DNA from: Herbidospora galbida
Lineage (GTDB): Bacteria; Actinomycetota; Actinomycetes; Streptosporangiales; Streptosporangiaceae
Assembly: GCF_005233835.1 (NCBI RefSeq)
Contig: NZ_SZQA01000001.1
Coordinates: forward strand, 496,001 to 560,000
Length of the DNA: 64,000 bases
Direction of reading: 5' to 3'
Each line of letters starts with the position of its first letter. Position 1 is the stretch's first letter. The notes beneath the pieces were generated by a model. The model saw only the letters and a list, made by a program, of their open reading frames with translations, did no database searches and was not told where the DNA came from. The translations under genes and the position numbers were made by a program. Of this stretch, positions 1 through 64,000 are shown one piece after another.

Positions 1-911
1 GACAGCACGCGGGGCTGCGGGTCCTGGGCGGGCAGCAGGGGCAGTCCGGTCCAGTTCGCGTCGTGCATCTTGTGGTGGGCCATGCCGGCCAGCGGCCGAC
101 CGTCGGGGACCTGCATCTTCAGCAGGAAGTCGATCTCCCAGCGGGCCTCGTCGAGGATGTCGGGGACCCCGTTGCCGCGTTCGGGGATGGACATGGTGGC
201 GTCGCCGAAGGCCGAGGGGTCGGCGCCGGGGATGTTCCTGGCCCGCTCGTAGGCGTTGACCAGCTGCCAGGCCGACATGCCGCCGTTGACGACGTACTTG
301 CCGTGGTCGCCGGCGTCGTACCAGCCGCCGCGCACGTCCAGCCGGTAGCCGCAGTCGTTGCGGCACGGCACGTTGGCGTCGCCCTGGTTGGGGGCGACGT
401 TCAGGTGGCCGGCGGCGCGGGCGTACTGGCTGCCGCCGGCGTACTGGGAGGTGATCGCGATGCCGCTGCGCTGGTGGTAGAAGAAGGCCAGCGCGTCGTA
501 GGGCAGCTTCTTCCAGGCGGCCGTACCGATGTCGAAGGGGTGGCTGGACTCGTTGTTCACGGTGAGCACGAAATCGGTGCCGGTCCCCGTGTACGAGGAG
601 AAGTCGATTTTGTGGACGGAGTCTCCCGAGGGCGAGTCCGAGCCGAAGACGGTGGTGCTGCCGGTGGCCACCACCTGGTCGGAGCTGTTCAGCAGGCTCC
701 AGGCCAGCGGCGAGCTTGAGTTGCTGATCACGGTCGCCTGTTTCGCGACGCCGGGCGCGTAGGCGACCTGGTTGACCTTGATGTTCTGGCCGAGCGCCGG
801 GCGGACGAGCGCGTTGGCGGTGTCGGTGGTGACGATCGCGGTGATCGATGCCGCGGCCAGGGCGACGGCCAGTGCCGCCGCCGAAAGCCGCATCCGGCCT
901 GAGGTGTTCAC
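1..911 (-). CDS. Secreted GH9 endoglucanase, N-terminal part
   Basis: Likely cellulase cutting beta-1,4-glucan outside the cell. The gene runs off the left edge, so about 303 N-terminal residues are visible. It starts at GTG 909-911 after a good RBS (GAGGAC) with a signal peptide rich in Ala and Val, then an Ig-like CelD_N domain beginning around the motif IKVNQVAY, then the start of the GH9 (alpha/alpha)6 barrel with the family motif GGWYDAGDHGKYVVNGG; the Asp pair in DAGD contains the GH9 catalytic base. It is divergent from a LacI-type regulator at 1076, which may control it. No GAGAGCGCTCTC operator like that at the GH81 gene is present in the 164-bp gap. Substrate beyond cellulose-like glucan is inferred. 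Confidence 0.9.
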   Translation of the reverse strand, partial: MNTSGRMRLSAAALAVALAAASITAIVTTDTANALVRPALGQNIKVNQVAYAPGVAKQATVISNSSSPLAWSLLNSSDQVVATGSTTVFGSDSPSGDSVHKIDFSSYTGTGTDFVLTVNNESSHPFDIGTAAWKKLPYDALAFFYHQRSGIAITSQYAGGSQYARAAGHLNVAPNQGDANVPCRNDCGYRLDVRGGWYDAGDHGKYVVNGGMSAWQLVNAYERARNIPGADPSAFGDATMSIPERGNGVPDILDEARWEIDFLLKMQVPDGRPLAGMAHHKMHDANWTGLPLLPAQDPQPRVL

Positions 912-1038
912 GTGGAGTCCTCTCAACCCATGGGCTTCGCATCTTGCGACCGCCGGGCCGGAAGAAGACAGTTACCAGGACGAGGGAAAGCATTTCGTGC
1001 AGCTCACGGCGATTTCTGCGGCGAATGATTCTGTAAAT

Positions 1039-1069
1039 TTCACGACATTTTCCTGACGATCCTTAGAAT
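1039..1069 (+). promoter_or_regulatory. Promoter of the LacI regulator, likely leaderless
   Basis: TAGAAT at 1064-1069 is a good -10 box, with a weak TTCACG -35 at 1039-1044. Only six bases separate the -10 from the GTG start at 1076, and there is no Shine-Dalgarno sequence, so the mRNA probably begins at or next to the start codon. Confidence 0.5.
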
Positions 1070-1075
1070 CACAGC

Positions 1076-2131
1076 GTGACCGCCATCCCCCGCGACCCGC
1101 ATCCGGCGCCTCGTCCCCGCCAGGAGGTCACGCTCGCGCACATCGCCAAGCTGGCCGGCGTGTCCGCCCCGACCGTCTCCAAGGTGATCAACGGTCATCC
1201 GGGGGTGTCCAGCAGCACCCGCCGCCGGATCGAGGACCTGGTCAAGGAGCACGGCTGGCGGCGCCGACCGGACACCGGCGAATCAAGCGCGGTCGTCGAG
1301 GTCGTCTTCGAGTCCTTGGACAGCCTGTGGGCGCTGGAACTGATCCGGGGCATGGACGAGGTCACCCAGGCGTACGGGATGGTTCTGGGGCTGACCGACA
1401 TGCGCGGACGGCGCTCCCCGCACGCGAGCTGGATCGACCAGGTGCTCGCCCGCCGCCCGCTTGGGGTCATCGCGGTCTCGGCCGACATCGCCGAACGCCA
1501 CCACGAGCGCCTGGCCAGCCGTAACATCCCGCTGATCGCCCTGGACCCGCGCGGCGAGCCCGAGCACGGCGTTCCGTCAGTGGGGGCGACGAACTGGAAC
1601 GGCGGCCTGTCGGCCACCCGGCACCTGCTGGAGCTGGGACACCGCCGGATCGCCATGGTCAACGGCCCCGACACGCTGATGTGCTGCCGGGCTCGCCTGG
1701 ACGGATACCGCGCGGCCCTCGACACGGCCGGTGTTCCCGCCGATCCCGGCCTGGTCCGCACCGCCCCGCTCTACGTGGAGGGCGGCCGGATTCAGGGCGC
1801 GGCGCTGCTGGAGTCGCCTGATCCGCCGACGGCCGTCTTCGCCGCCAACGACCTGCAGGCGCTGGGGGTCTATCAGGCGGCCCATCGGGCGGGGCTGCGC
1901 GTACCGGAGGACGTGAGCGTCGTGGGGTTCGACGATCTGCCGCTGGCGCAGTGGGCCGACCCTCCGATGACCACCGTCCACCAGCCGTTGAAGAAGATGG
2001 GCACCGCCGCCGCCCAGATGGTGCTGACCCTGGCCTCCGGCGCGGCGCCGGCCGAGGACCGGGTGGAGCTGGCCACCCGGCTGGAAGTACGCGCCAGCAC
2101 CGCCCCTCCGGCCCCGCCTCGCCGTCGCTGA
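1076..2131 (+). CDS. LacI-family transcriptional regulator
   Basis: 351-residue repressor of the usual family length. The N-terminal HTH spans about residues 18-70 (VTLAHIAKLAGVSAPTVSKV followed by hinge helix), then the periplasmic-binding-like ligand domain to about residue 340, with the family ending motifs SVVGFDDLPLAQWADPPMTTV. It sits divergently next to a GH9 cellulase, so a role in sensing an oligosaccharide and repressing that gene is plausible but inferred. The start is GTG 1076, apparently leaderless. Confidence 0.9.
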   Translation: MTAIPRDPHPAPRPRQEVTLAHIAKLAGVSAPTVSKVINGHPGVSSSTRRRIEDLVKEHGWRRRPDTGESSAVVEVVFESLDSLWALELIRGMDEVTQAYGMVLGLTDMRGRRSPHASWIDQVLARRPLGVIAVSADIAERHHERLASRNIPLIALDPRGEPEHGVPSVGATNWNGGLSATRHLLELGHRRIAMVNGPDTLMCCRARLDGYRAALDTAGVPADPGLVRTAPLYVEGGRIQGAALLESPDPPTAVFAANDLQALGVYQAAHRAGLRVPEDVSVVGFDDLPLAQWADPPMTTVHQPLKKMGTAAAQMVLTLASGAAPAEDRVELATRLEVRASTAPPAPPRRR

Positions 2132-2191
2132 GTCACCGATCAGCTGACCGGCGGGCGCGGAGCGGGCGGTCCCCCCGGCCATCTGCCCGTG

Positions 2192-3124
2192 TCACCCGCC
2201 GGCACGGTGGCTGCTGGGAGACACGCCGCGGACCCGTTTGAACGCCACGCTCAACGCGAACGCGTTCGCGTACCCGACCCGGCGGGCCACCGAGTCGATC
2301 GTCGTGTCGGACGACCGCAGCAGGTCGGCCGCGAGGGCGATCCGCCAGCCGGTCAGGTACGTCAGCGGCGGCTCCCCCACCAGGCCGGCGAACCGGCGGG
2401 CGAAAGCGGCCCGTGAGGCGCCCACCTTCTCGGCCATGGACGCCACCGTCCACGGATGGGCGGGGTCGTCGTGGATCAGCCGCAGCGCCGGGCCGATCAG
2501 CGGGTCGCTCTGGGCGGCGTACCAGCCGGGGGCCCGCGCCTCGGGGCGGGCGAACCAGGCGCGCAGGGTCGCGATCAGCGCCAGGTCCAGGAGCCGGTCG
2601 AGGACGACCCCCTGTCCGGGCCCTTCGTTGTCGACCTCGTGGGCCAGCAGTTCCATGACCGGCGAGGGCGTGCTCGACCTCGGCACCAGCACGATGTCCG
2701 GCAGCGCGTTCAGCAGCCGGTCGCTGACCTCGCCGCTGACCTGGTAGGTGCCGCTGGCCACGACCGCCGATCCTTCGGCGGAGCGTCCGCTCGTACGCGG
2801 ACCGAGGCGCAGCTGGTCGGTGACGTCGGTGCCGTCGAGGGTGGTCAGCCGGTTGCCCGGGTTGACGACGATGTCGGGCGGGGTGGCCGGGTCGTCGCCG
2901 ACGGTGTAGTGGTTCGGGCCTTTCACGATGGCCACGTCGCCGGTGCGCAGCAGCACCGGTTCCCCGTCGTCGGGGACGATCCACGCGTGCCCGCGCAGCG
3001 TGGTGGCCAGGGCGAGCCGGGCCTCGTCGGCGATGCGCAGCGCCCACGGCGGCTGCAGGATCGCCTGGCAGAAGGCCGCGCTGCGGGCGCGTACGCCGTC
3101 GAGGAGGTCGGCCAAGGGGTCCAT
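2192..3124 (-). CDS. AraC-family regulator with cupin sensor domain
   Basis: 310 residues. Residues about 3-175 resemble the AraC-associated cupin domain (Cupin_6 type), and residues about 205-305 form the double HTH of AraC proteins (motifs WTVASMAEKVGASRAAFARRF and TIDSVARRVGYANAFALSVAFKR). Such proteins often control a neighbouring oxidoreductase, but none is adjacent here. The ATG at 3122-3124 has no RBS; a TACGCT box on the minus strand (3132-3137) lies seven bases upstream, which suggests a leaderless transcript. Ligand unknown. Confidence 0.88.
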   Translation of the reverse strand: MDPLADLLDGVRARSAAFCQAILQPPWALRIADEARLALATTLRGHAWIVPDDGEPVLLRTGDVAIVKGPNHYTVGDDPATPPDIVVNPGNRLTTLDGTDVTDQLRLGPRTSGRSAEGSAVVASGTYQVSGEVSDRLLNALPDIVLVPRSSTPSPVMELLAHEVDNEGPGQGVVLDRLLDLALIATLRAWFARPEARAPGWYAAQSDPLIGPALRLIHDDPAHPWTVASMAEKVGASRAAFARRFAGLVGEPPLTYLTGWRIALAADLLRSSDTTIDSVARRVGYANAFALSVAFKRVRGVSPSSHRAGG

Positions 3125-3131
3125 GTCTCAC

Positions 3132-3137
3132 AGCGTA
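3132..3137 (-). promoter_or_regulatory. -10 box of the AraC gene, likely leaderless
   Basis: TACGCT on the minus strand, seven bases before the ATG. No convincing -35 is visible. Confidence 0.35.
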
Positions 3138-3187
3138 GACGTACAGACATGGAATCAGCTGTGACGCACATGGATCGTCTTACCTGG

Positions 3188-4321
3188 TCACCTCTCTCGC
3201 CTGAGCCAGGTCCGGAAGGCCGCGAGGCCCTCTTCGGGGGCGGCGCGGCCGACGCCGATGCGGAAGCGGTCGGCGGGGGTGGGGGTGAGCTCCGATCGGT
3301 AGATGCTCGCGGGCAGCAGCAGGACGCCGGCCTCGTCCACGAGGCGGGTGCAGAACTCCTCGACGCCGTCGGGGCCCAGGTAGCGGGGGTAGGCGACGCA
3401 GCCGCCGTCGGGTGCGCGCCATTCGAAGAGATCGGGGAACTCCGCGAAGAACGCGTCGAAGACCGGCACGTTGCGGGCGATCAGGGCGCGGTTGCGGGCC
3501 AGGATCGGGGTGCGGGCCTTGAGCGCGATCCTCGCCAGCACCTCGCTCGGGGCGGAGTTGCAGATGGTCGTGTAGTGCTTGGCCCGCTCCAGCCGGGCGA
3601 GCAGGGCGCGGTCGCGGCAGGCGAGCCAGCCGATCCGCAGGCCGGGCAGGCCCAGCGCCTTCGAGGTCACGTTCAGCGACAGGGCCCGTTCTGACAGGTC
3701 GGCGGCCTGCGGCAGGGTGCGGGCGGGATCGCGTTCGAGGCCCCGGTAGACCTCGTCGCTGAACAGGTGGACGCCGTGCTCGTCGCAGATCCGGGCCAGT
3801 TCGGCGAAGTCGGCGGCGTCGACGACCTTGCCGGTGGGGTTGTTGGGGAAGTTCACCGACACGACCCGGGTGTTCGGCCGGATCGCCGCCCTGATCTGGT
3901 CGAGGTCCAGGGCCCAGTCGTCGCCGGGGTCGAGGGCGACGCCGGTGACCTCGCACAGCGCGAGCGGGACGGTCTCGGCCGCCTGGTAGTTCGGGGTCAC
4001 CACGACCGCGTGGTCGCCGGCGTCGAGCAATACGTTCATCGCCAGGTAGAGGGCTTCTTCGGCGCCCGCGAAGCACAGGACGTCGGCGGCGTCCACCTTG
4101 TCGTAGGTCTGGGCGACGGCCTCACGCAGGGCTGGGTCGCCGTAGGTGGTGGTGTAGCCGAGAGACAGGTTCTCGAACGCGGCCCGGTCGTCGTCGTCGG
4201 CCAGCGCCAGCAGGTCGCCGAGCGACATGCTCTGGGCGTCGGAGGCGGTCAGGTGGTGACGTGCGGTGAACTCCCACCGGGAGAAGTACGTTTCAAGGCG
4301 GAAGTCGGGCAGCCGGGTCAT
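3188..4321 (-). CDS. PLP-dependent class I/II aminotransferase
   Basis: 377 residues of fold-type I aminotransferase. Visible motifs are NPTG at about 161-164, DEVY at 189-192, the PLP lysine in SKALG at K221 and the substrate carboxylate arginine in LRIGW at R229. An open frame continues upstream to 4999, but the real start is the ATG at 4319-4321 because it overlaps the stop of the upstream regulator as ATGA, typical of translational coupling. The partner is a YheO/DauR-like PAS regulator, a family known to control D-amino-acid or amine use, so an amino-acid substrate is likely. The exact substrate cannot be read. Confidence 0.9.
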   Translation of the reverse strand: MTRLPDFRLETYFSRWEFTARHHLTASDAQSMSLGDLLALADDDDRAAFENLSLGYTTTYGDPALREAVAQTYDKVDAADVLCFAGAEEALYLAMNVLLDAGDHAVVVTPNYQAAETVPLALCEVTGVALDPGDDWALDLDQIRAAIRPNTRVVSVNFPNNPTGKVVDAADFAELARICDEHGVHLFSDEVYRGLERDPARTLPQAADLSERALSLNVTSKALGLPGLRIGWLACRDRALLARLERAKHYTTICNSAPSEVLARIALKARTPILARNRALIARNVPVFDAFFAEFPDLFEWRAPDGGCVAYPRYLGPDGVEEFCTRLVDEAGVLLLPASIYRSELTPTPADRFRIGVGRAAPEEGLAAFRTWLRRER

Positions 4322-4956
4322 CGTGCGTGGTCCTTCGCGTTCGGTGCTCTGAGTTCGGCCAGCAGGCCGTAAAGGGTCGATCGGGAGACCCGCAGCGCGC
4401 CCGCGACGACCGGGGTGGCGCGGCGCACGGCGAACACCTTGGCCTCGTCGAGCCGGGCCAGGACGGCGAGGCGGTCGGCCCGGGTCAGCCGCTCGACCGG
4501 ACGGCCGCACTCGCGTACATAAGAGCCGACGACGTGCTGGACGCGCTCGCTCCAGTCGTGCTCGAACAGCGGCTCGGGCCGGGAGACGGTCGGTGCGCCG
4601 AAGGCCGACAGCACGGCCGCGGCCTGTTCCAGCGGGGTGCGGTCGAGGTTGACGCACAGCACGACCGACGCCCTGCCGTCGGGGTCGCGCAGGATCGCGC
4701 TGACCGACGACAAGCGCCGGCCGTCGGCGAGCAGCTTCTCGTAGGGGCCGAACACGTCGGGGGCCGAGGGGTCCAGGGCGTCCAGCTCCCCCAGCAGCGA
4801 CGGATCTCCCGGGCCGCGGGCGCTCATCGGGTTCCAGACGGCCATGATCCGGTCGGTGCCGGGATCGTGCAGGACCACTTCGGCGTACGGGCCGAGCAGC
4901 GCCGCCACGGCCTGGCACACCGGCGCCCACGTCCGCACCCGGGGATCGTCGTCCAT
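4318..4956 (-). CDS. YheO-like PAS/HTH transcriptional regulator
   Basis: 212 residues: N-terminal YheO-type PAS domain (about 8-115, with HDPGTDRIMAVWNPM), then a C-terminal HTH of the DauR type (about 155-205, VAGALRVSRSTLYGLLAEL). It is the first gene of a two-gene operon with the aminotransferase (ATGA overlap at 4318-4321) and presumably senses that enzyme's substrate or product. The ATG at 4954-4956 is preceded after six bases by a TAGAGT -10 box, so the transcript looks leaderless. Two palindromes overlap this promoter and are likely its own operators. Confidence 0.87.
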   Translation of the reverse strand: MDDDPRVRTWAPVCQAVAALLGPYAEVVLHDPGTDRIMAVWNPMSARGPGDPSLLGELDALDPSAPDVFGPYEKLLADGRRLSSVSAILRDPDGRASVVLCVNLDRTPLEQAAAVLSAFGAPTVSRPEPLFEHDWSERVQHVVGSYVRECGRPVERLTRADRLAVLARLDEAKVFAVRRATPVVAGALRVSRSTLYGLLAELRAPNAKDHAR

Positions 4957-4959
4957 GGC

Positions 4960-4992
4960 TGGACTCTATGTCCAATCTGGATGGAACGTCCA
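4960..4992. promoter_or_regulatory. Tandem palindromic operators over the PAS-regulator promoter
   Basis: TGGACTCTATGTCCA (4960-4974) has perfect 5-bp arms with a 5-bp spacer. A second copy, TGGATGGAACGTCCA, lies at 4978-4992, 18 bp away centre to centre. The first overlaps the minus-strand -10 box TAGAGT (4963-4968), six bases before the ATG at 4956. This layout fits autorepression. Confidence 0.6.
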
Positions 4993-5170
4993 GTCGCATA
5001 CTTTATCGGGCGGCTGACAATTCGTCTGAGTTTTTCGTAAGTGAACACCTACAGAAAGGTCGATATCGAGCTGTGATATTCGACCGGTGAACCGCGCGGG
5101 CCGGTGGACCGTCAACCACAGGATCCTCTTCAGAAACAGAGGACACGCGGTTTTCATGGAAGGAATTTCA

Positions 5171-5920
5171 GTGGCTATCAGGTTGCCGGGCGGACGCACT
5201 GTCGGGATTTTGACCGTCGGCGCGCTCGCGGGTTCGATTTTCGCCGTCGGGGGGATGGCGACCGCCTCTTCGGCTGCCGACACCGTCATCTACGCCTGTG
5301 TCAACAAGAAGACCCGTTACGCGCGCATCGTCAACGCGACCACGAAGTGCCGCGCGACCGAGACGAAGGTCACCTGGGGCGGCCAGGGCCCGCAGGGCCC
5401 GGCGGGTCTCCAGGGCATGACCGGCGCGACCGGCCCCCAGGGCCCGAAGGGTCAGACCGGCCCACAGGGTCCCAAGGGTCAGACCGGCGTCGCCGGACCG
5501 CAGGGCGCGAAGGGCGAGACCGGCCCCGCCGGCCCCCAGGGCCCGAAGGGCGAGACGGGCGCGACCGGCCCCCAGGGCCCCAAGGGTGAGGCCGGCCCCG
5601 CGGGTCCCACCGGACCGAAGGGCGCCAACGGCACCGACGGCAAGGACGGCAAGGACGGCGCCCCCGGCAGCGTCACGCCGATCGTGAAGACCGGCGCCGA
5701 GACCGTGGTCGACAGCAGCTCGGACATCGTCCCGACCGCCTGCGACCCGGGCAAGAAGGTCGTCGGCGGCGGCTACGAGATCACCTACGGCGCCGACTTC
5801 GTCAAGAACGTGTCCATGAACAAGCCGACCCAGAACGGCAACAGCACCGGCTGGGCGGTTCGTGTCACGCTCGACCACAACAGGAGCGCCAAGCTCAAGG
5901 TCTACGCCATCTGCGTCTGA
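5171..5920 (+). CDS. Secreted collagen-like repeat protein
   Basis: 249 residues, probably exported. I chose GTG 5171 because GGAAGGA lies six bases upstream; ATG 5156 is in frame but lacks an RBS. It has a signal-like hydrophobic stretch ending near ATASSAAD, then a short domain with two Cys common in actinobacterial secreted proteins ([15 protein letters not shown]), then about 31 uninterrupted Gly-X-Y triplets rich in GPQ, GPK and GET, then a globular C-terminal domain of about 75 residues with two Cys ([20 protein letters not shown], and a final Cys near the end). The Gly-X-Y part should form a triple helix and the C-terminal domain may trimerise it. Cell-surface or matrix role is inferred. 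Confidence 0.85.
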
Positions 5921-5931
5921 CTCATCGTGTG

Positions 5932-5962
5932 AAAGCTCTTCCGGGTCGACCGAAAGGGCTTT
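5932..5962 (+). terminator. Rho-independent terminator after the collagen-like gene
   Basis: AAAGCTCTT (5932-5940) pairs with AAGGGCTTT (5954-5962), nine pairs with one G-U, 13-base loop, followed by TTCC. It lies 12 bases after the stop codon. Confidence 0.6.
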
Positions 5963-6007
5963 TCCATGAGCAGCAGTTCTCCTTGTCGGGACATGGGATT
6001 GTCTCCC

Positions 6008-6067
6008 TGCATCGATGAACGTCGAAGTAGGCCCAGTTTGCGCACATGCATCGATGAGTGTCAATAT
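6008..6067 (+). promoter_or_regulatory. ars operon promoter with ArsR operator repeats
   Basis: TGCATCGATGA occurs twice as a direct repeat (6008-6018 and 6047-6057), each centred on the palindrome CATCGATG. A promoter can be read as TTGCGC (6038-6043), 18-bp spacer, CAATAT (6062-6067), then six bases to the ATG at 6074, so the operon start appears leaderless. The second repeat lies between -35 and -10, where a bound ArsR would block polymerase. Confidence 0.6.
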
Positions 6068-6073
6068 CGACCC

Positions 6074-6418
6074 ATGTCGAAGCAGACCTCATGCTGCGCT
6101 CCGCTGGCCCGCGAACCCATCGGCAAGGACGACGCGGCCGAGCTGGCGAAGGTCCTCAAAGCGGTCGCCGACCCCGTCCGGCTGCGCCTGCTGTCGCTCA
6201 TCGCCGCCCGCGACGAGGACACCTGCGTCTGCGACCTGCTCCCCGAGTTCGACCTGTCCCAGCCGACCATCTCCCACCACCTGAAGATCCTCCGCGAGGC
6301 GGGGCTGATCGAGTCGGAGCGCCGGGGCACATGGGTCTACTCGTGGGTGATCCCGCAGGCCCTCGACCGGCTGTCGGCCCTGTTCACCACGGCTCCGGCG
6401 GAAACGGGCGCGCGTTGA
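6074..6418 (+). CDS. arsR: ArsR-family arsenic-responsive repressor
   Basis: 114-residue winged-helix repressor and first gene of the arsenic operon. ATG 6074 was chosen over the longer open frame because it gives the usual ArsR length and sits just after a promoter. The HTH is at about 52-85 (DLSQPTISHHLKILREAGLI). Candidate As(III) ligands are the Cys pair in SCC at residues 6-8 and CVC in DEDTCVCDLL. Its stop overlaps the TTG start of the aquaporin gene. It should leave DNA when arsenite binds, inducing the operon. Confidence 0.92.
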   Translation: MSKQTSCCAPLAREPIGKDDAAELAKVLKAVADPVRLRLLSLIAARDEDTCVCDLLPEFDLSQPTISHHLKILREAGLIESERRGTWVYSWVIPQALDRLSALFTTAPAETGAR

Positions 6419-7104
6419 GCCCCCTGGCCCGACGCGCCACGGCCGAGTTCGCCGGGACCGGCCTGCTCGTCACCGTGGTGGTCGGGTCGGGCATCGCCGC
6501 CGCCCGCCTGTCCCCCGGCGACGTCGGCCTGCAACTGGCCGAGAACGCCGCCGCGACCGCCGCCGGCCTGGCCGTGATCATCCTGATGGTCGGACCGGTC
6601 TCGGGCGCGCACCTCAACCCCGTCGTCTCCCTCGTCGACTGGGCGCTGGGCCGACGCGACGGGACCGGCCTGTCGTCGGTGACCCTCGGGGTGTACGCGC
6701 TGGCCCAGACCACGGGCGCGGTCGGCGGGGCGGTGCTGGCCAACCTGATGTTCGATCTGCCCGCCGTCACCGTCTCCACCACCGTCCGGTCCGGCCCCTC
6801 GCTGTGGCTGGCCGAGGCGGTCGCCACCGCCGGGCTCATCGCCCTGATCCTCAGCCTGGTCCGCACCGGCCGCGCCCATCTGGCCGCCCCGGCGGTCGGG
6901 GCCTACATCGGGTCGGCCTACTGGTTCACCTCGTCCACGTCCTTCGCCAACCCGGCCGTGACCGTCGGGCGCGTCTTCAGCGACACCTTCGCCGGGATCG
7001 CGCCCGGCTCCGTCGCGCCGTTCGTCGCGGCCCAGTTCGCCGGCGCGGTCGCCGGCGCCGGCCTGGCCCTCGTCCTTCACCCCGCGTCCAAGGAGTCCGT
7101 ATGA
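6415..7104 (+). CDS. aqpS: MIP-family channel, AqpS-like arsenite channel
   Basis: 229-residue aquaglyceroporin-family membrane channel starting at TTG 6415, overlapping the arsR stop by four bases. The two pore motifs are visible as HLNPVVS (first NPA changed to NPV) and FANPAVT, with about six hydrophobic segments around them. In Sinorhizobium a homologous channel lets arsenite made by ArsC flow out of the cell and replaces the usual ArsB pump; the same role is inferred here because it lies between arsR and arsC and no arsB or acr3 is present. Its stop overlaps the arsC start as ATGA. Confidence 0.88.
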   Translation: MSPLARRATAEFAGTGLLVTVVVGSGIAAARLSPGDVGLQLAENAAATAAGLAVIILMVGPVSGAHLNPVVSLVDWALGRRDGTGLSSVTLGVYALAQTTGAVGGAVLANLMFDLPAVTVSTTVRSGPSLWLAEAVATAGLIALILSLVRTGRAHLAAPAVGAYIGSAYWFTSSTSFANPAVTVGRVFSDTFAGIAPGSVAPFVAAQFAGAVAGAGLALVLHPASKESV

Positions 7105-7517
7105 CCGCCGCCGTGCCCGAAGTACTGTTCGTCTGCGTCCACAACGCCGGGCGCTCCCAGATGGCCGCCGCCCTGCTCGACCACCACGCCAAAGGCTCCG
7201 TCGTGGTGCGGTCGGCCGGGTCGGCGCCCGCCGCGAGCGTCAATCCCGCCGTCATCGCCGTCATGGACGAGATCGGGCTCGACCTGTCGAAGGCGTTCCC
7301 CAAGCCGCTGACCGACGAGGCCGTGCAGGCATCCGACGTGGTGATCACCATGGGCTGCGGCGACGCCTGCCCGTTCTACCCGGGCAAGCGCTACCTCGAT
7401 TGGGAGCTCCCCGACCCCGCCGGGAAGGGCGTCGACGACGTGCGCCCGATCCGTGACGAGATCGAGCGCCGGGTCCTGACCTTGCTCCAGGAGCTTTCAT
7501 CGCCTATCGTCGATTGA
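7101..7517 (+). CDS. arsC: Arsenate reductase, low-molecular-weight phosphatase type
   Basis: 138 residues. Reduces arsenate to arsenite in the cytoplasm. The phosphatase P-loop CX5R is CVHNAGR at 12-18, followed by Ser. Two further cysteines in MGCGDACP (C86, C90) fit the redox cysteines of thioredoxin- or mycothiol-linked enzymes, and the catalytic Asp is in ELPDP (D105). The start ATG 7101 overlaps the aqpS stop. Whether thioredoxin or mycothiol is the reductant cannot be decided from sequence alone. Confidence 0.93.
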   Translation: MTAAVPEVLFVCVHNAGRSQMAAALLDHHAKGSVVVRSAGSAPAASVNPAVIAVMDEIGLDLSKAFPKPLTDEAVQASDVVITMGCGDACPFYPGKRYLDWELPDPAGKGVDDVRPIRDEIERRVLTLLQELSSPIVD

Positions 7518-7520
7518 CGA
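7507..7520. promoter_or_regulatory. Inverted repeat at the second arsR start
   Basis: TCGTC-GATT-GACGA is a perfect 5-bp inverted repeat overlapping the arsC stop and the second arsR start. It could be an internal operator; its half-sites resemble but do not match the upstream ars repeats. Confidence 0.35.
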
Positions 7521-7828
7521 TGAATGGACCGCTCGACCGCGACACCGCCGAGAAGTACGCCGCCTGTTTCCGCGCCCTGGCCGACGCCACCCGCGTGCAG
7601 ATCGTGACCCTGCTCGCCCGTGCCGGACGGCCGATGTCGGTGAAGGAGATCGTCGAGGCCGTCGACGTCGGCCAGTCGACCGTCTCGGCGCACCTGAAGA
7701 TCCTCTCCGACGTGCGGTTCGTCCTGGCCGACCGGCGCGGGGTCTCGCGCTTCTACCGGATCAACGAGGCCTGCGTCGACTACTTCCCGACCGCCGCCGA
7801 CGTGGTCATGGGACGCCCCATCTCCTGA
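7520..7828 (+). CDS. Second ArsR-family repressor of the ars operon
   Basis: 102 residues from ATG 7520; a TTG six bases earlier (7514) overlaps the arsC stop and is an equally possible start. The winged helix is seen in QSTVSAHLKILSDVRFVLADRR. The C-terminal ACVDYFPTAADVVMG stretch is typical of ArsR-like proteins found with arsenical-modifying genes. It precedes arsN by ten bases. Single Cys residues near the N-terminus (YAACFRAL) and in ACVDYFP may form a metalloid site. Having two ArsR proteins in one operon suggests two inputs, for example inorganic and organic arsenicals. Confidence 0.85.
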   Translation: MNGPLDRDTAEKYAACFRALADATRVQIVTLLARAGRPMSVKEIVEAVDVGQSTVSAHLKILSDVRFVLADRRGVSRFYRINEACVDYFPTAADVVMGRPIS

Positions 7829-7838
7829 GGAGACCGGC

Positions 7839-8420
7839 ATGACCGACGAGATCCACGACGATCCGCTCCCCGACCATGCCGTCGACGCGGTGATCTCCGA
7901 CTGCGTGCTCGACCTGCCCGCCCGCAGGCCCGGGTTCGCCGTCCGCGCCATGCGCGACGGCGACGCCGACGCCGTGCTGGCCGTCTATCAGGCCGGGCTC
8001 GACACCGGCGACGCCAGTTTCGAGACCACCGCTCCCACCTGGGACGACTTCACCAAGGCCAGGCTCCCCGACCACCGGCACGTCGCCGTCGACCCGGTGA
8101 CCGGAGAGGTCGCCGGGTGGATCGCCGCCTCGTCCGTCTCCGACCGGTGCGTGTACGCGGGCGTGGTCGAGCACTCCCTGTACGTCTCCCCCGCCCACCG
8201 GGGACGCGGCGTCGGAGCCCTGCTCCTGGACGCCCTCATCGCCTCGACCGAGGCCGCCGGGATCTGGACCATCCAGTCGGGGATCTTCCCCGAGAACGCC
8301 GCGAGCCTGCGCGTCCACGAGAAGGCCGGGTTCCGCCGGGTGGGCGTCCGCGAGCGCGTCGGCCGGCACCACGGCCGCTGGCGCGACGTGGTCTTCGTCG
8401 AGCGCCGCCGCGCCGACTAG
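7839..8420 (+). CDS. arsN: GNAT acetyltransferase, ArsN1-like
   Basis: 193 residues. The central part matches the phosphinothricin/arsinothricin N-acetyltransferase group (YQAGLDTGDASFETTAPTW; acetyl-CoA loop HRGRGVGALLLDAL). About 30 extra N-terminal residues precede the domain. In ars operons this family acetylates the amino group of arsinothricin and so detoxifies it; that role is inferred from context and similarity. RBS GAGGAGACC precedes the ATG. The 3' end overlaps the convergent sodC stop by four bases. Confidence 0.85.
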   Translation: MTDEIHDDPLPDHAVDAVISDCVLDLPARRPGFAVRAMRDGDADAVLAVYQAGLDTGDASFETTAPTWDDFTKARLPDHRHVAVDPVTGEVAGWIAASSVSDRCVYAGVVEHSLYVSPAHRGRGVGALLLDALIASTEAAGIWTIQSGIFPENAASLRVHEKAGFRRVGVRERVGRHHGRWRDVVFVERRRAD

Positions 8421-9019
8421 CTCTTGGCGATCACGCCGCAGGCGATGCGGCCGCCCGAGTCGCCAGCCTTCAGGGTCTCGGCGTCGGGGCCCTTCTGGCC
8501 CGTCTCGTTCTGGTAGCGGTCGGGGATGTTCGAGTGGTTGTCGGCCAGCGCGTGGATCATGATGGAGCTGCCGTCGTCGTCGAACAGCTGCGGCACCTGG
8601 AACCGGTCGGTCACCGCCGACGCGGTGCCGGTGCCGTCGGCGCCGACCAGCAGGTTGGGCAGGTCTCCGGTGTGGTGGTCGTGCACGTGGGTCCCGAGGT
8701 CGAAGTGGCCCCCCGCGCTGAAGAAGGGGCTGCCCGTCGCCGGGTCCTTCGACTGCGGGTCGCAGACGCCCTTGGCGTGGACGTGGAAGCCGTGGTAGCC
8801 CGCAGGCAGGCTCGTCACCGCCACCGTGACCTTGGACTTGCCGTTCCCGGCGTCCTCGATCTGGAGTGAGCCGACCGTCTGGCCCTGGGGGTTCTTGATC
8901 ACGGCGCCGGCCGGCGCGCCGCTCTGTCCCGGCCTCAGCGCTCCCAGCGCGGTCACGCCGAGCATGACGACTCCCACACCCAGCGGGACAACCAGCGGCA
9001 AACGGCCCTTACTCAGCAT
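8417..9019 (-). CDS. sodC: Exported Cu/Zn superoxide dismutase
   Basis: 200 residues. Converts superoxide to peroxide outside the membrane. An N-terminal hydrophobic segment (about 8-28, no lipobox) acts as signal or anchor. Metal ligands are visible in GFHVHAKGVCDP, GGHFDLGTHVHDHHTGDLP and MIHALADNH, and the disulfide partners are the Cys in GVCDP and in RIACGV. Conserved Arg is in SGGRIACG. The ATG at 9017-9019 follows GGGAGACC. It may belong to a general oxidative-stress response; no regulator is adjacent. Confidence 0.93.
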   Translation of the reverse strand: MLSKGRLPLVVPLGVGVVMLGVTALGALRPGQSGAPAGAVIKNPQGQTVGSLQIEDAGNGKSKVTVAVTSLPAGYHGFHVHAKGVCDPQSKDPATGSPFFSAGGHFDLGTHVHDHHTGDLPNLLVGADGTGTASAVTDRFQVPQLFDDDGSSIMIHALADNHSNIPDRYQNETGQKGPDAETLKAGDSGGRIACGVIAKS

Positions 9020-9122
9020 CAGCGGTCTCCCGATGTGGTGTTTCTCCGGACAAAAACAGAGATTCCCACCGATATGTCCGCTTTCCCGATGCCGAAGGCA
9101 AAGATTCCGATCTTGACGACGC

Positions 9123-9156
9123 GAGGGCCGCCTCTCCCCCCGGAGAGGCGGCCCTC
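9123..9156 (-). terminator. Strong hairpin terminator after the GH81 gene
   Basis: Perfect 15-bp inverted repeat (9123-9137 with 9142-9156) and a CCCC loop, 18 bases beyond the GH81 stop on the minus strand. No long U tract follows. Confidence 0.75.
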
Positions 9157-9173
9157 GGTCCTGCCTTCTTCGG

Positions 9174-12100
9174 TTACGCGAAGGGCAGGCGGATGACGCT
9201 CTGGTTGCCGATCCCGACGTTGGTCGTGGTGGAGCCGATCGCGCTCCAGACCTCGACCCGCACCGAGCCGTTCGCCAGGTTGCCGAGCGACCCGGTGGCC
9301 GTCTTCACCCCGGCCGCCTGGGTGTAGTGCTCCCACCCGGCCACCGGGTCGGTGGCGAAGTAGGTGTAGGTCTCCACCCGGTCCCAGCTGCCGTTGCCGG
9401 TCAGGTCGTAGGAGACCCGCACCTGGGTGGCGTTGCCGACGTTGGTCCCGGCGTCCACGAACAGGTCGAACGTGGTGGCCGCGCCGCCGTAGGTGGCGGT
9501 CAGGCCGGTCGCGTTGTAGACGGCGGCGTTGGTCGGGGTGCCGTCACGGTTGCCGTTGGCCGCGGCCAGCGTGACCGTGCCGGCCGAACCCGTCGTCCCC
9601 GGCAGGGTGCCGTTCGACTGCGGGTAGCGGTTGGCGGAGAAAGGACCGCCGGGCGAGGGGCTGGGCGAGGGGCTGGGCGACGGGCTGGGGCAGGCCGCCC
9701 CGCTGCCGCCGTACACCTTGAACTCCCACAGCGAGTAGCCCCACGCGGTGCCGCGCGCCGTGCCGTAGACCCGCACGTAGCGGCCCGACCCCGACACCGT
9801 CAGGTTGTCGGTGCCGCCGTCGCCTGTGGTGGTGCTGTAGACGTCGGCCCAGGTCGTCCCGTTGGTGGAGGTCTGGATCTGGTACGACCGCCCGTACGCG
9901 GCCTCCCAGGTCAGCTGCACCGACGAGATGTTCTGCACCGAGCCGAGGTCGACCTGGATCCACTGCGGGTCGCTGAACGCGCTGGCCCAGCGGGTGGCCG
10001 CGTTGCCGTCGACCGCCAGGCCGGCGGTGTAGGCGGCCTCGACGCTCGACGAGGTGGCCGGGCGGCCCTGCGACAGCAGCGTGGTCGCGCACGGACTCGG
10101 CGACGGCGACGGCGAGGGGGACGGGCTGGGCGACGACGTGCCGCCGCCGGACGCGTTGCCGCCGCTCCAGGTGAACAGGCCCGAGGTGACGGTCTTGCCG
10201 GCCGGCGCGGTCAGCGTCGTGCCGTTGGAGAAGGTCACCGTGAGCGAGCTGTTGGTGATGTTGGACGCGACGTAGGTCCGGACGCCGTTCTTGACGAAGA
10301 CCTTCGCCAGCGGGTGGTTGGCGGTCACCGTGGTGTCGACCGTGCCCAGCGAGGCCAGGTTGCGCAGCCAGTGGAAGGTGTGCGCCTTGCTCTCGCCCTC
10401 CTCGGAGGTGAAGTTCGGGTTGGCCTGGAAGGCCGCCAGCGCGGCCGGTCCGTCGGCCAGGGCCCGGAACTCCTGGATGATGTCCTGCCAGACCGTCGGC
10501 GGGCCGCCGTTGTTGGTGACCAGCTCGTTGTAGTTGACCAGCACGTTGGCCGGCCACTCGCCGAGGTAGAAGTGGCCGCCGGTGATCGGCAGCATGTTGA
10601 TGCCCTGGATCATCTCGGGCTCGGCGCTGAACCAGGTGGCGTAGGCGCCGCCGGAGCCCCAGACCATGCCGACCGTGTTGTGGCCGAAGTTGGACGGGAA
10701 GTTCTGGTTGCGCACGTCGAACCAGTACTCCTGGATCGCCGCGCTCTGGGTGGCGTAGATGAACACGCCGGCGTCGCGGACGGCGGTGTTGCCGGTCGCC
10801 TGGCCCCACTGGATCAGGGCGTTGGCGAAGTTCATGCCCTCCGACGACGACTCCTGGTTGTTGCCGGAGCCGAACGCGCCGTGCCCGGCCGCCCAGTCGT
10901 GACCCGCGTAGATGTCGAAGTCACGCAGGTAGGGGAAGCGGGTGTCGTTGCGGTCGTAGTTGTTGGCGTCCCGGATCAGCAGGTCGACCATGCCGCCGTA
11001 CTGCGCGTTGGTCGCCCAGGTCGGGTCGAACTTGGCCAGCGTCGCCGCGGCGGCGATGTAGTAGCCGTAGTGGAAGTGGTGGTCGTTGAGCTCCTGGTCC
11101 GAGCCGTAGGAGGCCGGGTAGCCGAGCAGGGTGCCCCAGGGCTGGTTGTAGTAGAAGACCCGGCTGGTCTTGCCCGGGGTGGCGGTGAACCAGTCGTTGA
11201 GCCGGGTCCTGATCCGGTTGAGCGCCGAGTCGCGGACGGCGGTCAGATTGAGCTGGTCGGCGATCTCGGCGATGCGCGCCGCCCGGCCCAGGCCCTTGCC
11301 GGTCCAGTAGGTGTCGTCGCCGAGGCCCGCCGTGGGGTCGCCCAGCTCCGCGTTCAGGTAGTTGGTGATGGTGGTCAGGTCGCCGCCGGAGTTGTCGGCG
11401 ACCGCCGGGATCTCGGGCAGCACGCCCTGGAACTTCATCGTGGTGCTGAAGGAGCCACCGGTGACGACCTTCATCTGGCCACGCGCCGAGACGTAGGTCT
11501 GCGACAGCGGAGTGGAACCGGTCAGGTAGTTCCACTGGTGCGGGTAGAGCGCGATGACGGTGCCGCTCGCGCTGCCCTCACGGGCCGTGGTGGTGAAGGT
11601 GTACGTGGTGCTGACGTTGGAGTTGCCGGGGTTGTACGAGTAGGACACCCGGGTGCCGGTGACGTGCGCGTGGGCGTACTGCGCGTACGTGCCCGCCAGG
11701 CTGGTGCGGGTGGCGGCCGGGGTCGAGGGCGTGGTCGGCAGGACCGCGACCGAGAAGTAGTTCTGCCCGTTCAGCGTGGAGGAGATGCTGGTGCCGCTGA
11801 CCGTCCAGGTCGAGCCGCTGGGGGCGAAGCCGAGGTAGTCCTTGCCGTTGACGGTGAACCCGATGGTCCCGCCGCTGTTCGACCACACGGTCGGGGTGCC
11901 GCTGGTGGTGATCTGCGCGTTGCCGCCGGTCTTGGTGAAGTAGGCGAACGGCAGGCCGTGACCGATGGTGGCCCGAAGGGTCCGCGTGCCGTCGCTCCAG
12001 TACGGGGAGACCGTCCAGTCGGTCCAGCCGTCGACCTTGGCGTCCGGGGAGTTGAGGCCGGTGACGCCGACGAGGATGTCCTGCACGTACGGGTAGTGGA

Positions 12101-12536
12101 ACTCCCCCACGCCGGTGGCGGAGCCGCTGATGGTGGCGACGGTGTTGTAGGAGAAGCCGAGGCCGCCGGAGAAGGTGTCGTAGGAAATCGGGTGCGCGTG
12201 CAGCGGCTCGCTGTAGGAGCAGTCGAACCGCTTCCACAGCAGCGACGACCACCAGTCGTTGGTGGGGACCGCGCCCGACGGGGCGTTGGCGGTGACGTAG
12301 AGACGCGGGTTGGTCGACAGTGAGCCGCAGCCGGACGGGAGCGCGCGACCGGCGGGCAGCGTGTCGGCGTACGATCCGGCGCCGACCGTGCCCGCCTGGG
12401 CGGCGGGTGTGCTGGCCACGAACGCGAGCGTCGCCGCGATCATCGCCAGCACGACGCTGACCACGAGCGACCGCGACGCGGGGCGGCGGCCGGGCGGCGA
12501 GGTGCCGGGTGACTGAGCCCCGATGGGCTGGTCCAT
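9174..12536 (-). CDS. Secreted multidomain GH81 endo-beta-1,3-glucanase
   Basis: 1120 residues, exported enzyme hydrolysing beta-1,3-glucan of fungal or plant walls. A signal peptide (about 1-48) precedes the GH81 catalytic domain (about 55-790). The active-site region is DIYAGHDWAAG followed by NNQESSSE. A Ser-Pro repeat linker (about 800-816) leads to an F5/8C discoidin-like module (about 817-942), a second Ser-Pro linker, then a C-terminal beta-rich domain (about 962-1120) resembling beta-1,3-glucan-binding CBM56-type modules. ATG at 12534-12536 follows GGAGGAAGA. Two LacI-type palindromes lie upstream. The gene is monocistronic with a strong terminator. Confidence 0.93.
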   Translation of the reverse strand: MDQPIGAQSPGTSPPGRRPASRSLVVSVVLAMIAATLAFVASTPAAQAGTVGAGSYADTLPAGRALPSGCGSLSTNPRLYVTANAPSGAVPTNDWWSSLLWKRFDCSYSEPLHAHPISYDTFSGGLGFSYNTVATISGSATGVGEFHYPYVQDILVGVTGLNSPDAKVDGWTDWTVSPYWSDGTRTLRATIGHGLPFAYFTKTGGNAQITTSGTPTVWSNSGGTIGFTVNGKDYLGFAPSGSTWTVSGTSISSTLNGQNYFSVAVLPTTPSTPAATRTSLAGTYAQYAHAHVTGTRVSYSYNPGNSNVSTTYTFTTTAREGSASGTVIALYPHQWNYLTGSTPLSQTYVSARGQMKVVTGGSFSTTMKFQGVLPEIPAVADNSGGDLTTITNYLNAELGDPTAGLGDDTYWTGKGLGRAARIAEIADQLNLTAVRDSALNRIRTRLNDWFTATPGKTSRVFYYNQPWGTLLGYPASYGSDQELNDHHFHYGYYIAAAATLAKFDPTWATNAQYGGMVDLLIRDANNYDRNDTRFPYLRDFDIYAGHDWAAGHGAFGSGNNQESSSEGMNFANALIQWGQATGNTAVRDAGVFIYATQSAAIQEYWFDVRNQNFPSNFGHNTVGMVWGSGGAYATWFSAEPEMIQGINMLPITGGHFYLGEWPANVLVNYNELVTNNGGPPTVWQDIIQEFRALADGPAALAAFQANPNFTSEEGESKAHTFHWLRNLASLGTVDTTVTANHPLAKVFVKNGVRTYVASNITNSSLTVTFSNGTTLTAPAGKTVTSGLFTWSGGNASGGGTSSPSPSPSPSPSPSPCATTLLSQGRPATSSSVEAAYTAGLAVDGNAATRWASAFSDPQWIQVDLGSVQNISSVQLTWEAAYGRSYQIQTSTNGTTWADVYSTTTGDGGTDNLTVSGSGRYVRVYGTARGTAWGYSLWEFKVYGGSGAACPSPSPSPSPSPSPGGPFSANRYPQSNGTLPGTTGSAGTVTLAAANGNRDGTPTNAAVYNATGLTATYGGAATTFDLFVDAGTNVGNATQVRVSYDLTGNGSWDRVETYTYFATDPVAGWEHYTQAAGVKTATGSLGNLANGSVRVEVWSAIGSTTTNVGIGNQSVIRLPFA

Positions 12537-12602
12537 TCTTCCTCCGTGGGGGACGACCTGGCGTTGTGCGTTGGGGGGTGAGGTCTAGGCGGACCGCTCC
12601 TC

Positions 12603-12620
12603 GCAGAGAGCGCTCTCTGC
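12603..12620. promoter_or_regulatory. LacI-type operator upstream of the GH81 gene
   Basis: GCAGAGAGCGCTCTCTGC is a perfect 18-bp palindrome 67 bp before the GH81 ATG. Its core AGAGCGCTCT resembles the operators of actinobacterial CelR/CebR-like LacI repressors (central GAGCGCTC). Confidence 0.75.
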
Positions 12621-12703
12621 GCGGAAACTAGTGCCCGAAACGCCGCTCGTCAATGTTTCTGACCGATTACCGAGACGTTAATCTCTCCGATGCAGGTCAG
12701 GGC

Positions 12704-12715
12704 GAGAGCGCTCTC
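12704..12715. promoter_or_regulatory. Second LacI-type operator copy
   Basis: GAGAGCGCTCTC is a perfect 12-bp palindrome 90 bp beyond the first one, overlapping the stop region of the ABC permease gene. Two sites could allow DNA looping at the GH81 promoter. Confidence 0.6.
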
Positions 12716-13505
12716 AGCGCCGGTGGGTGCGCAGCGACAGCGGCGCGAAGACCGTCAGCAGCGCGGCCGACCAGAGCAGGACGGCGGCCACCGGGTGCGC
12801 GAGCGGCCACGCCACGTCGCCGGAGGGGGCGCCCGGGTTGCCGAACAGCGCCCGCGCGGCGGCGGTCAGCGCGCTCACCGGGTTCCAGTCGGCCGGCAGG
12901 CGCAGCCAGCCCGGCATGCCGCCGGTCGGGACGAACGCGTTCGACAGCATGGTGAACGGCAGGAACAGCGGCACCATCGCGTCGACGGTCCGCTCGTTCC
13001 CGACCGCGAGGCCCATGTAGACGCCGACCCAGGCCAGCGCGTACCGCAGCACGACCATCAGCAGGAACGCCTGCGCCGTCGCGACCGGGCCGAGGTGCGG
13101 CCGCCAGCCCACCAGCAGGCCCGCGCCCACCATGACGACCAGCATCAGCAGGCCGACGAGCAGGTCGGCGCCGGTCTGCCCGAACGGCACCGCCGAGCGC
13201 GCCATCGGCAGGGAGCGGAACCGGTCCATCACCCCTCGGGAGGCGTCGGCGGCCGTCCGCGTCATGACCCCCATCACCGACGAGAAGGTCACCATCGCGA
13301 ACAGGCCGGGCATGAGGTACTCGCGGTAGTCGCCGCCGCCCGGCACCTGGATCGCGCTGCCGAAGACGTACCCGAACAGCAGCACCATGACGGCCGGGAA
13401 GATCAGCGCCGCGACGAGCTCGCCGGGATCGTGCCGCAGCCGTCCCAGCTCGCGGCCGACCAGGGTCAGCCCGTCGGCGAACGTCCACCGCAGGTTCCGG
13501 ATCAT
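12714..13505 (-). CDS. ABC-2 type drug-efflux permease (DrrB-like)
   Basis: 263-residue membrane protein with about six hydrophobic segments and the ABC-2 family motif near the end (PFTMLSNAFVPTGGMPGWLR). It pairs with the ATPase encoded just upstream (ATGA overlap at 13502-13505). The pair resembles daunorubicin-type exporters, so export of a hydrophobic compound or self-protection from a drug is likely. It is controlled together with the ATPase by the divergent TetR gene, judging by the shared operator region. Confidence 0.9.
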   Translation of the reverse strand: MIRNLRWTFADGLTLVGRELGRLRHDPGELVAALIFPAVMVLLFGYVFGSAIQVPGGGDYREYLMPGLFAMVTFSSVMGVMTRTAADASRGVMDRFRSLPMARSAVPFGQTGADLLVGLLMLVVMVGAGLLVGWRPHLGPVATAQAFLLMVVLRYALAWVGVYMGLAVGNERTVDAMVPLFLPFTMLSNAFVPTGGMPGWLRLPADWNPVSALTAAARALFGNPGAPSGDVAWPLAHPVAAVLLWSAALLTVFAPLSLRTHRR

Positions 13506-14437
13506 CGGACCGGCTCCTCGGTGAGGCGCAGGAACACCTCGTCGAGAGTGGGCCGGCGCAGCCGCACGTCGGCCACGGCGACCCCGGCCCGGTCGAGTTC
13601 GCGCACGACGCCGGCCAGCCGGAAGCCGCCCGGAAGGGCGACGCTGAGCGCGTCGGCGGCGGTCGCCGTGGGTTCGGCCCCGGCCAGGCCGGTCAGTACG
13701 GCCGCCGCCGGGCCCAGGTCGGCGGGGTCCTCGACGACGACGTCGAGGCGGTCGCCGATGGCCGCCTTCAGCTCGTCGGGGGTGCCGGTGGCGATCACCC
13801 GTCCGTGGTCGACGATCGCGACGTCGTCGGCCAGCCGGTCGGCCTCGTCGAGGTACTGCGTGGTGAGCAGCACCGTCGCGCCGTCGGCCACCAGTTCGCG
13901 GACGCTGTCCCAGATCTCGCCCCGGCTGCGCGGGTCGAGGCCGGTGGTGGGTTCGTCCAGGAACAGCACCTCGGGACGCAGGATGAGGCTGGCGATCAGG
14001 TCGAGGCGGCGGCGCATGCCGCCGGAGTAGCCGGCGACCCGCCGGTCGGCGGCGTCCGTGAGGCCGAAGCGGTCGAGCAGCTCGTCGGCCCGCCGGTGCG
14101 CCTCGCGGCGCGGCAGATGGGACAGCCGCCCGAACATCCGCAGGTTGCCCCGGCCGGTGAGCTTCTCGTCGACGGCGGCGTACTGGCCCGCCAGCCCGAT
14201 CCGGGCGCGCACCTCTCCGGCCTGCCGGACGACGTCGTATCCGGCGACGCGCGCGTGCCCCGCGTCGGGGACCGACAGGGTCGCCAGGATGCGCACCGCG
14301 GTCGTCTTCCCGGCTCCGTTGGGCCCGAGCACGCCGCAGACCGTCCCCTTCCGGACGCTCAGATCGAGCCCCCGCAGCGCTTGGACGTCGCCGAAGGACT
14401 TGCGCAGCCCTTCGGCGACCACGATCGGATCAGGCAT
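13502..14437 (-). CDS. ABC drug-efflux ATPase (DrrA-like)
   Basis: 311 residues. Walker A is GPNGAGKTT, the signature is YSGGMRRRLDLI, Walker B is VLFLDEPTTGLD and the H-loop position has a Gln (TTQYLDEAD), as in DrrA proteins. The C-terminal extension (about 225-311) with TLDEVFLRLT is also characteristic of this family. It energises the permease encoded downstream. The gene is divergent from a TetR regulator, with two near-identical palindromes between them. Confidence 0.93.
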   Translation of the reverse strand: MPDPIVVAEGLRKSFGDVQALRGLDLSVRKGTVCGVLGPNGAGKTTAVRILATLSVPDAGHARVAGYDVVRQAGEVRARIGLAGQYAAVDEKLTGRGNLRMFGRLSHLPRREAHRRADELLDRFGLTDAADRRVAGYSGGMRRRLDLIASLILRPEVLFLDEPTTGLDPRSRGEIWDSVRELVADGATVLLTTQYLDEADRLADDVAIVDHGRVIATGTPDELKAAIGDRLDVVVEDPADLGPAAAVLTGLAGAEPTATAADALSVALPGGFRLAGVVRELDRAGVAVADVRLRRPTLDEVFLRLTEEPVR

Positions 14438-14449
14438 GACCCCTCCACT

Positions 14450-14504
14450 GAGTACGTTGTACGCGGTTTCGGGTCAGGCTAGGTCACCGAGTACGATGTA
14501 CGCA
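14450..14504. promoter_or_regulatory. Two TetR operators between efflux genes and tetR
   Basis: GAGTACGTTGTACGCG (14450-14465) and GAGTACGATGTACGCA (14489-14504) share the dyad GTAC-N3-GTAC and are 39 bp apart. They cover the divergent promoters, so the TetR protein encoded at 14522 probably represses both directions. Confidence 0.7.
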
Positions 14505-14521
14505 ATCAGCGAGGAGGACGC

Positions 14522-15226
14522 GTGAGCATCTGGACGCTGCCCGAGCGCCCCGCGCGGGGGCCGAAGCCGGTCTACAGCCGCGCCCAGATCACCGAGGCGG
14601 CGATCCGGATCGCCGACGCCGAAGGGCTGGAGGCCGCCACCATGCGGCGGATCGCCGCCGAGATCGGCGCCGGCGCGATGTCCCTCTACCGGTACGTCCC
14701 GAGCCGCGACAACCTGGTCGAGCTCATGGCCGACCGGCTGATGGGCGAGCTCGACCTCACGGGCGTGCCCTCGGGCGACTGGCGCGCCGACCTGACCCGC
14801 TACGCCGGCGAACTGCGCGCCATGTGGCGGCGGCACCCGTGGATCGCCGCCGTGCAGCGGTCACTTCCGGGCTTCGGCCCCAACCAGTTGCTCCTGATCG
14901 AACGCTTGATGGGCGTGCTCGACCCCTACGTCTCGATCGACGAGAACCTGAGCCTCGTGGCCCTGCTGAACGGCTACGTCGAGGGCGCCGTCCGCGAGGA
15001 GATCGGCTCGGCCGAGGAACTCCGCCGCAGCGGCCTGAGCGAGGCCGAGTGGATGACGCGCAGCCGCGCGCACATCGACCGCGTGGTGAAGAGCGGGGAC
15101 TACCCGATCTTCACCAAGATCGTGATGGAGGCGCGCCAGCCCCACCTCAGCCGCGACGAGCAGTTCCGGCACGGGCTCCGGCGCGTCCTCGACTGCGTCG
15201 CCGCGGCCCTCCCGGCGGCGGGATAG
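14522..15226 (+). CDS. TetR-family repressor of the ABC efflux pair
   Basis: 234 residues from GTG 14522 with RBS GAGGAGGAC. The N-terminal HTH is at about 20-65 (ATMRRIAAEIGAGAMSLYRYV). The C-terminal part resembles the TetR_C_1 type common for drug-pump regulators. It lies divergent from drrAB-like genes and next to two palindromes, so it likely releases the operator when the exported compound binds. Confidence 0.9.
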   Translation: MSIWTLPERPARGPKPVYSRAQITEAAIRIADAEGLEAATMRRIAAEIGAGAMSLYRYVPSRDNLVELMADRLMGELDLTGVPSGDWRADLTRYAGELRAMWRRHPWIAAVQRSLPGFGPNQLLLIERLMGVLDPYVSIDENLSLVALLNGYVEGAVREEIGSAEELRRSGLSEAEWMTRSRAHIDRVVKSGDYPIFTKIVMEARQPHLSRDEQFRHGLRRVLDCVAAALPAAG

Positions 15227-15236
15227 CCGCGCGCGG

Positions 15237-16070
15237 TCAGTGGCCGAACGCGTCGGAGTCGACGGCCGCCGACTCCCCCTGGTCGAGCGCGCTGATCGCG
15301 GCGACCTGCTCCGGGGTGAGGGCGAAGTCGAAGACGGCGAGGTTCTCGCGCATGCGGTCGGGGTTCGACGACTTCGGAATGGCCACCAGGCCGAGTTCGA
15401 CGTTCCAGCGGAGGATCACCTGCGCCGGCGACCGGCCGATCTCCTCGGCGATCGCGGCGATCACGGGCTGACCGAGGACGTCGGCGCCCTGCCCGCCCAG
15501 GGGCGACCACGACTCCGTCACGATGCCGTGGGCCTGATGGTAGGCGCGGGCCTCGTCCCGGGTGACCGCAGGGCTGAGCTGGATCTGGTTGACGTCGGGC
15601 ACCACGCCGGTCTCGGCGATGACGCGGTCGAGGTGGGCCGGCTTGAAGTTCGAGGTGCCGATCGCCTTGAGGCGGCCGTCCTGCAGCAGGTCGACGAGGC
15701 CCTCGTAGGCCGCGACATAGCGGTCGAGCCCCGGGTTGGGCCAGTGGATGAGCAGCAGGTCGGCGTAGTCGAGCCCGAGGCGGTCGAGACTGGCCTGGTA
15801 GCCCTGCGGGACCAGGTCGCGGCCGTGCCAGTGGCGGTCGAACTTGGTGGTGACGAACAGGTCTTCGCGGGCGATGCCCGAGGCCTTGATGCCCCGGCCG
15901 ACGCCGAGCTCGTTGCCGTAGGCCTCGGCCGTGTCGACGAGGCGGTAACCGGCCTCGATCGCGGTGGCGACGGCGCGTTCGGCCTGCGCGTCGTTCATGG
16001 GCCAGGTGCCCAGGCCGAGCCGCGGCATGTCGGCGCCGTGTGCGAGCCGCACGGTGGGAGTCGTGATCAC
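15237..16070 (-). CDS. Aldo/keto reductase
   Basis: 277 residues, NADPH-dependent reductase of the 2,5-diketogluconate reductase group. The catalytic tetrad is visible: D46 and Y51 (DTAEAYGNE), K76 (VTTKF) and H109 (LLIHWP). The cofactor motif IPKSSNPDRMREN lies near residue 230. It is followed after 16 bases by a TetR gene on the same strand. Physiological substrate unknown. Confidence 0.9.
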   Translation of the reverse strand: MITTPTVRLAHGADMPRLGLGTWPMNDAQAERAVATAIEAGYRLVDTAEAYGNELGVGRGIKASGIAREDLFVTTKFDRHWHGRDLVPQGYQASLDRLGLDYADLLLIHWPNPGLDRYVAAYEGLVDLLQDGRLKAIGTSNFKPAHLDRVIAETGVVPDVNQIQLSPAVTRDEARAYHQAHGIVTESWSPLGGQGADVLGQPVIAAIAEEIGRSPAQVILRWNVELGLVAIPKSSNPDRMRENLAVFDFALTPEQVAAISALDQGESAAVDSDAFGH

Positions 16071-16086
16071 GGCCGCAGTCTAGGCG

Positions 16087-16725
16087 TCAGGCCAGGAGGG
16101 TGTCGCGGAGCACGCGGGCCAGCCAGTCGCGGCACTCCTCCGGAGTCCAGCCGGCGATCTCCCTCAGGTGCTCGAACACCTCCAAGGAGGTCAGGGCGTA
16201 GATGTGGGCGGCCGCCTTCTCGACGGTCAGGCCGTCGCGCAGCGCGCCGACCTCCCTCAGGTGGGCCGCCGGGCCGTGGCTGCCGGTCAGGCGCCGGCGT
16301 TCGGTGGTGGCCAGCAGGTCGGCCACGCCGGCGTCGCCGGCCGCCGCCGCGCGCAGGACGCGGTGGACGGGGCCGACCCGCTCGTAGATCTCGACGGCCA
16401 TCGCGGCGTAGGCGGCGAGTTTCTTGACCGGGTCGGGTTCGGCGATGATCGCCCGCACCTGGGGGCGCTCGCTCTGGGGGACGGGCTCGGCGTCACCGGC
16501 GAGGGTGACGTCCCAGACCAGTCTGGCCAGGCCGGGCTTGCCGCCGGGGCTCGACGTGTAGAGCGTCTGCACCACCACGCCCGCCGCCCGCGCGACGTCG
16601 GCCATGGTCGTGGCGGCGTAGCCGCGTTCGAGCATGAGGGTCCGGGCCGCCGCGGCGATGCGCTCACGGGTGGCGCGCGCGTTCTCCTGGCGGACGCCGC
16701 TGACGTACCGGCGCTTCTGGTTCAT
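16087..16725 (-). CDS. TetR-family regulator
   Basis: 212 residues from ATG 16723-16725; the open frame extends further upstream, but this start gives a normal TetR length. The HTH is at about 18-60 (TTMADVARAAGVVVQTLYTSS). The ligand domain is not recognisable. It is divergent from a small membrane protein gene, with a dyad TTGA-N11-TCAA (16742-16760) between them that may be its operator, although this is weak. Confidence 0.85.
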   Translation of the reverse strand: MNQKRRYVSGVRQENARATRERIAAAARTLMLERGYAATTMADVARAAGVVVQTLYTSSPGGKPGLARLVWDVTLAGDAEPVPQSERPQVRAIIAEPDPVKKLAAYAAMAVEIYERVGPVHRVLRAAAAGDAGVADLLATTERRRLTGSHGPAAHLREVGALRDGLTVEKAAAHIYALTSLEVFEHLREIAGWTPEECRDWLARVLRDTLLA

Positions 16726-16798
16726 GACGGTCACCCACGTATTGACTGTAATCGATTCAAATGAAATGGTGCGCTTCCAGTCGATTATGGGGGTGCCG

Positions 16799-17254
16799 AT
16801 GTTCGAAGCCGTCCGGACCGGGGCGACGGCCCTGCTCGGGGTGTTCGCCGGGGGGCTGGTGTTCACCGCGCTCGCCCCGTCGCTGCGCTCGCTGCCGGGC
16901 CCCGACTACGTCCGTTACTGGCAGGGGTTGAACGCCGACTACGGGCGGGCCATGCCGGTGCTGTTGCTGTCGTGCCTGGCGCTGCTGGTGGCGACGTGCG
17001 TCATGGCCTATTCGCGCGGCGGGCCGGGGTTCTGGCTGAGCGCCGGCGCGGTGGTGCTCGTCGTCGCGGTGATCGTGCTCACGGTGACGAGACTCGACGC
17101 GCTCAACCGGCTCGCCGACTCGTGGAACCCCGACCTGCTCCCGGCCGACTGGGCGCGGGCGCGGGCGGAATGGTGGAACCTCCATTTTGCCCGCACGGCG
17201 ATGGCCACCGCCGGTTTCTTTCTCCTGCTGCTCGCCCCGGCGCTGCAGGACTGA
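16799..17254 (+). CDS. DUF1772-like four-helix membrane protein
   Basis: About 151 residues with four hydrophobic segments (near 5-25, 48-68, 77-97 and 132-150). The pattern, including the N-terminal GVFAGGLVFTALAPSLRSLP and the conserved WNPDLLPADW-like loop, matches the anthrone-oxygenase-like DUF1772 family. Function in most members is unknown. ATG 16799 is preceded by a GGGGG tract; ATG 16787 in the same frame is an alternative. It is divergent from the TetR gene, its likely regulator. Confidence 0.72.
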   Translation: MFEAVRTGATALLGVFAGGLVFTALAPSLRSLPGPDYVRYWQGLNADYGRAMPVLLLSCLALLVATCVMAYSRGGPGFWLSAGAVVLVVAVIVLTVTRLDALNRLADSWNPDLLPADWARARAEWWNLHFARTAMATAGFFLLLLAPALQD

Positions 17255-17291
17255 CCGAATTCATCGGTCCGCAATTATCGCGGGAAACAGC

Positions 17292-17318
17292 GGAGCCCTT
17301 TCACGGGAAAAGGGCTCC
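17292..17318. terminator. Bidirectional hairpin terminator
   Basis: GGAGCCCTTT (17292-17301) pairs with AAAGGGCTCC (17309-17318), ten perfect pairs between two convergent genes. T-rich bases follow the stem in the plus direction. Confidence 0.65.
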
Positions 17319-17334
17319 GCGTTTATCCATATGG

Positions 17335-18213
17335 TCAGCCCGGCGGGAAGTTGCCGTTCTTGGCGACCGGCAGCGCCAACTGGTTGGCGCCGGTCAGAAC
17401 CGCCTGCTCCGGCGGAAGATTGGCGAGGACGGGGTTGATGTGCCGCAGGGTCAGGCCGACCTGGGGGATGGCGGCGACGTTCAGGTCGAACTTCTCCAGG
17501 TCGATCCACCGCACGATGTTGAAGACGTCGGCGGGGATCTGGTCACCGGCCTTCTGCACCGGCACGCACAGCTGGCGGGCGTAGGTGACCTGGGCGGCGT
17601 GGTTCGGGATCACCGGAGCCAGGACGGGGTTGAGCTGGCGCAGGCCCAGCTGCGTGTTCAGCGAGGTGATCGGGCTGATGCCGTAGCACTTCAGGTCGAT
17701 GTGCCGGACGAGCCGGAGCACGTCCGCCGGCGGGATCGCATTGTTCTTGATGACCGGCACGCAGAGCTGCTGCGGCGAGTTCATGGTGATCTGCGTGCGC
17801 GGGAAGCCCTGGAACAACGGGTTGAGGTGGCTGAGGACCAACCCGGTGTTCACGGTGGTGCCGGAGATCCGGTAGCACGACAGGTCGATGTAGCGGATGA
17901 AGTCGAGCGCGGGCGACGGCGGCACCTGGTTGTTCTTGGCGACCGGGACGCACAGCTGCTCGCGCGGGCCGAGCGTGACGGTCTCGATCGGCAGGTTGGC
18001 CAGCACCGGGTTGATGTGCCGCAGCGTGAGCACGGTGGCCGGCGGCTGGTACTGGCTGGTCTTGAAGCATTCCAGGTCGAGGAACGCCGTCAGCTCCTTC
18101 GGGGTCGGCAGCGTGGCCGCGGTCGCCTGCGGCACGCAGAAGACCACTACGGAGAGCATGGCGACGGTGACGGACGTGATGCGGCGCAGCATCGTTTTCC
18201 GGCGTTTGTGCAT
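17335..18213 (-). CDS. Secreted protein of four tandem Cys-containing repeats
   Basis: 292 residues. After a signal peptide (about 1-33, ending near VPQATA) come four repeats of about 60 residues, each with the pattern (I/L)DLxCxxI...L..(L/I)NPxx...QLCVPVxKN. The first three repeats have the Cys in DLxC and all QLCVPV motifs, while the fourth lacks both (DLEKFDL, QLALPV). The repeat resembles DUF7450-type domains of unknown function found in secreted bacterial proteins. There is a T-rich gap upstream and no operon partner. I cannot assign a function. Confidence 0.75.
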   Translation of the reverse strand: MHKRRKTMLRRITSVTVAMLSVVVFCVPQATAATLPTPKELTAFLDLECFKTSQYQPPATVLTLRHINPVLANLPIETVTLGPREQLCVPVAKNNQVPPSPALDFIRYIDLSCYRISGTTVNTGLVLSHLNPLFQGFPRTQITMNSPQQLCVPVIKNNAIPPADVLRLVRHIDLKCYGISPITSLNTQLGLRQLNPVLAPVIPNHAAQVTYARQLCVPVQKAGDQIPADVFNIVRWIDLEKFDLNVAAIPQVGLTLRHINPVLANLPPEQAVLTGANQLALPVAKNGNFPPG

Positions 18214-18361
18214 TCCGGCTCCAAAAATGAGGGGTCAGGCCTCTTTGACCCTGAGTGTGAGCCGCGATCCACGCGCCTTCAATTTACCGCCGCCGCTATT
18301 TTTTTGTACGAATTACGGCCCGGCGCACCCGCGATATAACATTTCACCGGCGCGCCGGATT

Positions 18362-18910
18362 TCAGATCTCGGGCAGTGAGGGGTCGGGGGTCCACGGAGT
18401 GGGGGCGGTGATGGCCCAGCGTTCGTGGTCACGCCAGGCGCCGTCGATGTAGAGGTAGTCGGCCGACAGGCCCTCGTACCGGAAGCCCAGGCGCCGGACC
18501 AACGCCAGCGACGCCGTGTTGCCCGGCTGGATGTTGGCCTCCAGCCGGTGCAACCGCAGCTCCTCGAAGGCGTGCCGCAGGGTGAGGGTGAGGCCTTCGG
18601 TCATGTACCCGCGTCCCGCCGCCGGCGCGAACGCCGCGTAGCCGATGGACGCGCCCTGGTACCGCCCGCGGATGACCGAGTTGATGTTGACCATGCCGAC
18701 GGCCTCGCCGGTCTCCCTGAGACGGATCAGGAAGCCCAGGTTGGCACCTTCGGCGAAGCGGCCCATCCAGATCTGGAAGGCCTCCGGGTTCGCGGGCAGC
18801 TGCATCCACGGGTGGTGGAGTTCGAGGCTGAGCGCGACGAGGGAGCAGAACTCGTCCTGGTCGGCGACGGTGAACGGGGACAGCTCCACCCGTGACGGCA
18901 TGTCGGACAT
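18362..18910 (-). CDS. RimJ/RimL-type GNAT acetyltransferase
   Basis: 182 residues with the GNAT fold: a strand region around GFLIRLRETGEAVGMVNI, the acetyl-CoA loop near PAAGRGYMTEGL, and GNTASLALVRRLGFRYEG near the C-terminus. It is like enzymes that acetylate protein N-termini or small amines; the substrate is unknown. A TAGGGT box (18918-18923, minus strand) lies seven bases before the ATG with no RBS, so the mRNA looks leaderless. Confidence 0.88.
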   Translation of the reverse strand: MSDMPSRVELSPFTVADQDEFCSLVALSLELHHPWMQLPANPEAFQIWMGRFAEGANLGFLIRLRETGEAVGMVNINSVIRGRYQGASIGYAAFAPAAGRGYMTEGLTLTLRHAFEELRLHRLEANIQPGNTASLALVRRLGFRYEGLSADYLYIDGAWRDHERWAITAPTPWTPDPSLPEI

Positions 18911-18917
18911 GCACCGA

Positions 18918-18923
18918 ACCCTA
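18918..18923 (-). promoter_or_regulatory. -10 box of the GNAT gene, likely leaderless
   Basis: TAGGGT on the minus strand, seven bases before the ATG at 18908-18910; no SD sequence is present. Confidence 0.35.
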
Positions 18924-19961
18924 GGGCCTGTACTGGACCGGCTCCCAGCGGCCCGTCTTCATCGACAGGTAGCAGGCGTCGATGATCTGGTTGACGACCA
19001 CGCCGTCGTCGAAGGTCTCCAGCGGCCTCTCGCCGGCGGCGAAGCGGTCGACGAAGTGCCGCATCTGCTGGGAGAAACCGTACGCCCTGGTCTCCTCCGG
19101 CACCGGGTAGACCCAGCCGGTGTCCGCGTCGGCCTTCTCCACCAGGTAGCCGACGGGCTGGGTGATGAAGCCCCACACCGGCGTCGAGGCGGTGTCGGTG
19201 ACCAGGCGGCCGGCGCTGCCGACGAACTCGTGCCGCAGTTGCATGCCGCCCTTCTCGACCCATGACGACTCGATCGAGGCGACCTGGCCGCCGGCGAACT
19301 TCAGCAGCGCGATGGCGGTGTCCTCGCCGGTGGTCTTGTCCTTGTGGGCCAGCGTCGCGCCCCACGCGAAGACCTCGACGACGGGGTTGTCCTTGCCGAA
19401 GAAGTGCCGGGCCGACTCGACGGTGTGGCAGCCCATGTCCAGCAGCGCGCCGCCGCCGGCCGTCTCGGCGTCCCAGAAATGGGGGGCGTGCGGGCCCGAG
19501 TGGCCCTCGCGGGCGCGCATCCAGAGCACGTCGCCGATGCCGCCGGCCTCGACGATCTCGTGGGCCTTGGCGATGTTCGGCGAGAAGACCGAGCTCTCGG
19601 CGTAGCCGTGCCAGATGCCGGCCTCGGTCACCACCTTGAGGATCTCCTCGGCCTCGGGGCCGGTGCGCGCGAGCGGCTTGGTGCACACGACGCCCTTGCC
19701 GGCGGCGGCCACGTGGCGGACCGCCTCCAGGTGCACCTCGTTCGGCAGCGCGACGACGACGAGGTCCACGGCCGGGTCCTCGCAGAGCGCCTGCATGGTC
19801 TCGTGTGGTCTCGTGTTGCGTCCCGGTCGGGCGGCGAAAGCGGCGGCCCTCTCGGGGGATCGGGAGTAGTGCGCGACGAGCTCCGCACCCTTCACGTCGT
19901 CGAGTGCGTCGGCATAGCACTCGCCGATAAACCCTGCACCGAGCAGGCCGACACCGATCAT
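18921..19961 (-). CDS. Gfo/Idh/MocA-family sugar dehydrogenase
   Basis: 346 residues from ATG 19959-19961 after GGAGGACCAG. The N-terminal Rossmann motif is GLLGAGFIGE, the family lysine lies in CTKPLARTG, and the catalytic-site His is in GALLDMGCHTVE. The enzyme oxidises or reduces a sugar, inositol or amino-sugar-like ring with NAD(P). It is divergent from the sugar ABC operon and shares its intergenic region, so it probably acts on the imported compound. Confidence 0.88.
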   Translation of the reverse strand: MIGVGLLGAGFIGECYADALDDVKGAELVAHYSRSPERAAAFAARPGRNTRPHETMQALCEDPAVDLVVVALPNEVHLEAVRHVAAAGKGVVCTKPLARTGPEAEEILKVVTEAGIWHGYAESSVFSPNIAKAHEIVEAGGIGDVLWMRAREGHSGPHAPHFWDAETAGGGALLDMGCHTVESARHFFGKDNPVVEVFAWGATLAHKDKTTGEDTAIALLKFAGGQVASIESSWVEKGGMQLRHEFVGSAGRLVTDTASTPVWGFITQPVGYLVEKADADTGWVYPVPEETRAYGFSQQMRHFVDRFAAGERPLETFDDGVVVNQIIDACYLSMKTGRWEPVQYRP

Positions 19962-20195
19962 CTGGTCCTCCGGACGCGGTTCCAGGCGGCAAAGGGCACG
20001 CCGTGGTTCGAAAGGTAGCATCACCGTAAACCAAAGCAATACCTCTTGTTACCACCCAGGTCGCCTGTGTACGCTGCCGCATCAGGCGCTGGCCTTCATG
20101 AGAAAGATGTCCTGACGCGAGCCACGGCCGGCCTTCGGCCGTCCGCGTCTCGCTCTGGGGGAGCAAGCGATGACAAAGAAGCGAGAGGCAACCCC
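19962..20195. promoter_or_regulatory. Divergent promoter region of the sugar-import locus
   Basis: 234-bp gap between the dehydrogenase and the binding-protein gene. It contains AAACCA/TACCA half-sites around 20029-20055 that resemble those near the gntR gene at 24 kb, so it may hold a GntR operator. No clean palindrome was found. Confidence 0.35.
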
Positions 20196-21500
20196 ATGCA
20201 TGCAATACGTGCATCCGTTGCGTTGGTCGCGGCAGCGGCTGCCGTCCTGACCGCGGCCTGCGCGCCGTCGGCGACGCCTGTCACCACCGGCGGCAGCGCC
20301 GCCCCGGCCGCCGCCGGGGAGAAGACCGTGCTGACGCTGGGAAGCTGGCGTACCGAGGACCTGGCGATGTGGGAGGACGAGATCCTCCCCGCCTTCGAGA
20401 AGTCCCACCCGAACATCAGCGTGAAGTTCGCGGCGACCAACACCAACGAGTACAACGCGGCGATCCAGTCGCAGGTGGACGGCGGCACCGGCCCCGACCT
20501 CATCACCTGCCGGCCCTACGACGTGAACCGCTCGTGGATCAAGAAGGGCTACTTCGAGAAGCTCGACGGCAAGCCGATGCTCGACTCGTTCGAGCCGCTC
20601 GCGCTCGACCCCTGGTCGGACGACGCGGGCAGCCGCTACTGCCTGCCGACGGCGGCCGTGCTGGCCGGTTTCTACTACAACAAGGACATCTTCGCCGAGC
20701 TCGGCCTCCAGGTGCCCACCACGCAGGACGAGTTCCTCGCGGTGCTCAAGAAGATCAAGGACAACGGCAAGTACACGCCGCTCGCGGTCGGCTCGTCGGA
20801 GTCGTGGCAGCTGGCGTACAACGGCCTCTACAGCATCGGCCCGGTCTACTGGAAGGGCGAGGAGGGCCGCCAGGGCCTGATCAAGGGCACCAAGAAGGTC
20901 ACCGACCCCGACTTCCAGAAGGCCTTCGACGCGTTCGCCGCCTGGAAGCCCTACCTGCCCAAGGGCTTCGAGAGCCTGAAGTACCCGGACATGACGCAGC
21001 TGTTCACGCTCGGCAAGGCCGCGATCCTGCCCGACGGCTCGTGGAACATCAATCAGGTCGCCGTCGACGGGCTCAACGTCGGCGTCTTCGGCCCGCCGAC
21101 CGACGTCCCCGGCGGTGACCGCTACCTGCAGGAGATGCCCGACATGGCGATCGGCATCAGCGCGGCCAGCAAGAACAAGGCCGCCGCCGAGGAATTCCTC
21201 GCCTGGACCGCCACCCCCGAGTTCCTGGAGCTGTACGTCAACAAGCTGCCCGGCTTCTTCTCGATGGCCAAGCAGCCCGTGACGTACACCAACGCCCTGG
21301 CCCAGAGCTTCGCCGACCTGAAGAACGGCGCCAAGCTGACCCCGCGTCTCGGCCTCGACCGGCTCAGCGCCGGCACCCCGCCGTTCGACGACGAGGTGTG
21401 GCGGGTGCTCCAGCTCATGCTCAACGAGGACCTCAGCACGCAGAAGGCGACCGAGGAACTCCAGAAGGGCCTGGCCAGCTGGTACACGCCGCAGCAGTGA
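20196..21500 (+). CDS. Extracellular sugar-binding lipoprotein of an ABC importer
   Basis: 434 residues, family 1 solute-binding protein. The N-terminus is a lipoprotein-like signal with Cys after LTAA (residue 21). The mature part has the family pattern of sugar-binding proteins (LTLGSWRTEDLAMWEDEILPAF near the start, KAAILPDGSWNINQ near residue 275). It captures the substrate at the cell surface and hands it to the two permeases downstream. ATG 20196 has AGAGG nine bases before it; upstream in-frame codons look non-coding. Substrate unknown, perhaps an amino sugar, judging by the kinase and isomerase genes nearby. Confidence 0.9.
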   Translation: MHAIRASVALVAAAAAVLTAACAPSATPVTTGGSAAPAAAGEKTVLTLGSWRTEDLAMWEDEILPAFEKSHPNISVKFAATNTNEYNAAIQSQVDGGTGPDLITCRPYDVNRSWIKKGYFEKLDGKPMLDSFEPLALDPWSDDAGSRYCLPTAAVLAGFYYNKDIFAELGLQVPTTQDEFLAVLKKIKDNGKYTPLAVGSSESWQLAYNGLYSIGPVYWKGEEGRQGLIKGTKKVTDPDFQKAFDAFAAWKPYLPKGFESLKYPDMTQLFTLGKAAILPDGSWNINQVAVDGLNVGVFGPPTDVPGGDRYLQEMPDMAIGISAASKNKAAAEEFLAWTATPEFLELYVNKLPGFFSMAKQPVTYTNALAQSFADLKNGAKLTPRLGLDRLSAGTPPFDDEVWRVLQLMLNEDLSTQKATEELQKGLASWYTPQQ

Positions 21501-21505
21501 GAACC

Positions 21506-21537
21506 GTGCCGGGCCCCCCTCCCTCGGGGCCCGGCAC
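21506..21537 (+). terminator. Intercistronic hairpin after the binding-protein gene
   Basis: GTGCCGGGCCCC pairs with GGGGCCCGGCAC (21506-21517 with 21526-21537), 12 perfect pairs, five bases after the stop codon. It lies inside the operon. Such hairpins usually attenuate transcription or protect the upstream mRNA, so more binding protein than permease is made. Confidence 0.7.
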
Positions 21538-21562
21538 CCTTCTGCGATTCGAAAGGCACGTC

Positions 21563-22441
21563 TTGAACCGGGCCCACTACCGCTACTTCCTCGCGTTCAC
21601 CCTGCCCGCGCTCGTGGTCTACGTGGTGTTCGCGGCGCTCCCGCTGGTGAACTCCATCTGGTACAGCCTGTACGACACCGATTCGGGCGTCGCCAGGTTC
21701 GTCGGCCTGGAGAACTACGTCTACCTGTTCACCAACCCGACGACCAGCGAGCGCTTCTGGAACGCGCTGACCAACAACCTGGAGTTCTTCGCCATCCACC
21801 TGCTCGTCGAGGTGCCGCTCGGCCTGCTGCTGGCCGCGCTGCTCACCTCCGGCAGGCTGCGCCGGTCGACGGGCCTCTACCGGACGTTGTTGTTCATCCC
21901 CACCACCCTGTCGGTGGTGATCGTCGGCTTCGTGTGGCGGCTCATCATCAACCCGCTGTGGGGCCTGGTCGACTTCCCCCTGCTCGGCGACGAGCGCACC
22001 GCGCTGCCGACCATCTCGCTGATGTCGGTCTGGCAGTACGTCGGCATCCCCATGATCTTCCTGTACGCCGCCCTGCTGGCCGTGCCGAACGACGTGCTGG
22101 AGGCCGCCCGGGTCGAGGGATCGGGAGCCTGGTCGACGTTCTGGCGGGTGAAGTTCCCGCTGATCGCGCCGCAGTTCGGGCTGATCGCGATTTTGACGTA
22201 CATCTGGACCTTCAACGGATTCGACCTGGTCTTCGCCCTGAACGGCTCGGCCCCCGGCCCCAACTACAGCACCGACATCCTCGGCACGCTGTTCTACCGC
22301 ACCTTCTTCGGATCGAGCGGGCAACTCTCCGACCTGGACCTTGGCGCGACCGTGGCCAGCGTGATCTTCCTGATCATCCTGATCGTCACCGCCGCCTACT
22401 TCGGGCTGCTGCACCGCCGTCTCAGGAGTTACGAACTGTGA
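21563..22441 (+). CDS. Sugar ABC transporter permease, subunit 1
   Basis: 292 residues with six predicted membrane segments. The start is TTG 21563, preceded by AAAGG. The cytoplasmic EAA loop that contacts the ATPase is visible (VLEAARVEGSGAWSTFWRV). It is a MalF/CUT1-type subunit. Its stop overlaps the GTG start of the second permease (GTGA). Confidence 0.9.
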   Translation: MNRAHYRYFLAFTLPALVVYVVFAALPLVNSIWYSLYDTDSGVARFVGLENYVYLFTNPTTSERFWNALTNNLEFFAIHLLVEVPLGLLLAALLTSGRLRRSTGLYRTLLFIPTTLSVVIVGFVWRLIINPLWGLVDFPLLGDERTALPTISLMSVWQYVGIPMIFLYAALLAVPNDVLEAARVEGSGAWSTFWRVKFPLIAPQFGLIAILTYIWTFNGFDLVFALNGSAPGPNYSTDILGTLFYRTFFGSSGQLSDLDLGATVASVIFLIILIVTAAYFGLLHRRLRSYEL

Positions 22442-23271
22442 GAAACAACCGAGACCGCGCCGGGGCGCTCGTGACGCACGCGCTGCTGATCTTCTTCGCG
22501 CTGCTCGCGGTCGCGCCCATCCTGGTGATCGTGGTCAACTCGTTCAAGACCACGCAGGGCATCTTCGGCCAGCCGTTCGCGCTGCCGAACGCCGACACCT
22601 TCAGCCTCGGCGGCTACGAGCGGGTGTTCACGCGCGGGCAGTTCGTCACCAACTACGGCAACAGCCTCATCGTCACGGTGGGGGCCACGGTGGCCACGCT
22701 GGTGCTGGCGACGCTGGCGGCCTTCGCGCTGACCGAGTACAAGGTGCGGTTCGCGCCGCTCGTGGGCGGGTTCTTCGTGCTGGGCATCATGCTGCCGATC
22801 CGCCTGGGCACCGTGCCGATCATCAAGACGATGATCTCGTGGCAGCTCATGGACACGCTGGTCGCGCTGGTCCTGGTCTACACGGCGATGAGCCTGCCGC
22901 TGGCGATCGCGCTGCTGATGACGTATTTCAAGGCGGTGCCCGGCGCGATCAAGGAGGCCGCGCGCATCGACGGCGCGGGCGAGCTGCGCACCCTGTCGAT
23001 CGTGCTGCCGATGGTGCGGCCGGGCCTGGCGGCGGTGGCGTCGGTGACGATGCTGCCGATCTGGAACGACCTGTGGTTCCCGCTCATCCTCGCGCCGAGC
23101 AAGGAGAACCAGACGGTGACGCTCGGCGTGCAGCAGTTCGTGGGGCAGTTCCTGAACGACTATCCGGCGCTGCTGGGCGCGCTCACGCTGGGCGCGGTGC
23201 CGCTGATCGTGCTGTTCGTGGTGTTCTCGCGGCAGTTCATCCAGGGCCTGAGCGCGGGCATCGGCAAGTGA
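22438..23271 (+). CDS. Sugar ABC transporter permease, subunit 2
   Basis: 277 residues, MalG/CUT1-type, six membrane segments, EAA loop AIKEAARIDGAGELRTL. The GTG start overlaps the previous stop. No ATPase gene follows. In actinomycetes such importers commonly share one MsiK-type ATPase encoded elsewhere, and that is assumed here. Confidence 0.92.
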   Translation: MRNNRDRAGALVTHALLIFFALLAVAPILVIVVNSFKTTQGIFGQPFALPNADTFSLGGYERVFTRGQFVTNYGNSLIVTVGATVATLVLATLAAFALTEYKVRFAPLVGGFFVLGIMLPIRLGTVPIIKTMISWQLMDTLVALVLVYTAMSLPLAIALLMTYFKAVPGAIKEAARIDGAGELRTLSIVLPMVRPGLAAVASVTMLPIWNDLWFPLILAPSKENQTVTLGVQQFVGQFLNDYPALLGALTLGAVPLIVLFVVFSRQFIQGLSAGIGK

Positions 23272-23276
23272 AGACT

Positions 23277-24029
23277 TCAGCGCTGGAAGCTCGTGCGCAG
23301 CCGGTAGCGGTCGCCCCGGTAGCAGACCATCGAGGCGAACAGCGGGGTGTCGCTCGCGCTGTAGACGAGCTGGCGCATCACCAGCACCGGCTTGCCGACC
23401 TCCAGCTGGAGGTGGCCGGCGAGGTAATCGTCGGACTCGCGGGCCTCGATGGTGGCGTTGGCGCGGGCCGGGTGGAGGCCGACGGAGGCGATCTGCTCGT
23501 AGAGCGAGCCGCCGGTGAAGTCGAGCTCGGCGAAGCCGGGCACCAGCTCGGCCGGGACCTGGGTCAGGTCGAGCGCGGTCGGCACGCCGTTGAGCAGGCG
23601 CACCCGCTCCAGCACGAACAGCGGGGTGCCGGGCGCGATGGACAGCTGCTCGGCCTCGTCGAGGTTGGCCGGCACCACCTCGTGGCGCAGCACCGTCGAG
23701 CTGGGCGTCAGGCCCATCTGACGGGCGGTCTCGGTGAACGACTCGAGGCTGTTGGGCCACTCGCGGGCGGGCGCTCCCGCGCTCGGCGCGACATACCAGC
23801 CCCGGCCGTGGGAGGGGCTGAGGATGCCCTCTTCGACCAGGGTGCGCAGCGCCTTGCGCAGGGTGACCCGGCTGATGCCGAGCCGCTCGCACAGTTCGCG
23901 CTCGGGGGGCAGCCGGCCGCCCGGCTTCAGGACGCCGGTGCCCAGCTGCTCTTTGATGAGGTTCACCGCCTGGATCCACAGCGGCTCGGGGTGATCGGCG
24001 TGGATCGACGACGACGTCGGGGCGTTCAC
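23277..24029 (-). CDS. GntR/HutC-family regulator with UTRA domain
   Basis: 250 residues from GTG 24027-24029. The winged-helix HTH is at about 10-75 (RLPPERELCERLGISRVTLRKAL) and the UTRA ligand domain at about 95-245, ending in a typical SMVCYRGDRYRLRT. It lies between the importer genes and the amine oxidase operon and probably controls both. A leaderless promoter and candidate operators are directly upstream. Ligands of HutC-type regulators are often phosphorylated amino sugars such as GlcN6P or GlcNAc6P, which would suit the neighbouring kinase and isomerase. Confidence 0.9.
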   Translation of the reverse strand: MNAPTSSSIHADHPEPLWIQAVNLIKEQLGTGVLKPGGRLPPERELCERLGISRVTLRKALRTLVEEGILSPSHGRGWYVAPSAGAPAREWPNSLESFTETARQMGLTPSSTVLRHEVVPANLDEAEQLSIAPGTPLFVLERVRLLNGVPTALDLTQVPAELVPGFAELDFTGGSLYEQIASVGLHPARANATIEARESDDYLAGHLQLEVGKPVLVMRQLVYSASDTPLFASMVCYRGDRYRLRTSFQR

Positions 24030-24035
24030 GCTCGC

Positions 24036-24065
24036 ATTATCGCGGAACCACCCTCCGGTACGCAA
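24036..24065 (-). promoter_or_regulatory. Leaderless promoter of the gntR gene
   Basis: On the minus strand TTGCGT (24060-24065) is followed after 18 bases by GATAAT (24036-24041), then six bases to the GTG start. Confidence 0.55.
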
Positions 24066-24073
24066 ACCACAGA

Positions 24074-24104
24074 AGACCAGATGAGTCCTGGTTTAGCCTG
24101 GTCT
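24074..24104. promoter_or_regulatory. Candidate GntR operator upstream of gntR
   Basis: AGACCAG (24074-24080) and CTGGTCT (24098-24104) form a 7-bp inverted repeat. The stretch GACCAGATGAGTCC inside it recurs, inverted and nearly identical, directly in front of the amine oxidase gene. Confidence 0.5.
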
Positions 24105-24224
24105 GATATCCCGACAAACACGTAGCTACCGGCATGAACAGGCAGGCCCTCCTGCCGTTACGGTCACCCGAATCCAGCCATTCGGTATCTCCACGCCTCT
24201 ATTGGTATGGTGTGGTACACATTT

Positions 24225-24240
24225 TGGTACTAATCTGGTC
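24225..24240 (-). promoter_or_regulatory. Second copy of the GntR motif, amine oxidase promoter
   Basis: The minus-strand sequence GACCAGATTAGTACCA matches GACCAGATGAGTCC at 24075. It ends just before the first possible start of the amine oxidase gene and could allow co-regulation with gntR. Confidence 0.45.
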
Positions 24241-24255
24241 ATGAGAGGAGTCATC

Positions 24256-26133
24256 GTGAGGGAACACAGCACACTCCGCGCCGAGGAGATATCGGCGGCG
24301 CGCGAGATCCTCGTCCGCGAAGGCCTGCTGAACGAGACGACCCACGTGTCGTACCTGGGCCTGAAGGAGCAGGACAAGCGCAAGCCGGCCGGGGCGCGCG
24401 AGCTGCGCGCGATGCTCGTCGACATGGCCGACGGCCGCTCCCACGACGTGGTGGTCCGCCCGTCGGACGACGCCCTGGTGTCGGTGACCGAGCTCGACCC
24501 GGCCGTCGACGGCCAAGTGCCGGTCATCATGCTCGAGTTCGCGATGGTCGAGGCGATCGTGCACGCCGACGAACGCTGGCTCGCGGCCATGCGCCGCCGA
24601 GGCCTGACCGACCTGTCGAAGCTGCGCGTGCAGCCGCTGTCGGCGGGCCGGGCGATGACCGAGGACGAGAAGGGCCGCCGCCTCCAGCGCACCCTGACCT
24701 TCCTGCAGAAGGACGAGCACGACCTGCCCTGGGCCCACCCGGTCGACGGCGTCGTCGCCTACGTGGACGTCATCGAGAAGACGGTCGTCGAGGTGCTCGA
24801 CAACGCCGTCCTGGACGTCCCGCAGGAGGACGGCAACTTCCATCTCGCCGACTTCAACGGGCCGCTCAGGGAAGGCCTGAAGCCCATCGAGATCACCCAG
24901 CCGCACGGCCCCAGCTTCACCATCGACGACGACCACGTGCTCGACTGGCTCGGCTGGAAGGTCCAGGTCTGCTTCGACTCGCGCGAGGGCCTGGTGCTGC
25001 GCGACATCTCGATCAACGACCGGCAGGTCGTCGACCGCGCCTCGATCGCCGAGATGGTCGTCCCGTACGCCGACCCCAGCCCCCAGCGCTGGTTCCAGAC
25101 CTTCTTCGACGGCGGCGAGTACCTGCTCGGCAACTTCGCCAACTCCCTCAAGCTCGGGTGCGACTGCCTCGGCGAGATCACCTACCTGGACGCCGTGGTC
25201 GCCGACAACGCCGGCAACCCGCGCGTGATCCCCCAGGCGATCTGCATCCACGAGGAGGACGCCGGGGTGCTGTGGAAGCACACCAGCCACTTCACCAATT
25301 CGAGCGAGGTGCGCCGCAACCGCCGCCTGGTGATCTCCTTCTTCGTCACCGTCGGCAACTACGACTACGGCTTCTACTGGTACCTCTACCTCGACGGCAC
25401 GATCGAGCTGGAGGTCAAGGCCACCGGCGTGGTCTTCACCTCGGGCCACCCGAACCCCGGCGGCGACTACGCCTACGCCACCGAGGTCGCCCCTGGCCTC
25501 GGCGCCCCGCACCACCAGCACCTGTTCAGCGCCCGCCTGGAGATGGCCGTCGACGGCCCCGCCAACTACGTCGAGGAGATCGACGCGGTCGCCGTCCCGC
25601 GCGGCCCGCAGAACCCGACCGGCACCGGCATCACCCAGCAGGTCACCCGCCTGCGCAAGGAGAGCGACGCCCCCCGCCTGGCCGACGGCCGGCGCGGCCG
25701 GGTCTGGCGTGTCGGCAACCCCGAGGTGCGGAACCGCCTCGGCAAGGACGTCGCCTACGTGCTGCACCCGGAGGGCATGCCGGTGCTGCTCGCCGACACC
25801 GAGTCCGACCTGTACGGGCGGGCCGTCTTCGCCTCCGGCCACCTGTGGGTCACCGCGTACGACCCCTCGGAGCTCTATCCGGCCGGTGACCTGGTCAACC
25901 AGCATCCCGGCGGGGCGGGCATGCCCGCCTGGGTCGCCGCCGACCGCGACATCGACGGCGCGCCGATCGTGCTCTGGCACACCTTCGGCATGACGCACTT
26001 CCCGCGCCCGGAGGACTGGCCGGTCATGCCGGTGGACACCACCGGTTTCAAGCTCAAGCCATCCGGCTTCTTCGGCCGCAACCCGACGCTGGACATTCCG
26101 GCGTCCGGCGGCGCCACGCACTGCCATTCGTGA
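24256..26133 (+). CDS. Copper-containing amine oxidase (TPQ enzyme)
   Basis: 625 residues. Oxidises a primary amine to an aldehyde with release of ammonia and H2O2. The TPQ precursor Tyr is in the consensus VGNYDYG at about residue 369. Copper ligands are the His pair in HHQHLF and a His in MTHFPRPEDWPVMP. It is about the usual length for bacterial enzymes; no signal peptide is seen. GTG 24256 has AGAGGAG seven bases upstream; ATG 24241 in frame is an alternative. It heads an operon with a SIS isomerase, a sugar kinase and an aldehyde dehydrogenase; the latter could remove the aldehyde product. Confidence 0.92.
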   Translation: MREHSTLRAEEISAAREILVREGLLNETTHVSYLGLKEQDKRKPAGARELRAMLVDMADGRSHDVVVRPSDDALVSVTELDPAVDGQVPVIMLEFAMVEAIVHADERWLAAMRRRGLTDLSKLRVQPLSAGRAMTEDEKGRRLQRTLTFLQKDEHDLPWAHPVDGVVAYVDVIEKTVVEVLDNAVLDVPQEDGNFHLADFNGPLREGLKPIEITQPHGPSFTIDDDHVLDWLGWKVQVCFDSREGLVLRDISINDRQVVDRASIAEMVVPYADPSPQRWFQTFFDGGEYLLGNFANSLKLGCDCLGEITYLDAVVADNAGNPRVIPQAICIHEEDAGVLWKHTSHFTNSSEVRRNRRLVISFFVTVGNYDYGFYWYLYLDGTIELEVKATGVVFTSGHPNPGGDYAYATEVAPGLGAPHHQHLFSARLEMAVDGPANYVEEIDAVAVPRGPQNPTGTGITQQVTRLRKESDAPRLADGRRGRVWRVGNPEVRNRLGKDVAYVLHPEGMPVLLADTESDLYGRAVFASGHLWVTAYDPSELYPAGDLVNQHPGGAGMPAWVAADRDIDGAPIVLWHTFGMTHFPRPEDWPVMPVDTTGFKLKPSGFFGRNPTLDIPASGGATHCHS

Positions 26134-26155
26134 CTCATCGATATCTGGGGAAAGC

Positions 26156-27178
26156 ATGTCAACGCCGAAAGAAGGTCACATCTCCTTCGCGTCCGCGCGG
26201 GCCGGTCAGGTCGCCGCGCTGCGGACCGCGATCGAGCGGCTGAGCAGGGACGTCACGGTCCGGCAGGCCGAGGGCTGGTTCCGGGGAGATGGCCCGATCT
26301 TCGTCGCCATCGGAGCCAGCCACGCCGCCGCCTGCGCGCCGGTGTGGACGCTGCGCAGCCGGGGCGTGCACTCCTGGCGGCTGAGCGCGGGCGACCACCC
26401 GCTGCCGTTCCCGCGCAGCGCGCACCCGCTGGTCGCGGTGTCGCAGAGCGGGCGCAGCAGCGAGACGCTGGCCGTGCTCGGCACGGTCGACCCCGATCTG
26501 CGGTACGCGGTCACCAACGCCGCCCCCTCGCCGATCGGCGACCTGGCCGGGCGCGGGCTGTCGCTGGGCGGCATCCCCGACAGCTACGCCTCGACGATCG
26601 GCTACACCGCGACCGTCGTCGCCCTCGGGATGATCGCCGAAGCGTGGGACGGCGGCGCCGTCGACCCGTCGTGGAGCGGGCTGCCCGACCACCTCGACGC
26701 CCTGGACGCCGACCTGACCGAGCGGGCCGGCGCGCTGGCGGCGCCGTTCGCCGTGTCGCGGGCCGGCGACTTCGTGGGCGGCGGGCCGTCCGCCGGGTCT
26801 GCCGAGGCCGGGGCGCTGCTGTTCCGCGAGACGGTCCGGCTGCCCGCGGCGGCGATGAGCACCCGCCAGTACCTGCACGGCGCGATGGAGTCGGCGGGCG
26901 ACACCGTCCACGTGCTGTTCGGCGACGACCGCGAGATCACCCTGGCGCACACGCTGGCCTCCGCCGACCACCCCGTCATCCTGGTGACCTCGGCCGATGT
27001 CGAGCCCGGCCCGGCGCTGCAGGTGGTCCGCCTGCCGGAGGTCTCGCCGAACCAGCGGGCGGTGCTGGAGGTGTTCGTCCTCCAGGCGCTCGTCGCCCGG
27101 ACGGCGGAGGACGCCGGCATCGACATCGAGGAGTTCGTGTTCGACAACGCCGACACCAAGGTCGGAGCCGCCCTGTGA
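26156..27178 (+). CDS. SIS-domain sugar isomerase/deaminase-like protein
   Basis: 340 residues with two SIS domains (about 35-170 and 195-335), similar to the isomerase half of glucosamine-6-phosphate synthase and to AgaS-type deaminases. The phosphosugar-binding Ser/Thr loop is VAVSQSGRSSETLA, and the second domain has VGGGPSAGSAEAGALLFRE. It lacks the amidotransferase domain, so it likely deaminates or isomerises an amino-sugar phosphate. The RBS is GGGGAAAGC. The GTGA overlap to the kinase gene suggests consecutive steps. Confidence 0.87.
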   Translation: MSTPKEGHISFASARAGQVAALRTAIERLSRDVTVRQAEGWFRGDGPIFVAIGASHAAACAPVWTLRSRGVHSWRLSAGDHPLPFPRSAHPLVAVSQSGRSSETLAVLGTVDPDLRYAVTNAAPSPIGDLAGRGLSLGGIPDSYASTIGYTATVVALGMIAEAWDGGAVDPSWSGLPDHLDALDADLTERAGALAAPFAVSRAGDFVGGGPSAGSAEAGALLFRETVRLPAAAMSTRQYLHGAMESAGDTVHVLFGDDREITLAHTLASADHPVILVTSADVEPGPALQVVRLPEVSPNQRAVLEVFVLQALVARTAEDAGIDIEEFVFDNADTKVGAAL

Positions 27179-28089
27179 CTGCGGCAGCGACGGTCCTGGC
27201 CGGGCTGGACATCGGGGGAACCAAGACGCACCTGCGGTTCGAGACGCCCGACGGCCGCGTCCTGGCCGACGTGGTCGACCCGACCGACACGTGGTCGGCC
27301 GCGCCCGTCGGCCAGGCCGCCCGGTGGATCGCCGGCCTGGTCGAGCGGCATCGCCCCGCCGGGGCCGCGCTCGGCGCTGTCGCCGTGGGCGCGCAGGGCT
27401 GCGACGACGAGCACCACTGCGCCGAACTGTCGCACGCGTTGTCGTCGGCGACCGGAGTGCCGAGCGCGGTCACCAACGACGCCGCGCTGCTGGTCCCGGC
27501 GGCCGGGCTGACGTCGGGCATCGGCGTGATCTCCGGCACCGGCTCGATCGCCGTGGCGGTGCGACCCGACGGCGGGCTGATGTTCGCCGGCGGCTGGGGC
27601 TGGGTCATCGGCGACGAGGGCAGCGCGCCCGCCCTGGTCAGGGAGGCCGTCCGGGCCGCGCTGACCAGGAACGACACCGGCGACGGCGGCGACGTGCTGC
27701 TGTCGCTGCTGGTCGAGGCGTTCGGGGTGCCCGACGCGGTCGGGCTGGCCCGCAGCGTCAACGACCTCCCGACGGCCGAGCACTGGGCGCCCAAGGCCCC
27801 GGCCGTGTTCGCCGCCGCCGCGCAGGGGTCGGCCGACGCCCGCGCGACCATCCGGGCGGGCGCGGAGAGCCTGGCGTACCTGGTCGGCGTGCTGGCCGCC
27901 CGGGGCGCGGGCGTCACCGACGTGGTCGCGGCGGGCGGCGTCATGACGGGCCAGCCCGACCTCTACTCGGCCTTCCGCGAGGCGGTCGCCCGCGACCATC
28001 CGGGGCTGACCGTCCACCTGCTGAGCGAACCCCCCGTCACCGGCGCGATCGCCCTCGCCCGGCGTCTCCAACCTGAGGAGCGGACATGA
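27175..28089 (+). CDS. BadF/BadG-family kinase, N-acetylglucosamine kinase-like
   Basis: 304 residues of ASKHA-fold kinase. The first phosphate motif is LAGLDIGGTKTHLRFE, the second GVISGTGSIAVA, and the adenosine motif is near VVAAGGVMTGQPDLY. Related enzymes phosphorylate GlcNAc or glucosamine at the 6-position. GTG 27175 overlaps the SIS gene stop, and its own stop overlaps the aldehyde dehydrogenase start (ATGA). It should trap the imported sugar and feed the SIS enzyme. Confidence 0.88.
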   Translation: MTAAATVLAGLDIGGTKTHLRFETPDGRVLADVVDPTDTWSAAPVGQAARWIAGLVERHRPAGAALGAVAVGAQGCDDEHHCAELSHALSSATGVPSAVTNDAALLVPAAGLTSGIGVISGTGSIAVAVRPDGGLMFAGGWGWVIGDEGSAPALVREAVRAALTRNDTGDGGDVLLSLLVEAFGVPDAVGLARSVNDLPTAEHWAPKAPAVFAAAAQGSADARATIRAGAESLAYLVGVLAARGAGVTDVVAAGGVMTGQPDLYSAFREAVARDHPGLTVHLLSEPPVTGAIALARRLQPEERT

Positions 28090-29456
28090 ACTCAAGGGAC
28101 AAATCAACCGGCGAAACCCTCGGCTCGGTGTCCGAGTCGACGGTCGCCGACGTCGACGCCGCGGTCGGCCGGGCCGCCGCCGCCCAGCCCGCCTGGGCCG
28201 AGCCGCCGTACACCGAACGCGCCGCCGCGCTGCGCACGGCCGCCGCGCGGCTGGAGGCGAAGGCGGCGGAGGTGCGTGACCTGATCGTGCGCGAGACGGG
28301 GTGCATCCCCGGCAAGGCCGACTACGAGATCGGCGCCGCGATCGGCGAGCTGCACGCGGCCGCCGCGCTGGCCGCCCGGCCCGTCGGCGAGGTGCTGCCC
28401 TCCAACCACGCGGGGCGGTTCAGCCTGGCCGAGCGCCTCCCCCTCGGCGTGGTCGCCGCGATCACGCCATGGAACTTCCCGCTGGTGCTGGGCATGCGGG
28501 TGGTCGCGCCCGCGCTCGCCCTGGGCAACACGGTCGTGCTCAAGCCGTCCCCGGAGACCCCGCTGAGCGGCGGTTCGCTCTTCGCCGACCTGTTCGACGG
28601 CGACGTGCTCCAGATCGTGCAGGGCGGTCCGGAGGTGGGCGAACGCCTGGTCACCCACCCGGAGACCGCGATGGTGCACTTCACCGGCTCGACCACGGTC
28701 GGCCGTGCCATCGCCGCCCAGGCGGGCGGTCTGCTGAAGAAGGTCTCGCTGGAACTGGGCGGCAACAACGCCCTGGTCGTGCTCGACGACGCCGACCTGG
28801 AGCAGGCGGCGATGATCGGCGCCTGGTCGAGCTTCCACTACCAGGGCCAGACCTGCATCACGGCCGGACGCCACATCGTCCAGGCCGGCATCGCGGAGGC
28901 CTACATCGCCGAACTGACCCGGCGGGCGGCCGCCGTCAAGGTCGGCGACCCGTTCACCGAGGCCGTCGGCCTCGGCCCGATGATCAACGAGCGCCAGTTC
29001 ACCCGGGCGGCCGACATGCTGTCGGAGGCCGTGGCGGCCGGCGCGACCGTGCTCACCGGAGGGCCGGGCGAGCTCCCGTTCTTCCGGCCCGCCGTGGTGA
29101 CCTCGGTCGACGAGGGCATGCGGCTCTGGCGGGAGGAGATCTTCGCCCCGGTCGCGCCGGTGCTGGTCGTGGCCGACGAGGAGGAGGCGATCCGGGTCGT
29201 CAACGACACCGAATACGGCCTGGTCAACTCGGTCGCGACGGCCGACCTGCGCCGCGGCCTGTCGGTGGCGCGGCGGCTGCGCGGCGGCATGGTCCACGTC
29301 AACGACGCGACCCCGCAGGACGAGGCGGGCGTCCCGTTCGGCGGGATCGGCCAGTCGGGGCTCGGCGGCCGGTCGGGCGGCGACGACAACCTGGAGGAGT
29401 TCACCACGCGCCGCTGGCTGACCACGACGGACCTGCCGGTGCACTACCCGTACTGA
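28086..29456 (+). CDS. NAD(P)-dependent aldehyde dehydrogenase
   Basis: 456 residues, benzaldehyde/aldehyde dehydrogenase type. The catalytic Cys is C257 (GQTCITAGR), the general base Glu E223 (LELGGNN), the Asn is in TPWNFPL and the NAD loop is HFTGSTTVGRA. It ends the operon and is followed by a strong terminator. It likely oxidises the aldehyde made by the amine oxidase to an acid. The stop of the kinase gene overlaps its start, so the two are translationally coupled. Confidence 0.93.
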   Translation: MNSRDKSTGETLGSVSESTVADVDAAVGRAAAAQPAWAEPPYTERAAALRTAAARLEAKAAEVRDLIVRETGCIPGKADYEIGAAIGELHAAAALAARPVGEVLPSNHAGRFSLAERLPLGVVAAITPWNFPLVLGMRVVAPALALGNTVVLKPSPETPLSGGSLFADLFDGDVLQIVQGGPEVGERLVTHPETAMVHFTGSTTVGRAIAAQAGGLLKKVSLELGGNNALVVLDDADLEQAAMIGAWSSFHYQGQTCITAGRHIVQAGIAEAYIAELTRRAAAVKVGDPFTEAVGLGPMINERQFTRAADMLSEAVAAGATVLTGGPGELPFFRPAVVTSVDEGMRLWREEIFAPVAPVLVVADEEEAIRVVNDTEYGLVNSVATADLRRGLSVARRLRGGMVHVNDATPQDEAGVPFGGIGQSGLGGRSGGDDNLEEFTTRRWLTTTDLPVHYPY

Positions 29457-29465
29457 CGAACGCCG

Positions 29466-29495
29466 GGGGAAGACCGCCGCTTGGCGGTCTTCCCC
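29466..29495 (+). terminator. Terminator of the amine oxidase operon
   Basis: GGGGAAGACCGCC pairs with GGCGGTCTTCCCC (29466-29478 with 29483-29495), 13 perfect pairs with a GCTT loop, nine bases after the stop. Confidence 0.75.
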
Positions 29496-29509
29496 TAGAG
29501 GGAGGCGAA

Positions 29510-29920
29510 CCAGCGGACCACGCGCGACCGCGCCGAGCCGGAACCAGACGTCGGCCCGCCCCTGCAACGCGCGGGCCAGCCCGAGCGCCGCCGAGGCCCC
29601 CTGCGAGAACCCGGTGACCAGCACCTCGCGCTCCAGCCGCCGGCCCGAACCGGCGGTGAACGCGCGGACCGCGCGCAGCATGTCGAGGGAGGCGGTGGTC
29701 TCCGACGGGACGTCCATCCAGGGATGCGGGCCGGGTCCCTCGCCCAGGCCGAGGTAGTCGGGGGCGACGGCGGCCATCCCGGCGGAGGCGTAGGTGAGCG
29801 CCGGAGCCTTGCCCCACACGCCCGTGGCGGTCGAGGGGGCGTCGCCCTTGAACAGTTCGGTGCCGTGCGTGAACGAGACGGCCCGCAGGCGGCGGTCGCC
29901 GTTGCGGGGCAAGGCTGCAC
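29510..29920 (-). pseudogene. Truncated alpha/beta hydrolase remnant
   Basis: The minus strand encodes the middle of a secreted-lipase-like alpha/beta hydrolase, with HGTELFKGDAPS, PDYLGLGEG and the nucleophile elbow GFSQGASAALG. It has no start or signal peptide. At the C-terminal end it stops matching soon after LARALQG and runs into the amine oxidase terminator region, so the acid and His residues are missing. At the other end it abuts an unrelated fragment near 29910. This looks like a deletion remnant. Confidence 0.6.
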
Positions 29921-30171
29921 GGCCGCTCCGGCGATCCTGCCGTTCCTCATGGAGGCCGCCGCGTCGCCGCGCGTGCGGTGCCGTCCGGAGGTGCTGGAGA
30001 TCGTCGCGCTCCTGGCGGACACGGCCGCGGAGGTCGCTCCTCACTGGGTCGCCCCCGACTGGCCCTTGGCATGGACGCGGGCCCGCCCCGTCTTGCTCAC
30101 CCTGCTCGCCGATCCGGACCCGACCGTCCGCGCGGCGGCGGACCGGGCCCGTCGGGTTAGGGTTCCTCCCC
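29907..30171 (+). pseudogene. HEAT-repeat-like protein remnant
   Basis: The plus-strand frame reads TAAPAILPFLMEAAASP, PEVLEIVALLADTA and LLTLLADPDPTVRAAADRA, the helix-pair pattern of HEAT/PBS-lyase-like repeats. It begins abruptly where the hydrolase remnant ends and runs on without its own stop into the VOC gene, where the frame shifts. It is only about 85 residues and has no start codon of its own. Confidence 0.45.
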
Positions 30172-30900
30172 ATGGGACTGCGACTCGTACAGGTGAACAT
30201 CAAGGCCGGTGACGACGCGGCGCTCGGCCGGTTCTGGGCCGACGCGCTCGGCTGGGAAGTGGACAGCGAGGAACCCGGGGTGACCAACGTCGAACCCGTC
30301 GGCTTCGACTGGCCCGACCCCTCCGCCGTCTGCATCGACTTCGTCGCCGTCCCCGACCCGGGCACGGTGAGGTACCGCACGCACCTCGACCTCGGCACCG
30401 CCTCCGAAGCCCACCACGCCGAGTTGGTCGCCCGCCTGAAGGATCTCGGCGCGAGGCCCGCCGGCGTGGACGCGCCGTGGACGGTGCTGGCCGATCCGGA
30501 GGGCAACGTCTTCTGCGTCCGGGAGCCCCGGGAGCTCGACCGTGACACCGGGCCGATCGCCGCGGTGGTGGTCGACTGCGCCGACCCCCGGGCCATGGCC
30601 GGCTTCTGGGGAGAGGCGACCGGCTGGGTCGTCCACGAGGCGGACGGCGAGCACGCGCTGCTGCGCGCCCCCGAGGGAATCGGGCCCTACCTGGAGTTCC
30701 TCCGCACTCCTCACGTGCCGGGCCTGGCGCACCGCGTCCACATCGACCTGCTGCCGAACCCCGTCGACGCCAAGGCGGCGGAGCTGGCCCGGCTGGAGGC
30801 GCTCGGCGCGAAGCCCGCCGACGTCGGCCAGGGCGACGTCCCGTGGACGGTCATGGCCGACCCGGAGGGCAACGAGTTCTGCGTGCTGGGCCGCCGGTGA
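30172..30900 (+). CDS. VOC-family protein with two glyoxalase-like domains
   Basis: 242 residues. Two tandem glyoxalase/bleomycin-resistance-like domains (about 1-120 and 128-242) each start with a strand such as LRLVQVNIKAGD or IAAVVVDCADP and end with PWTVLADPEGNVFCV or PWTVMADPEGNEFCV. These proteins bind or modify small compounds; the specific role is unknown. ATG 30172 was chosen because the first domain begins there. TAGGGT at 30158-30163 lies eight bases upstream and may be a -10 box. Confidence 0.85.
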   Translation: MGLRLVQVNIKAGDDAALGRFWADALGWEVDSEEPGVTNVEPVGFDWPDPSAVCIDFVAVPDPGTVRYRTHLDLGTASEAHHAELVARLKDLGARPAGVDAPWTVLADPEGNVFCVREPRELDRDTGPIAAVVVDCADPRAMAGFWGEATGWVVHEADGEHALLRAPEGIGPYLEFLRTPHVPGLAHRVHIDLLPNPVDAKAAELARLEALGAKPADVGQGDVPWTVMADPEGNEFCVLGRR

Positions 30901-31269
30901 GGCGCGCCAGGTCACAACGTCGACGTGTACGACACGAACGAGGCACGGTTGAGCCTGGTCGTGGAACCGGTCTTCGGCCCTGAATCCGGGCGTGGATCCC
31001 GCCGTGAGCGATCGTGTCTCCACCGGCCGCCGTGCGACGTTGACCCATACATTCCCTTCCCTGACGCGCACAGAGGCCCCGGCGCGTGTCGCGCCAGGGC
31101 CCGAAGAGTTCAACACCATCTACCGGCCATCCGGCCGGCTTACCGTCGTCGGCATCCGCCGTACTGCCTGGCCGTGATGCGGGGATCGCGGATAGGTGAC
31201 CTCAGACCACCTTCACCTGGGACGCCGCCTACACCCAGTCCGACCAGACGCAAGGAAAGCGGCCCAGGG
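30901..31269. other. Gap with no recognisable gene
   Basis: About 370 bases. Codon bias is weak in all frames and no protein family is recognised. It looks like decayed DNA between the VOC gene and the small secreted protein. A GGCCCC..GGGGCC-like dyad near 31070-31105 may act as a terminator for the VOC gene, but I am not sure. Confidence 0.4.
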
Positions 31270-31626
31270 TCACGGGCGCCCGGGCCACTTGAGGGAGCAG
31301 ACATTGACCGTGCGGGTCGAGAACTTCGGGATCTGGATGAGCCTGGATCTCGGTGCGATCCGTCCGTTCGCGAGGCGCTTCACCCGGTAGGCGCCGGGCC
31401 GGCCCCGGAAGTAGTGCGTGCCGTTGTTGTCGCGCACGTTGCCCGCGACGCCCGGACCTACGACCGTGACCGACACACCCCCCACGTGGGCACACCTGAA
31501 GACCAGCTTGAGGAGTCCGTACGGCGGTGTCGCCGCGGCCGAGGGAGGTGCGAAGCCGACGGTGGCCACGGCGAGGCTCATCGCGACCGCGCCTGCAAGG
31601 GCAGAACGCCGGACAATGCTGTGCAT
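31270..31626 (-). CDS. Small secreted protein
   Basis: 118 residues with a clear signal peptide (about 1-32: Arg-rich start, AGAVAMSLAVATVGFA, cleavage after SAAA). The mature part of about 86 residues has two Cys (VFRCAHVG and VNVCSLKW), probably one disulfide, and a basic middle. AAGGA precedes the ATG at 31624-31626. The fold is unknown; I do not recognise the family. No operon partner. Confidence 0.7.
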   Translation of the reverse strand: MHSIVRRSALAGAVAMSLAVATVGFAPPSAAATPPYGLLKLVFRCAHVGGVSVTVVGPGVAGNVRDNNGTHYFRGRPGAYRVKRLANGRIAPRSRLIQIPKFSTRTVNVCSLKWPGRP

Positions 31627-31744
31627 GATGATCCTTTCCTGGAGAACTCGGTCACTCTAGCCTCGTCTCCCACATTCACAGCGTGGTTCGGAAAAATGGT
31701 GAAGCGTTTGCGAGGGTTTCTCGCAGCGTGCGGCGGACGAAGCG

Positions 31745-32240
31745 CTATAGATCTGGCCAAAACGCCCCGGCACTCGGGCCTGGCTTCCTTCCGTCGCCAC
31801 CCCGGTTCCCGTGGTGGACGTGGCTGGCCTTCTGCCGGGCCGAACCCAGCGGCGACGCGGACCGCCTCGGCCGGCGCCGGCAACTCCCGCTCCCCGGCAT
31901 AAGGGTCGTCCTGATGTAGGTGGTGAAACGCTCCGGCACAAAGTGCCCACCAGTACGGTCCCGGCCGCCGGCAGGCGGCGGACGGTGGCAGCGGTCAGGG
32001 CGGGCAGGTAGCGCTGGAGTTCATCCAGCCACACCACCGGCCGCGGCGGCGCGGGCGAGGTGGCCGCCGCCATCAGGGTGCGGCAGCCACCAGTCCGGCA
32101 GCTCAGCCAGGATGGCCTCGTAGGCGCAGCGGGTCTTGCCGGTGAAGCAGCACCATCCCGCCCCGCCCGGAAGCGGCCGCGTCCCGGATCAGCGCCCGTG
32201 TGCCGTCCCGATCTGGACGGCGTCCGTCACGAGAATGCAC
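31745..32240 (-). pseudogene. Frameshifted P-loop ATPase remnant
   Basis: Reading the minus strand in shifting frames gives ordered pieces of one ATPase: RALIRDAAASGRGGMVLL, then GKTRCAYEAILAELPDWW (Walker A region), then PRPVVWLDELQRYLPAL (Walker B), then PERFTTYIRTTLMPG. At least two or three frameshifts separate them. It resembles the ATPase part of large actinobacterial STAND/TPR-type proteins. The gene is clearly inactive. Confidence 0.55.
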
Positions 32241-33108
32241 CTTGACCGTGATCGTTCTCAGCGCAAACCGCTGCACCGTTTTTCCCGAGGCCGGTCGCGG
32301 CGAGGTGGGCGATGGCCTCCTCACTCCGGCTGCCGGGTTCGGGCGTGCCGACGAGGAGTTGCTGACCCGGAGCGTCGTGCACGTCGAAGGTCTGGTACGT
32401 CAACTCGATCCGGCCCAGCTCGGGATGGACGAAGACCTTGTAGGCGCGGGAGAGTCGGCTGACTCCCTGCAGGGCCCACAGTTCAGCGAACTCGGGCGAT
32501 GCGGTCTCCAGTTCGGCGACGATCGCCGAGATGTCGACGTCATCCGGTAGCCGCCCCTGGTTGAGGCGAAGCGCGTCGACCGTGTTCCGGCGCAGCAGCT
32601 CCCATTCCGCGAAGACCGTCTTCACTTGCGGATGGGTGAACAGGATGCGCGGCATGTTCCGTTCGTCCCCGAAGGGTGCCAACAGCGTATCCGCTACCGG
32701 ATTGGTCGCCAGGACGTCGAATGCGGGGCCGAGGACATAGGCGGCGGCGCGGGGAAAGGCATCGAGCAGCTCCAGAAGCTTCGGGTGCACCCGGTCGCGG
32801 GCGGCATCGGGAGCAAGACGGGGATGGAGACCGCCGAGCCGGAACAGGTGACCGCGACCGTCCGAGCTCAATCGGAGCGCCCGGCCGATGGCGTCGAGCA
32901 CCTGCGCGGAGGGGTTCCGCTCTCGGCCCTGCTCCAAGCGGGTGTAGTAGTCCGCGCTGACCCCCGCCAGAACAGCGACCTCTTCGCGCCGCAACCCCGG
33001 CACGCGGCGTCCGGATGCCGACCCGGCAAGGCCGGCTTCGGCAGGTTCCAGCCGCGAGCGACTGGCGCGCAGGAACGCGCCGAGGTCACTGTCGCGGGCG
33101 AGGGCCAT
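32227..33108 (-). CDS. XRE-family regulator with MmyB-like ligand domain
   Basis: 293 residues. The N-terminal HTH (about 10-85) has the signature VPGLRREEVAVLAGVSADYYTRLEQGRE. The C-terminal part (about 100-285) is the MmyB-like PAS-type domain that binds fatty acids in one characterised homologue, with FVHPELGRIELTYQTFDV. It is divergent from an SDR gene, its likely target. The start at 33106-33108 lies six bases after a TAGCAT box (minus 33115-33120), so leaderless. A tandem repeat upstream may be its binding site. Confidence 0.9.
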   Translation of the reverse strand: MALARDSDLGAFLRASRSRLEPAEAGLAGSASGRRVPGLRREEVAVLAGVSADYYTRLEQGRERNPSAQVLDAIGRALRLSSDGRGHLFRLGGLHPRLAPDAARDRVHPKLLELLDAFPRAAAYVLGPAFDVLATNPVADTLLAPFGDERNMPRILFTHPQVKTVFAEWELLRRNTVDALRLNQGRLPDDVDISAIVAELETASPEFAELWALQGVSRLSRAYKVFVHPELGRIELTYQTFDVHDAPGQQLLVGTPEPGSRSEEAIAHLAATGLGKNGAAVCAENDHGQGAFS

Positions 33109-33111
33109 GGC

Positions 33112-33139
33112 TCAATGCTAATGAGTCAATGCCGATGAG
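33112..33139 (+). promoter_or_regulatory. Tandem repeat, likely operator of the XRE regulator
   Basis: TCAATGCTAATGAG is followed directly by TCAATGCCGATGAG (33112-33125 and 33126-33139), 12 of 14 bases identical. The first copy covers the -10 box of the regulator gene. Confidence 0.55.
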
Positions 33140-33333
33140 CAGGCGGCGCATGCCTGCGCACCCCTTCCTCATGGCCTTCCGAGGATCCGGCGGATCCCGG
33201 CGAAATGCCAGGCCGCCTCAGCCTGGGAGTGCTGCACCCAGGCTTCTGCTGCCTCCTCAAACGACCGCGGACCCCATTGCCTTGTCTTCGCGGCACACGC
33301 CGCAGCAATGTCGATCAAGGAGCCCGCACAGCC

Positions 33334-34065
33334 ATGTCCCTCGCCAAGAAGGTCGTTCTCGTCACCGGAGCCAGTAGCGGCATCGGTGAGGCCACCGCTC
33401 GTAAGCTCGCAGAGGACGGCCACATCGTGGTCGCGGGCGCGCGCCGGCTCGACCGGCTCGACGCTCTCGCCGTTGAGATCCGCGGCGCCGGCGGCAGCAT
33501 CGACGTCACTGCGCTGGATGTCACCAGCCTCGACAGCGTGCGGGCGTTCGCGGCCGGCGCCATTGAGCGGCATGGCCGCATCGACGTGCTGATCAACAAC
33601 GCCGGCGTCATGCCGCTGTCCCCGGTCGCCGACCTCCGCATCGAGGAATGGGAGCAGATGATCGACGTCAACCTCCGCGGGGTGCTCTACGGGCTGGCCG
33701 CCGTGCTCCCGCAGATGCAGGCCCAGGGTGACGGGCACATCGTGAACGTCTCGTCCGTCTCGGGCCATCGGGCCGACCCGACGGCCGCCGTCTACAGCGC
33801 GACCAAGTTCGGGGTGGTAGCCCTGTCCGAGGGCCTCCGCCAAGAGAGCCGGGACATCCGGGTCACCGTCATCAGCCCCGGATTCACACACAGCGAACTG
33901 ACCGACCAAGGCGGTAACCCAGACGCGCAGAGCGCGGCACGGGCTGCGGCTCAGGCGCTGGCGATCCCGGCATCCGCTGTGGCGGATGCGATCAGCTACG
34001 CGATCAGCCAGCCCGCGAACGTCGATGTGAACGAAGTCATCATCCGTCCGACCGCCCAAGGGTGA
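33334..34065 (+). CDS. Short-chain dehydrogenase/reductase
   Basis: 243-residue classical SDR. The cofactor motif is [12 protein letters not shown], the structural motif NNAG, catalytic Ser is in NVSSVSG and the YxxxK is YSATK. It probably uses NADP(H), given Arg residues after beta-2 (GARRLDRL). AAGGAG precedes ATG 33334 at a somewhat long distance. Divergent partner of the XRE/MmyB regulator. Substrate unknown. Confidence 0.9.
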
Positions 34066-34294
34066 GCCTCAGCCGGTCTGCCGGGCGTGCTGTCGGTGAC
34101 CGGGCGGCTGCTCACCACCGGCCCGCAACGCCGTCTGCCCGCCGCCCTGATCGCGGACGCGATCTTCGCCTGGCAAGCGTCGTCGACGCGGACGGTTTCG
34201 TTCGTCATGCTCTCACTAGACGGTTTAACGATTTCGGGGGAAATCGGCACGGTTGCGCGAAAGTGCTCGTTGACAGTCCAGAGAGGCGGACTGG

Positions 34295-36349
34295 ATGGGG
34301 CTACTGGGGGACTATTCGGATACGGAACTCGTGGAGCTGGCCAAATCCACGAGAACGCGGCGGGAGGCGCACGAGCGCATTTTCGCCCGATACAAGGAAC
34401 GCGTGTTACGCGTGTGTCTTTCCGGGCTTGATCTCGAGCGGGCTCAGGACGCCGCGCAGGAGTCGTTCCTCGTCATGATGAACGCCGTCGGACACGACGG
34501 CGGACCGGAACCGGACAAGCTCTGGCCCTGGCTGCGCGGGGTGGCCTCCAACAAGGTGCTGGAGGCCTACCGTCAGCGGCCGGCCCCGATTGATCCGCCT
34601 GAGGAATGGGCCGATGCGGACTATGACCGGGTCGACGAGGCACGGCGGCTGGGGGAGTTCCTGCGACTGCTGGACATTGTGGCGTCTGGGCTGACCGAGC
34701 GGCAGCGGCGGATCTACCAGTTGACGGTGCGGGAGGGGTTGCGGGGGCAGGCGCTCGCCGACGCCCTCGCGACCGGTCGCGACGAGGCCAGCCGGTTGAA
34801 CAACGAGGTCAGGAGGGTCGTCGCCGACGGCTTCGGCGCCTTCGTACTTGCGGACTACACGCAGTTCCTGTGGCGGGCCGGACGGAGCGGCGAGACCTGC
34901 CAGGGGCTTCTGAAGATCATGCGGGAGTGGAATCGGCAGCACGGCCTGTGGACCGCGAAGACGTTCCCGCTCACCCTGCGGCACCAGGTTTCCCAGCATG
35001 TGCGCGGGTGCCCGGCCTGTCTGGGCGAGCACCAACGCCGCGTCCGGCCTTACGTGCCCGGCCTCATCCCGGTGCTGCTCCTCCCGGCGCTGGTCGATCG
35101 GATGGCGGAGGAGTTCGCGAAGGTCTCCGCCGAACAGGACACTGAACAGGGCGCAGAACAGGGCTGGTCGGAAAGAGCCCGGCGGAACGTCGAGCGGGAT
35201 GTCACGGCGCCGATGCCTTCACCCGCACGACCTGCACAACGGCCCGCGCCGCGCCGGAACGGACGACGGCCGCGACGGGCCGGGCCGAAGGTCGGCAACG
35301 GGCTGGTCGCAGGTCTCGTACTGGCCCTGCTGGCCGGTGTCGGATACGTGTGGGCGGAGTCGGGCTCTCCGACCGACCCGCCACCGGGCGCGTCGCAGAC
35401 GATCCCCGCCGTCCTCACCTCCCCGACTGAGAGGACCACCGACAGACCCGCTCCTACGCGGAGCCCGGCCTCGCCTCCCGGAGCCACCCCCGGAGCCAGC
35501 TCTCTGGGGAACGCGGCCGGTCCCACGCCCGGGACGCCGCCGACCGTGCCTGCTATGACGTTCTCCTCCGGGATACTCGCCCGGGAGGAGGCGTACCTCG
35601 CCACGCTGACCGGGTTCGGCGCCAACGAGCTCATCGACATCACCGGCGACCCCTCCCCCACGCAGACCAGGGCGCGAGCCGACGCGAACGGAGCCGCGAC
35701 GATCGCGCTGACCGTGGGGCCGTCGGCGGACGCGAAAGAGTACCTGATCATCGCCACCGGACGGCAGACGAAGATCTCCGCGACGGAGGCCGTCACCGTC
35801 ATTGCGCCGAAGCTGATGGTGTCGGCCCCCGAGGTCGCCCAGGGTGAGAGCGCCACGATCGAGGGCACGGGCTTTCCGTACAACACCGAGATCACGCTCA
35901 GGGTCAGCCCCGGTGAGGTATCTCTGACGGCCGTCACCGACTGCTGTGCCGGGACCTTCACGGTGCCCTTGCCCCCGCTCACCACCCCCGGCCCGTACAC
36001 GATCCAGGCCGAGGGGTTCACCGCCCAGGCCGAGGTCTCGGTTCGTGCCCCGCTGTGCCGGCTCGGCCTAACCATGACGCACCGCATCGAGACCTCTCCC
36101 CCTGCGCCCGGGTTCGGCGGGACGGAGAAGCGGATCGACGTCCTCTCCGCCACCGGACTCCCTGCGGGTGCGACCGCGACGTTCACCCGCGAGGAGAACG
36201 GCGGGAGAGCCTCCATCGGCACGAAGGTCGCGGACCAGAACGGCGCCGCCATGATTGACACGCAGGTCGACACCGGCGTGTTCCATGTCTCCGCGCCCGG
36301 CTGTGAAGACGGGACACACGACGCGGGACGCGGGCCGATCATCAGATGA
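34295..36349 (+). CDS. ECF sigma factor fused to a membrane anchor and external domain
   Basis: 684 residues in one frame. Sigma region 2 lies at about 20-95 (LERAQDAAQESFLVMM), region 4 at about 130-178 (LTERQRRIYQLTVREGLRGQ). A zinc-binding anti-sigma-like motif H-x3-C-x2-C follows (H235, C239, C242). A Pro/Arg-rich stretch, one membrane helix (about 335-354), a Pro/Thr-rich linker and about 260 residues of Ig-like extracytoplasmic beta domains complete it. It thus joins sigma factor, anti-sigma element and sensor in one chain. The ATG follows GAGAGGCGG. How the sigma part is released is unknown; proteolysis or conformational change are both possible. Confidence 0.85.
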   Translation: MGLLGDYSDTELVELAKSTRTRREAHERIFARYKERVLRVCLSGLDLERAQDAAQESFLVMMNAVGHDGGPEPDKLWPWLRGVASNKVLEAYRQRPAPIDPPEEWADADYDRVDEARRLGEFLRLLDIVASGLTERQRRIYQLTVREGLRGQALADALATGRDEASRLNNEVRRVVADGFGAFVLADYTQFLWRAGRSGETCQGLLKIMREWNRQHGLWTAKTFPLTLRHQVSQHVRGCPACLGEHQRRVRPYVPGLIPVLLLPALVDRMAEEFAKVSAEQDTEQGAEQGWSERARRNVERDVTAPMPSPARPAQRPAPRRNGRRPRRAGPKVGNGLVAGLVLALLAGVGYVWAESGSPTDPPPGASQTIPAVLTSPTERTTDRPAPTRSPASPPGATPGASSLGNAAGPTPGTPPTVPAMTFSSGILAREEAYLATLTGFGANELIDITGDPSPTQTRARADANGAATIALTVGPSADAKEYLIIATGRQTKISATEAVTVIAPKLMVSAPEVAQGESATIEGTGFPYNTEITLRVSPGEVSLTAVTDCCAGTFTVPLPPLTTPGPYTIQAEGFTAQAEVSVRAPLCRLGLTMTHRIETSPPAPGFGGTEKRIDVLSATGLPAGATATFTREENGGRASIGTKVADQNGAAMIDTQVDTGVFHVSAPGCEDGTHDAGRGPIIR

Positions 36350-36360
36350 CCGGCCCGCCG

Positions 36361-37047
36361 TCAGCGGCGGCAATGAGCCGAGGAGTCCACGGCGAAGTCG
36401 AGGAACCTCAGCTTCTTGCCGCCTTCCTTCAGGGGCAGGCCCGCGGAGATTCGTACACAGGCGTTTTGGTCGGTAGCTGAGGTGAGCGTGTCGACGAAAT
36501 CGTTGATGACCTCCTCCACCATCTGCTCGCAGGCGAACTTGGAGACCTTCGCCGTGGCCCTGAGAGGGGTGCACACTCCGAGGGAGACCAGGTCGATAAC
36601 CACCTTGTTGACGAGTTCGTGGTTCGCCGCGACCCTGCTGCCCGCCTGACGGGTGACGTCTCTGCTCACGACGAAGCGGCAGATGCCGTTTTCGCAGTTC
36701 GGCGCGCCGATCGGCAGTGCCAGCGAGGGTGTGATCAGCGCGGCGAACGTGTTCGGGCCGGCCTTCCCGTCGGGCTTCAGCCCGTGTGCCTTCTTGAAGG
36801 CATTGACGTTCTTTTCCGTCTGCTCGCCGAACATCCCGGTGACCGGCTGGCCCGGGTAGCCGTTGGCGCGCAGGGCCTGCTGGAGCATCTCGACACAGGG
36901 CGTCTCGCCGGGCCGGTCGATGTTGCCTCTCCGCAGGACCGGGCAGTCATTCGCCTCGCCCGGCCAGCCGGGAATGACGATCGAAATGATGGATGCGCCC
37001 AGCAGGCCCAATCCCATTAACCACATGAACCTCTTGAACACCCGCAT
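36361..37047 (-). CDS. Exported peptidoglycan-binding domain protein
   Basis: 228 residues. An N-terminal hydrophobic segment (about 7-27) exports or anchors it. Residues about 50-110 form a PG_binding_1 domain (CVEMLQQALRANGYPGQPVTGMFGEQTEKNV). The C-terminal 115 residues, with several Cys, are not recognised. GGAGG precedes the ATG at 37045-37047. It converges on the sigma-fusion gene and may share its envelope-related role, but that is only proximity. Confidence 0.82.
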   Translation of the reverse strand: MRVFKRFMWLMGLGLLGASIISIVIPGWPGEANDCPVLRRGNIDRPGETPCVEMLQQALRANGYPGQPVTGMFGEQTEKNVNAFKKAHGLKPDGKAGPNTFAALITPSLALPIGAPNCENGICRFVVSRDVTRQAGSRVAANHELVNKVVIDLVSLGVCTPLRATAKVSKFACEQMVEEVINDFVDTLTSATDQNACVRISAGLPLKEGGKKLRFLDFAVDSSAHCRR

Positions 37048-37578
37048 GGCGAGGCCTCCGGCTCGACCATGGCGCCGTTTCTGGCGCCGCTCGAGAAGAG
37101 GTGCGGGATGAGCCCTGAATCTCCCCCTCCGGAAGGAGAAAATCTTGAAAGAAATTCGCGGGGTGAACGCCCACGATCAGCACCGCGCTGACGATGTCCA
37201 CCACGTGCACGGCTGAAGGGAGGGAGAAGAATGCCATCATCGTGGCCGTCCAGGCCTCGGCGAGCCGCTCAAGCCGCGCGCGAGAGACGTAGACGGAACA
37301 ACCGCCGGTCACCGATTGTCACCGGCCGAACGAGTGCATGCCCCGGACGCGGATTGATGAACTAGCCGGACGCTGATCTGAGCGGCTGCTGATTGACGTA
37401 CGTTCACGTACAAGATCACCAGCGCCGGGTGCGGATCGCGGAAGACGCGCGCAAACCGGCGAATCTTCGATAATCGCGCATGGGCTTCCTCTCGGTGCGA
37501 CGCGTTGTAACGCCGCGCCAAACCGGAAACACGTGTGGGAAAAGGAGGCGTTCCGCCAGGTGAGACGGCCGATTCGAA
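37048..37578. other. Long intergenic region with an orphan palindrome
   Basis: About 530 bases with no recognisable coding sequence. It contains the perfect palindrome GTACGTTCACGTAC (37398-37411). GATAAT at 37469-37474 may be the -10 box of the LD-carboxypeptidase gene, giving a leader of about 100 bases. A 27-codon frame starting at ATG 37480 is probably spurious. Confidence 0.5.
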
Positions 37579-38502
37579 ATGTCACATGACATGGCCGAGT
37601 CAATCCCGCGGCTGCGGCCGGGTGACCGGGTCGCCGTGGTCGCGCCCAGCGGGCCGGTGTCGCCCGAGCGGCTGGCGTACGGCTGCGACCGCCTTCGCGC
37701 CGCCGGGCTCGACGTGGTCGTCGGCGCGCACGTCCTGGCGCGGCACGGCCTGTTCGCCGGCTCCGACGAGCAGCGGGCCGCCGATCTCACCGCCGCCTGG
37801 TGCGACGAGCGGGTCCGCGCGGTGCTGTGCGCCCGGGGCGGCTACGGCGCGTTGCGGCTGCTCGACCACCTCGACCCCGGACGGTTCGCCGCCGCCGCGC
37901 CCAAGCCGCTGGTCGGCTCCAGCGACGTGACCGTGCTGCACCGCTGGCTGGCCGAGCACACCGGCGCGGTGAGCCTCTACGGGCCGATGGTGGCCGGCAC
38001 GGCGCTGGGCACCGACCGCCTCGGTCACCGATGGGCCGGGGAGCTGATCCGGACGCTGATGTCGCCGGAGCAGACGCGGCGGCTGCACTGCCCGGACGCG
38101 GTCGAACTCGTGCCGGGACGGGCCGAGGGGCCGGTGACCGGAGGCAACCTCAATCTGCTCGCGGCCCTGCTCGGCAGCCCCGAGGCCGGGTCGGCGGCGG
38201 GGTGCGTCGTGGTGCTGGAGGACGTCAACAAGGAGGCCCACCGGCTCGACCGGTTGTTCACCCAGTTGCTGCGGGCGGGCTGGTTCGACGGCGCGGTCGG
38301 GGTGGTCGCGGGCCGGTGGCGGAACTGCGGCCCCGATCCCGACGCGATCCTCTACGAGCGCCTCGCCCCGCTGGGCGTCCCCATTTTGGCCGGGTTCGAC
38401 GTGGGGCACGGTCCCCGTCAGCTCACCGTCCCGCTCGGCGTCCCGGCCGTGCTCGACACCGGCGGCCGGTCGCTGACCTACACCGTCCCGGCCCTGGCCT
38501 GA
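37579..38502 (+). CDS. Peptidase S66, LD-carboxypeptidase
   Basis: 307 residues. The family cleaves the terminal D-Ala of muropeptide tetrapeptides in the cytoplasm (LdcA) or detoxifies microcin C-like compounds (MccF). The Ser-Glu-His triad is visible: S115 in VGSSDVT, E214 in VVLEDVNKE and H277 in DVGHGP. ARGGYGALRLL is the other conserved loop. ATG 37579 lacks a clear RBS; ATG 37591 is an alternative. The 3' end overlaps the convergent HAD gene by 25 bp. It lies 0.7 kb from a peptide-like biosynthetic operon, so a self-protection role similar to MccF should be kept in mind. Confidence 0.9.
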   Translation: MSHDMAESIPRLRPGDRVAVVAPSGPVSPERLAYGCDRLRAAGLDVVVGAHVLARHGLFAGSDEQRAADLTAAWCDERVRAVLCARGGYGALRLLDHLDPGRFAAAAPKPLVGSSDVTVLHRWLAEHTGAVSLYGPMVAGTALGTDRLGHRWAGELIRTLMSPEQTRRLHCPDAVELVPGRAEGPVTGGNLNLLAALLGSPEAGSAAGCVVVLEDVNKEAHRLDRLFTQLLRAGWFDGAVGVVAGRWRNCGPDPDAILYERLAPLGVPILAGFDVGHGPRQLTVPLGVPAVLDTGGRSLTYTVPALA

Positions 38503-39146
38503 AGGCTGAACAGGTCGTCGAGCCCGATCCCGGTCAGCGACGGCAGCACCAGGTCGGCGGCGGCCAGGTCGTGCCCGGCGGTGAGCGGGCCGGGGACCGC
38601 CACGCAGCGCAGGCCGGCCGCCTTGGCGGCGGTGACCCCGGTGGCGGTGTCCTCGATCGCGACCGCCGCCTCGGCCGTCGCGCCCAGGCCCGCCAGCGCC
38701 GCCAGGTAGACGTCCGGGGCCGGTTTGGCGGCCGCGACGTCGTCGCGGCAGAAGACCCCCGCGAACGCGGGCCGGAGCCCGAGCCGCTCCAGATGCCCCG
38801 TCACCCATTCCCGGGCCGCGCCCGAGGCGACGGCGGTGCGGACCCCGGCGTCCCGCGCCTCGGCCAGCAGTTCCCGCACGCCCGGCAGCGCCGGCAGTTC
38901 GAGGGCCAGGGCCCGCACCCGGGACCGGATCCGGAGCACCGCCGCCGGCGGATCGCCCGCGGCCTCCCCCAGGATCTGCGCGACCCGCTCGGGCCGCAGG
39001 CTCTGCTGCCCCAAGGTGGCCAGGAACGCCTTTTCGTCGAAATGGATGTCAAGGTCGGCGCACTCGGCCCGCCATCCGGCGACCACCGCCGACTCCGTGT
39101 CGACGATCACTCCGTCGAAATCGAAAACGAGAATCCGGTCCGCCAT
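38478..39146 (-). CDS. HAD-family phosphatase/phosphoglucomutase-like protein
   Basis: 222 residues from ATG 39144-39146 after AGGAGGCAC. HAD motif I is FDFDGVIVDTES, motif II lies at TAVASGAA, motif III Lys in AAKPAPDVY and motif IV in AVAIEDTATG. The cap domain type and length match beta-phosphoglucomutase-like phosphatases. It is divergent from the 6-phosphogluconate dehydrogenase gene and could act on a sugar phosphate there. Substrate unknown. Confidence 0.9.
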   Translation of the reverse strand: MADRILVFDFDGVIVDTESAVVAGWRAECADLDIHFDEKAFLATLGQQSLRPERVAQILGEAAGDPPAAVLRIRSRVRALALELPALPGVRELLAEARDAGVRTAVASGAAREWVTGHLERLGLRPAFAGVFCRDDVAAAKPAPDVYLAALAGLGATAEAAVAIEDTATGVTAAKAAGLRCVAVPGPLTAGHDLAAADLVLPSLTGIGLDDLFSLQARAGTV

Positions 39147-39254
39147 TGTGCCTCCTATTTCCGGATATGTGAATATGCCAATTTGGGCGTGTGTTTGATA
39201 GCGTGCTGAACGCGACATTTCACCGAGGCCGGGGCGCAGCGTCGGGAGGACGAA

Positions 39255-40166
39255 ATGGATATCGGGCTGGTGGGACTCGGCCGGATGGGGGCCGGTATCG
39301 CACGGCACTGGCTGCGGGACGGTCATCGGGTGGTGGGCCATGACCTCGACGACGCGGCGACCGCCGATCTGCTGGACGAAGGGCTGCACCGGGCCGCCGA
39401 CCTCGCGGCGCTGGTCGCCGCCCTGCCCGCGCCGCGAACGGTGTGGACGATGCTGCCGGCCGGTCCGCCGACGCGCGAGGTGACCGCCTACCTCGAAGAC
39501 GCTCTCGAACCGGGAGACCTCCTGATCGACGGCGGAAACACCAACTTCCACGAGACGGTCGAGCGGGCCGCCCGCTGCCGGGAGAAGGGGTTACGGTTCC
39601 TCGACGTCGGCACCTCGTCGGGGCTGCTCGGCCGGGCCGAGGGCTACTGCCTGATGGTCGGCGGCGACCCGGAACTGGCGGCGGAGACGATGCCGATCCT
39701 GCGGAGCATCGCCCCCGAGGGCGGATGTCGGTATGTCGGCCCCTCCGGCGCCGGCCACTACGTGAAAATGATCCACAACGGCATCGAATACGGGCTGCTG
39801 GAAGCCTATGCCGAAGGCTTCGAGGTGCTCAAGGCCAGCACGTACGACCTCGACCTGCCCGCCATCGCCGAACTGTGGCGGCACAACAGCCTGGTCCAGT
39901 CGCGGCTGCTCGACCTGCTCGCCAAGAAGCTCGACGCCGACCCGGAGCTGTCGAAGTACACCGACTACGTCGAAGACCTGGGCACCGGCCGGTGGGCGGT
40001 GCTGGAGGCGATCGACCGGAACGTCCCGGCCCCCGCGATGACCGCCGCCCTGCTGACACGGCTGCGCTCCCGGCAGGAGACGTCGTTCGGCGGGCAGGTC
40101 CTGTCGGCGCTGCGGGAGGAGTTCGGCGGTCACGTCGTCAACCGGCCCCATGGACCGGTGGCCTGA
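39255..40166 (+). CDS. gnd: 6-phosphogluconate dehydrogenase, decarboxylating, short type
   Basis: 303 residues, the short bacterial form. NADP-site motif GLVGLGRMGAGIARH, substrate loop IDGGNTNFHET, and the catalytic region VKMIHNGIEYGLLEAYAEGF with the active Lys are intact, so it should make ribulose 5-phosphate and NAD(P)H. GGGAGGAC precedes the ATG. Its last 17 bases overlap the next gene, so it is the first gene of the peptide-like operon. A housekeeping-type enzyme here could supply pentose or NADPH, or act on a related 3-hydroxy acid. Confidence 0.9.
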   Translation: MDIGLVGLGRMGAGIARHWLRDGHRVVGHDLDDAATADLLDEGLHRAADLAALVAALPAPRTVWTMLPAGPPTREVTAYLEDALEPGDLLIDGGNTNFHETVERAARCREKGLRFLDVGTSSGLLGRAEGYCLMVGGDPELAAETMPILRSIAPEGGCRYVGPSGAGHYVKMIHNGIEYGLLEAYAEGFEVLKASTYDLDLPAIAELWRHNSLVQSRLLDLLAKKLDADPELSKYTDYVEDLGTGRWAVLEAIDRNVPAPAMTAALLTRLRSRQETSFGGQVLSALREEFGGHVVNRPHGPVA

Positions 40167-41196
40167 CGGGAAGGTCCGGTTCCGGACCGCCACGACCCTG
40201 TCGGACCTGCCCGGCCTGGAGCCCGCCGCGTTCGACCCCGACGCGGGCGCGGCCGGCGCACCGGCCCGGCTGCTCGGCGTCGAGTCCGACGGACGGTGGC
40301 GATGCTCCTACGTGGCGGCGGAATCGGCCGGCGGCCTCGAAGCACTCGTGCCGGTCTACCGGCCGGCCGGTCGCGCCTGGCCCGACGTGGCCTACGCGCC
40401 GGACGGCTGGCCGGTCCCGGCTCCCGGGATCACCCCCGACCGCTGCCTGTTCGTCGGGGGCGTGTACGACCGCCGCACCGCCCTGCACCTGCCCGAGGCG
40501 CTGGCCCCGGAGGCGCTGCGCGAGGCCGCGCGGATCGCCGTACCGGAGGACCGCTGTCTGGTCTTCCCGTTCCTCTACACCCGCGCCCGCCGGACCGTCG
40601 ACGCCGCCACCGGCGGGTCCGTCCGGTGGTGCGTCCTGGAGCACGAGGCCCGGTTCGCGCTCGGCGAGCCTCCGTCCCGGGTGCGCGGGGTGCTGCGCCG
40701 GGACCGGCGGCTCATCGAGCGGGCCGCCACCACGGCGTCGGTCGTGCCGTGGCACGACGCCGATCCGCGCACCGCCGACCTCGTCGCCGGGCACAACCTG
40801 CGGCTGGGCCAGTTCGACCACCCCGAGTTCGTGCGCCTGCGGTACGCCCAGTGGGCCGCCTGCGCGGGCGTGGAGGTGATCGTGTTCGACGCGCGCGCCG
40901 GGTCGCACCACGGCGTGCTCACGGCGCTGGTCTGGCGCGACGGTCTCGAACTGCACGAGATCGGCCTGCCGCCGTCCGGCGACCCGGCCCGGCTGGCGCT
41001 CTACCTCGACCTGATCTTCCACCGCCCGCACGCGTACGCCCGCGCGAACGGGCTGACCGCCATCCGCGCGGGCACCGCCGCCCGGACCCCCAAGGCGTCG
41101 CGGGGCGCCGCGTTCGAGCCGCTGTACGGCGGCGTGCTCGACGCCGAGAACACCAGGCGGCTCGCGCGCGGGCCCGACCCGAGGAGTACCGGATGA
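40150..41196 (+). CDS. GNAT-fold protein, possible FemAB/BioF2-like aminoacyl transferase
   Basis: 348 residues, not firmly recognised. The second half (about 150-330) has the look of FemAB-like or BioF2-like double-GNAT proteins: a basic region RVRGVLRRDRRLIERA, then FVRLRYAQWAACAGVEVIVFDARAG, then LALYLDLIFHRPHAYARANG and KASRGAAFEPLYGG. Such enzymes transfer aminoacyl or acyl groups from tRNA, CoA or carrier proteins. It overlaps gnd by 17 bp and the carrier gene by ATGA. A role in joining the carrier-bound unit to an amine is an inference from context. Confidence 0.6.
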   Translation: MDRWPDGKVRFRTATTLSDLPGLEPAAFDPDAGAAGAPARLLGVESDGRWRCSYVAAESAGGLEALVPVYRPAGRAWPDVAYAPDGWPVPAPGITPDRCLFVGGVYDRRTALHLPEALAPEALREAARIAVPEDRCLVFPFLYTRARRTVDAATGGSVRWCVLEHEARFALGEPPSRVRGVLRRDRRLIERAATTASVVPWHDADPRTADLVAGHNLRLGQFDHPEFVRLRYAQWAACAGVEVIVFDARAGSHHGVLTALVWRDGLELHEIGLPPSGDPARLALYLDLIFHRPHAYARANGLTAIRAGTAARTPKASRGAAFEPLYGGVLDAENTRRLARGPDPRSTG

Positions 41197-41411
41197 CCCA
41201 GTCAGAGGTGGCCGGCCTGATGGCCGAGATCCTGGAAACCGACGACCTCGCGGCCGACGAGAGCTTCTTCGAGGTCGGCGGCACCTCATTCCTGGTGCTG
41301 ACGCTGATCGCCCGCATCCAGGAGCGCACCGGCGTGACCCTGCGCATGATCGACGTCATCCGCCGCCCCACCCCGGCCGGGGTGCACGCACTGGTGGACG
41401 GCCTCTCGTGA
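41193..41411 (+). CDS. Stand-alone peptidyl/acyl carrier protein
   Basis: 72 residues. Four-helix carrier fold with the phosphopantetheine attachment Ser at S32 in FFEVGGTSFLVL, then a peptidyl-carrier-like ending (RMIDVIRRPTPAGVHALV). It overlaps its neighbours on both sides (ATGA, GTGA). It should hold the residue activated by the next gene's product. A phosphopantetheinyl transferase is not encoded in the window. Confidence 0.92.
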   Translation: MTQSEVAGLMAEILETDDLAADESFFEVGGTSFLVLTLIARIQERTGVTLRMIDVIRRPTPAGVHALVDGLS

Positions 41412-42778
41412 CCGTCTGGACGGCCTTCCGGGCGCACGCCGAACGCCGTCCGGACCGTCCGGCGATCCGCTCCGACGCCGGCGTCGTCACCTACGGCGAA
41501 CTCCGGGCCCGCGCGGACGACCTCGGCTCCCGGCTGCGCGAGGTCCGCGGCGGCCTGGTCGCGCTCGACACGGGAGACCCGGCCCTGGGCGCCCTGGCCT
41601 TCCTCGCCGCCGCCCGCGCGGGGTGCGCGCTGATGCCGCTCAACCAGGACGCCCCGCCCCGCTACCGGGCGGCCGTGCTGGCGGACGCCCGGCCCTCGGC
41701 GACCCTGCGGCCGGGCGAGGCCGCGCCGCTCGACCTCGTGCCCGAACCGGGCGCCCCGAGAGCCGGGCTCGACGAGGTGGCGTACCTGCTCTACACGAGC
41801 GGCTCGACCGGCCGGCCGAAGGGCGTGCTGGTCTCCCACCGGGCGCTGGCCGACCGGCTGACCGGCCTGGCCGCCGTGCCGGGGCTGGGGGCGGGGCGGC
41901 GCATGCTGGCGATGACCGCGCTGTCGTTCGACATCTCGATCGCGGAGATGCTGCTGCCGCTGACCGTCGGCGGCACCGTGGTCGCGGCCCCGGAGGAGGC
42001 CCGCCTCGACCCGGAGATCTTCGCGGCGGCGGTGCGCCGGCACTCCCCCGACGTGCTGCAGGCGACCCCGAGTTTCTGGCGGCTGGCCGTGGCCGCCGGC
42101 TGGCGCGGCGCGCCGGAGAGCGACCTGTGGTGCGGCGGCGAGGAGCTGACCGCCGCGCTGGCCGGGCGGCTGCTCCCCCGAGGCCGCCGTCTCTGGAACG
42201 TCTACGGCCCGACCGAGGCGACCATCTGGGCCTCGGCCGATCTGGTCTCCACTCCCGACGAGGTGACCCTCGGCGCCGCGCTGCCGGGCAGCGGCATGTG
42301 CGTGTCTCCGGAGGGCGAGATCCTCCTGTACGGCCACGGCCTCGCCCTCGGCTACCTCGACCGGCCCGACCTGACGGCCGACCGCTTCCGCCTCCGCCAG
42401 ACCGGCGACGGCGTCCGGCTCTGCTACCACACGGGTGATCGAGGGCGGCGGCGCGGCGACGGCCGCATCGAGTTCCTGGGCCGCGACGACGACCAGGTCA
42501 AGCTGCGCGGGCACCGCATCGAGCTCGGCGAGATCGAGCGGACGCTGGAGACGCACGAGAGCGTGTCGGAGGCGGTCGTCGTGGTCAGCGCCCGCGACGA
42601 CCCGGCCCGGACGCATCTCACCGCGTTCGTCGTCGCCCACTCGGGCGTGGACGTCCGGGGCCTGCGCCGCTGGCTGGCCGAACGGCTGCCGGCCGCCATG
42701 CGTCCCGCGCGCATCGAACCGGTGGTGGCGCTCCCCCGGACCGCCGCGGGCAAGATCGACCGCCGGGCGTTACGGTGA
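41408..42778 (+). CDS. Stand-alone NRPS-type adenylation enzyme
   Basis: 456 residues. Core motifs are all present: A3 LLYTSGSTGRPKG, A4 FDISIAEML, A5 NVYGPTEATIW, A7 YHTGDRGRR, A8 VKLRGHRIELGEIE and A10 with Lys in PRTAAGKIDRRAL. It should activate an amino acid as adenylate and load it on the carrier encoded just upstream. The binding-pocket positions I can place by motif are Asp (A4), Ile, Ala, then Val, Ile and Trp near A5, and the A10 Lys; the Asp implies an alpha-amino-acid substrate, but its identity cannot be called. It is shorter than usual (about 500), with a compact N-terminus. Confidence 0.92.
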   Translation: MTVWTAFRAHAERRPDRPAIRSDAGVVTYGELRARADDLGSRLREVRGGLVALDTGDPALGALAFLAAARAGCALMPLNQDAPPRYRAAVLADARPSATLRPGEAAPLDLVPEPGAPRAGLDEVAYLLYTSGSTGRPKGVLVSHRALADRLTGLAAVPGLGAGRRMLAMTALSFDISIAEMLLPLTVGGTVVAAPEEARLDPEIFAAAVRRHSPDVLQATPSFWRLAVAAGWRGAPESDLWCGGEELTAALAGRLLPRGRRLWNVYGPTEATIWASADLVSTPDEVTLGAALPGSGMCVSPEGEILLYGHGLALGYLDRPDLTADRFRLRQTGDGVRLCYHTGDRGRRRGDGRIEFLGRDDDQVKLRGHRIELGEIERTLETHESVSEAVVVVSARDDPARTHLTAFVVAHSGVDVRGLRRWLAERLPAAMRPARIEPVVALPRTAAGKIDRRALR

Positions 42779-44058
42779 CCGGCCCCCTGGCGATCCTGGT
42801 CGCCGACCGGGCGTCCCTGACCCCGGTGGAGATCGTCACGGCCGCCGCGGACACCCTGCCGGTCCTGTTCGTCCTCGACGCGAAGGCGGACGACCGCCTC
42901 CGGCTGGTCGCCGAGGCCCTGGCACCCACGGTGTACGCCGACTTCACCGACGCCGACGGCTGCGCGGCCGTCATCACGAACGCCGGGGCCGGCACCGTGA
43001 CCACGTTCACCGACCGGCTCTGCCCCCTGGCCGCGCGGATCCGCCGCCTGCTGCGGCCCGCCGACGGCCACCGGCTCTGGAGCGACAAGGAGGAGCAGCG
43101 CCGCCGCCTGGTCGCCGCGGGGGTCTCCCGCGTCAGGTCGGCCGTGCTCGACCATCCGGAACAGGCCCGGACGCTCATGGCCCGATGGGGCACAGGCGTG
43201 GTGGTCAAACCGGTCGACGGCGTCGCCAGCGCCCACACCTGGCTGCTGCGCACCCCGCACGACGTCGACGCGTTCGTCGACGCGTTCGTCGACGCGTTCG
43301 TCGACGCGTTCGTCGACGCCGTCGGCGCGCCCCGGCTGTTCGCCGAGGAGTTCATCGCCGGGCTCCCCCGCGCGACGCCCCTGCCGGCCGACTACGTCTC
43401 GGTCGAGATGGTCGGGCCGCTGGCGTTCGTCACCGACCGCGCCCCGCCGGCCGCGCCGTGCCGCGAGACCGGCCTGATGTGGCCGACGTCGCTGCCGCAG
43501 AACACGGTGACCCGGCTGGTGGCCACCGCCGGCGACGCGCTCGCGGCGCTCGGGGCGGGTCCGGGGAGCTACCACGTCGAGATCAAGCCCGGATCGGACC
43601 GGGACGAGATCATCGAGGTCAACGGGCGGCTGGGCGGTTTCGTCGCCCGCGCGGCCCGGTACGGCGCCGACGTCGACGTGGCCCGGCTCGCCCTCGACGT
43701 CGCGGCCGGTTCACCAGACCTGGGAACACGCTCGATCGCCTGGCGGCGGTGCGTGGCCGTCCTGCTGTTCCCCGCGCCGCAGGCCGCGCGGCGGATCAGC
43801 CGGGCCCCCGACCGCCGGAGCCTGAGCCGCCGCCCCGGGGTGCTGGCCGTCGACGAGGTGCGCGGCGCCGGAGAGCCGTGCGACTGGCGGCGCGGCACCC
43901 ACGACGCGGTCGCCACGGTCTGGCTCGCGGGCGACGGCCATCACGAGCTCTGGGACCGGTTCCGCGACCTGGCCGGGCACCTCCACTCGGCGTTCGCCTT
44001 CGCCGACGAACGGGGCGAACCCGTGGCCGATGAGGACTGGCCCGCATGCCTGACGTGA
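42775..44058 (+). CDS. ATP-grasp carboxylate-amine ligase
   Basis: 427 residues. ATP-grasp features: WSDKEEQRRRLVAAGV (start of the ATP lid region), VVVKPVDGVASA (ATP Lys), FAEEFIAG and the Mg-binding EIIEVNGRLGG near residue 285. It probably joins a carboxylate and an amine to a peptide bond, as in carnosine-synthase-like or dipeptide ligases. Residues about 164-180 contain a fourfold VDAF repeat, encoded by a perfect 12-bp tandem repeat. GTG start overlaps the adenylation gene. Confidence 0.88.
   Translation: MTGPLAILVADRASLTPVEIVTAAADTLPVLFVLDAKADDRLRLVAEALAPTVYADFTDADGCAAVITNAGAGTVTTFTDRLCPLAARIRRLLRPADGHRLWSDKEEQRRRLVAAGVSRVRSAVLDHPEQARTLMARWGTGVVVKPVDGVASAHTWLLRTPHDVDAFVDAFVDAFVDAFVDAVGAPRLFAEEFIAGLPRATPLPADYVSVEMVGPLAFVTDRAPPAAPCRETGLMWPTSLPQNTVTRLVATAGDALAALGAGPGSYHVEIKPGSDRDEIIEVNGRLGGFVARAARYGADVDVARLALDVAAGSPDLGTRSIAWRRCVAVLLFPAPQAARRISRAPDRRSLSRRPGVLAVDEVRGAGEPCDWRRGTHDAVATVWLAGDGHHELWDRFRDLAGHLHSAFAFADERGEPVADEDWPACLT
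43264..43311 (+). repeat. 12-bp in-frame tandem repeat, four copies
   Basis: GTCGACGCGTTC repeated four times without mismatch, followed by a partial fifth copy, inside the ATP-grasp gene. Each unit adds Val-Asp-Ala-Phe. Confidence 0.95.
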
Positions 44059-45233
44059 TGACCTCGCCCGTGCGCCGCTACGTCGCCGGTTCGTCGGTGT
44101 CGGCGTTCGGAAATCAGATGGCGGCCGTCGCGCTGCCGGTGGCGCTGATCTGGCACGGCGCGAGCGCGGCCGTCCTCGGGGTGGTGCTCGGCGCGGCGAT
44201 CCTGCCCAAGACGGTGTTCCTGCTGGCCGGGGGCGTGATCGGCGACCGCCTCGACCGCCGGGCCGTGCTGGTCGCCGGGGACCTGCTGATGGCGTCCACG
44301 CAGGTCGCGACCGCCCTGCTGCTGTGGCACGGCGGCACTCGCCAGCTGCACCTGCTGGTCCTGGTCCAGATCCTGTACGGCTGCGCGAACGCCCTGGCCG
44401 TCCCCGCCCTCATCGGCGTTCTCCCGCAACTGGTGCCGGTGACCGGCCTGCAGCGGGCCAACGCCGTGCTGCGCACGGCCATGAACACGGCGGCGGTGCT
44501 CGGCCCCCCGGCCGCCGCCGGATTCGCCGCCGTGCTGAGACCGGAGTGGGCGCTGCTGGCGAACGCGGTGACGTTCCTGGTGTCGGCCGTGGCGGTGGCC
44601 GGGCTGCCGAAACTGTCCGCCCCGGCCGAACGCGCGTCGTTCGCGCGGGAACTGGCCGCCGGGTGGACGGTGTTCCGCCGCACGACCTGGGTGTGGCTGA
44701 TGGTCGGATCGTTCGCGATCTACCAGGCCACCGTGCTGCCGGTGGTGTTCGTCATCGGGCCCCTGATCACCGGGGACGCGGGCGGATGGGCGGCGGTGCT
44801 CACGGCGCGCAGCGTCGGCGCCATCGCCGGAGGCCTGCTGCTCCTGCGCTGGCGTCCGCGCCGGCCGGTCGCCCTGGCCTGCGCGCTGCTGCTGCTCGAC
44901 CTGCCGTTCCTGCTGGGCCTGACCGCCGGGCTCGGCGTGGTGGCGCTGGTGCTCGCCTCGCTCGTGGCGAGCGTGGGGCTGGTCGCGGCGGACACGCTGT
45001 GGGAGTCGGCGCTGCAGGAGAACGTCGACCCCGCCTACATCTCGCGGATCAGCTCCTACGACTGGATGGGGTCGGTGTTCTTCGCCCCGCTCGGTTACCT
45101 GGCGGTCGGGGCGGTGGCCGCGACCGCCGGCACGTCGGCGACGGTCGTCGCGGTCACCGTCGTGCACGCCGTCATCCACCTGTCGCTCCCGCTGGCCCGG
45201 CCGATCCTGGCCGTGCGGCGGGCGTCGTCGTGA
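44046..45233 (+). CDS. MFS exporter of the biosynthetic operon
   Basis: 395 residues with about 10-12 hydrophobic segments; the conserved MFS loop GVIGDRLDRRAVLVAGDLLM lies between helices 2 and 3. It resembles the enterobactin-exporter/MefA (DHA3) group. It overlaps the ATP-grasp gene (ATG 44046; ATG 44058 also possible), so it likely exports the product of the operon and gives self-resistance. Confidence 0.9.
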   Translation: MPDVMTSPVRRYVAGSSVSAFGNQMAAVALPVALIWHGASAAVLGVVLGAAILPKTVFLLAGGVIGDRLDRRAVLVAGDLLMASTQVATALLLWHGGTRQLHLLVLVQILYGCANALAVPALIGVLPQLVPVTGLQRANAVLRTAMNTAAVLGPPAAAGFAAVLRPEWALLANAVTFLVSAVAVAGLPKLSAPAERASFARELAAGWTVFRRTTWVWLMVGSFAIYQATVLPVVFVIGPLITGDAGGWAAVLTARSVGAIAGGLLLLRWRPRRPVALACALLLLDLPFLLGLTAGLGVVALVLASLVASVGLVAADTLWESALQENVDPAYISRISSYDWMGSVFFAPLGYLAVGAVAATAGTSATVVAVTVVHAVIHLSLPLARPILAVRRASS

Positions 45234-45248
45234 AGAGAGGAATCGACC

Positions 45249-46295
45249 ATGGAGGACTACCTGCGGTCGCGGTGGCGGCGGGTCGCGCCCGGGTCGGGCG
45301 ACGGCTTCCTGACCGGCCCCGGCGGCGTGGCGGCGATGGTCGCCTTCGTGGTGGGCCTGCAGCAGTCGGGTCTCCCGGTCAGCATGCGCGACCTGCTCCG
45401 GTCGCCGACCGTGCCGCTGCTGGCGGAGGCCCTGCGGGACCGGGAGGCCGGTGCGCCCGGCGAGTATCCGGCGTTCGCCGACCTGTGGGAGGGGAGCAGG
45501 TCGGTGTGGTCGACCGAGGTCGACACGCTGGTGCCACTCGCCGACGGCGCCGGCCTCCCGCTGTTCTTCGTCCACACCGGCCTCGGGCAGGTGCGGTTCG
45601 TCCAGGGGGTCGTGGACGACTTCCGGCGCGGCCGGCCGGTCTACGGGATCGAGGCGATCGGGCTGCGCGGCCGGACGCGGCCCCCGTCGTCGATGGTGGA
45701 GATCGCCGACCAGTACGTCGCCCAGATCCGCCGCGTCCAGCCCCACGGCCCCTACTCGATCGGCGGGTTCTGCCTGGGCAGCCACGTGGCGTTCGAGATG
45801 GCCCACCGGCTCACGGCGGCGGGCGAGGAGGTGCCCGTCCTGGCCCTGATGCCTTCGGCGTTCTCGCTGGACGCGGGCGGGGTGAACTCGATCAGGCCGG
45901 GCGTACGGCAGCGGCCGGCCGGGGTCGGGCCGGGAGACCTCTACCTCGAACGGCTCGCCTACGTGCAGCTCATGTTCGGCGACCACGACCTGGCCGCGAA
46001 CCGCGCGGAGGTGCTCGACGTCTTCGAGGAGACCTTCCGGCTCGACGGCGTCAAGCCGGAGGACTTCTTCTGGCACGCCGTGGTGGCCGCCGTGGGCGCG
46101 TTCGCGCAGGAGAACTACGACCCCCGGCCGTACCGGGGACCGGCCCTGGTCTTCCAGACGGCGCGGACCGCGACCGGCGAGGCCGCCGACTGGTCGCCCG
46201 TGGCCCCGAACGCGCGGAACGTCGTCCTCGACGAGGAGGACAGCCTGGCCCTCATGCGGACCCCGGAGTTCGCCGACGCCGTGGCCCTGCCTTAG
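45249..46295 (+). CDS. Atypical thioesterase fused to a degenerate carrier domain
   Basis: 348 residues. The first 62 residues look like a carrier domain but the GGxS site reads TGPGGVAAM, without the Ser; PTVPLLAEAL closes the domain. From about 92 on it is an alpha/beta-hydrolase thioesterase (PLFFVHTGLGQVRFV, then YSIGGFCLGSHVAFEMAHRL). The nucleophile position is Cys (C175) instead of Ser, and near the C-terminus, where thioesterases have GDHxxM, it has DEEDSLALM with no His. RBS AGAGGAA, 15 bp after the exporter gene. It may use a modified triad for transfer, or may not be catalytic. Confidence 0.8.
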   Translation: MEDYLRSRWRRVAPGSGDGFLTGPGGVAAMVAFVVGLQQSGLPVSMRDLLRSPTVPLLAEALRDREAGAPGEYPAFADLWEGSRSVWSTEVDTLVPLADGAGLPLFFVHTGLGQVRFVQGVVDDFRRGRPVYGIEAIGLRGRTRPPSSMVEIADQYVAQIRRVQPHGPYSIGGFCLGSHVAFEMAHRLTAAGEEVPVLALMPSAFSLDAGGVNSIRPGVRQRPAGVGPGDLYLERLAYVQLMFGDHDLAANRAEVLDVFEETFRLDGVKPEDFFWHAVVAAVGAFAQENYDPRPYRGPALVFQTARTATGEAADWSPVAPNARNVVLDEEDSLALMRTPEFADAVALP

Positions 46296-46304
46296 CCGAC
46301 ACGC

Positions 46305-46323
46305 CGCGAGGCAACTCCTCGCG
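46305..46323 (+). terminator. Terminator of the biosynthetic operon
   Basis: CGCGAGG pairs with CCTCGCG (46305-46311 with 46317-46323), loop CAACT, nine bases after the thioesterase stop. Confidence 0.55.
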
Positions 46324-46338
46324 CGGCTGCTTGCCGCT

Positions 46339-46344
46339 TAACCT
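46339..46344 (+). promoter_or_regulatory. -10 box of the DUF4331 gene
   Basis: TAACCT lies eight bases before the ATG at 46353; no RBS is visible, so a leaderless or near-leaderless mRNA is likely. Confidence 0.35.
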
Positions 46345-46352
46345 GCGGAAAT

Positions 46353-47363
46353 ATGTCCAACCACTTCACCGGGCTCAGCCTCGGGCCGCCTCTCGGCGAC
46401 CAGCGTCTCGATCTGTGCGACCTCTACGCCTTCACCGCGCCCGGCGACCCGAGCCGGACCGTGCTCATACTCAACGCCAACCCCAACGCCGACGCCCTGC
46501 ACCCGGACGCGATCTACCGGCTGAACGTCGACAACGACGGCGACCTGCTGACCGACGTCGCCTTCAGCTGGGTCTTCAGCCCGCCGGCGGCCGACGGCTC
46601 GCAGACCTACAGCGTCTACATGGCGACCGGCGAGGAGGCCCGCAGCCCGGAGGCGGTCGGCACCGAGATCGTCACCGGCGCCGCCGTCTCGTTCGGTCCG
46701 CAGGCCAACGTGGTCGAGAGCGGCGCGTACACGGTGGCCGCCGGCAGCCGCAGCGACGCGTTCTTCTTCGACTTCGACGGGATCAAGAATCTGTTCGACA
46801 CCAGCGGCAACCGGAACTTCACCGCCCCGCACCTGGGCGGGAAGTCCCCGTGGACCGGCGTCGACTCCAACACCACCGCCAACGTCTTCTCCATGGCGAT
46901 CGAGCTGCCGACCGCGGCGTTGCGCCCCGATCCCACGCTGCGCGTCTGGGGCCGCTGCAGCGTCCGGCGCGACGGTGAACTCGTCCACGCCGACCGCGCG
47001 GGACACCCGTCGATGAGCAGCTTCTTCAACACCGACGACACGAAGGAGGAGTACAACGCCAGTGAGCCGGTCAACGACCGGGAGCGGTGGACCGACCAGT
47101 TCGTCCACCTGCTCGGCCACACCGGCGGCTACACGCCCGAGGAGGCGGCCGCCGCGCTCGACGACCACGGCATCCTGCCCGACGTGCTGCACTTCGACCC
47201 GGCCAAGCCGGCGTTCTACCCCAACGGCCGGACGTTCGCCGAGGACGTCATCGACATCCGGGTCGCGTTCCTCACCAAGAACGAGGCGCCGCCCACCGGT
47301 CTGACGCCGCACACCGACACGCTCGACCGGTTCCCGTACCTCGGCGATCCGCACATGTCGTGA
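46353..47363 (+). CDS. DUF4331-family protein
   Basis: 336 residues. The pattern SDRxxxDLxDLYAF-like start (here LGDQRLDLCDLYAFTAPGDPSRT), the NANPNAD loop, FFFDFDGIKNLF and the ending RFPYLGDPH match DUF4331, a beta-rich family of unknown function. Unlike many members it has no signal peptide. It follows the biosynthetic operon after a terminator and precedes rox by 183 bp, and does not clearly belong to either. Confidence 0.82.
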   Translation: MSNHFTGLSLGPPLGDQRLDLCDLYAFTAPGDPSRTVLILNANPNADALHPDAIYRLNVDNDGDLLTDVAFSWVFSPPAADGSQTYSVYMATGEEARSPEAVGTEIVTGAAVSFGPQANVVESGAYTVAAGSRSDAFFFDFDGIKNLFDTSGNRNFTAPHLGGKSPWTGVDSNTTANVFSMAIELPTAALRPDPTLRVWGRCSVRRDGELVHADRAGHPSMSSFFNTDDTKEEYNASEPVNDRERWTDQFVHLLGHTGGYTPEEAAAALDDHGILPDVLHFDPAKPAFYPNGRTFAEDVIDIRVAFLTKNEAPPTGLTPHTDTLDRFPYLGDPHMS

Positions 47364-47370
47364 AAAGGAG

Positions 47371-47400
47371 TGGACGTGGTCAGGTGGGGGCTTGTAGCTT
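47371..47400 (+). promoter_or_regulatory. rox promoter with a partial RAE-like element
   Basis: TGGACG (47371-47376), 18-bp spacer, TAGCTT (47395-47400). The spacer ends in GGGGGCTTG, which matches the left half of the rifamycin-associated element as I remember it (GGGGCTTGC with an inverted partner). The right half is not conserved here. Confidence 0.45.
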
Positions 47401-47437
47401 GCGGTCGACCGTGACTCCGCCCGGGGAGGTGAGACCC

Positions 47438-48989
<1,552 letters not shown>

Positions 48990-49012
48990 TCGAGTTTGTC
49001 GGTGGCGGCCTC

Positions 49013-49018
49013 TAGTGT
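49013..49018 (+). promoter_or_regulatory. -10 box of the large uncharacterised gene
   Basis: TAGTGT, seven bases before the ATG at 49026, without RBS. This points to a leaderless transcript. Confidence 0.35.
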
Positions 49019-49025
49019 CCCGGCC

Positions 49026-50939
49026 ATGACTCACAGGACCGAGATTCCCGACGGCGAACGCTGGCTGGCGGCCTTCGTCGCGGGGGCCGCCGCCGATCGG
49101 GCGGCGCTGCGCGACGAACTGCGGCCCCAGGTCGACGCGGACGACGGCCACTGGCGGTCCAGGGAGTCATACGTCACGCCCCTCCACTGGCAGGCGGCCC
49201 TGGCCGCCGAGCTCGTCACCCCGGGCAGCGCGCTGACCCGGCCGCAGATCCAGCCGCAGAGATACTGGGAGTCGGCGAGCCACTCCACGAAGGTCCGGGT
49301 CGTGACCCGGGGCGAGGAGCCCGAGCCCGAGCCCTCGTCCCGGCGGTTCGTCTTCGTCGGCGGGCGGCCCGGCCGCCCCGCCGCCGACGACCCCCCGATG
49401 AGGGTCTTCCTCGTCACCTGGACCAGCGACGGGGGGCCGAGCTGGGCCGTGGCCCGCGAGGGCGAGCGGGAGATCCCCTACGCGCGCGGCCGGATCCACC
49501 TGAACGGCTCCCCCACCGACGTCGAACGCCCGCCGCGCCCCGTCACCGCCTGGCACGACTTCGACGACGACGAGCCGGGGCAGATCGGTCCGGCCGCGAC
49601 GGGCGTCGTCTACGACGACTCCGCGGAGGTCATGCCCGAATACCTCCTCGACGACGTCTTCGAGCGCATGGCCGAGCTCGGTGTCGACCCCGTCCGGATC
49701 GAGGCGATGCGGGCCGACGGCGACGTGCCCCCGCCCGGTCCCGACGAGCCCCTCGTGGAGGTGAGCGTCGCCTTCATCCCGCCCCGGCTGCGTTCGGTCC
49801 TGCCCGACGAGCTGTCCGGGCCCGACGAGTGGCGGCGGCGCAACCGGCTGCCGCGTCCGGGCGCCGTCGCCCCGCTCCACGACTTCCAGCTGCACCGCTA
49901 CGCGGAGGTCGCCGAGGCCCTCCGCGACGACGCGCTGCCACCGGTGCTGCTGGCCACGCCGACCCGGGCGAGCGGCCACCTCGACCCCGACGTGCTGGTC
50001 GACCGGCTGGAGACCTGCGCGGCGGCCGGGGTGGAGCCGCTCCCGGCCGACCTGGCGCAGGCGCTGCTGCGCCTCCCCCGGGGCGGCCATCACGCGGCGG
50101 CCGAGCGGGCCGCGAAGATCGACTCGGCCGCGGCGGCCGAGGCCGCCCGCCGGCTCGCCGGTGGCGGCATGGCCGATCCGGAGTGCGGGTTCACCTGGCA
50201 GCACCTGGTGGGCGCCTCCGTGGTCGACTTCGGCGACGACGAGCTCAACGAGTTCCTCGAGCTCAGGCTGCGGCCGGTGCTGCAGGTCACGGCCCCGACC
50301 GGCCTCCGGCTGATCGACGAGGTGCTGCTGCGCCGGCCTGACGGGTGGACGGTCGACGAGTCCGCCGGCCTCCTGCGCGACTGGCCCGCCATGCTCCCCT
50401 CCCACCGCGAGGTCGTGGCGGTCAACTTCCTGCCCTACCTGCTGCGCGAGCAGGTGACGTCTGAGGAGCTCGCCGGCCTGGAGCTCGCGGAGGGTCCGAT
50501 CGGCGAGCCGACGGCGGTGATCATCGCGTTCCTCGTGGCCTGCGGGGCGCCCGGCGTGGTCCCGCTGGTCCGGAGCATGGCGGCCAAGGGCGACCTGCCC
50601 GTCGAGCAGATCTCCCGGCAGCTCGTGCTGGTGCTGCGCCGCTCCGGCCGGGAGACCCGGCCCGCCGTCGCGGTGCTGAGCGAGCTCGCCGAGGCCGGCG
50701 GCCACCACGAGGCGTGGCGGATCGTCAGCGCCGTGCTGCCTGCCCTGCTGCCGAGTGAGCGTCACCTCATGACCGTGACGCTCACCGAACTCGTCGCCTT
50801 CGCCGCCGACGTGGCCTGCCGGGCCGGCGCGCGCGGGGAGATCCCGATCGTCGCCGAGAACGCGCGGAGCCCGCGCACGCTCCGCTTCGTCCGCGAGTGC
50901 AGGCGGCTGCACGCCCAGCTCACGGGCGCGACGCCGTGA
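49026..50939 (+). CDS. Large uncharacterised cytoplasmic protein (DUF6493-like)
   Basis: 637 residues from ATG 49026. No signal peptide and no membrane segment. Residues about 1-270 are acidic and beta-rich (WTSDGGPSWAVAREGEREIPYARGR), and the second half (about 290-630) consists of helical repeats (VDRLETCAAAGVEPLPADLAQALLRL; VLSELAEAGGHHEAWRI). The architecture resembles the DUF6493/DUF7824-type proteins of actinomycetes, though I am not sure of the family name. Those usually lie with SWIM-finger and MoxR/VWA genes, which are absent here. Confidence 0.65.
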   Translation: MTHRTEIPDGERWLAAFVAGAAADRAALRDELRPQVDADDGHWRSRESYVTPLHWQAALAAELVTPGSALTRPQIQPQRYWESASHSTKVRVVTRGEEPEPEPSSRRFVFVGGRPGRPAADDPPMRVFLVTWTSDGGPSWAVAREGEREIPYARGRIHLNGSPTDVERPPRPVTAWHDFDDDEPGQIGPAATGVVYDDSAEVMPEYLLDDVFERMAELGVDPVRIEAMRADGDVPPPGPDEPLVEVSVAFIPPRLRSVLPDELSGPDEWRRRNRLPRPGAVAPLHDFQLHRYAEVAEALRDDALPPVLLATPTRASGHLDPDVLVDRLETCAAAGVEPLPADLAQALLRLPRGGHHAAAERAAKIDSAAAAEAARRLAGGGMADPECGFTWQHLVGASVVDFGDDELNEFLELRLRPVLQVTAPTGLRLIDEVLLRRPDGWTVDESAGLLRDWPAMLPSHREVVAVNFLPYLLREQVTSEELAGLELAEGPIGEPTAVIIAFLVACGAPGVVPLVRSMAAKGDLPVEQISRQLVLVLRRSGRETRPAVAVLSELAEAGGHHEAWRIVSAVLPALLPSERHLMTVTLTELVAFAADVACRAGARGEIPIVAENARSPRTLRFVRECRRLHAQLTGATP

Positions 50940-50942
50940 ACC

Positions 50943-51785
50943 TCACGCCCGGAGGGCGGCCTCGACGAACTTGCGCACCAGCCGCTCCTGCCTGCCGGGC
51001 ACGAAGGCGAGCGACACGGGGATCGGCGGGGCGTTCCGCAGCGGCACGAACGTGACGGCCGGATGGACGGAGCGCCGCCGGGCGACCTCCGGCACGACCC
51101 CGATGCCGCGCCCGGCCGCGACCGACTCGATCCACTCGTCGAAGTTCTCGGTCTCGACGACGGTGCGGGGCTGCCGGTCTGGCCACGACCACGGCCCGGT
51201 CGTCCCGCTGAGGATGTTGACGACCAGGGGCCAGTCGGGGATCTCCTCCCAGTCGACGTGGTCGCGCGTGGCCAGGAGGTGTTTCACGGCGCAGACCGCC
51301 ACCCGCGCCTCGTCGAAGAGGTGGACGATCCGCAGCTCCCCCGCTCCCCACCTCGGGTCGCCCCGCAGGAGCGCGACGTCGACGGTGCCGCGCTCCACGG
51401 CCGCGACCGCGTCGTCGGCGCGGACCATGACGACCGTGCTGCCGGTCGCCGCCTCGAACCTGGTGACCATGTCCTGAGCCCACGGATCGGGCAGCAGCCA
51501 GCTGAAACCCAGCCGGAGACGGCTCTGCCGCCGGGCCGCCGCGACGGCGCGGTCGACGTCGGCCAGGACGCGTTCGGCGTCGCCCAGGAACACCCGGCCC
51601 TCACCCGTGAGCTCGACGTGCCGGGAGGTGCGGTCGAGCAGCCGCACCCGGAGGGCGTTCTCCAGCTGGCTGACGGTCCGGCTCAGCGCGGGCTGGGTGA
51701 TCGCCATCTCCTCAGCGGCGCGGGTGAAGGACCCCAGCCGGGCCACCGTGACGAACGCCCTCAGGTGCCGGAGCTCCACATCCAT
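50943..51785 (-). CDS. LysR-family regulator
   Basis: 280 residues from ATG 51783-51785. HTH at about 5-60 (RHLRAFVTVARLGSFTRAAEEMAITQPALSR reads across it), then the effector-binding domain from about 85. Divergent from the nitronate monooxygenase gene, which it probably activates. TATGCT (minus 51794-51799) lies eight bases before the start with no RBS. Confidence 0.9.
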   Translation of the reverse strand: MDVELRHLRAFVTVARLGSFTRAAEEMAITQPALSRTVSQLENALRVRLLDRTSRHVELTGEGRVFLGDAERVLADVDRAVAAARRQSRLRLGFSWLLPDPWAQDMVTRFEAATGSTVVMVRADDAVAAVERGTVDVALLRGDPRWGAGELRIVHLFDEARVAVCAVKHLLATRDHVDWEEIPDWPLVVNILSGTTGPWSWPDRQPRTVVETENFDEWIESVAAGRGIGVVPEVARRRSVHPAVTFVPLRNAPPIPVSLAFVPGRQERLVRKFVEAALRA

Positions 51786-51793
51786 AACCGTCA

Positions 51794-51818
51794 AGCATAG
51801 ATGCACGACAATAGGCAT
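51794..51818. promoter_or_regulatory. LysR promoter and interrupted palindrome
   Basis: The -10 box TATGCT for lysR (minus 51794-51799) is next to ATGC-N10-GCAT (51801-51818), a dyad of the size LysR proteins bind, placed between the divergent genes. Confidence 0.45.
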
Positions 51819-51877
51819 TTCCGGACGCCCTCAAGGCGACTTAGCGTCGGAGTGACGACGTACCGAAAGGACCGATT

Positions 51878-52915
51878 GTGCACAGTGCGCTCAGCGGCCT
51901 GGGACTGACCTCGCCCGTTCTGGCGGCTCCGATGGCCGGAGGGGGCAGCACGCCCGCGCTGGTGATCGCGGCGGCGAAGGCGGGCGGCTTCGGCTTCGTC
52001 GCGGCGGGCTACAAGACCCCGGCCGCGCTCGCCGAGCAGATCGGCCAGGTCCGGGCGGCGGGCGTGCTCTTCGGGGTGAACCTCTTCGCCCCCAACCCCG
52101 TGCCGGTCGACCGGCAGGCCTACCGCGAGTACGCCGACCTGCTGCGCGCCGAGGCCGACCGCTATGGCGTCGACGTCAGCGACGTCGAGGCGACCGAGGA
52201 CGACGACCACTGGCAGGACAAGATCGACCTGCTGCTGGCCGAGCCGGTCCCGGTGGTGAGCTTCACCTTCGGCCTGCCGGAGGAGGCCACCGTCGCGGCG
52301 CTGCGGGCGGCCGGCACCCTCGTCGTGCAGACCGTCACCTCGGCCGAGGAGGCGCGGGCCGCCGCCGATCGGGGCGTGGACCTCCTCGCGGTCCAGGCGT
52401 CCGCCGCCGGCGGCCACTCGGGGACGCTCACCCCCGACCGGATCCCGCCGGAGATCCCCCTCCCCCAGCTGCTCGGCGAGGTCGGGGCGGCCGTACGGCT
52501 GCCGCTGATCGCGGCGGGCGGCATCGCGACCCCGACCGCCGTGGGTGCGGCCCTGGCCGCCGGCGCCGACGCGGTGAGCGTGGGAACGGTGCTGCTGCGC
52601 TCCGACGAGAGCGGCGCGTCGGCCCCGCACCGGGACGCCCTCGCCGACACCCGCCGCCGCTGCACGGTGATCACCCGCGCGTTCACCGGCCGACCGGCCC
52701 GCGGCCTGCGCAACGAGTTCACCGACCGCTACACCGCCGAGGCCCCGGCGGGCTACCCCGCCCTCCACCACCTGACCAGCCCGATCCGCAAGGCGGCCGC
52801 CGCCGCGGGCGACCCCGAACGGATCAACCTCTGGGCGGGCACCGGCTACCACAACGCCGCCGCCGAGCCCGCGACCCGGATCCTGACCGGGCTGACCCGC
52901 CGCCTGTGGCTCTGA
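51878..52915 (+). CDS. Nitronate monooxygenase-like FMN enzyme
   Basis: 345 residues, TIM-barrel FMN protein of the 2-nitropropane dioxygenase group. Motifs: VLAAPMAGGGSTPALVIAAA at the start, QASAAGGHSGT (the conserved His-containing loop), LIAAGGIATPTAVGAALAAG and DAVSVGTVLL (phosphate binding). It would oxidise alkyl nitronates or related toxins such as propionate 3-nitronate. GTG 51878 follows AAAGGA. LysR is divergent. Confidence 0.88.
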   Translation: MHSALSGLGLTSPVLAAPMAGGGSTPALVIAAAKAGGFGFVAAGYKTPAALAEQIGQVRAAGVLFGVNLFAPNPVPVDRQAYREYADLLRAEADRYGVDVSDVEATEDDDHWQDKIDLLLAEPVPVVSFTFGLPEEATVAALRAAGTLVVQTVTSAEEARAAADRGVDLLAVQASAAGGHSGTLTPDRIPPEIPLPQLLGEVGAAVRLPLIAAGGIATPTAVGAALAAGADAVSVGTVLLRSDESGASAPHRDALADTRRRCTVITRAFTGRPARGLRNEFTDRYTAEAPAGYPALHHLTSPIRKAAAAAGDPERINLWAGTGYHNAAAEPATRILTGLTRRLWL

Positions 52916-53011
52916 CGCCTCAGGGCGTGTCGCGGAACCGCTCGTGAAGGCGGGGCAGGAAGGCGGCGAGGTGGATCATGCCGGTCCCGGCCGGTCGGCG
53001 ATGTCGTCCAT

Positions 53012-53977
53012 TTACACATCTTGCGCAAATTTGCCAATCATGTGCATTTGTCGGCCGGTGAGCTCCTCCGAGACCTGCCAGACGCGCTTCGCCTCGTCCT
53101 CGCCGCGGAGCCGGGAGTAGAGCGCCTGCTCGGCGGGTGCGCCGGACAGGGTCCCCAGGCCGCCGGGGCCGTAGAGGCGGCCGCCACGCGCGTCCGGGGA
53201 GGTGGCGGCCATCAGGGCGGGCAGCGCCGCCGACTCGACCGTGCCGAGCAGGATGCCGTGCCGGGAGAGGGCGCGGATGACGCGCACGCCCATGGTGTCC
53301 TTGGCCCGGCCCATCTCGGGCCGCGCGGCCAGCAGGCTGGTGGGCGCGACGCCCGGGTGGGCGAGGTTGCTGGTGATCCCCCAGCCGCCCGCCCGGCTGC
53401 GCCGGTCGAGTTCGAGCCCGAACAGGCCGAACGCGATCTTCGACTGGCTGTACGCGCGGCGGGCGTGGTAGCGCCGCTCCCAGTTCAGGTCGTCCCAGTT
53501 GATGGTGTTCTCGTTCGCGGCGACGCTGATCTGCGAGGTCACGCGGGCGCGGCCGGCGCCCAGCAGCGGCAGCAGCTCGGCGACGAGGGCGAAGTGGCCC
53601 AGGTGGTTACAGCCGAACTGCAGCTCGAACCCGTCGGCGGTGGTGCGCCGGTCAGGCGGGGTCATGACGCCGGCGTTGTTGACGAGGAGGTGGATCGGCC
53701 GGTTCTCGCCGCGCAGCGTGGCGCCCAGCGCGGCGACCGAGTCCAGCGACGACAGGTCGAGGTCCCGCAGGGACACGGCGGCGTCCGGGTGCCGCCCCCT
53801 GATCTTCGCGACCGCCGCCTCGCCCTTCCGCCGGTCGCGGACGGGCATGACGACCTCTGCCCCGGCGGCGGCGAGCCGGGCCGCCACGACCAGTCCGACG
53901 CCGTCGCTGGCGCCCGTCACGACGGCGAGCCTCCCGGCGAGCCTGGGGACCGTGATGTCCGGCTGCGTGCGTGCCAT
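53012..53977 (-). CDS. Short-chain dehydrogenase, retinol-dehydrogenase-like
   Basis: 321 residues, an extended-length SDR. Cofactor motif [22 protein letters not shown], and the catalytic YSQSK; the usual catalytic Ser is in TSQISVAAN. It resembles the WW-oxidoreductase/retinol-dehydrogenase-like group of actinomycetes. It is divergent from the XRE/MmyB regulator at 54097, its probable controller. A short open stretch before its stop side (52916-53011) holds no recognisable gene. Confidence 0.9.
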
Positions 53978-54006
53978 GGTGCTGCTCCTCGGTACGGGGA
54001 AATCGG

Positions 54007-54062
54007 GCCGATCCCAGGTTTCACCTGATCGGCGGCCCTATCCACGGCCTGCCGATCCCAGG
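54007..54062. promoter_or_regulatory. Repeats between SDR and XRE genes
   Basis: GCCGATCCCAGG occurs at 54007-54018 and 54051-54062, and an inverted near-copy CCTGATCGGC at 54024-54033. These are good candidates for binding sites of the XRE regulator. Confidence 0.5.
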
Positions 54063-54096
54063 CTGAGCGCTCCCGGCCGGTGGTAGAACGAACGGT

Positions 54097-54954
54097 GTGA
54101 TCGATCGAACCGGGCTCGCCGAGTTCCTGCGCCGGCGGCGCGAGTCGCTCCAGCCGGAGGACGTCGGCCTCCCTCGCGGGCACCGGCGCCGGACCGCCGG
54201 TCTCCGCCGCGAGGAGGTCGCGGCGCTCTGCCACATCTCCGCCGACTACTACAGCCGGTTGGAGCGCGAACGCGGGCCGCACCCGTCGGAGCAGATGGTC
54301 GCCTCGATCGCGCAGGGGCTGCACCTGTCCCTCGACGAACGCGACCACCTGTTCCGCCTCGCCGGGCACAACCCGCCCGCGCGGGGCGCCACGAGCGCGC
54401 ACATCGGGCCCGGCATGCTGCGCATCTTCGACCGGCTCACCGACACCCCCGCCGAAATCGTCACCGAACTCGGCGAAACGCTGCGGCAGACGCCTCTCGC
54501 GGTCGCGCTCACCGGCGACCTGACCAATTACACGGGCCCGGCCCGCAGCATCGGTTATCGGTGGTTCACCGACCCGGCGACCCGCGCGCTTTACCATCCC
54601 GACGAGCACGCGCTGCATTCCCGCGTCTTCGCCGCCGGTCTTCGCCGGGTGGTGACTCTTCGCGGCCCCGAGTCGAGGGCCGCGCATCTCCAGCGTCTCC
54701 TGCTCGACCGCAGCGAGGAATTCCGCGCCGTGTGGCGGGAACACGAGGTCGGCGTCCGGTACGCCGACGTCAAACGGCTCGTCCACCCCGAGCTCGGCGT
54801 CCTCGAACTGGCCTGTCAGGCGCTTCTCGACCCCGAACAAGGGCACTCGCTCCTGGTTTACACGGCCGTCCCGGGCAGCGAAAGCCACGAGAAACTCCGG
54901 CTGCTTTCCGTCATCGGCCCAAATGCCATTCTTGTCGGCCGAAACCACGAATAG
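54097..54954 (+). CDS. XRE-family regulator with MmyB-like domain, second copy
   Basis: 285 residues. HTH at about 8-85 with GLRREEVAALCHISADYYSRLERERG, then an MmyB-like ligand domain (RIFDRLTDTPAEIVTELGETL; LVHPELGVLELACQALLDPE). It starts at GTG 54097, seven bases after TAGAAC, so likely leaderless. Same arrangement as the pair at 32.2-34.1 kb, but the target SDR is of a different subtype. Confidence 0.9.
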   Translation: MIDRTGLAEFLRRRRESLQPEDVGLPRGHRRRTAGLRREEVAALCHISADYYSRLERERGPHPSEQMVASIAQGLHLSLDERDHLFRLAGHNPPARGATSAHIGPGMLRIFDRLTDTPAEIVTELGETLRQTPLAVALTGDLTNYTGPARSIGYRWFTDPATRALYHPDEHALHSRVFAAGLRRVVTLRGPESRAAHLQRLLLDRSEEFRAVWREHEVGVRYADVKRLVHPELGVLELACQALLDPEQGHSLLVYTAVPGSESHEKLRLLSVIGPNAILVGRNHE

Positions 54955-55046
54955 GTGAACCGTCTCACTTAGCGGTCCCCCGCTTCTCACAAACGCGTTT
55001 CCGGATTATGAACGGCGTGACAACTTCTCACACCGGAAGGAAACCC

Positions 55047-56126
55047 GTGACGCGATTATCAAGGCTCTTGATGGCGGTTGCGATCGCCCTCGGGCTCGTG
55101 CAGGTCGCCACGAGCCCCGCGCAGGCCACCGTCCCCAACCGCTGGGGCTACGCCTACGTCGACGTCCCCGCCGGAATCCCCAGCCTTGCCCACCAGGCTG
55201 GAAGCTGGCCGGGCGGCTTCAACGTCAGCGTGACCCCGGGCGTGCCCGGCGAGACGATCGTCCGGTTCCCGCAGATCGCGGGCCCCGGCGGCGTCGCCCA
55301 CGCCACGGCGGTGGCCAACGCGCCCTACATCTGCCAGGTCGCCAAGTGGGTGCCGGTCGGCACCGACCAGATCGTCGTGGTCAGGTGTCACCAGTTCGGC
55401 GGCGCGCCCGTCACCACGCCGTTCACGGTCACCTGGTCGGAGAGCACGCCCCCCATGGTCGGCCCTGCCGGGCAGGGCTTCGGGTACGTGCACTACAACG
55501 GCGGGACCATCGCCTCCTACAACTCCGCGTTCGGCGCCAACCTCGTCAGTGTGCTGGGCGTGGGCTGGTACAAGGTCGACCTGAACGGTCTCGGCTCCGC
55601 GGCCCCGGCCGGCAACATCCAGGTGACGGCGCAGAACGACCTGACCCAGGCCAGATGCAAGGTCGTCAACTGGATCCCGGGCGCGGCGGTCCAACAGATC
55701 GAAGTACGGTGCTTCAACGCGGTGAACACCCCGATGCACTCCGGCTGGAGCCTGACCTACCAGCGGGAGCGCAACATCAACGGGCGCTGGGTGCCGCCGA
55801 AGGCGTTCGCGTACACCTTCGATCACACGCCCGCCAACCCGGGGCCCTACGCGCCGGCCCCCGCCGGGATCAACTACAACTCGCAGAGCAGCACCAACAC
55901 CGTACGGACGTCCGGCACGGGCCTGCGCATGGTCACGTTCCCCAGAGTGGGCTACGCGATCGACCACGTGCAGGTGACGGCGTACGGGAACAACCCTGAC
56001 CACTGCAACCTGCAGACGTTGTGGAACACCAGCGGCGCGGTCGCCACGGTGCGCAACGTGCAGTGCTGGACGGGGGTGACGCGCGTCGACCGCGCGTCGT
56101 TCGTGTCGTACACCTCCACGCAGTAA
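55047..56126 (+). CDS. Secreted protein with three beta-rich repeats
   Basis: 359 residues from GTG 55047, which follows GGAAGGAA; an upstream ATG at 55008 lacks an RBS. A clear signal peptide (about 1-26, ending SPAQA) precedes three repeats of about 105 residues. Each begins with an aromatic GYAY-like strand (WGYAYVDV, FGYVHYNG, FAYTFDHT), contains VTA or ATAVA followed by a Cys, then a second Cys in VRCHQF, VRCFNA or VQCWTG. One disulfide per repeat is likely. I do not recognise the family; similar repeat proteins are common in actinomycete secretomes. Confidence 0.8.
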   Translation: MTRLSRLLMAVAIALGLVQVATSPAQATVPNRWGYAYVDVPAGIPSLAHQAGSWPGGFNVSVTPGVPGETIVRFPQIAGPGGVAHATAVANAPYICQVAKWVPVGTDQIVVVRCHQFGGAPVTTPFTVTWSESTPPMVGPAGQGFGYVHYNGGTIASYNSAFGANLVSVLGVGWYKVDLNGLGSAAPAGNIQVTAQNDLTQARCKVVNWIPGAAVQQIEVRCFNAVNTPMHSGWSLTYQRERNINGRWVPPKAFAYTFDHTPANPGPYAPAPAGINYNSQSSTNTVRTSGTGLRMVTFPRVGYAIDHVQVTAYGNNPDHCNLQTLWNTSGAVATVRNVQCWTGVTRVDRASFVSYTSTQ

Positions 56127-56134
56127 GAAAGCGG

Positions 56135-56161
56135 CGGCGGGGGCGATCCGCCCCCGCCGCT
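56135..56161. terminator. Bidirectional GC-rich terminator
   Basis: GCGGCGGGGGC pairs with GCCCCCGCCGC (56135-56145 with 56151-56161), loop GATCC, between convergent genes. Confidence 0.7.
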
Positions 56162-56162
56162 C

Positions 56163-56741
56163 TCAGCAGTCGCGCGCGGCCGGCAGAGGCGGCCCCGGCA
56201 GCGGCCGGGCCCCGGCGGCGCGCAGGCCGTCGAGCATCAGCGCGAGGTGGCGACGCCAGGCTGCCGGGGACGTCTGGCGGGTGGCGGCGACGGTCGCCGA
56301 CACTCCCCAGATCACGAAGGCCAGGTCGGCGAGCGTGACGTCGGCCCGCAGGTCCCCGGCGCTCTGGGCGCGTTCGACGATCTCGAGCATCAGCCCGTAT
56401 CCACGGTCGCCGTCCACCGGCGCGGTCCGCGCGGCCAGGTCGTTGTAGCCGAGGTCGGCCGCCTGGAGCTCGCACACAGCGGTCAGGAAGGCGGCGAACC
56501 CCTCCCAGGCGTCGTCCGTGGCCAGGGCCTGCTCGGCCAGGTCGGCCACGGTCGCTCTCCGGTCGGCGAAGACCGCCTCCACCAGAGCGTCGCGGGTGGG
56601 GAACCGGTTGTAGAGCGTCCCGATGCTCACCCCCGCCACCCGCGCGATCTCGTCGAGCGGCACGTCGAGCCCCCGGTCGGCGAACAGCCGCCGCGCCGCG
56701 CGGAGCAGGCGCTCGCGGTTCTGTACGGCGTCCTTGCGCAT
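56163..56741 (-). CDS. TetR-family regulator
   Basis: 192 residues from ATG 56739-56741. HTH at about 25-48 (PLDEIARVAGVSIGTLYNRFP), then a TetR_C domain of the SCO1712/SbtR-like type (AFLTAVCELQAADLGYND). A TAGGGT box (minus 56749-56754) lies seven bases upstream, so leaderless. It is divergent from an SDR gene, with an AACTTGAG/CTCAAGTT operator between them. Confidence 0.9.
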   Translation of the reverse strand: MRKDAVQNRERLLRAARRLFADRGLDVPLDEIARVAGVSIGTLYNRFPTRDALVEAVFADRRATVADLAEQALATDDAWEGFAAFLTAVCELQAADLGYNDLAARTAPVDGDRGYGLMLEIVERAQSAGDLRADVTLADLAFVIWGVSATVAATRQTSPAAWRRHLALMLDGLRAAGARPLPGPPLPAARDC

Positions 56742-56748
56742 GGCCGCC

Positions 56749-56796
56749 ACCCTAGCTAACTTGAGGGCTGTCTCAAGTTGAGGGAGATCTCAAGTT
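56749..56796. promoter_or_regulatory. TetR operator: palindrome plus extra half-site
   Basis: AACTTGAG (56758-56765), six bases, CTCAAGTT (56772-56779) is a perfect 8-bp inverted repeat. A further CTCAAGTT (56789-56796) touches the SDR start codon. The TetR -10 box (56749-56754) is adjacent, so both genes are probably repressed. Confidence 0.75.
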
Positions 56797-57585
56797 ATGA
56801 CCCGGACGATCGTGATCACCGGCGGCACGCACGGCATCGGCCGGGCGCTGGCCCGCCACCACGCCGAACGCGGCGACCAGGTCGTGGCCGTGGGCAGCGG
56901 CAGCCGCCCGCACGAGGACGCGCCGAACATCCGGTTCGTCAGGTCCGATCTCAGCTCCCTGCGCCAGACCCACGACCTGGTGGCCCGGCTCGCCGCCGAG
57001 CACCCCGTGATCGACGCCCTGATCCTCGGGGCGTTCCGGTTCAACCCGGTCCGGGTGGAGACCGAGGAGGGCTTCGAGCACACCTTCGCCCTCTACGTGC
57101 TCAACCGCCATCTCATGGCCGAAGGGCTGCGCGGCCCGCTGCAACGGGCGGCGGCCCCGGTGATCGTCAACCTGTGCGGCGCCGGCCGGGGCGGCCGGAT
57201 CCACTGGGACGACCTGCAGCTGAAGAACGGGTACCGGCCGTTGACGGCGACCCTGCAGGGAGCCAGGGCCGCCGAACTGCTCGGGGCGGCCTACGCCTCC
57301 GAGCACGTGAGATACGTCCTGTACAACCCGGTGTTCGTGGCGACGGGCCTGCACGAACCGTTCAGGCAGCCGCTGCGCGGCCTCGTGCGGGCGGCGTCGG
57401 CGCTGTTCGCCCAGCCGGTGGCCAGGGCGATCCCGCCGATCGCCGCCCTCGTCGACCGCCCACCGGCCGAGCCGCTCACGACGTGGCGCAGGGGCAGACG
57501 CCTCGACCACGCCGTGGACGCGCACGAGGCGCGGCGCTTCGCGGAGACCGTTCGCGCGCTCAGTGAGCGGCGCCCGCCAGGTTGA
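56797..57585 (+). CDS. Short-chain dehydrogenase-like protein
   Basis: 262 residues. Rossmann motif VITGGTHGIGRALARHH. The usual NNAG is replaced by LILGAFRFNP and the YxxxK by YRPLTATLQGARAAE, so the classical catalytic set is not obvious; it may be a divergent reductase. GAGGGAGA about 9-16 bases upstream serves as RBS. Its 3' end overlaps the convergent gdx gene by 26 bp. TetR control is strongly suggested by the operator layout. Confidence 0.82.
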   Translation: MTRTIVITGGTHGIGRALARHHAERGDQVVAVGSGSRPHEDAPNIRFVRSDLSSLRQTHDLVARLAAEHPVIDALILGAFRFNPVRVETEEGFEHTFALYVLNRHLMAEGLRGPLQRAAAPVIVNLCGAGRGGRIHWDDLQLKNGYRPLTATLQGARAAELLGAAYASEHVRYVLYNPVFVATGLHEPFRQPLRGLVRAASALFAQPVARAIPPIAALVDRPPAEPLTTWRRGRRLDHAVDAHEARRFAETVRALSERRPPG

Positions 57586-57883
57586 GGCCCACCACCCCCA
57601 CGAGGATGAGGACGATCGAGGCGATCTTGAGGGGGCTCACGTCGTCGCCCAGCAGGACCATGCCGAGGGTGGCGGTGCCGACCGCGCCGATGCCGGTCCA
57701 GACGGCGTAGGCGGTGCCGACGTCGAGACTCTTCAGCGCCACGGCCAGCAGACCGAAACTGAGAACCGCGAAGCCGACGAAGGCGGCGGCGGGGACCGGG
57801 ACGGAGAACCCGTCGCTCAGCTTGAGCGAGTAGGCCATCGCGATCTCGAACAGACCGGCGGCGATGAGAAGGATCCAGGCCAT
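57560..57883 (-). CDS. gdx: SMR-family guanidinium exporter Gdx (SugE)
   Basis: 107 residues, four membrane helices. The essential Glu is E13 in the first helix (AAGLFEIAMAYSLK). The sequence GTAYAVWTGIGAVGTA and LGDDVSPLKIASIVLILVGVVGLNLA are typical. SMR proteins work as dual-topology dimers. A guanidine-III riboswitch directly upstream marks it as a guanidinium/proton antiporter, not a general drug pump. The ATG at 57881-57883 has AAAGGAG, which can be hidden in a small hairpin. Confidence 0.93.
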   Translation of the reverse strand: MAWILLIAAGLFEIAMAYSLKLSDGFSVPVPAAAFVGFAVLSFGLLAVALKSLDVGTAYAVWTGIGAVGTATLGMVLLGDDVSPLKIASIVLILVGVVGLNLAGAAH

Positions 57884-57888
57884 GACGG

Positions 57889-57939
57889 CTCCTTTCGGAG
57901 CGTCGTCTTGGCAGTCCGGGTACGGCGCGTCTCGTCCGG
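57889..57939 (-). promoter_or_regulatory. Guanidine-III riboswitch with RBS hairpin
   Basis: On the minus strand from 57939: CCGGACGAG, then GCGCCGTACCCGG, then CAAGACG close to 57905. This matches the guanidine-III (ykkC-III) aptamer in order and spacing: helix CCGG/CCGG, and a pseudoknot GCGCCGT with ACGACGC, which has one C-A mismatch here. Right after it GCTCC-GAAA-GGAGC can fold over the gdx SD (57889-57895). Guanidine binding probably competes with that hairpin and turns on translation. Confidence 0.85.
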
Positions 57940-57982
57940 GCGGATCCCCTTGGCGGGCCGCATCGGGGTCAACGGCCACCTC

Positions 57983-58001
57983 ATCGGGATGATTCCCCGA
58001 T
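57983..58001. terminator. Inverted repeat between ridA and the riboswitch
   Basis: ATCGGG (57983-57988) and CCCGAT (57996-58001) with a 7-base loop lie downstream of ridA. It may end the ridA transcript; the stem is short. Confidence 0.3.
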
Positions 58002-58086
58002 CTCACAACGCGGTCATGCCGGTTGTGCGCCGCCTCCTTCAGGTCGTGGCAGGAGGTGCTCGATCGTGACGTCGTATCGCTCTGCC

Positions 58087-58488
58087 TCACGCCACGGCGG
58101 TTCCCTCGAGTTCGACCAGCTGCCCGGGGATCGCCAGCCGCGTCACCCCCAGCATCGTCGTGGCCGGCGCGACCCCGGCGGCGCCCAGCCGTGACGCCAG
58201 CACGCCGTAGTGCCGGAACAGCAGGTCGACGTCGGTCGTGTACACGTTGAGCCGCACCAGGTTCCCCAGTGACATGCCCGCCTCCGCCAGCACCGCCTCC
58301 ACGTTGTCGAGGCTCAGCGCCAGCTGCCCGGCCATGTCGTCGGCATGCTCCGGCCTGCCGTCGGCGCTCATCGCGGTCTGCCCCGAGAGGTAGAGGGTCC
58401 GGGTCTCCCCCGAAACCAGTTCGCCCTGGTTGAAGCCCAGTTCCACCGACCACGTCACCGGGTTGACGGCCGTTCGCCGCATCGTCAT
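58087..58488 (-). CDS. ridA: RidA-family enamine/imine deaminase-like protein
   Basis: 133 residues, YjgF/YER057c/UK114 fold. The conserved Arg is in NLVRLNVYTTDVD, and TLYLSGQTA and ATTMLGVTRLAIPGQLVELEGTA match the family, although the final loop differs from archetypal RidA (ARLPxG..VEIE). The start at 58486-58488 follows GGAG. Divergent from the WYL regulator. Lies upstream of the guanidine riboswitch, and a link of the two is possible because both touch nitrogen metabolism. Confidence 0.85.
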   Translation of the reverse strand: MTMRRTAVNPVTWSVELGFNQGELVSGETRTLYLSGQTAMSADGRPEHADDMAGQLALSLDNVEAVLAEAGMSLGNLVRLNVYTTDVDLLFRHYGVLASRLGAAGVAPATTMLGVTRLAIPGQLVELEGTAVA

Positions 58489-58538
58489 GAGAGAGCTCCG
58501 TTCGCTTCGCCTGTACCGAACCGAGCCTCCCGCCGAAT

Positions 58539-58572
58539 CACGACATCCTCTGTCGTGTATTCCTCCTAAGGT
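58539..58572. promoter_or_regulatory. Palindrome and leaderless promoter at the WYL gene
   Basis: CACGACA (58539-58545) and TGTCGTG (58551-58557) form a 7-bp inverted repeat with a 5-bp spacer. TAAGGT (58567-58572) is a -10 box six bases before ATG 58579. A likely autoregulatory site of the WYL regulator, also upstream of ridA. Confidence 0.6.
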
Positions 58573-58578
58573 TTCCGT

Positions 58579-59583
58579 ATGCGTGCCGACCGGCTGGTCT
58601 CCCTGGTGCTGCTGCTCCGGCGGCACGGGCGGCTGTCGGCGTCGGCGCTGGCGCGGGAGCTGGAGGTGTCGACCCGTACCGTCCTGCGCGACATCGAGGC
58701 GCTGTCGGCGGCGGGGGTGCCGGTCTACGCCGAGCGGGGCAGGCACGGCGGGTTCGCGCTGCTGCCGGGGTTCCGTACCGAGCTCACCGGGCTGACCCCA
58801 GACGAGGCCCTCGCGCTGCTGATCGCGGGATCGCGGCGGGGCGCGCAGGCGTTCGGGCTCGGGTCGGCGCTCGCGTCGGCGATGCTCAAGGTGGTCGACG
58901 CGCTGCCCGACAGCTATCGCGACACCGCCGCCGGGGCGGCCGAGCGGCTGCTCATCGACCCAGAAAGCGACCTGCTCTCGCGGCGGCTGGTCTACGAGGA
59001 GGCGCCCGACGCCGTCGTGGCGGGGGTGCTGCGCGCGGTGCTCGCGGGGCGCAAGCTGCGGATCCACTACGCCGCCGCCGACCAGGGGCCGGAATGGCGC
59101 ACGGTCGACCCGATCGGCCTGGTGACCGTGCGCGACCGGGGGTATCTGCTGGCCACGCGGTCGGGCGCCGACCGCACCTACCGGCTGTCGAGGATCGCGG
59201 CCGTCGAGGAGCTCGCCGAACCGGCGGAGCGGCCCGATCGCGTCGACCTCGACCGGGCCTGGCAGGAGCGCAGCACCCGCTTCCGGGCGGGCGGCGACCA
59301 GGTCACCGTACTGGTCCTGCTCGACGCGGCGCGGCGGGAGGAGCTGGCCGGCACCGCGCTGGCCGTCGTCAGCGAGGAGACCGAATCAGACGGCCGGCTG
59401 CGGCTGGAGGTCGCCTTCCAGGATTCCCGCCACGCCGTGTGGGCGCTGTGGCGGCTGGGCGCGGGCGCGGAGGCCCTCGCGCCGCAGTGGTTGCGCACCG
59501 CCCTGCGCGATCGCGCCGCCGCGCTCGCCACCCGCTACGGCTCCGTTACGGCTCCGCCCACCCGGCCCCGACCGCCGGCCTGA
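58579..59583 (+). CDS. WYL-domain (YafY-like) transcriptional regulator
   Basis: 334 residues. DeoR-type HTH_11 at about 1-58 (RLSASALARELEVSTRTVLRDIEAL), WYL domain at about 140-215 (LRIHYAAADQGPEWRTVDPIGLVTVRDRGYLLA) and the C-terminal WCX extension to about 320. The WYL tripeptide itself is degenerate (GYLLA), as in many actinobacterial members. Divergent from ridA, the likely target. Leaderless start. The ligand is unknown. Confidence 0.9.
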   Translation: MRADRLVSLVLLLRRHGRLSASALARELEVSTRTVLRDIEALSAAGVPVYAERGRHGGFALLPGFRTELTGLTPDEALALLIAGSRRGAQAFGLGSALASAMLKVVDALPDSYRDTAAGAAERLLIDPESDLLSRRLVYEEAPDAVVAGVLRAVLAGRKLRIHYAAADQGPEWRTVDPIGLVTVRDRGYLLATRSGADRTYRLSRIAAVEELAEPAERPDRVDLDRAWQERSTRFRAGGDQVTVLVLLDAARREELAGTALAVVSEETESDGRLRLEVAFQDSRHAVWALWRLGAGAEALAPQWLRTALRDRAAALATRYGSVTAPPTRPRPPA

Positions 59584-59600
59584 GCCCGCGCCGCGACGCC

Positions 59601-60977
59601 TTACTTCATCGGCTGGCAGGGCGGGGTCTGGAACACCACCCCGTCGAGGAAGTTGCCGAACGCGGCTCCCCCGGCGGCCGACACCGACTCGAAGGAGAAC
59701 CTCGTCACGGTCTGGCCGGCCGGGACCACGTAGGTGCCCGTGTACTGCCGCCAGGCGGTGTTGCCGGTCGCGATGTCGGCCGAGGTCGCCCCGGCCGGGA
59801 TCTGCGCCACGGTCGCGCCGGGAGCGCCGATCATCACCCGCATGACGTCGGTGCCGAGACGGCCGCGATGCCACAACGACCACGACATCACGGTGCCGGG
59901 CACGGTCGGCACGTCCTGGTAGAGCGCCGAGGGCTCGGAGGCGTTGAGCTCGGCGAACTGCTGACCGTCGGCGGAGGGGACCCCGCCGGAGCCCGACCGC
60001 CAGATCTCCAGCATCCGGTCGGAGGCGGTGGTGCGCCATCCGACGGAGGGGTCGGTGGAGGCGTCGGGGATGTCCCACCGGGCCGAGGCGACGTACGGGG
60101 CCTCGAAACTGCTGTTCGCCAGGCCGATCGGGTTGGTGACGCAGGTGACCACCACGGTGACGGTCGCGGTGCTGGTGCCGCAGGGCGTGCTGATCGTGTA
60201 GGTGAAGGTGTCGGTGCCGCTGAGGCCCTTCGGCGGCGTGTAGACGACGTTGCCGCCCGAGATCGTCGCCGTGCCGTTCGCGGGCCGGCCGACGGAGGTG
60301 ATGGTCGAGCCGGAGCCGACGTCGTTGGCCAGCACCGGGATGGTGACCGCCGTGTCCTGGCGGGTGGTGACCGTGTCGTTGACGGCCCTGGTCGGCGAGA
60401 TGCTCTGGCCGTCCACGATCTGGATCGGCGGCGCCGGGGTGTTGTTGCCGAGCTGGCCCGGGAAGGCGATGACGCTGCTGATGCCGCTCGGGCGGATGGT
60501 CATGCTCCGCCCGACCGTGCCCTGCTTGACGCGGAAGGTGATGGCCTTGGGCGCGGGGTCGGTCTTGGTGCCGGGCGACGGGATCGTCAGGGTGGTGCCG
60601 GAGATGGCGCCCGTCCCCGACTGGCCGACGACGTCGGCGTTGGCGAGCAGCGAGGAGATGTCCCACGAGGTGGTGTAGCTGCGGACCAGGAACGGCCACT
60701 GGGCGGTGCGGTGGGCCAGGCGGAGGGTGAAGGTCGAGCCGGGCGCGATCTGGCCGCCCCACAACGAGGGCGTGGTGTCCACGGCCACGTTGCCGCTGCC
60801 GAGCTGCATGCCGATGACGTTCTTCCAGTAGTAGTTCACGGGATAGTTCGCCTGGCCGGGTCGTACACAGGGAGTCACGTTCTTCCGCGTGTCGGGGGCC
60901 GCCTCGGCGGTCCCGGGCAGCGCCGACGCGGTCATCAAAGTGAGTAGAGCGGCCGAAAGGGCGTGTGACAACAACAC
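59601..60977 (-). CDS. Secreted protein with cadherin/Ig-like and jelly-roll domains
   Basis: 458 residues from GTG 60975-60977 after GGAG. Signal peptide about 1-26 ([13 protein letters not shown]-like end). A beta-rich N-terminal region (about 30-175) is followed by an Ig-like module with the VCBS/Big_9 pattern ([24 protein letters not shown] to GTDTFTYTI, about 192-275), then a jelly-roll-like domain (about 285-455: [32 protein letters not shown]). The last type often binds carbohydrates. Probably a surface adhesin or sugar-binding protein. Confidence 0.8.
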
Positions 60978-61082
60978 GAAGCTCCGTTCTGATAGATCAA
61001 CTCGGCCCGGACACTACTCCTCGTGATCATGGAATCGCTCGGAGTGGCCATTTTTGATCTTCGTGTCGTCCGGAAAAACCCG

Positions 61083-61112
61083 TTGCCGCCGGTCAGTGCA
61101 CGAACGTATGGT
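61083..61112 (+). promoter_or_regulatory. Promoter of the MFS gene
   Basis: TTGCCG (61083-61088), 18-bp spacer, TATGGT (61107-61112), nine bases before GTG 61122. This supports GTG 61122 as the start rather than the longer frame from 61023. Confidence 0.5.
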
Positions 61113-61121
61113 CTTGCGCCC

Positions 61122-62360
61122 GTGGTCACAGTTGTGGAGCGTGTGCTGCCCGCGCGCCTGGGGCGGGGATTCCGGTGGTTGCTGGCGTCGAGCTGGCTGA
61201 CGAATCTGGGTGACGGGATCGCCGCCGCGGCCGGACCGCTGCTGGTCGCGTCGCTGACGAGCGACCCGCTGATGATCTCGCTGTCGGCCCTGGTGAGCTG
61301 GGCGCCGCCGCTGCTGTTCGGCCTGTACGCGGGCGTGCTGTCCGACCGCCACGACCGGCGCCGCATCGTGCTGGCCGCGAACGCGGCGCGGGCGCTGGTG
61401 CTGGTCCTGCTCGTCGTGCTGATGGCGACCGGCCGGGTGACGGTGGAGGCGGCGCTGGCGCTGCTCGCGCTGCGGGCCGTCGCGGAGGTCTTCGCCGACA
61501 ACGCGACCGCCACGCTCACGCCGATGATGGTCGGCCGTGACGACCTCGTCGTCGCCAACGCCCGCCTGGGCACCGGGTTCATCACGCTCAACCAGCTCGC
61601 CGGTCCGCCGGTCGGCGCGGCGCTGTTCGGCCTCGGCCTGGCCTGGCCGTTCGCCGGTCAGCTGCTCCTGGTCGTGGCGGCGATCGTGCTGGTCTCGCGG
61701 ATCAGCCTGCCCCCGCACTCCCGCCAGGCCGACGGCGCCAAGCCGAACGCCGTGCGCGAGCTGGTCGAAGGCTTCGGCTGGACCGCGCGCCACGCGGCCG
61801 TCCGCACGCTGGCCCTCACGATCCTGATCTTCAACTTCACGTTCGGCGCGGCTTGGTCGGTGCTGGTCCTCTACACCCAGGAGCAGCTCGGCCTCGGCGC
61901 CCTGGGCTTCGGCCTGATGACCACCATCGGCGGCATCGGCGGCCTGATCGGCACCGGCCTCTACGGGGCCATCACCCGCAGGGTGAGCCTCGGCGCGCTG
62001 ATGCGGATCGGGCTCGTCATCGAGACCCTCACGCATCTCGGCCTGGCGCTGACCTACTCGCCGTGGGTCGCCGGCGGCATCTTCCTGGTGTTCGGCGCGC
62101 ACGCGTTCATCTGGGGCACCACCTCGGTCACCGTCCGCCAGCGCGCGGTCCCGGCCGAACTGCAGGGCCGCGTGGGCAGCGTCAACACCGTCTGCGTGTA
62201 CGCCGGCCTCGTCGTCGGCTCACTGATCGGCGGCGTGCTGGCCACCCACTTCGGGGTCGCGGCCCCGTTCTGGTTCGCGTTCGCCGGTTCGGCGGTGTTC
62301 CTGGTCGTGCTGTGGCGGCAGCTCATGCACATCGCGCACGACGACGCGCCGGCTAGTTGA
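61122..62360 (+). CDS. MFS transporter, DHA3 drug-exporter type
   Basis: 412 residues with about 12 membrane segments. The conserved loop YAGVLSDRHDRRRIVLAANAARA follows helix 2, and QRAVPAELQGRVGSVNTV is the matching loop of the second half. It resembles macrolide/tetracycline-type exporters of actinomycetes. GTG 61122 was chosen since a promoter overlaps the upstream codons. Ends in an 8-bp convergent overlap with the DJ-1-family gene. Substrate unknown. Confidence 0.87.
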   Translation: MVTVVERVLPARLGRGFRWLLASSWLTNLGDGIAAAAGPLLVASLTSDPLMISLSALVSWAPPLLFGLYAGVLSDRHDRRRIVLAANAARALVLVLLVVLMATGRVTVEAALALLALRAVAEVFADNATATLTPMMVGRDDLVVANARLGTGFITLNQLAGPPVGAALFGLGLAWPFAGQLLLVVAAIVLVSRISLPPHSRQADGAKPNAVRELVEGFGWTARHAAVRTLALTILIFNFTFGAAWSVLVLYTQEQLGLGALGFGLMTTIGGIGGLIGTGLYGAITRRVSLGALMRIGLVIETLTHLGLALTYSPWVAGGIFLVFGAHAFIWGTTSVTVRQRAVPAELQGRVGSVNTVCVYAGLVVGSLIGGVLATHFGVAAPFWFAFAGSAVFLVVLWRQLMHIAHDDAPAS

Positions 62361-63045
62361 GCACCTTGAGCAGCTGCTCGCCCAGCACCTGCGCCGACGC
62401 GGGGTTCTGCCCCGTCAGCAGGTTGTGGTCGACGACCGTGTACGGCTTCCACGGCTCGCCCTTGCTGTAGTCGACGCCGAGCTTGACGAGCTCGTCCTCC
62501 AGCAGCCACCGGGCCCGGGAGGCCAGCCCGACGCCGTCCTCCTCCTCGTTGGAGAACGCGGTGACCTGGTATCCGGCGAACGGCGACTCGCCCCGGAACC
62601 GGGTCGCCAGCATCGCGGCGGGCCCGTGGCAGACGATGGCGAGCGGCTTGCCGGAGGCCAGCGCCGCCGTCAGCAGCCGCCCCGCGTCGGGGTCGGCGCA
62701 CAGGTCCTCCATCGGGCCGTGCCCGCCCGGAGCGTAGACGGCGTCGTAGTCCTCCAGCCTCGCGGCCGACAGCTGGATCGGCCGCCGCAGCTCCTCCGCG
62801 AAGCGGATCGTCGCCTCCAGGTCGAGGGCCGCCTGCGCGCCGCCCGCCATCTCGGGCCGCAGGCTCATCATGTCGACGGTCGGGATCACCCCGCGCGGCG
62901 TAGCGACCACGATCGTGTGCCCCGCCTCCGTGAGCGCCCGGTAGGGGGCCGCGAACTCCTCGGCCCAGTACCCCGTGGCGTGCCGGGTCCCGTCCTTGAG
63001 CGTCCAGTACGACGCCGCGGGCATCATGAAGAGCAACCTGGCCAT
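62353..63045 (-). CDS. DJ-1/PfpI-family (Hsp31-like) protein
   Basis: 230 residues from ATG 63043-63045. The nucleophile elbow is IVCHGPAAML with C139 and H140, and the acidic partner lies in YAPGGHGPMED. Members act as glutathione-independent glyoxalases, deglycases or chaperones. An upstream extension of the frame to 63126 has no RBS support. No operon partner. Confidence 0.88.
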   Translation of the reverse strand: MARLLFMMPAASYWTLKDGTRHATGYWAEEFAAPYRALTEAGHTIVVATPRGVIPTVDMMSLRPEMAGGAQAALDLEATIRFAEELRRPIQLSAARLEDYDAVYAPGGHGPMEDLCADPDAGRLLTAALASGKPLAIVCHGPAAMLATRFRGESPFAGYQVTAFSNEEEDGVGLASRARWLLEDELVKLGVDYSKGEPWKPYTVVDHNLLTGQNPASAQVLGEQLLKVLN

Positions 63046-63170
63046 GGGCGACCGCCCCCCGTCGTGATCGTGGCCTCTCACCAGCCACTTTATGCGCCGA
63101 AGTCGCATTTGCGCAGGTGAGGGCAAGGTGTTACCCCACCTTGGCGACGGCCCCCACGCGCCTCGTTAAC

Positions 63171-63461
63171 GTGGTCACGAGGAGCGCCGGAGGGAGGGGC
63201 CGCATCGACCGGGAACGTCCGAGGAAGGTCGGCGACAGGTTCTGGGAGACCTTCTCGCCGACGTCCGAGCGCCCGCGCAGCGCACTCGGCCTGCGGATGG
63301 TGCTGGCGATCTTCGGCCTGGTCGTCTGCGGCGCCCTGGCGGTGGTGGCCTTCCTGATCGGCCTCGCGGTCCTGGCCGTCATCATGGCCGTCTTGGCGCT
63401 GATCGCGGTCGCCGACCTGGTCGTCGTGGTCCGGCGGCTCCGCCGGCGTCACACCGCGTGA
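63171..63461 (+). CDS. Small membrane protein, DUF6343-like
   Basis: About 96 residues from GTG 63171; GTG 63117 is an alternative start. A basic N-terminal region is followed by RSALGLRMVLAIFGLVVCGALAV and two hydrophobic helices (about 43-65 and 68-88) ending in an Arg-rich tail. The RSALGLR motif recalls DUF6343 proteins of actinomycetes, whose function is unknown. Confidence 0.65.
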   Translation: MVTRSAGGRGRIDRERPRKVGDRFWETFSPTSERPRSALGLRMVLAIFGLVVCGALAVVAFLIGLAVLAVIMAVLALIAVADLVVVVRRLRRRHTA

Positions 63462-63467
63462 GGGCGG

Positions 63468-63507
63468 GGGCGCCGATGTCCGTGGGTGGCGACGGACACC
63501 GGCGCCC
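63468..63507. terminator. Bidirectional terminator, 15-bp stem
   Basis: GGGCGCCG plus TGTCCGT (63468-63483) pair with ACGGACA plus CGGCGCCC (63492-63507), with one internal A-C mismatch. It lies between the convergent DUF6343-like and cellulase genes. Confidence 0.7.
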
Positions 63508-63513
63508 GGCCGG

Positions 63514-64000
63514 TCACGCCCTGACGCTGCAGTTCGTGCCGTTGAGCGTGAAGGCCGTCGGCTCCGGGTTCAGGCCCGTGTGGGCGCCGTTGAAGCCGAG
63601 GTTGACCGTCGCGCCGGGCGCGATCTGGCTGTTCCAGGCGACGTTGCGCGCGGTCACGTGCCGCCCCGACTGCGACCACGACGCGTTGTGCCCGGAGACC
63701 CACCGCTGACCGGCGTCGGGGAAGTCGAACTCCAGGCTCCAGACGCTGACGGGTGAGGTGCCCGTGTTCTTCAGCGTCATCCACACGGCCATGCCGGTCG
63801 ACCACATCACGCTGTCGTACCCGACCTCACACGAGCCGGTCGTCGGGCTGGGGCTCGGGCTCGGAGTGGGGAGACCCTGCCGGGCCAGGACGGGGGTCGG
63901 GGTCGACGGCGGGCTGACGTTGCCCGCGGCGTCTCTGGCCACCACGGCGTAGGTGTAGTACTGGCCGGTGACCAGGCCGCCCTCGTTGAACATCCGGTAC
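63514..64000 (-). CDS. C-terminal end of a secreted polysaccharide-degrading enzyme with CBM2
   Basis: The last 162 residues of a gene running in from the right edge. It begins in a fibronectin-type-III domain (TYAVVARDAAGNVSPPS), has a Pro-Ser linker (PTPSPSPSPTT) and ends in a family 2 cellulose-binding module (CEVGYDSVMWSTGMAVWMTLKNTG, with Cys at both ends and aromatic residues at NASWSQSG and FNGAHTG). The catalytic domain is outside the window; a cellulase, xylanase or LPMO is likely. Confidence 0.88.
   Translation of the reverse strand, partial: YRMFNEGGLVTGQYYTYAVVARDAAGNVSPPSTPTPVLARQGLPTPSPSPSPTTGSCEVGYDSVMWSTGMAVWMTLKNTGTSPVSVWSLEFDFPDAGQRWVSGHNASWSQSGRHVTARNVAWNSQIAPGATVNLGFNGAHTGLNPEPTAFTLNGTNCSVRA

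Follow-up and report, generated by a model that had tools for sequence, protein, structure and literature searches.

A candidate cluster for amide formation on a single carrier protein without a condensation domain in Herbidospora galbida

The BtrI/BtrJ/BtrH side-chain system of butirosin comprises a carrier protein, an ATP-grasp enzyme, and a separate acyl transferase, an arrangement also found in the locus described here. BacD, the bacilysin ligase, joins free amino acids, and the peptidyl transferase of closthioamide is papain-like. BtrH is likewise papain-like, according to the accessible part of its description (PMC2922099). The NRPS-independent thiotemplate system of closthioamide combines stand-alone carriers, an activating enzyme, an ATP-grasp enzyme, and a separate peptidyl transferase, with a carrier/ATP-grasp logic that is partly predicted in the source itself (PMC6772006, accessible part). 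In pacidamycin assembly, the Fem-like aminoacyltransferase PacB acts on the chain anchored to the carrier protein PacH (PMC4052509 and PMC12945691, sections available). The accessible sections of PMC12945691 also describe GNAT-fold enzymes that use aminoacyl-tRNA and report that Orf11, from the streptothricin relatives BD-12 (Orf11/Sba18/Sbb17), transfers glycine from Gly-tRNA to make glycylthricin.

The locus analyzed here occupies positions 37579 to 46295 of a 64,000-nucleotide stretch of the H. galbida genome (the window). As far as the accessible parts of these sources go, it resembles each of these systems and differs from all of them. Like pacidamycin biosynthesis, it pairs a putative Fem-like aminoacyltransferase with a carrier protein on which the enzyme may act, but an ATP-grasp ligase gene, gnd, and an S66 peptidase gene are linked to the pair and there is no condensation domain in the block. 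In contrast to closthioamide, the modeled transferase has a GNAT fold and there is one carrier instead of two; unlike the butirosin system with its papain-like BtrH, the block contains an adenylation enzyme. Its ATP-grasp model most resembles BacD (YwfE), and the ligase gene is linked to that of a carrier protein. Whereas Orf11 takes Gly-tRNA, the block links its transferase, for which Sba18/Sbb17 are the best structural matches, to an adenylation enzyme (A) and peptidyl carrier protein (PCP) pair with a glycine-type code. The individual parts are thus known, and no description of their combination or of a cluster with this gene set was found in the literature searched, MIBiG and most subscription papers lying outside its scope. 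A 2015 survey of NRPS genes in Herbidospora left out single-domain genes and would therefore miss the block.

The original prediction described seven same-strand genes, overlapping or nearly touching, that encode a single set of A, PCP, ATP-grasp, and GNAT-fold proteins without a condensation domain and end in a terminator. The ORF list, with the PCP start read from the DNA, contained all seven on the plus strand (39255 to 46295), with successive overlaps of 17, 4, 4, 4, and 13 nt from gnd through the MFS gene and a 15-nt gap before the last gene, encoding a thioesterase (TE)-like protein. The gene set was also borne out: no match to PF00668 (condensation domain) was detected among the ten window proteins scanned, which included no family of the closthioamide type either (AANH thioamide synthetase or papain-like peptidyl transferase). 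The terminator was not recovered, since the pattern scan listed no intrinsic terminator at the operon end and the strong hairpin at 46305 to 46323 is not followed by a U-run. The divergent intergenic region upstream of gnd (39147 to 39254), which presumably contains the promoter(s), looked alike by eye in the window and in loci L034, L036, and L037; the pattern scan gave a single promoter-like match nearby, which lies on the minus strand.

The stand-alone PCP (41193 to 41411) matched PF00550 above the cut-off (5e-12), and the motif GG[TSN]S, with its serine, was present in 10/10 PCPs read. The stand-alone A enzyme (41408 to 42778) matched PF00501 and PF13193 above the cut-off and TIGR01733 below it; the adenylation and carrier domains of a modular NRPS are thus both represented. 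Its best single-stretch matches in the PDB were 4zxh (224.7 bits) and 5u89 (223.4 bits), which we take to be glycine activating. A gramicidin synthase domain was discarded as the best match because its rank sums two domains and both entries score higher singly. The specificity code was DIAQWGVIWK. This code was identical in six loci, including L045 of Paractinoplanes, close in L083, L084, and L085, and different in L039, L040, and L082. In a scripted comparison, motif rules identified 14 A domains in 11 stretches of the same genome; several codes had gaps, the Lys at position 10 was assigned by the script, unread, and positions 299 and 301 were re-read by eye from the G-motif. The pocket of the cluster enzyme had 7 of 9 read positions in common with those predicted to accept glycine. 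Two of the latter domains lie in one 2144-residue frame, whose size and layout fit an Agly/T-C/T-C/Agly/T protein with A substrates that are themselves antiSMASH predictions (PMC4599437). Glycine is probably the substrate of the cluster enzyme, a prediction anchored on other predictions.

The GNAT-like and ATP-grasp proteins were placed by structure models for want of above-cut-off family matches. The former (40150 to 41196) had no family match in Pfam or NCBIfam and no useful match by sequence in the PDB. Its AlphaFold2 model (pLDDT 87) has the double-GNAT fold of Fem/PacB-type aminoacyltransferases, and the best Foldseek matches were Sba18/Sbb17, two of whose three entries are complexes with streptothrisamine, followed by MprF/aa-PGS and FemX; the top three TM-scores were modest (0.51 to 0.56, at 13 to 14% identity). 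K315, a candidate for the catalytic lysine (Lys305 in FemX), was invariant in 10/10 sequences. The model thus points to a putative aminoacyltransferase of the Fem/PacB/Sba18 type, and an acetyltransferase was not preferred because the best structural matches are aminoacyltransferases. Tandem acetyl-GNATs also appear among the structural matches, at lower ranks. For the ATP-grasp protein (42775 to 44058), the Pfam match reached 20.8 bits against a cut-off of 27. The top Foldseek matches of its model (pLDDT 80) were to YwfE/BacD, with TM-scores of 0.75 to 0.77; the first four comprised three YwfE/BacD entries and a Bacillus licheniformis ligase, and the fold neighbors were YwfE/BacD, BL00235, and RizA, the fold thus being nearest to L-amino acid ligases. 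Residues K145, E269, E281, and N283 were invariant in 8/8 sequences. A BacD/YwfE-type ligase with putative amino acid ligation activity is suggested by this model.

The exporter (44046 to 45233) matched the MFS family PF07690 above the cut-off and TIGR00900 below it. The TE-like protein (45249 to 46295) matched PF00975 above the cut-off, and its N terminus looks carrier-like by eye, without the serine. Alignments revealed Cys in place of the Ser nucleophile of NRPS thioesterases (GxSxG) in a GFC[L/M]G motif present in all five block copies and in the copy of genome G106 (L143); the nucleophile was Ser in nine and Cys in five of the 14 other TE domains compared. The usual catalytic His near the C terminus was replaced by D or S in 5/5 block copies, while 11 of the 14 other domains had it (shifted by a few columns in L144) and the three lacking it all carried GGFC. 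This departure of the active site from the norm speaks against the pathway proposed below.

The seven genes, together with those for an S66 peptidase and a HAD-family phosphatase, are kept together in five Herbidospora/Acrocarpospora genomes, including that of the window. Since the four others have the same gene order and proteins 74 to 99% identical to those of the window, the grouping is more than chance. The window DNA common to L036 and L037 extends exactly from the S66 to the TE-like gene (37.6 to 46.3 kb), the surroundings being otherwise different, in agreement with the inheritance of one block. The predicted seven genes belong to this unit, but it is larger and starts at the S66 gene (position 37579). 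Genes for a Gfo/Idh oxidoreductase and a nucleoside-hydrolase-family protein are added in 2/5 loci, the block of H. mongoliensis being such a longer form. The downstream DUF4331 and FAD monooxygenase genes were rejected as members, since they adjoin each other in the cassette-free genome G163 and lie outside the DNA common to L036 and L037. A plasmid search returned one record (37% coverage), from Nonomuraea, with no annotated feature there, and a class-level search returned 4/394 genomes at E<=1e-12, one being that of the window and the other three matching weakly and in part.

Seven loci were found by a genome scan with alignment A3. GNAT matches occurred in 25/297 genomes (weak or partial in 17, of which G106 alone was examined further), and ATP-grasp matches at E<=1e-12 occurred in 142/341 genomes, the flanks of 16 further places being examined. 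A five-gene core (transferase, PCP, A, ATP-grasp, and MFS) was found again in the distant loci L039, L040, L045, and L082, where no gnd, S66, or TE match was detected; in L039, A is followed by a condensation domain. The core was together in 9 of the 11 examined loci having a GNAT relative of ~30% identity or more. L083 and L084 contain ATP-grasp-PCP-A without a GNAT match, and in the 18 kb of L046 of Streptomyces a GNAT relative occurs but none of A, PCP, and ATP-grasp gave a match. A PEP-mutase-like neighbor in L045 was rejected as a sign of phosphonate chemistry, its best score being methylisocitrate-lyase-like and well below that cut-off.

We propose, giving it somewhat less than an even chance, that positions 37579 to 46295 form a dedicated cluster in which a small amide is built on one carrier, with no condensation domain involved. 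The A enzyme would adenylate glycine and load it onto the PCP, and the Fem/PacB-like transferase, by its fold and the PacB precedent, would extend the tethered glycine at its amine with aminoacyl-tRNA as the donor. The BacD-like enzyme would join a further amino acid with ATP, and the Cys-type TE-like protein may act in release or transfer. The MFS protein would export the product and the S66 protein would protect the producer, while gnd and HAD, with the Gfo/Idh and nucleoside-hydrolase-family proteins of two relatives, may supply or process a sugar-derived partner. A short peptide or else a small molecule carrying an aminoacyl group is the probable product, which would be exported and probably contains glycine. 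As L083/L084 and L046 indicate that the pieces are separable, the transferase may not act on the PCP. No amine-forming enzyme was seen among the genes of the block, which, like the different A code of L039, L040, and L082 and the modest TM-scores of the transferase, also weighs against this scheme.

Glycyl-S-PCP could instead be the donor of the GNAT-fold enzyme, glycine being passed to an amine on an acceptor derived from a sugar or nucleoside, much as Orf11 glycylates streptothrisamine, and the ATP-grasp enzyme capping the product. The streptothrisamine complexes among the nearest solved folds, the formation of glycylthricin by Orf11, the linkage of a dedicated A/PCP pair with a glycine-type code to the transferase, and the sugar part suggested by gnd, HAD, Gfo/Idh, and the nucleoside-hydrolase-family gene argue for this scheme. 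We nevertheless consider it unlikely, since the GNAT-fold enzymes named in the accessible part of PMC12945691 use aminoacyl-tRNA, the GNAT relative of L046 has no PCP match nearby, and no aminosugar genes were seen in the block. Still less likely, two modules may merely share the operon: A, PCP, and ATP-grasp would make an acyl piece, and the GNAT-fold enzyme would use aminoacyl-tRNA to form another, unrelated bond on the product in its free form. Loci with the triad but no GNAT gene, and the reverse, do occur, but both are together in nine of 11 loci.

The status of the flanking genes bears on the extent of the proposed single-carrier cluster. The gnd product (39255 to 40166) exceeded the cut-offs of NF007161 (381.6 versus 271 bits) and TIGR00872 (320.1 versus 297.2 bits), the latter placing it in the NAD-dependent, GndA-type 6-phosphogluconate dehydrogenase family. 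This gnd is the third homologue of its genome and was present in 4/4 cassette-positive and 0/3 cassette-negative Herbidospora genomes; within the genus it is a dedicated copy whose presence follows that of the cassette. Its predicted role as a defining member failed in the distant core loci, which gave no gnd match, an outcome that in part refutes the prediction by its own criterion; gnd was rejected there as a core gene and kept as a lineage partner, the predicted linkage standing in Herbidospora. The HAD gene (38478 to 39146, minus strand, divergent from the operon, Pfam/NCBIfam assignment, start codon picked by eye) was present in 4/4 ortholog loci and also in the cassette-free genome G149 (83% DNA identity). 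The S66 gene (37579 to 38502, plus strand, PF02016/PF17676), predicted upstream of the operon, was confirmed within the conserved block; it was present in 4/4 ortholog loci and forms the block border in L036/L037. Its family membership is that expected of MccF-type immunity, the closest PDB relatives being LdcA-type first and MccF second, and it is possibly a self-immunity gene. That the cluster runs from GNAT to TE alone, with gnd, HAD, and S66 as housekeeping neighbors, accords with the lack of gnd and S66 matches at core loci elsewhere and with HAD in G149 but is the least probable reading, given the distribution of the third gnd copy and the presence of S66 and HAD within the block common to L036 and L037.

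More broadly, the proposed cluster may be an amide factory running on two currencies, in which a GNAT-fold aminoacyltransferase is wired to a dedicated glycyl-PCP (which would serve as the donor in place of aminoacyl-tRNA or would itself accept an amino acid brought by tRNA) and is combined with a carrier-linked BacD-like ligase. A compact operon would then replace condensation domains altogether and recur from one actinomycete cluster to another as a core that can be exchanged, a generalization that we regard as rather doubtful. Taken as a whole, the block of this soil actinomycete resembles a compact, autonomous factory in which a few amino acids, probably including glycine, would be joined on a carrier without the usual condensation enzyme of an assembly line and the product exported.

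An ORF check of the window recovered the seven ORFs where the original prediction had placed them, all on a single strand, where five neighboring pairs overlap (by 17, 4, 4, 4, and 13 nt) and the sixth pair is separated by 15 nt. Pfam and NCBIfam identified gnd, the carrier protein (PCP), the adenylation enzyme (A), the MFS exporter, and the domain of the thioesterase-like protein (TE); the match of the ATP-grasp protein was below its cut-off. The terminator claimed for the operon end was not recovered as a classical one in a pattern scan, and a strong hairpin without a U-run is present there. With the S66 peptidase and HAD phosphatase genes, these ORFs form a cassette (positions 37579 to 46295) whose members (S66, HAD, gnd, the Fem/PacB-like double-GNAT protein, PCP, A, ATP-grasp, MFS, and TE) are all present, in this order, in four orthologous loci (L034 to L037). 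Similarity to the window is limited to 37610/37618 to 46280/46285, corresponding to S66 to TE, in L036 and L037, the latter sharing an additional 0.7-kb stretch from 30.2 kb, and continues as far as 50.9 kb in the fetched loci L041/L044. Among the matches listed for the cassette-free Herbidospora genomes G130, G149, and G163, S66 and gnd to TE were found at low identity only, and HAD is retained at 83% in G149. A segment at 54960 to 56119 is ~77 to 79% similar to DNA adjoining S66 in L034, L035, L041, and L044 and is also present in L135, from G163; it is a neighbor that moved or was duplicated.

The block gnd is the third gnd homologue of the genome. Two further homologues (47 to 48% and 38 to 39% identical) occur in all seven Herbidospora genomes, and the block copy occurs in 4/4 cassette-positive and 0/3 cassette-negative genomes. 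Two genes separate gnd from GNAT in L036 and L037, one for a Gfo/Idh oxidoreductase and one for a nucleoside-hydrolase-family protein, the latter found in one of the seven genomes; weaker Gfo/Idh relatives (at most 34 to 36%) are present in all seven. Deletion of this pair in the window lineage would fit the position of the GNAT start codon, which falls within the 3' end of gnd. Cassette decay is visible in G163, which kept 25 of 27 nt of the TE end as a scar ahead of DUF4331 (L135, ~5828 to 5854), in G106, with an internally deleted cassette consisting of 79 matched S66 residues followed by MFS and TE (L158, 10104 to 12657), and in G112, with the final 52 residues of TE (L160, 7869 to 8024).

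GNAT, PCP, A, ATP-grasp, and MFS occurred together in 9 of the 11 examined loci containing a GNAT relative (the window, L034 to L037, L039, L040, L045, and L082), counting L038/L047, fetched twice, as one locus and leaving out the decayed G106 pieces. The order of these core genes varies. A Condensation domain lies downstream of A in L039, with a homologue in L082, and L045 carries a Gfo/Idh-family gene of its own downstream. L038/L047 contains an A match, with an ATP-grasp relative ~16 kb away on the same contig, and no other core member was matched in the 18-kb stretch of L046. Conversely, L083 and L084 contain ATP-grasp-PCP-A with no matched GNAT relative; in L084 (4887 to 12222), the triad is accompanied by a short-chain dehydrogenase and an adjacent lantibiotic-dehydratase-N-terminal ORF. 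This separability of the core modules counts against the proposed mechanism. Close to the GNAT relative of L046 (Streptomyces, 7007 to 8098, 39%) are genes for a biopterin-dependent aromatic hydroxylase, SHMT, and a class-III aminotransferase, possibly a different cluster; that of L038/L047 (Sphaerisporangium album) accompanies, besides the A enzyme, FkbH-like, KAS-like, and acyl-CoA-dehydrogenase-like ORFs, named by eye.

No family matched the GNAT-like protein in the Pfam and NCBIfam scan, nor did a sequence search of the PDB return anything useful; its distant relative in L039 scored slightly below the cut-off for Acetyltransf_6. The AlphaFold2 model (pLDDT 87) best matched Sba18 and Sbb17, two peptide synthases that depend on aminoacyl-tRNA, followed by MprF/aa-PGS and FemX (E values of 1e-10 to 1e-8, TM of ~0.5, 10 to 14% identity). 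Lys315, invariant in 10/10 sequences, is a candidate counterpart of the catalytic Lys named for FemX and DhpH-C in a review (PMC12945691). Precedents for the proposed mechanism appear in two studies: PacB of the pacidamycin pathway, a Fem-like transferase, acts on a chain bound to the carrier PacH (PMC4052509), and closthioamide formation combines carriers and an ATP-grasp enzyme outside an NRPS assembly line (PMC6772006). The cassette parts are already known, and no description of their combination was found in the literature searched; a survey of Herbidospora NRPSs left out single-domain genes.

All five cassette TE-like proteins, and the G106 copy, contain GFC[L/M]G, and the five have Asp or Ser at the catalytic His site. 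The nucleophile of 14 other fetched TE domains is Ser (n = 9) or Cys (n = 5). Of the 14, 11 have the His, once shifted by a few columns, and the remaining three (L148, L150, and L153), from three genomes of one other genus, all contain GGFC, indicating that TEs with Cys and no His exist outside the cassette; judged from these motifs, they and the cassette TEs may form a Cys-type subfamily. By eye, the TE N terminus is carrier-domain-like and lacks the Ser.

The ATP-grasp model (pLDDT 80) matched the L-amino acid ligases YwfE/BacD, BL00235, and RizA. The gene contains 4.8 perfect copies of the 12-bp repeat CGTCGACGCGTT (43263 to 43319; DAFV repeated), absent from the four orthologues. Scored as single stretches, the PDB entries most similar to A were 4zxh (224.7 bits) and 5u89 (223.4 bits), both of which we take to be glycine activating. 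The A code is DIAQWGVIWK in the window, L034 to L037, and L045, D..QWGLIWK in L083, L084, and L085, and DAFDWSNGVK in L039, L040, and L082. The window code agrees at seven of nine read positions with DILQLGVIW, found in the same genome in two A domains of a 2144-residue frame and in one each of 1001- and 1409-residue frames (with positions 299 and 301 taken from a visual re-reading and position 10 excluded). The size and layout of the 2144-residue frame are consistent with those of the Agly/T-C/T-C/Agly/T protein in Table 2 of PMC4599437, whose substrates are antiSMASH predictions. The predicted substrate of A is glycine or similar, with a pocket altered at two positions, and the cassette would encode a condensation-free, carrier-based pathway to a small exported amide, putatively containing glycine.
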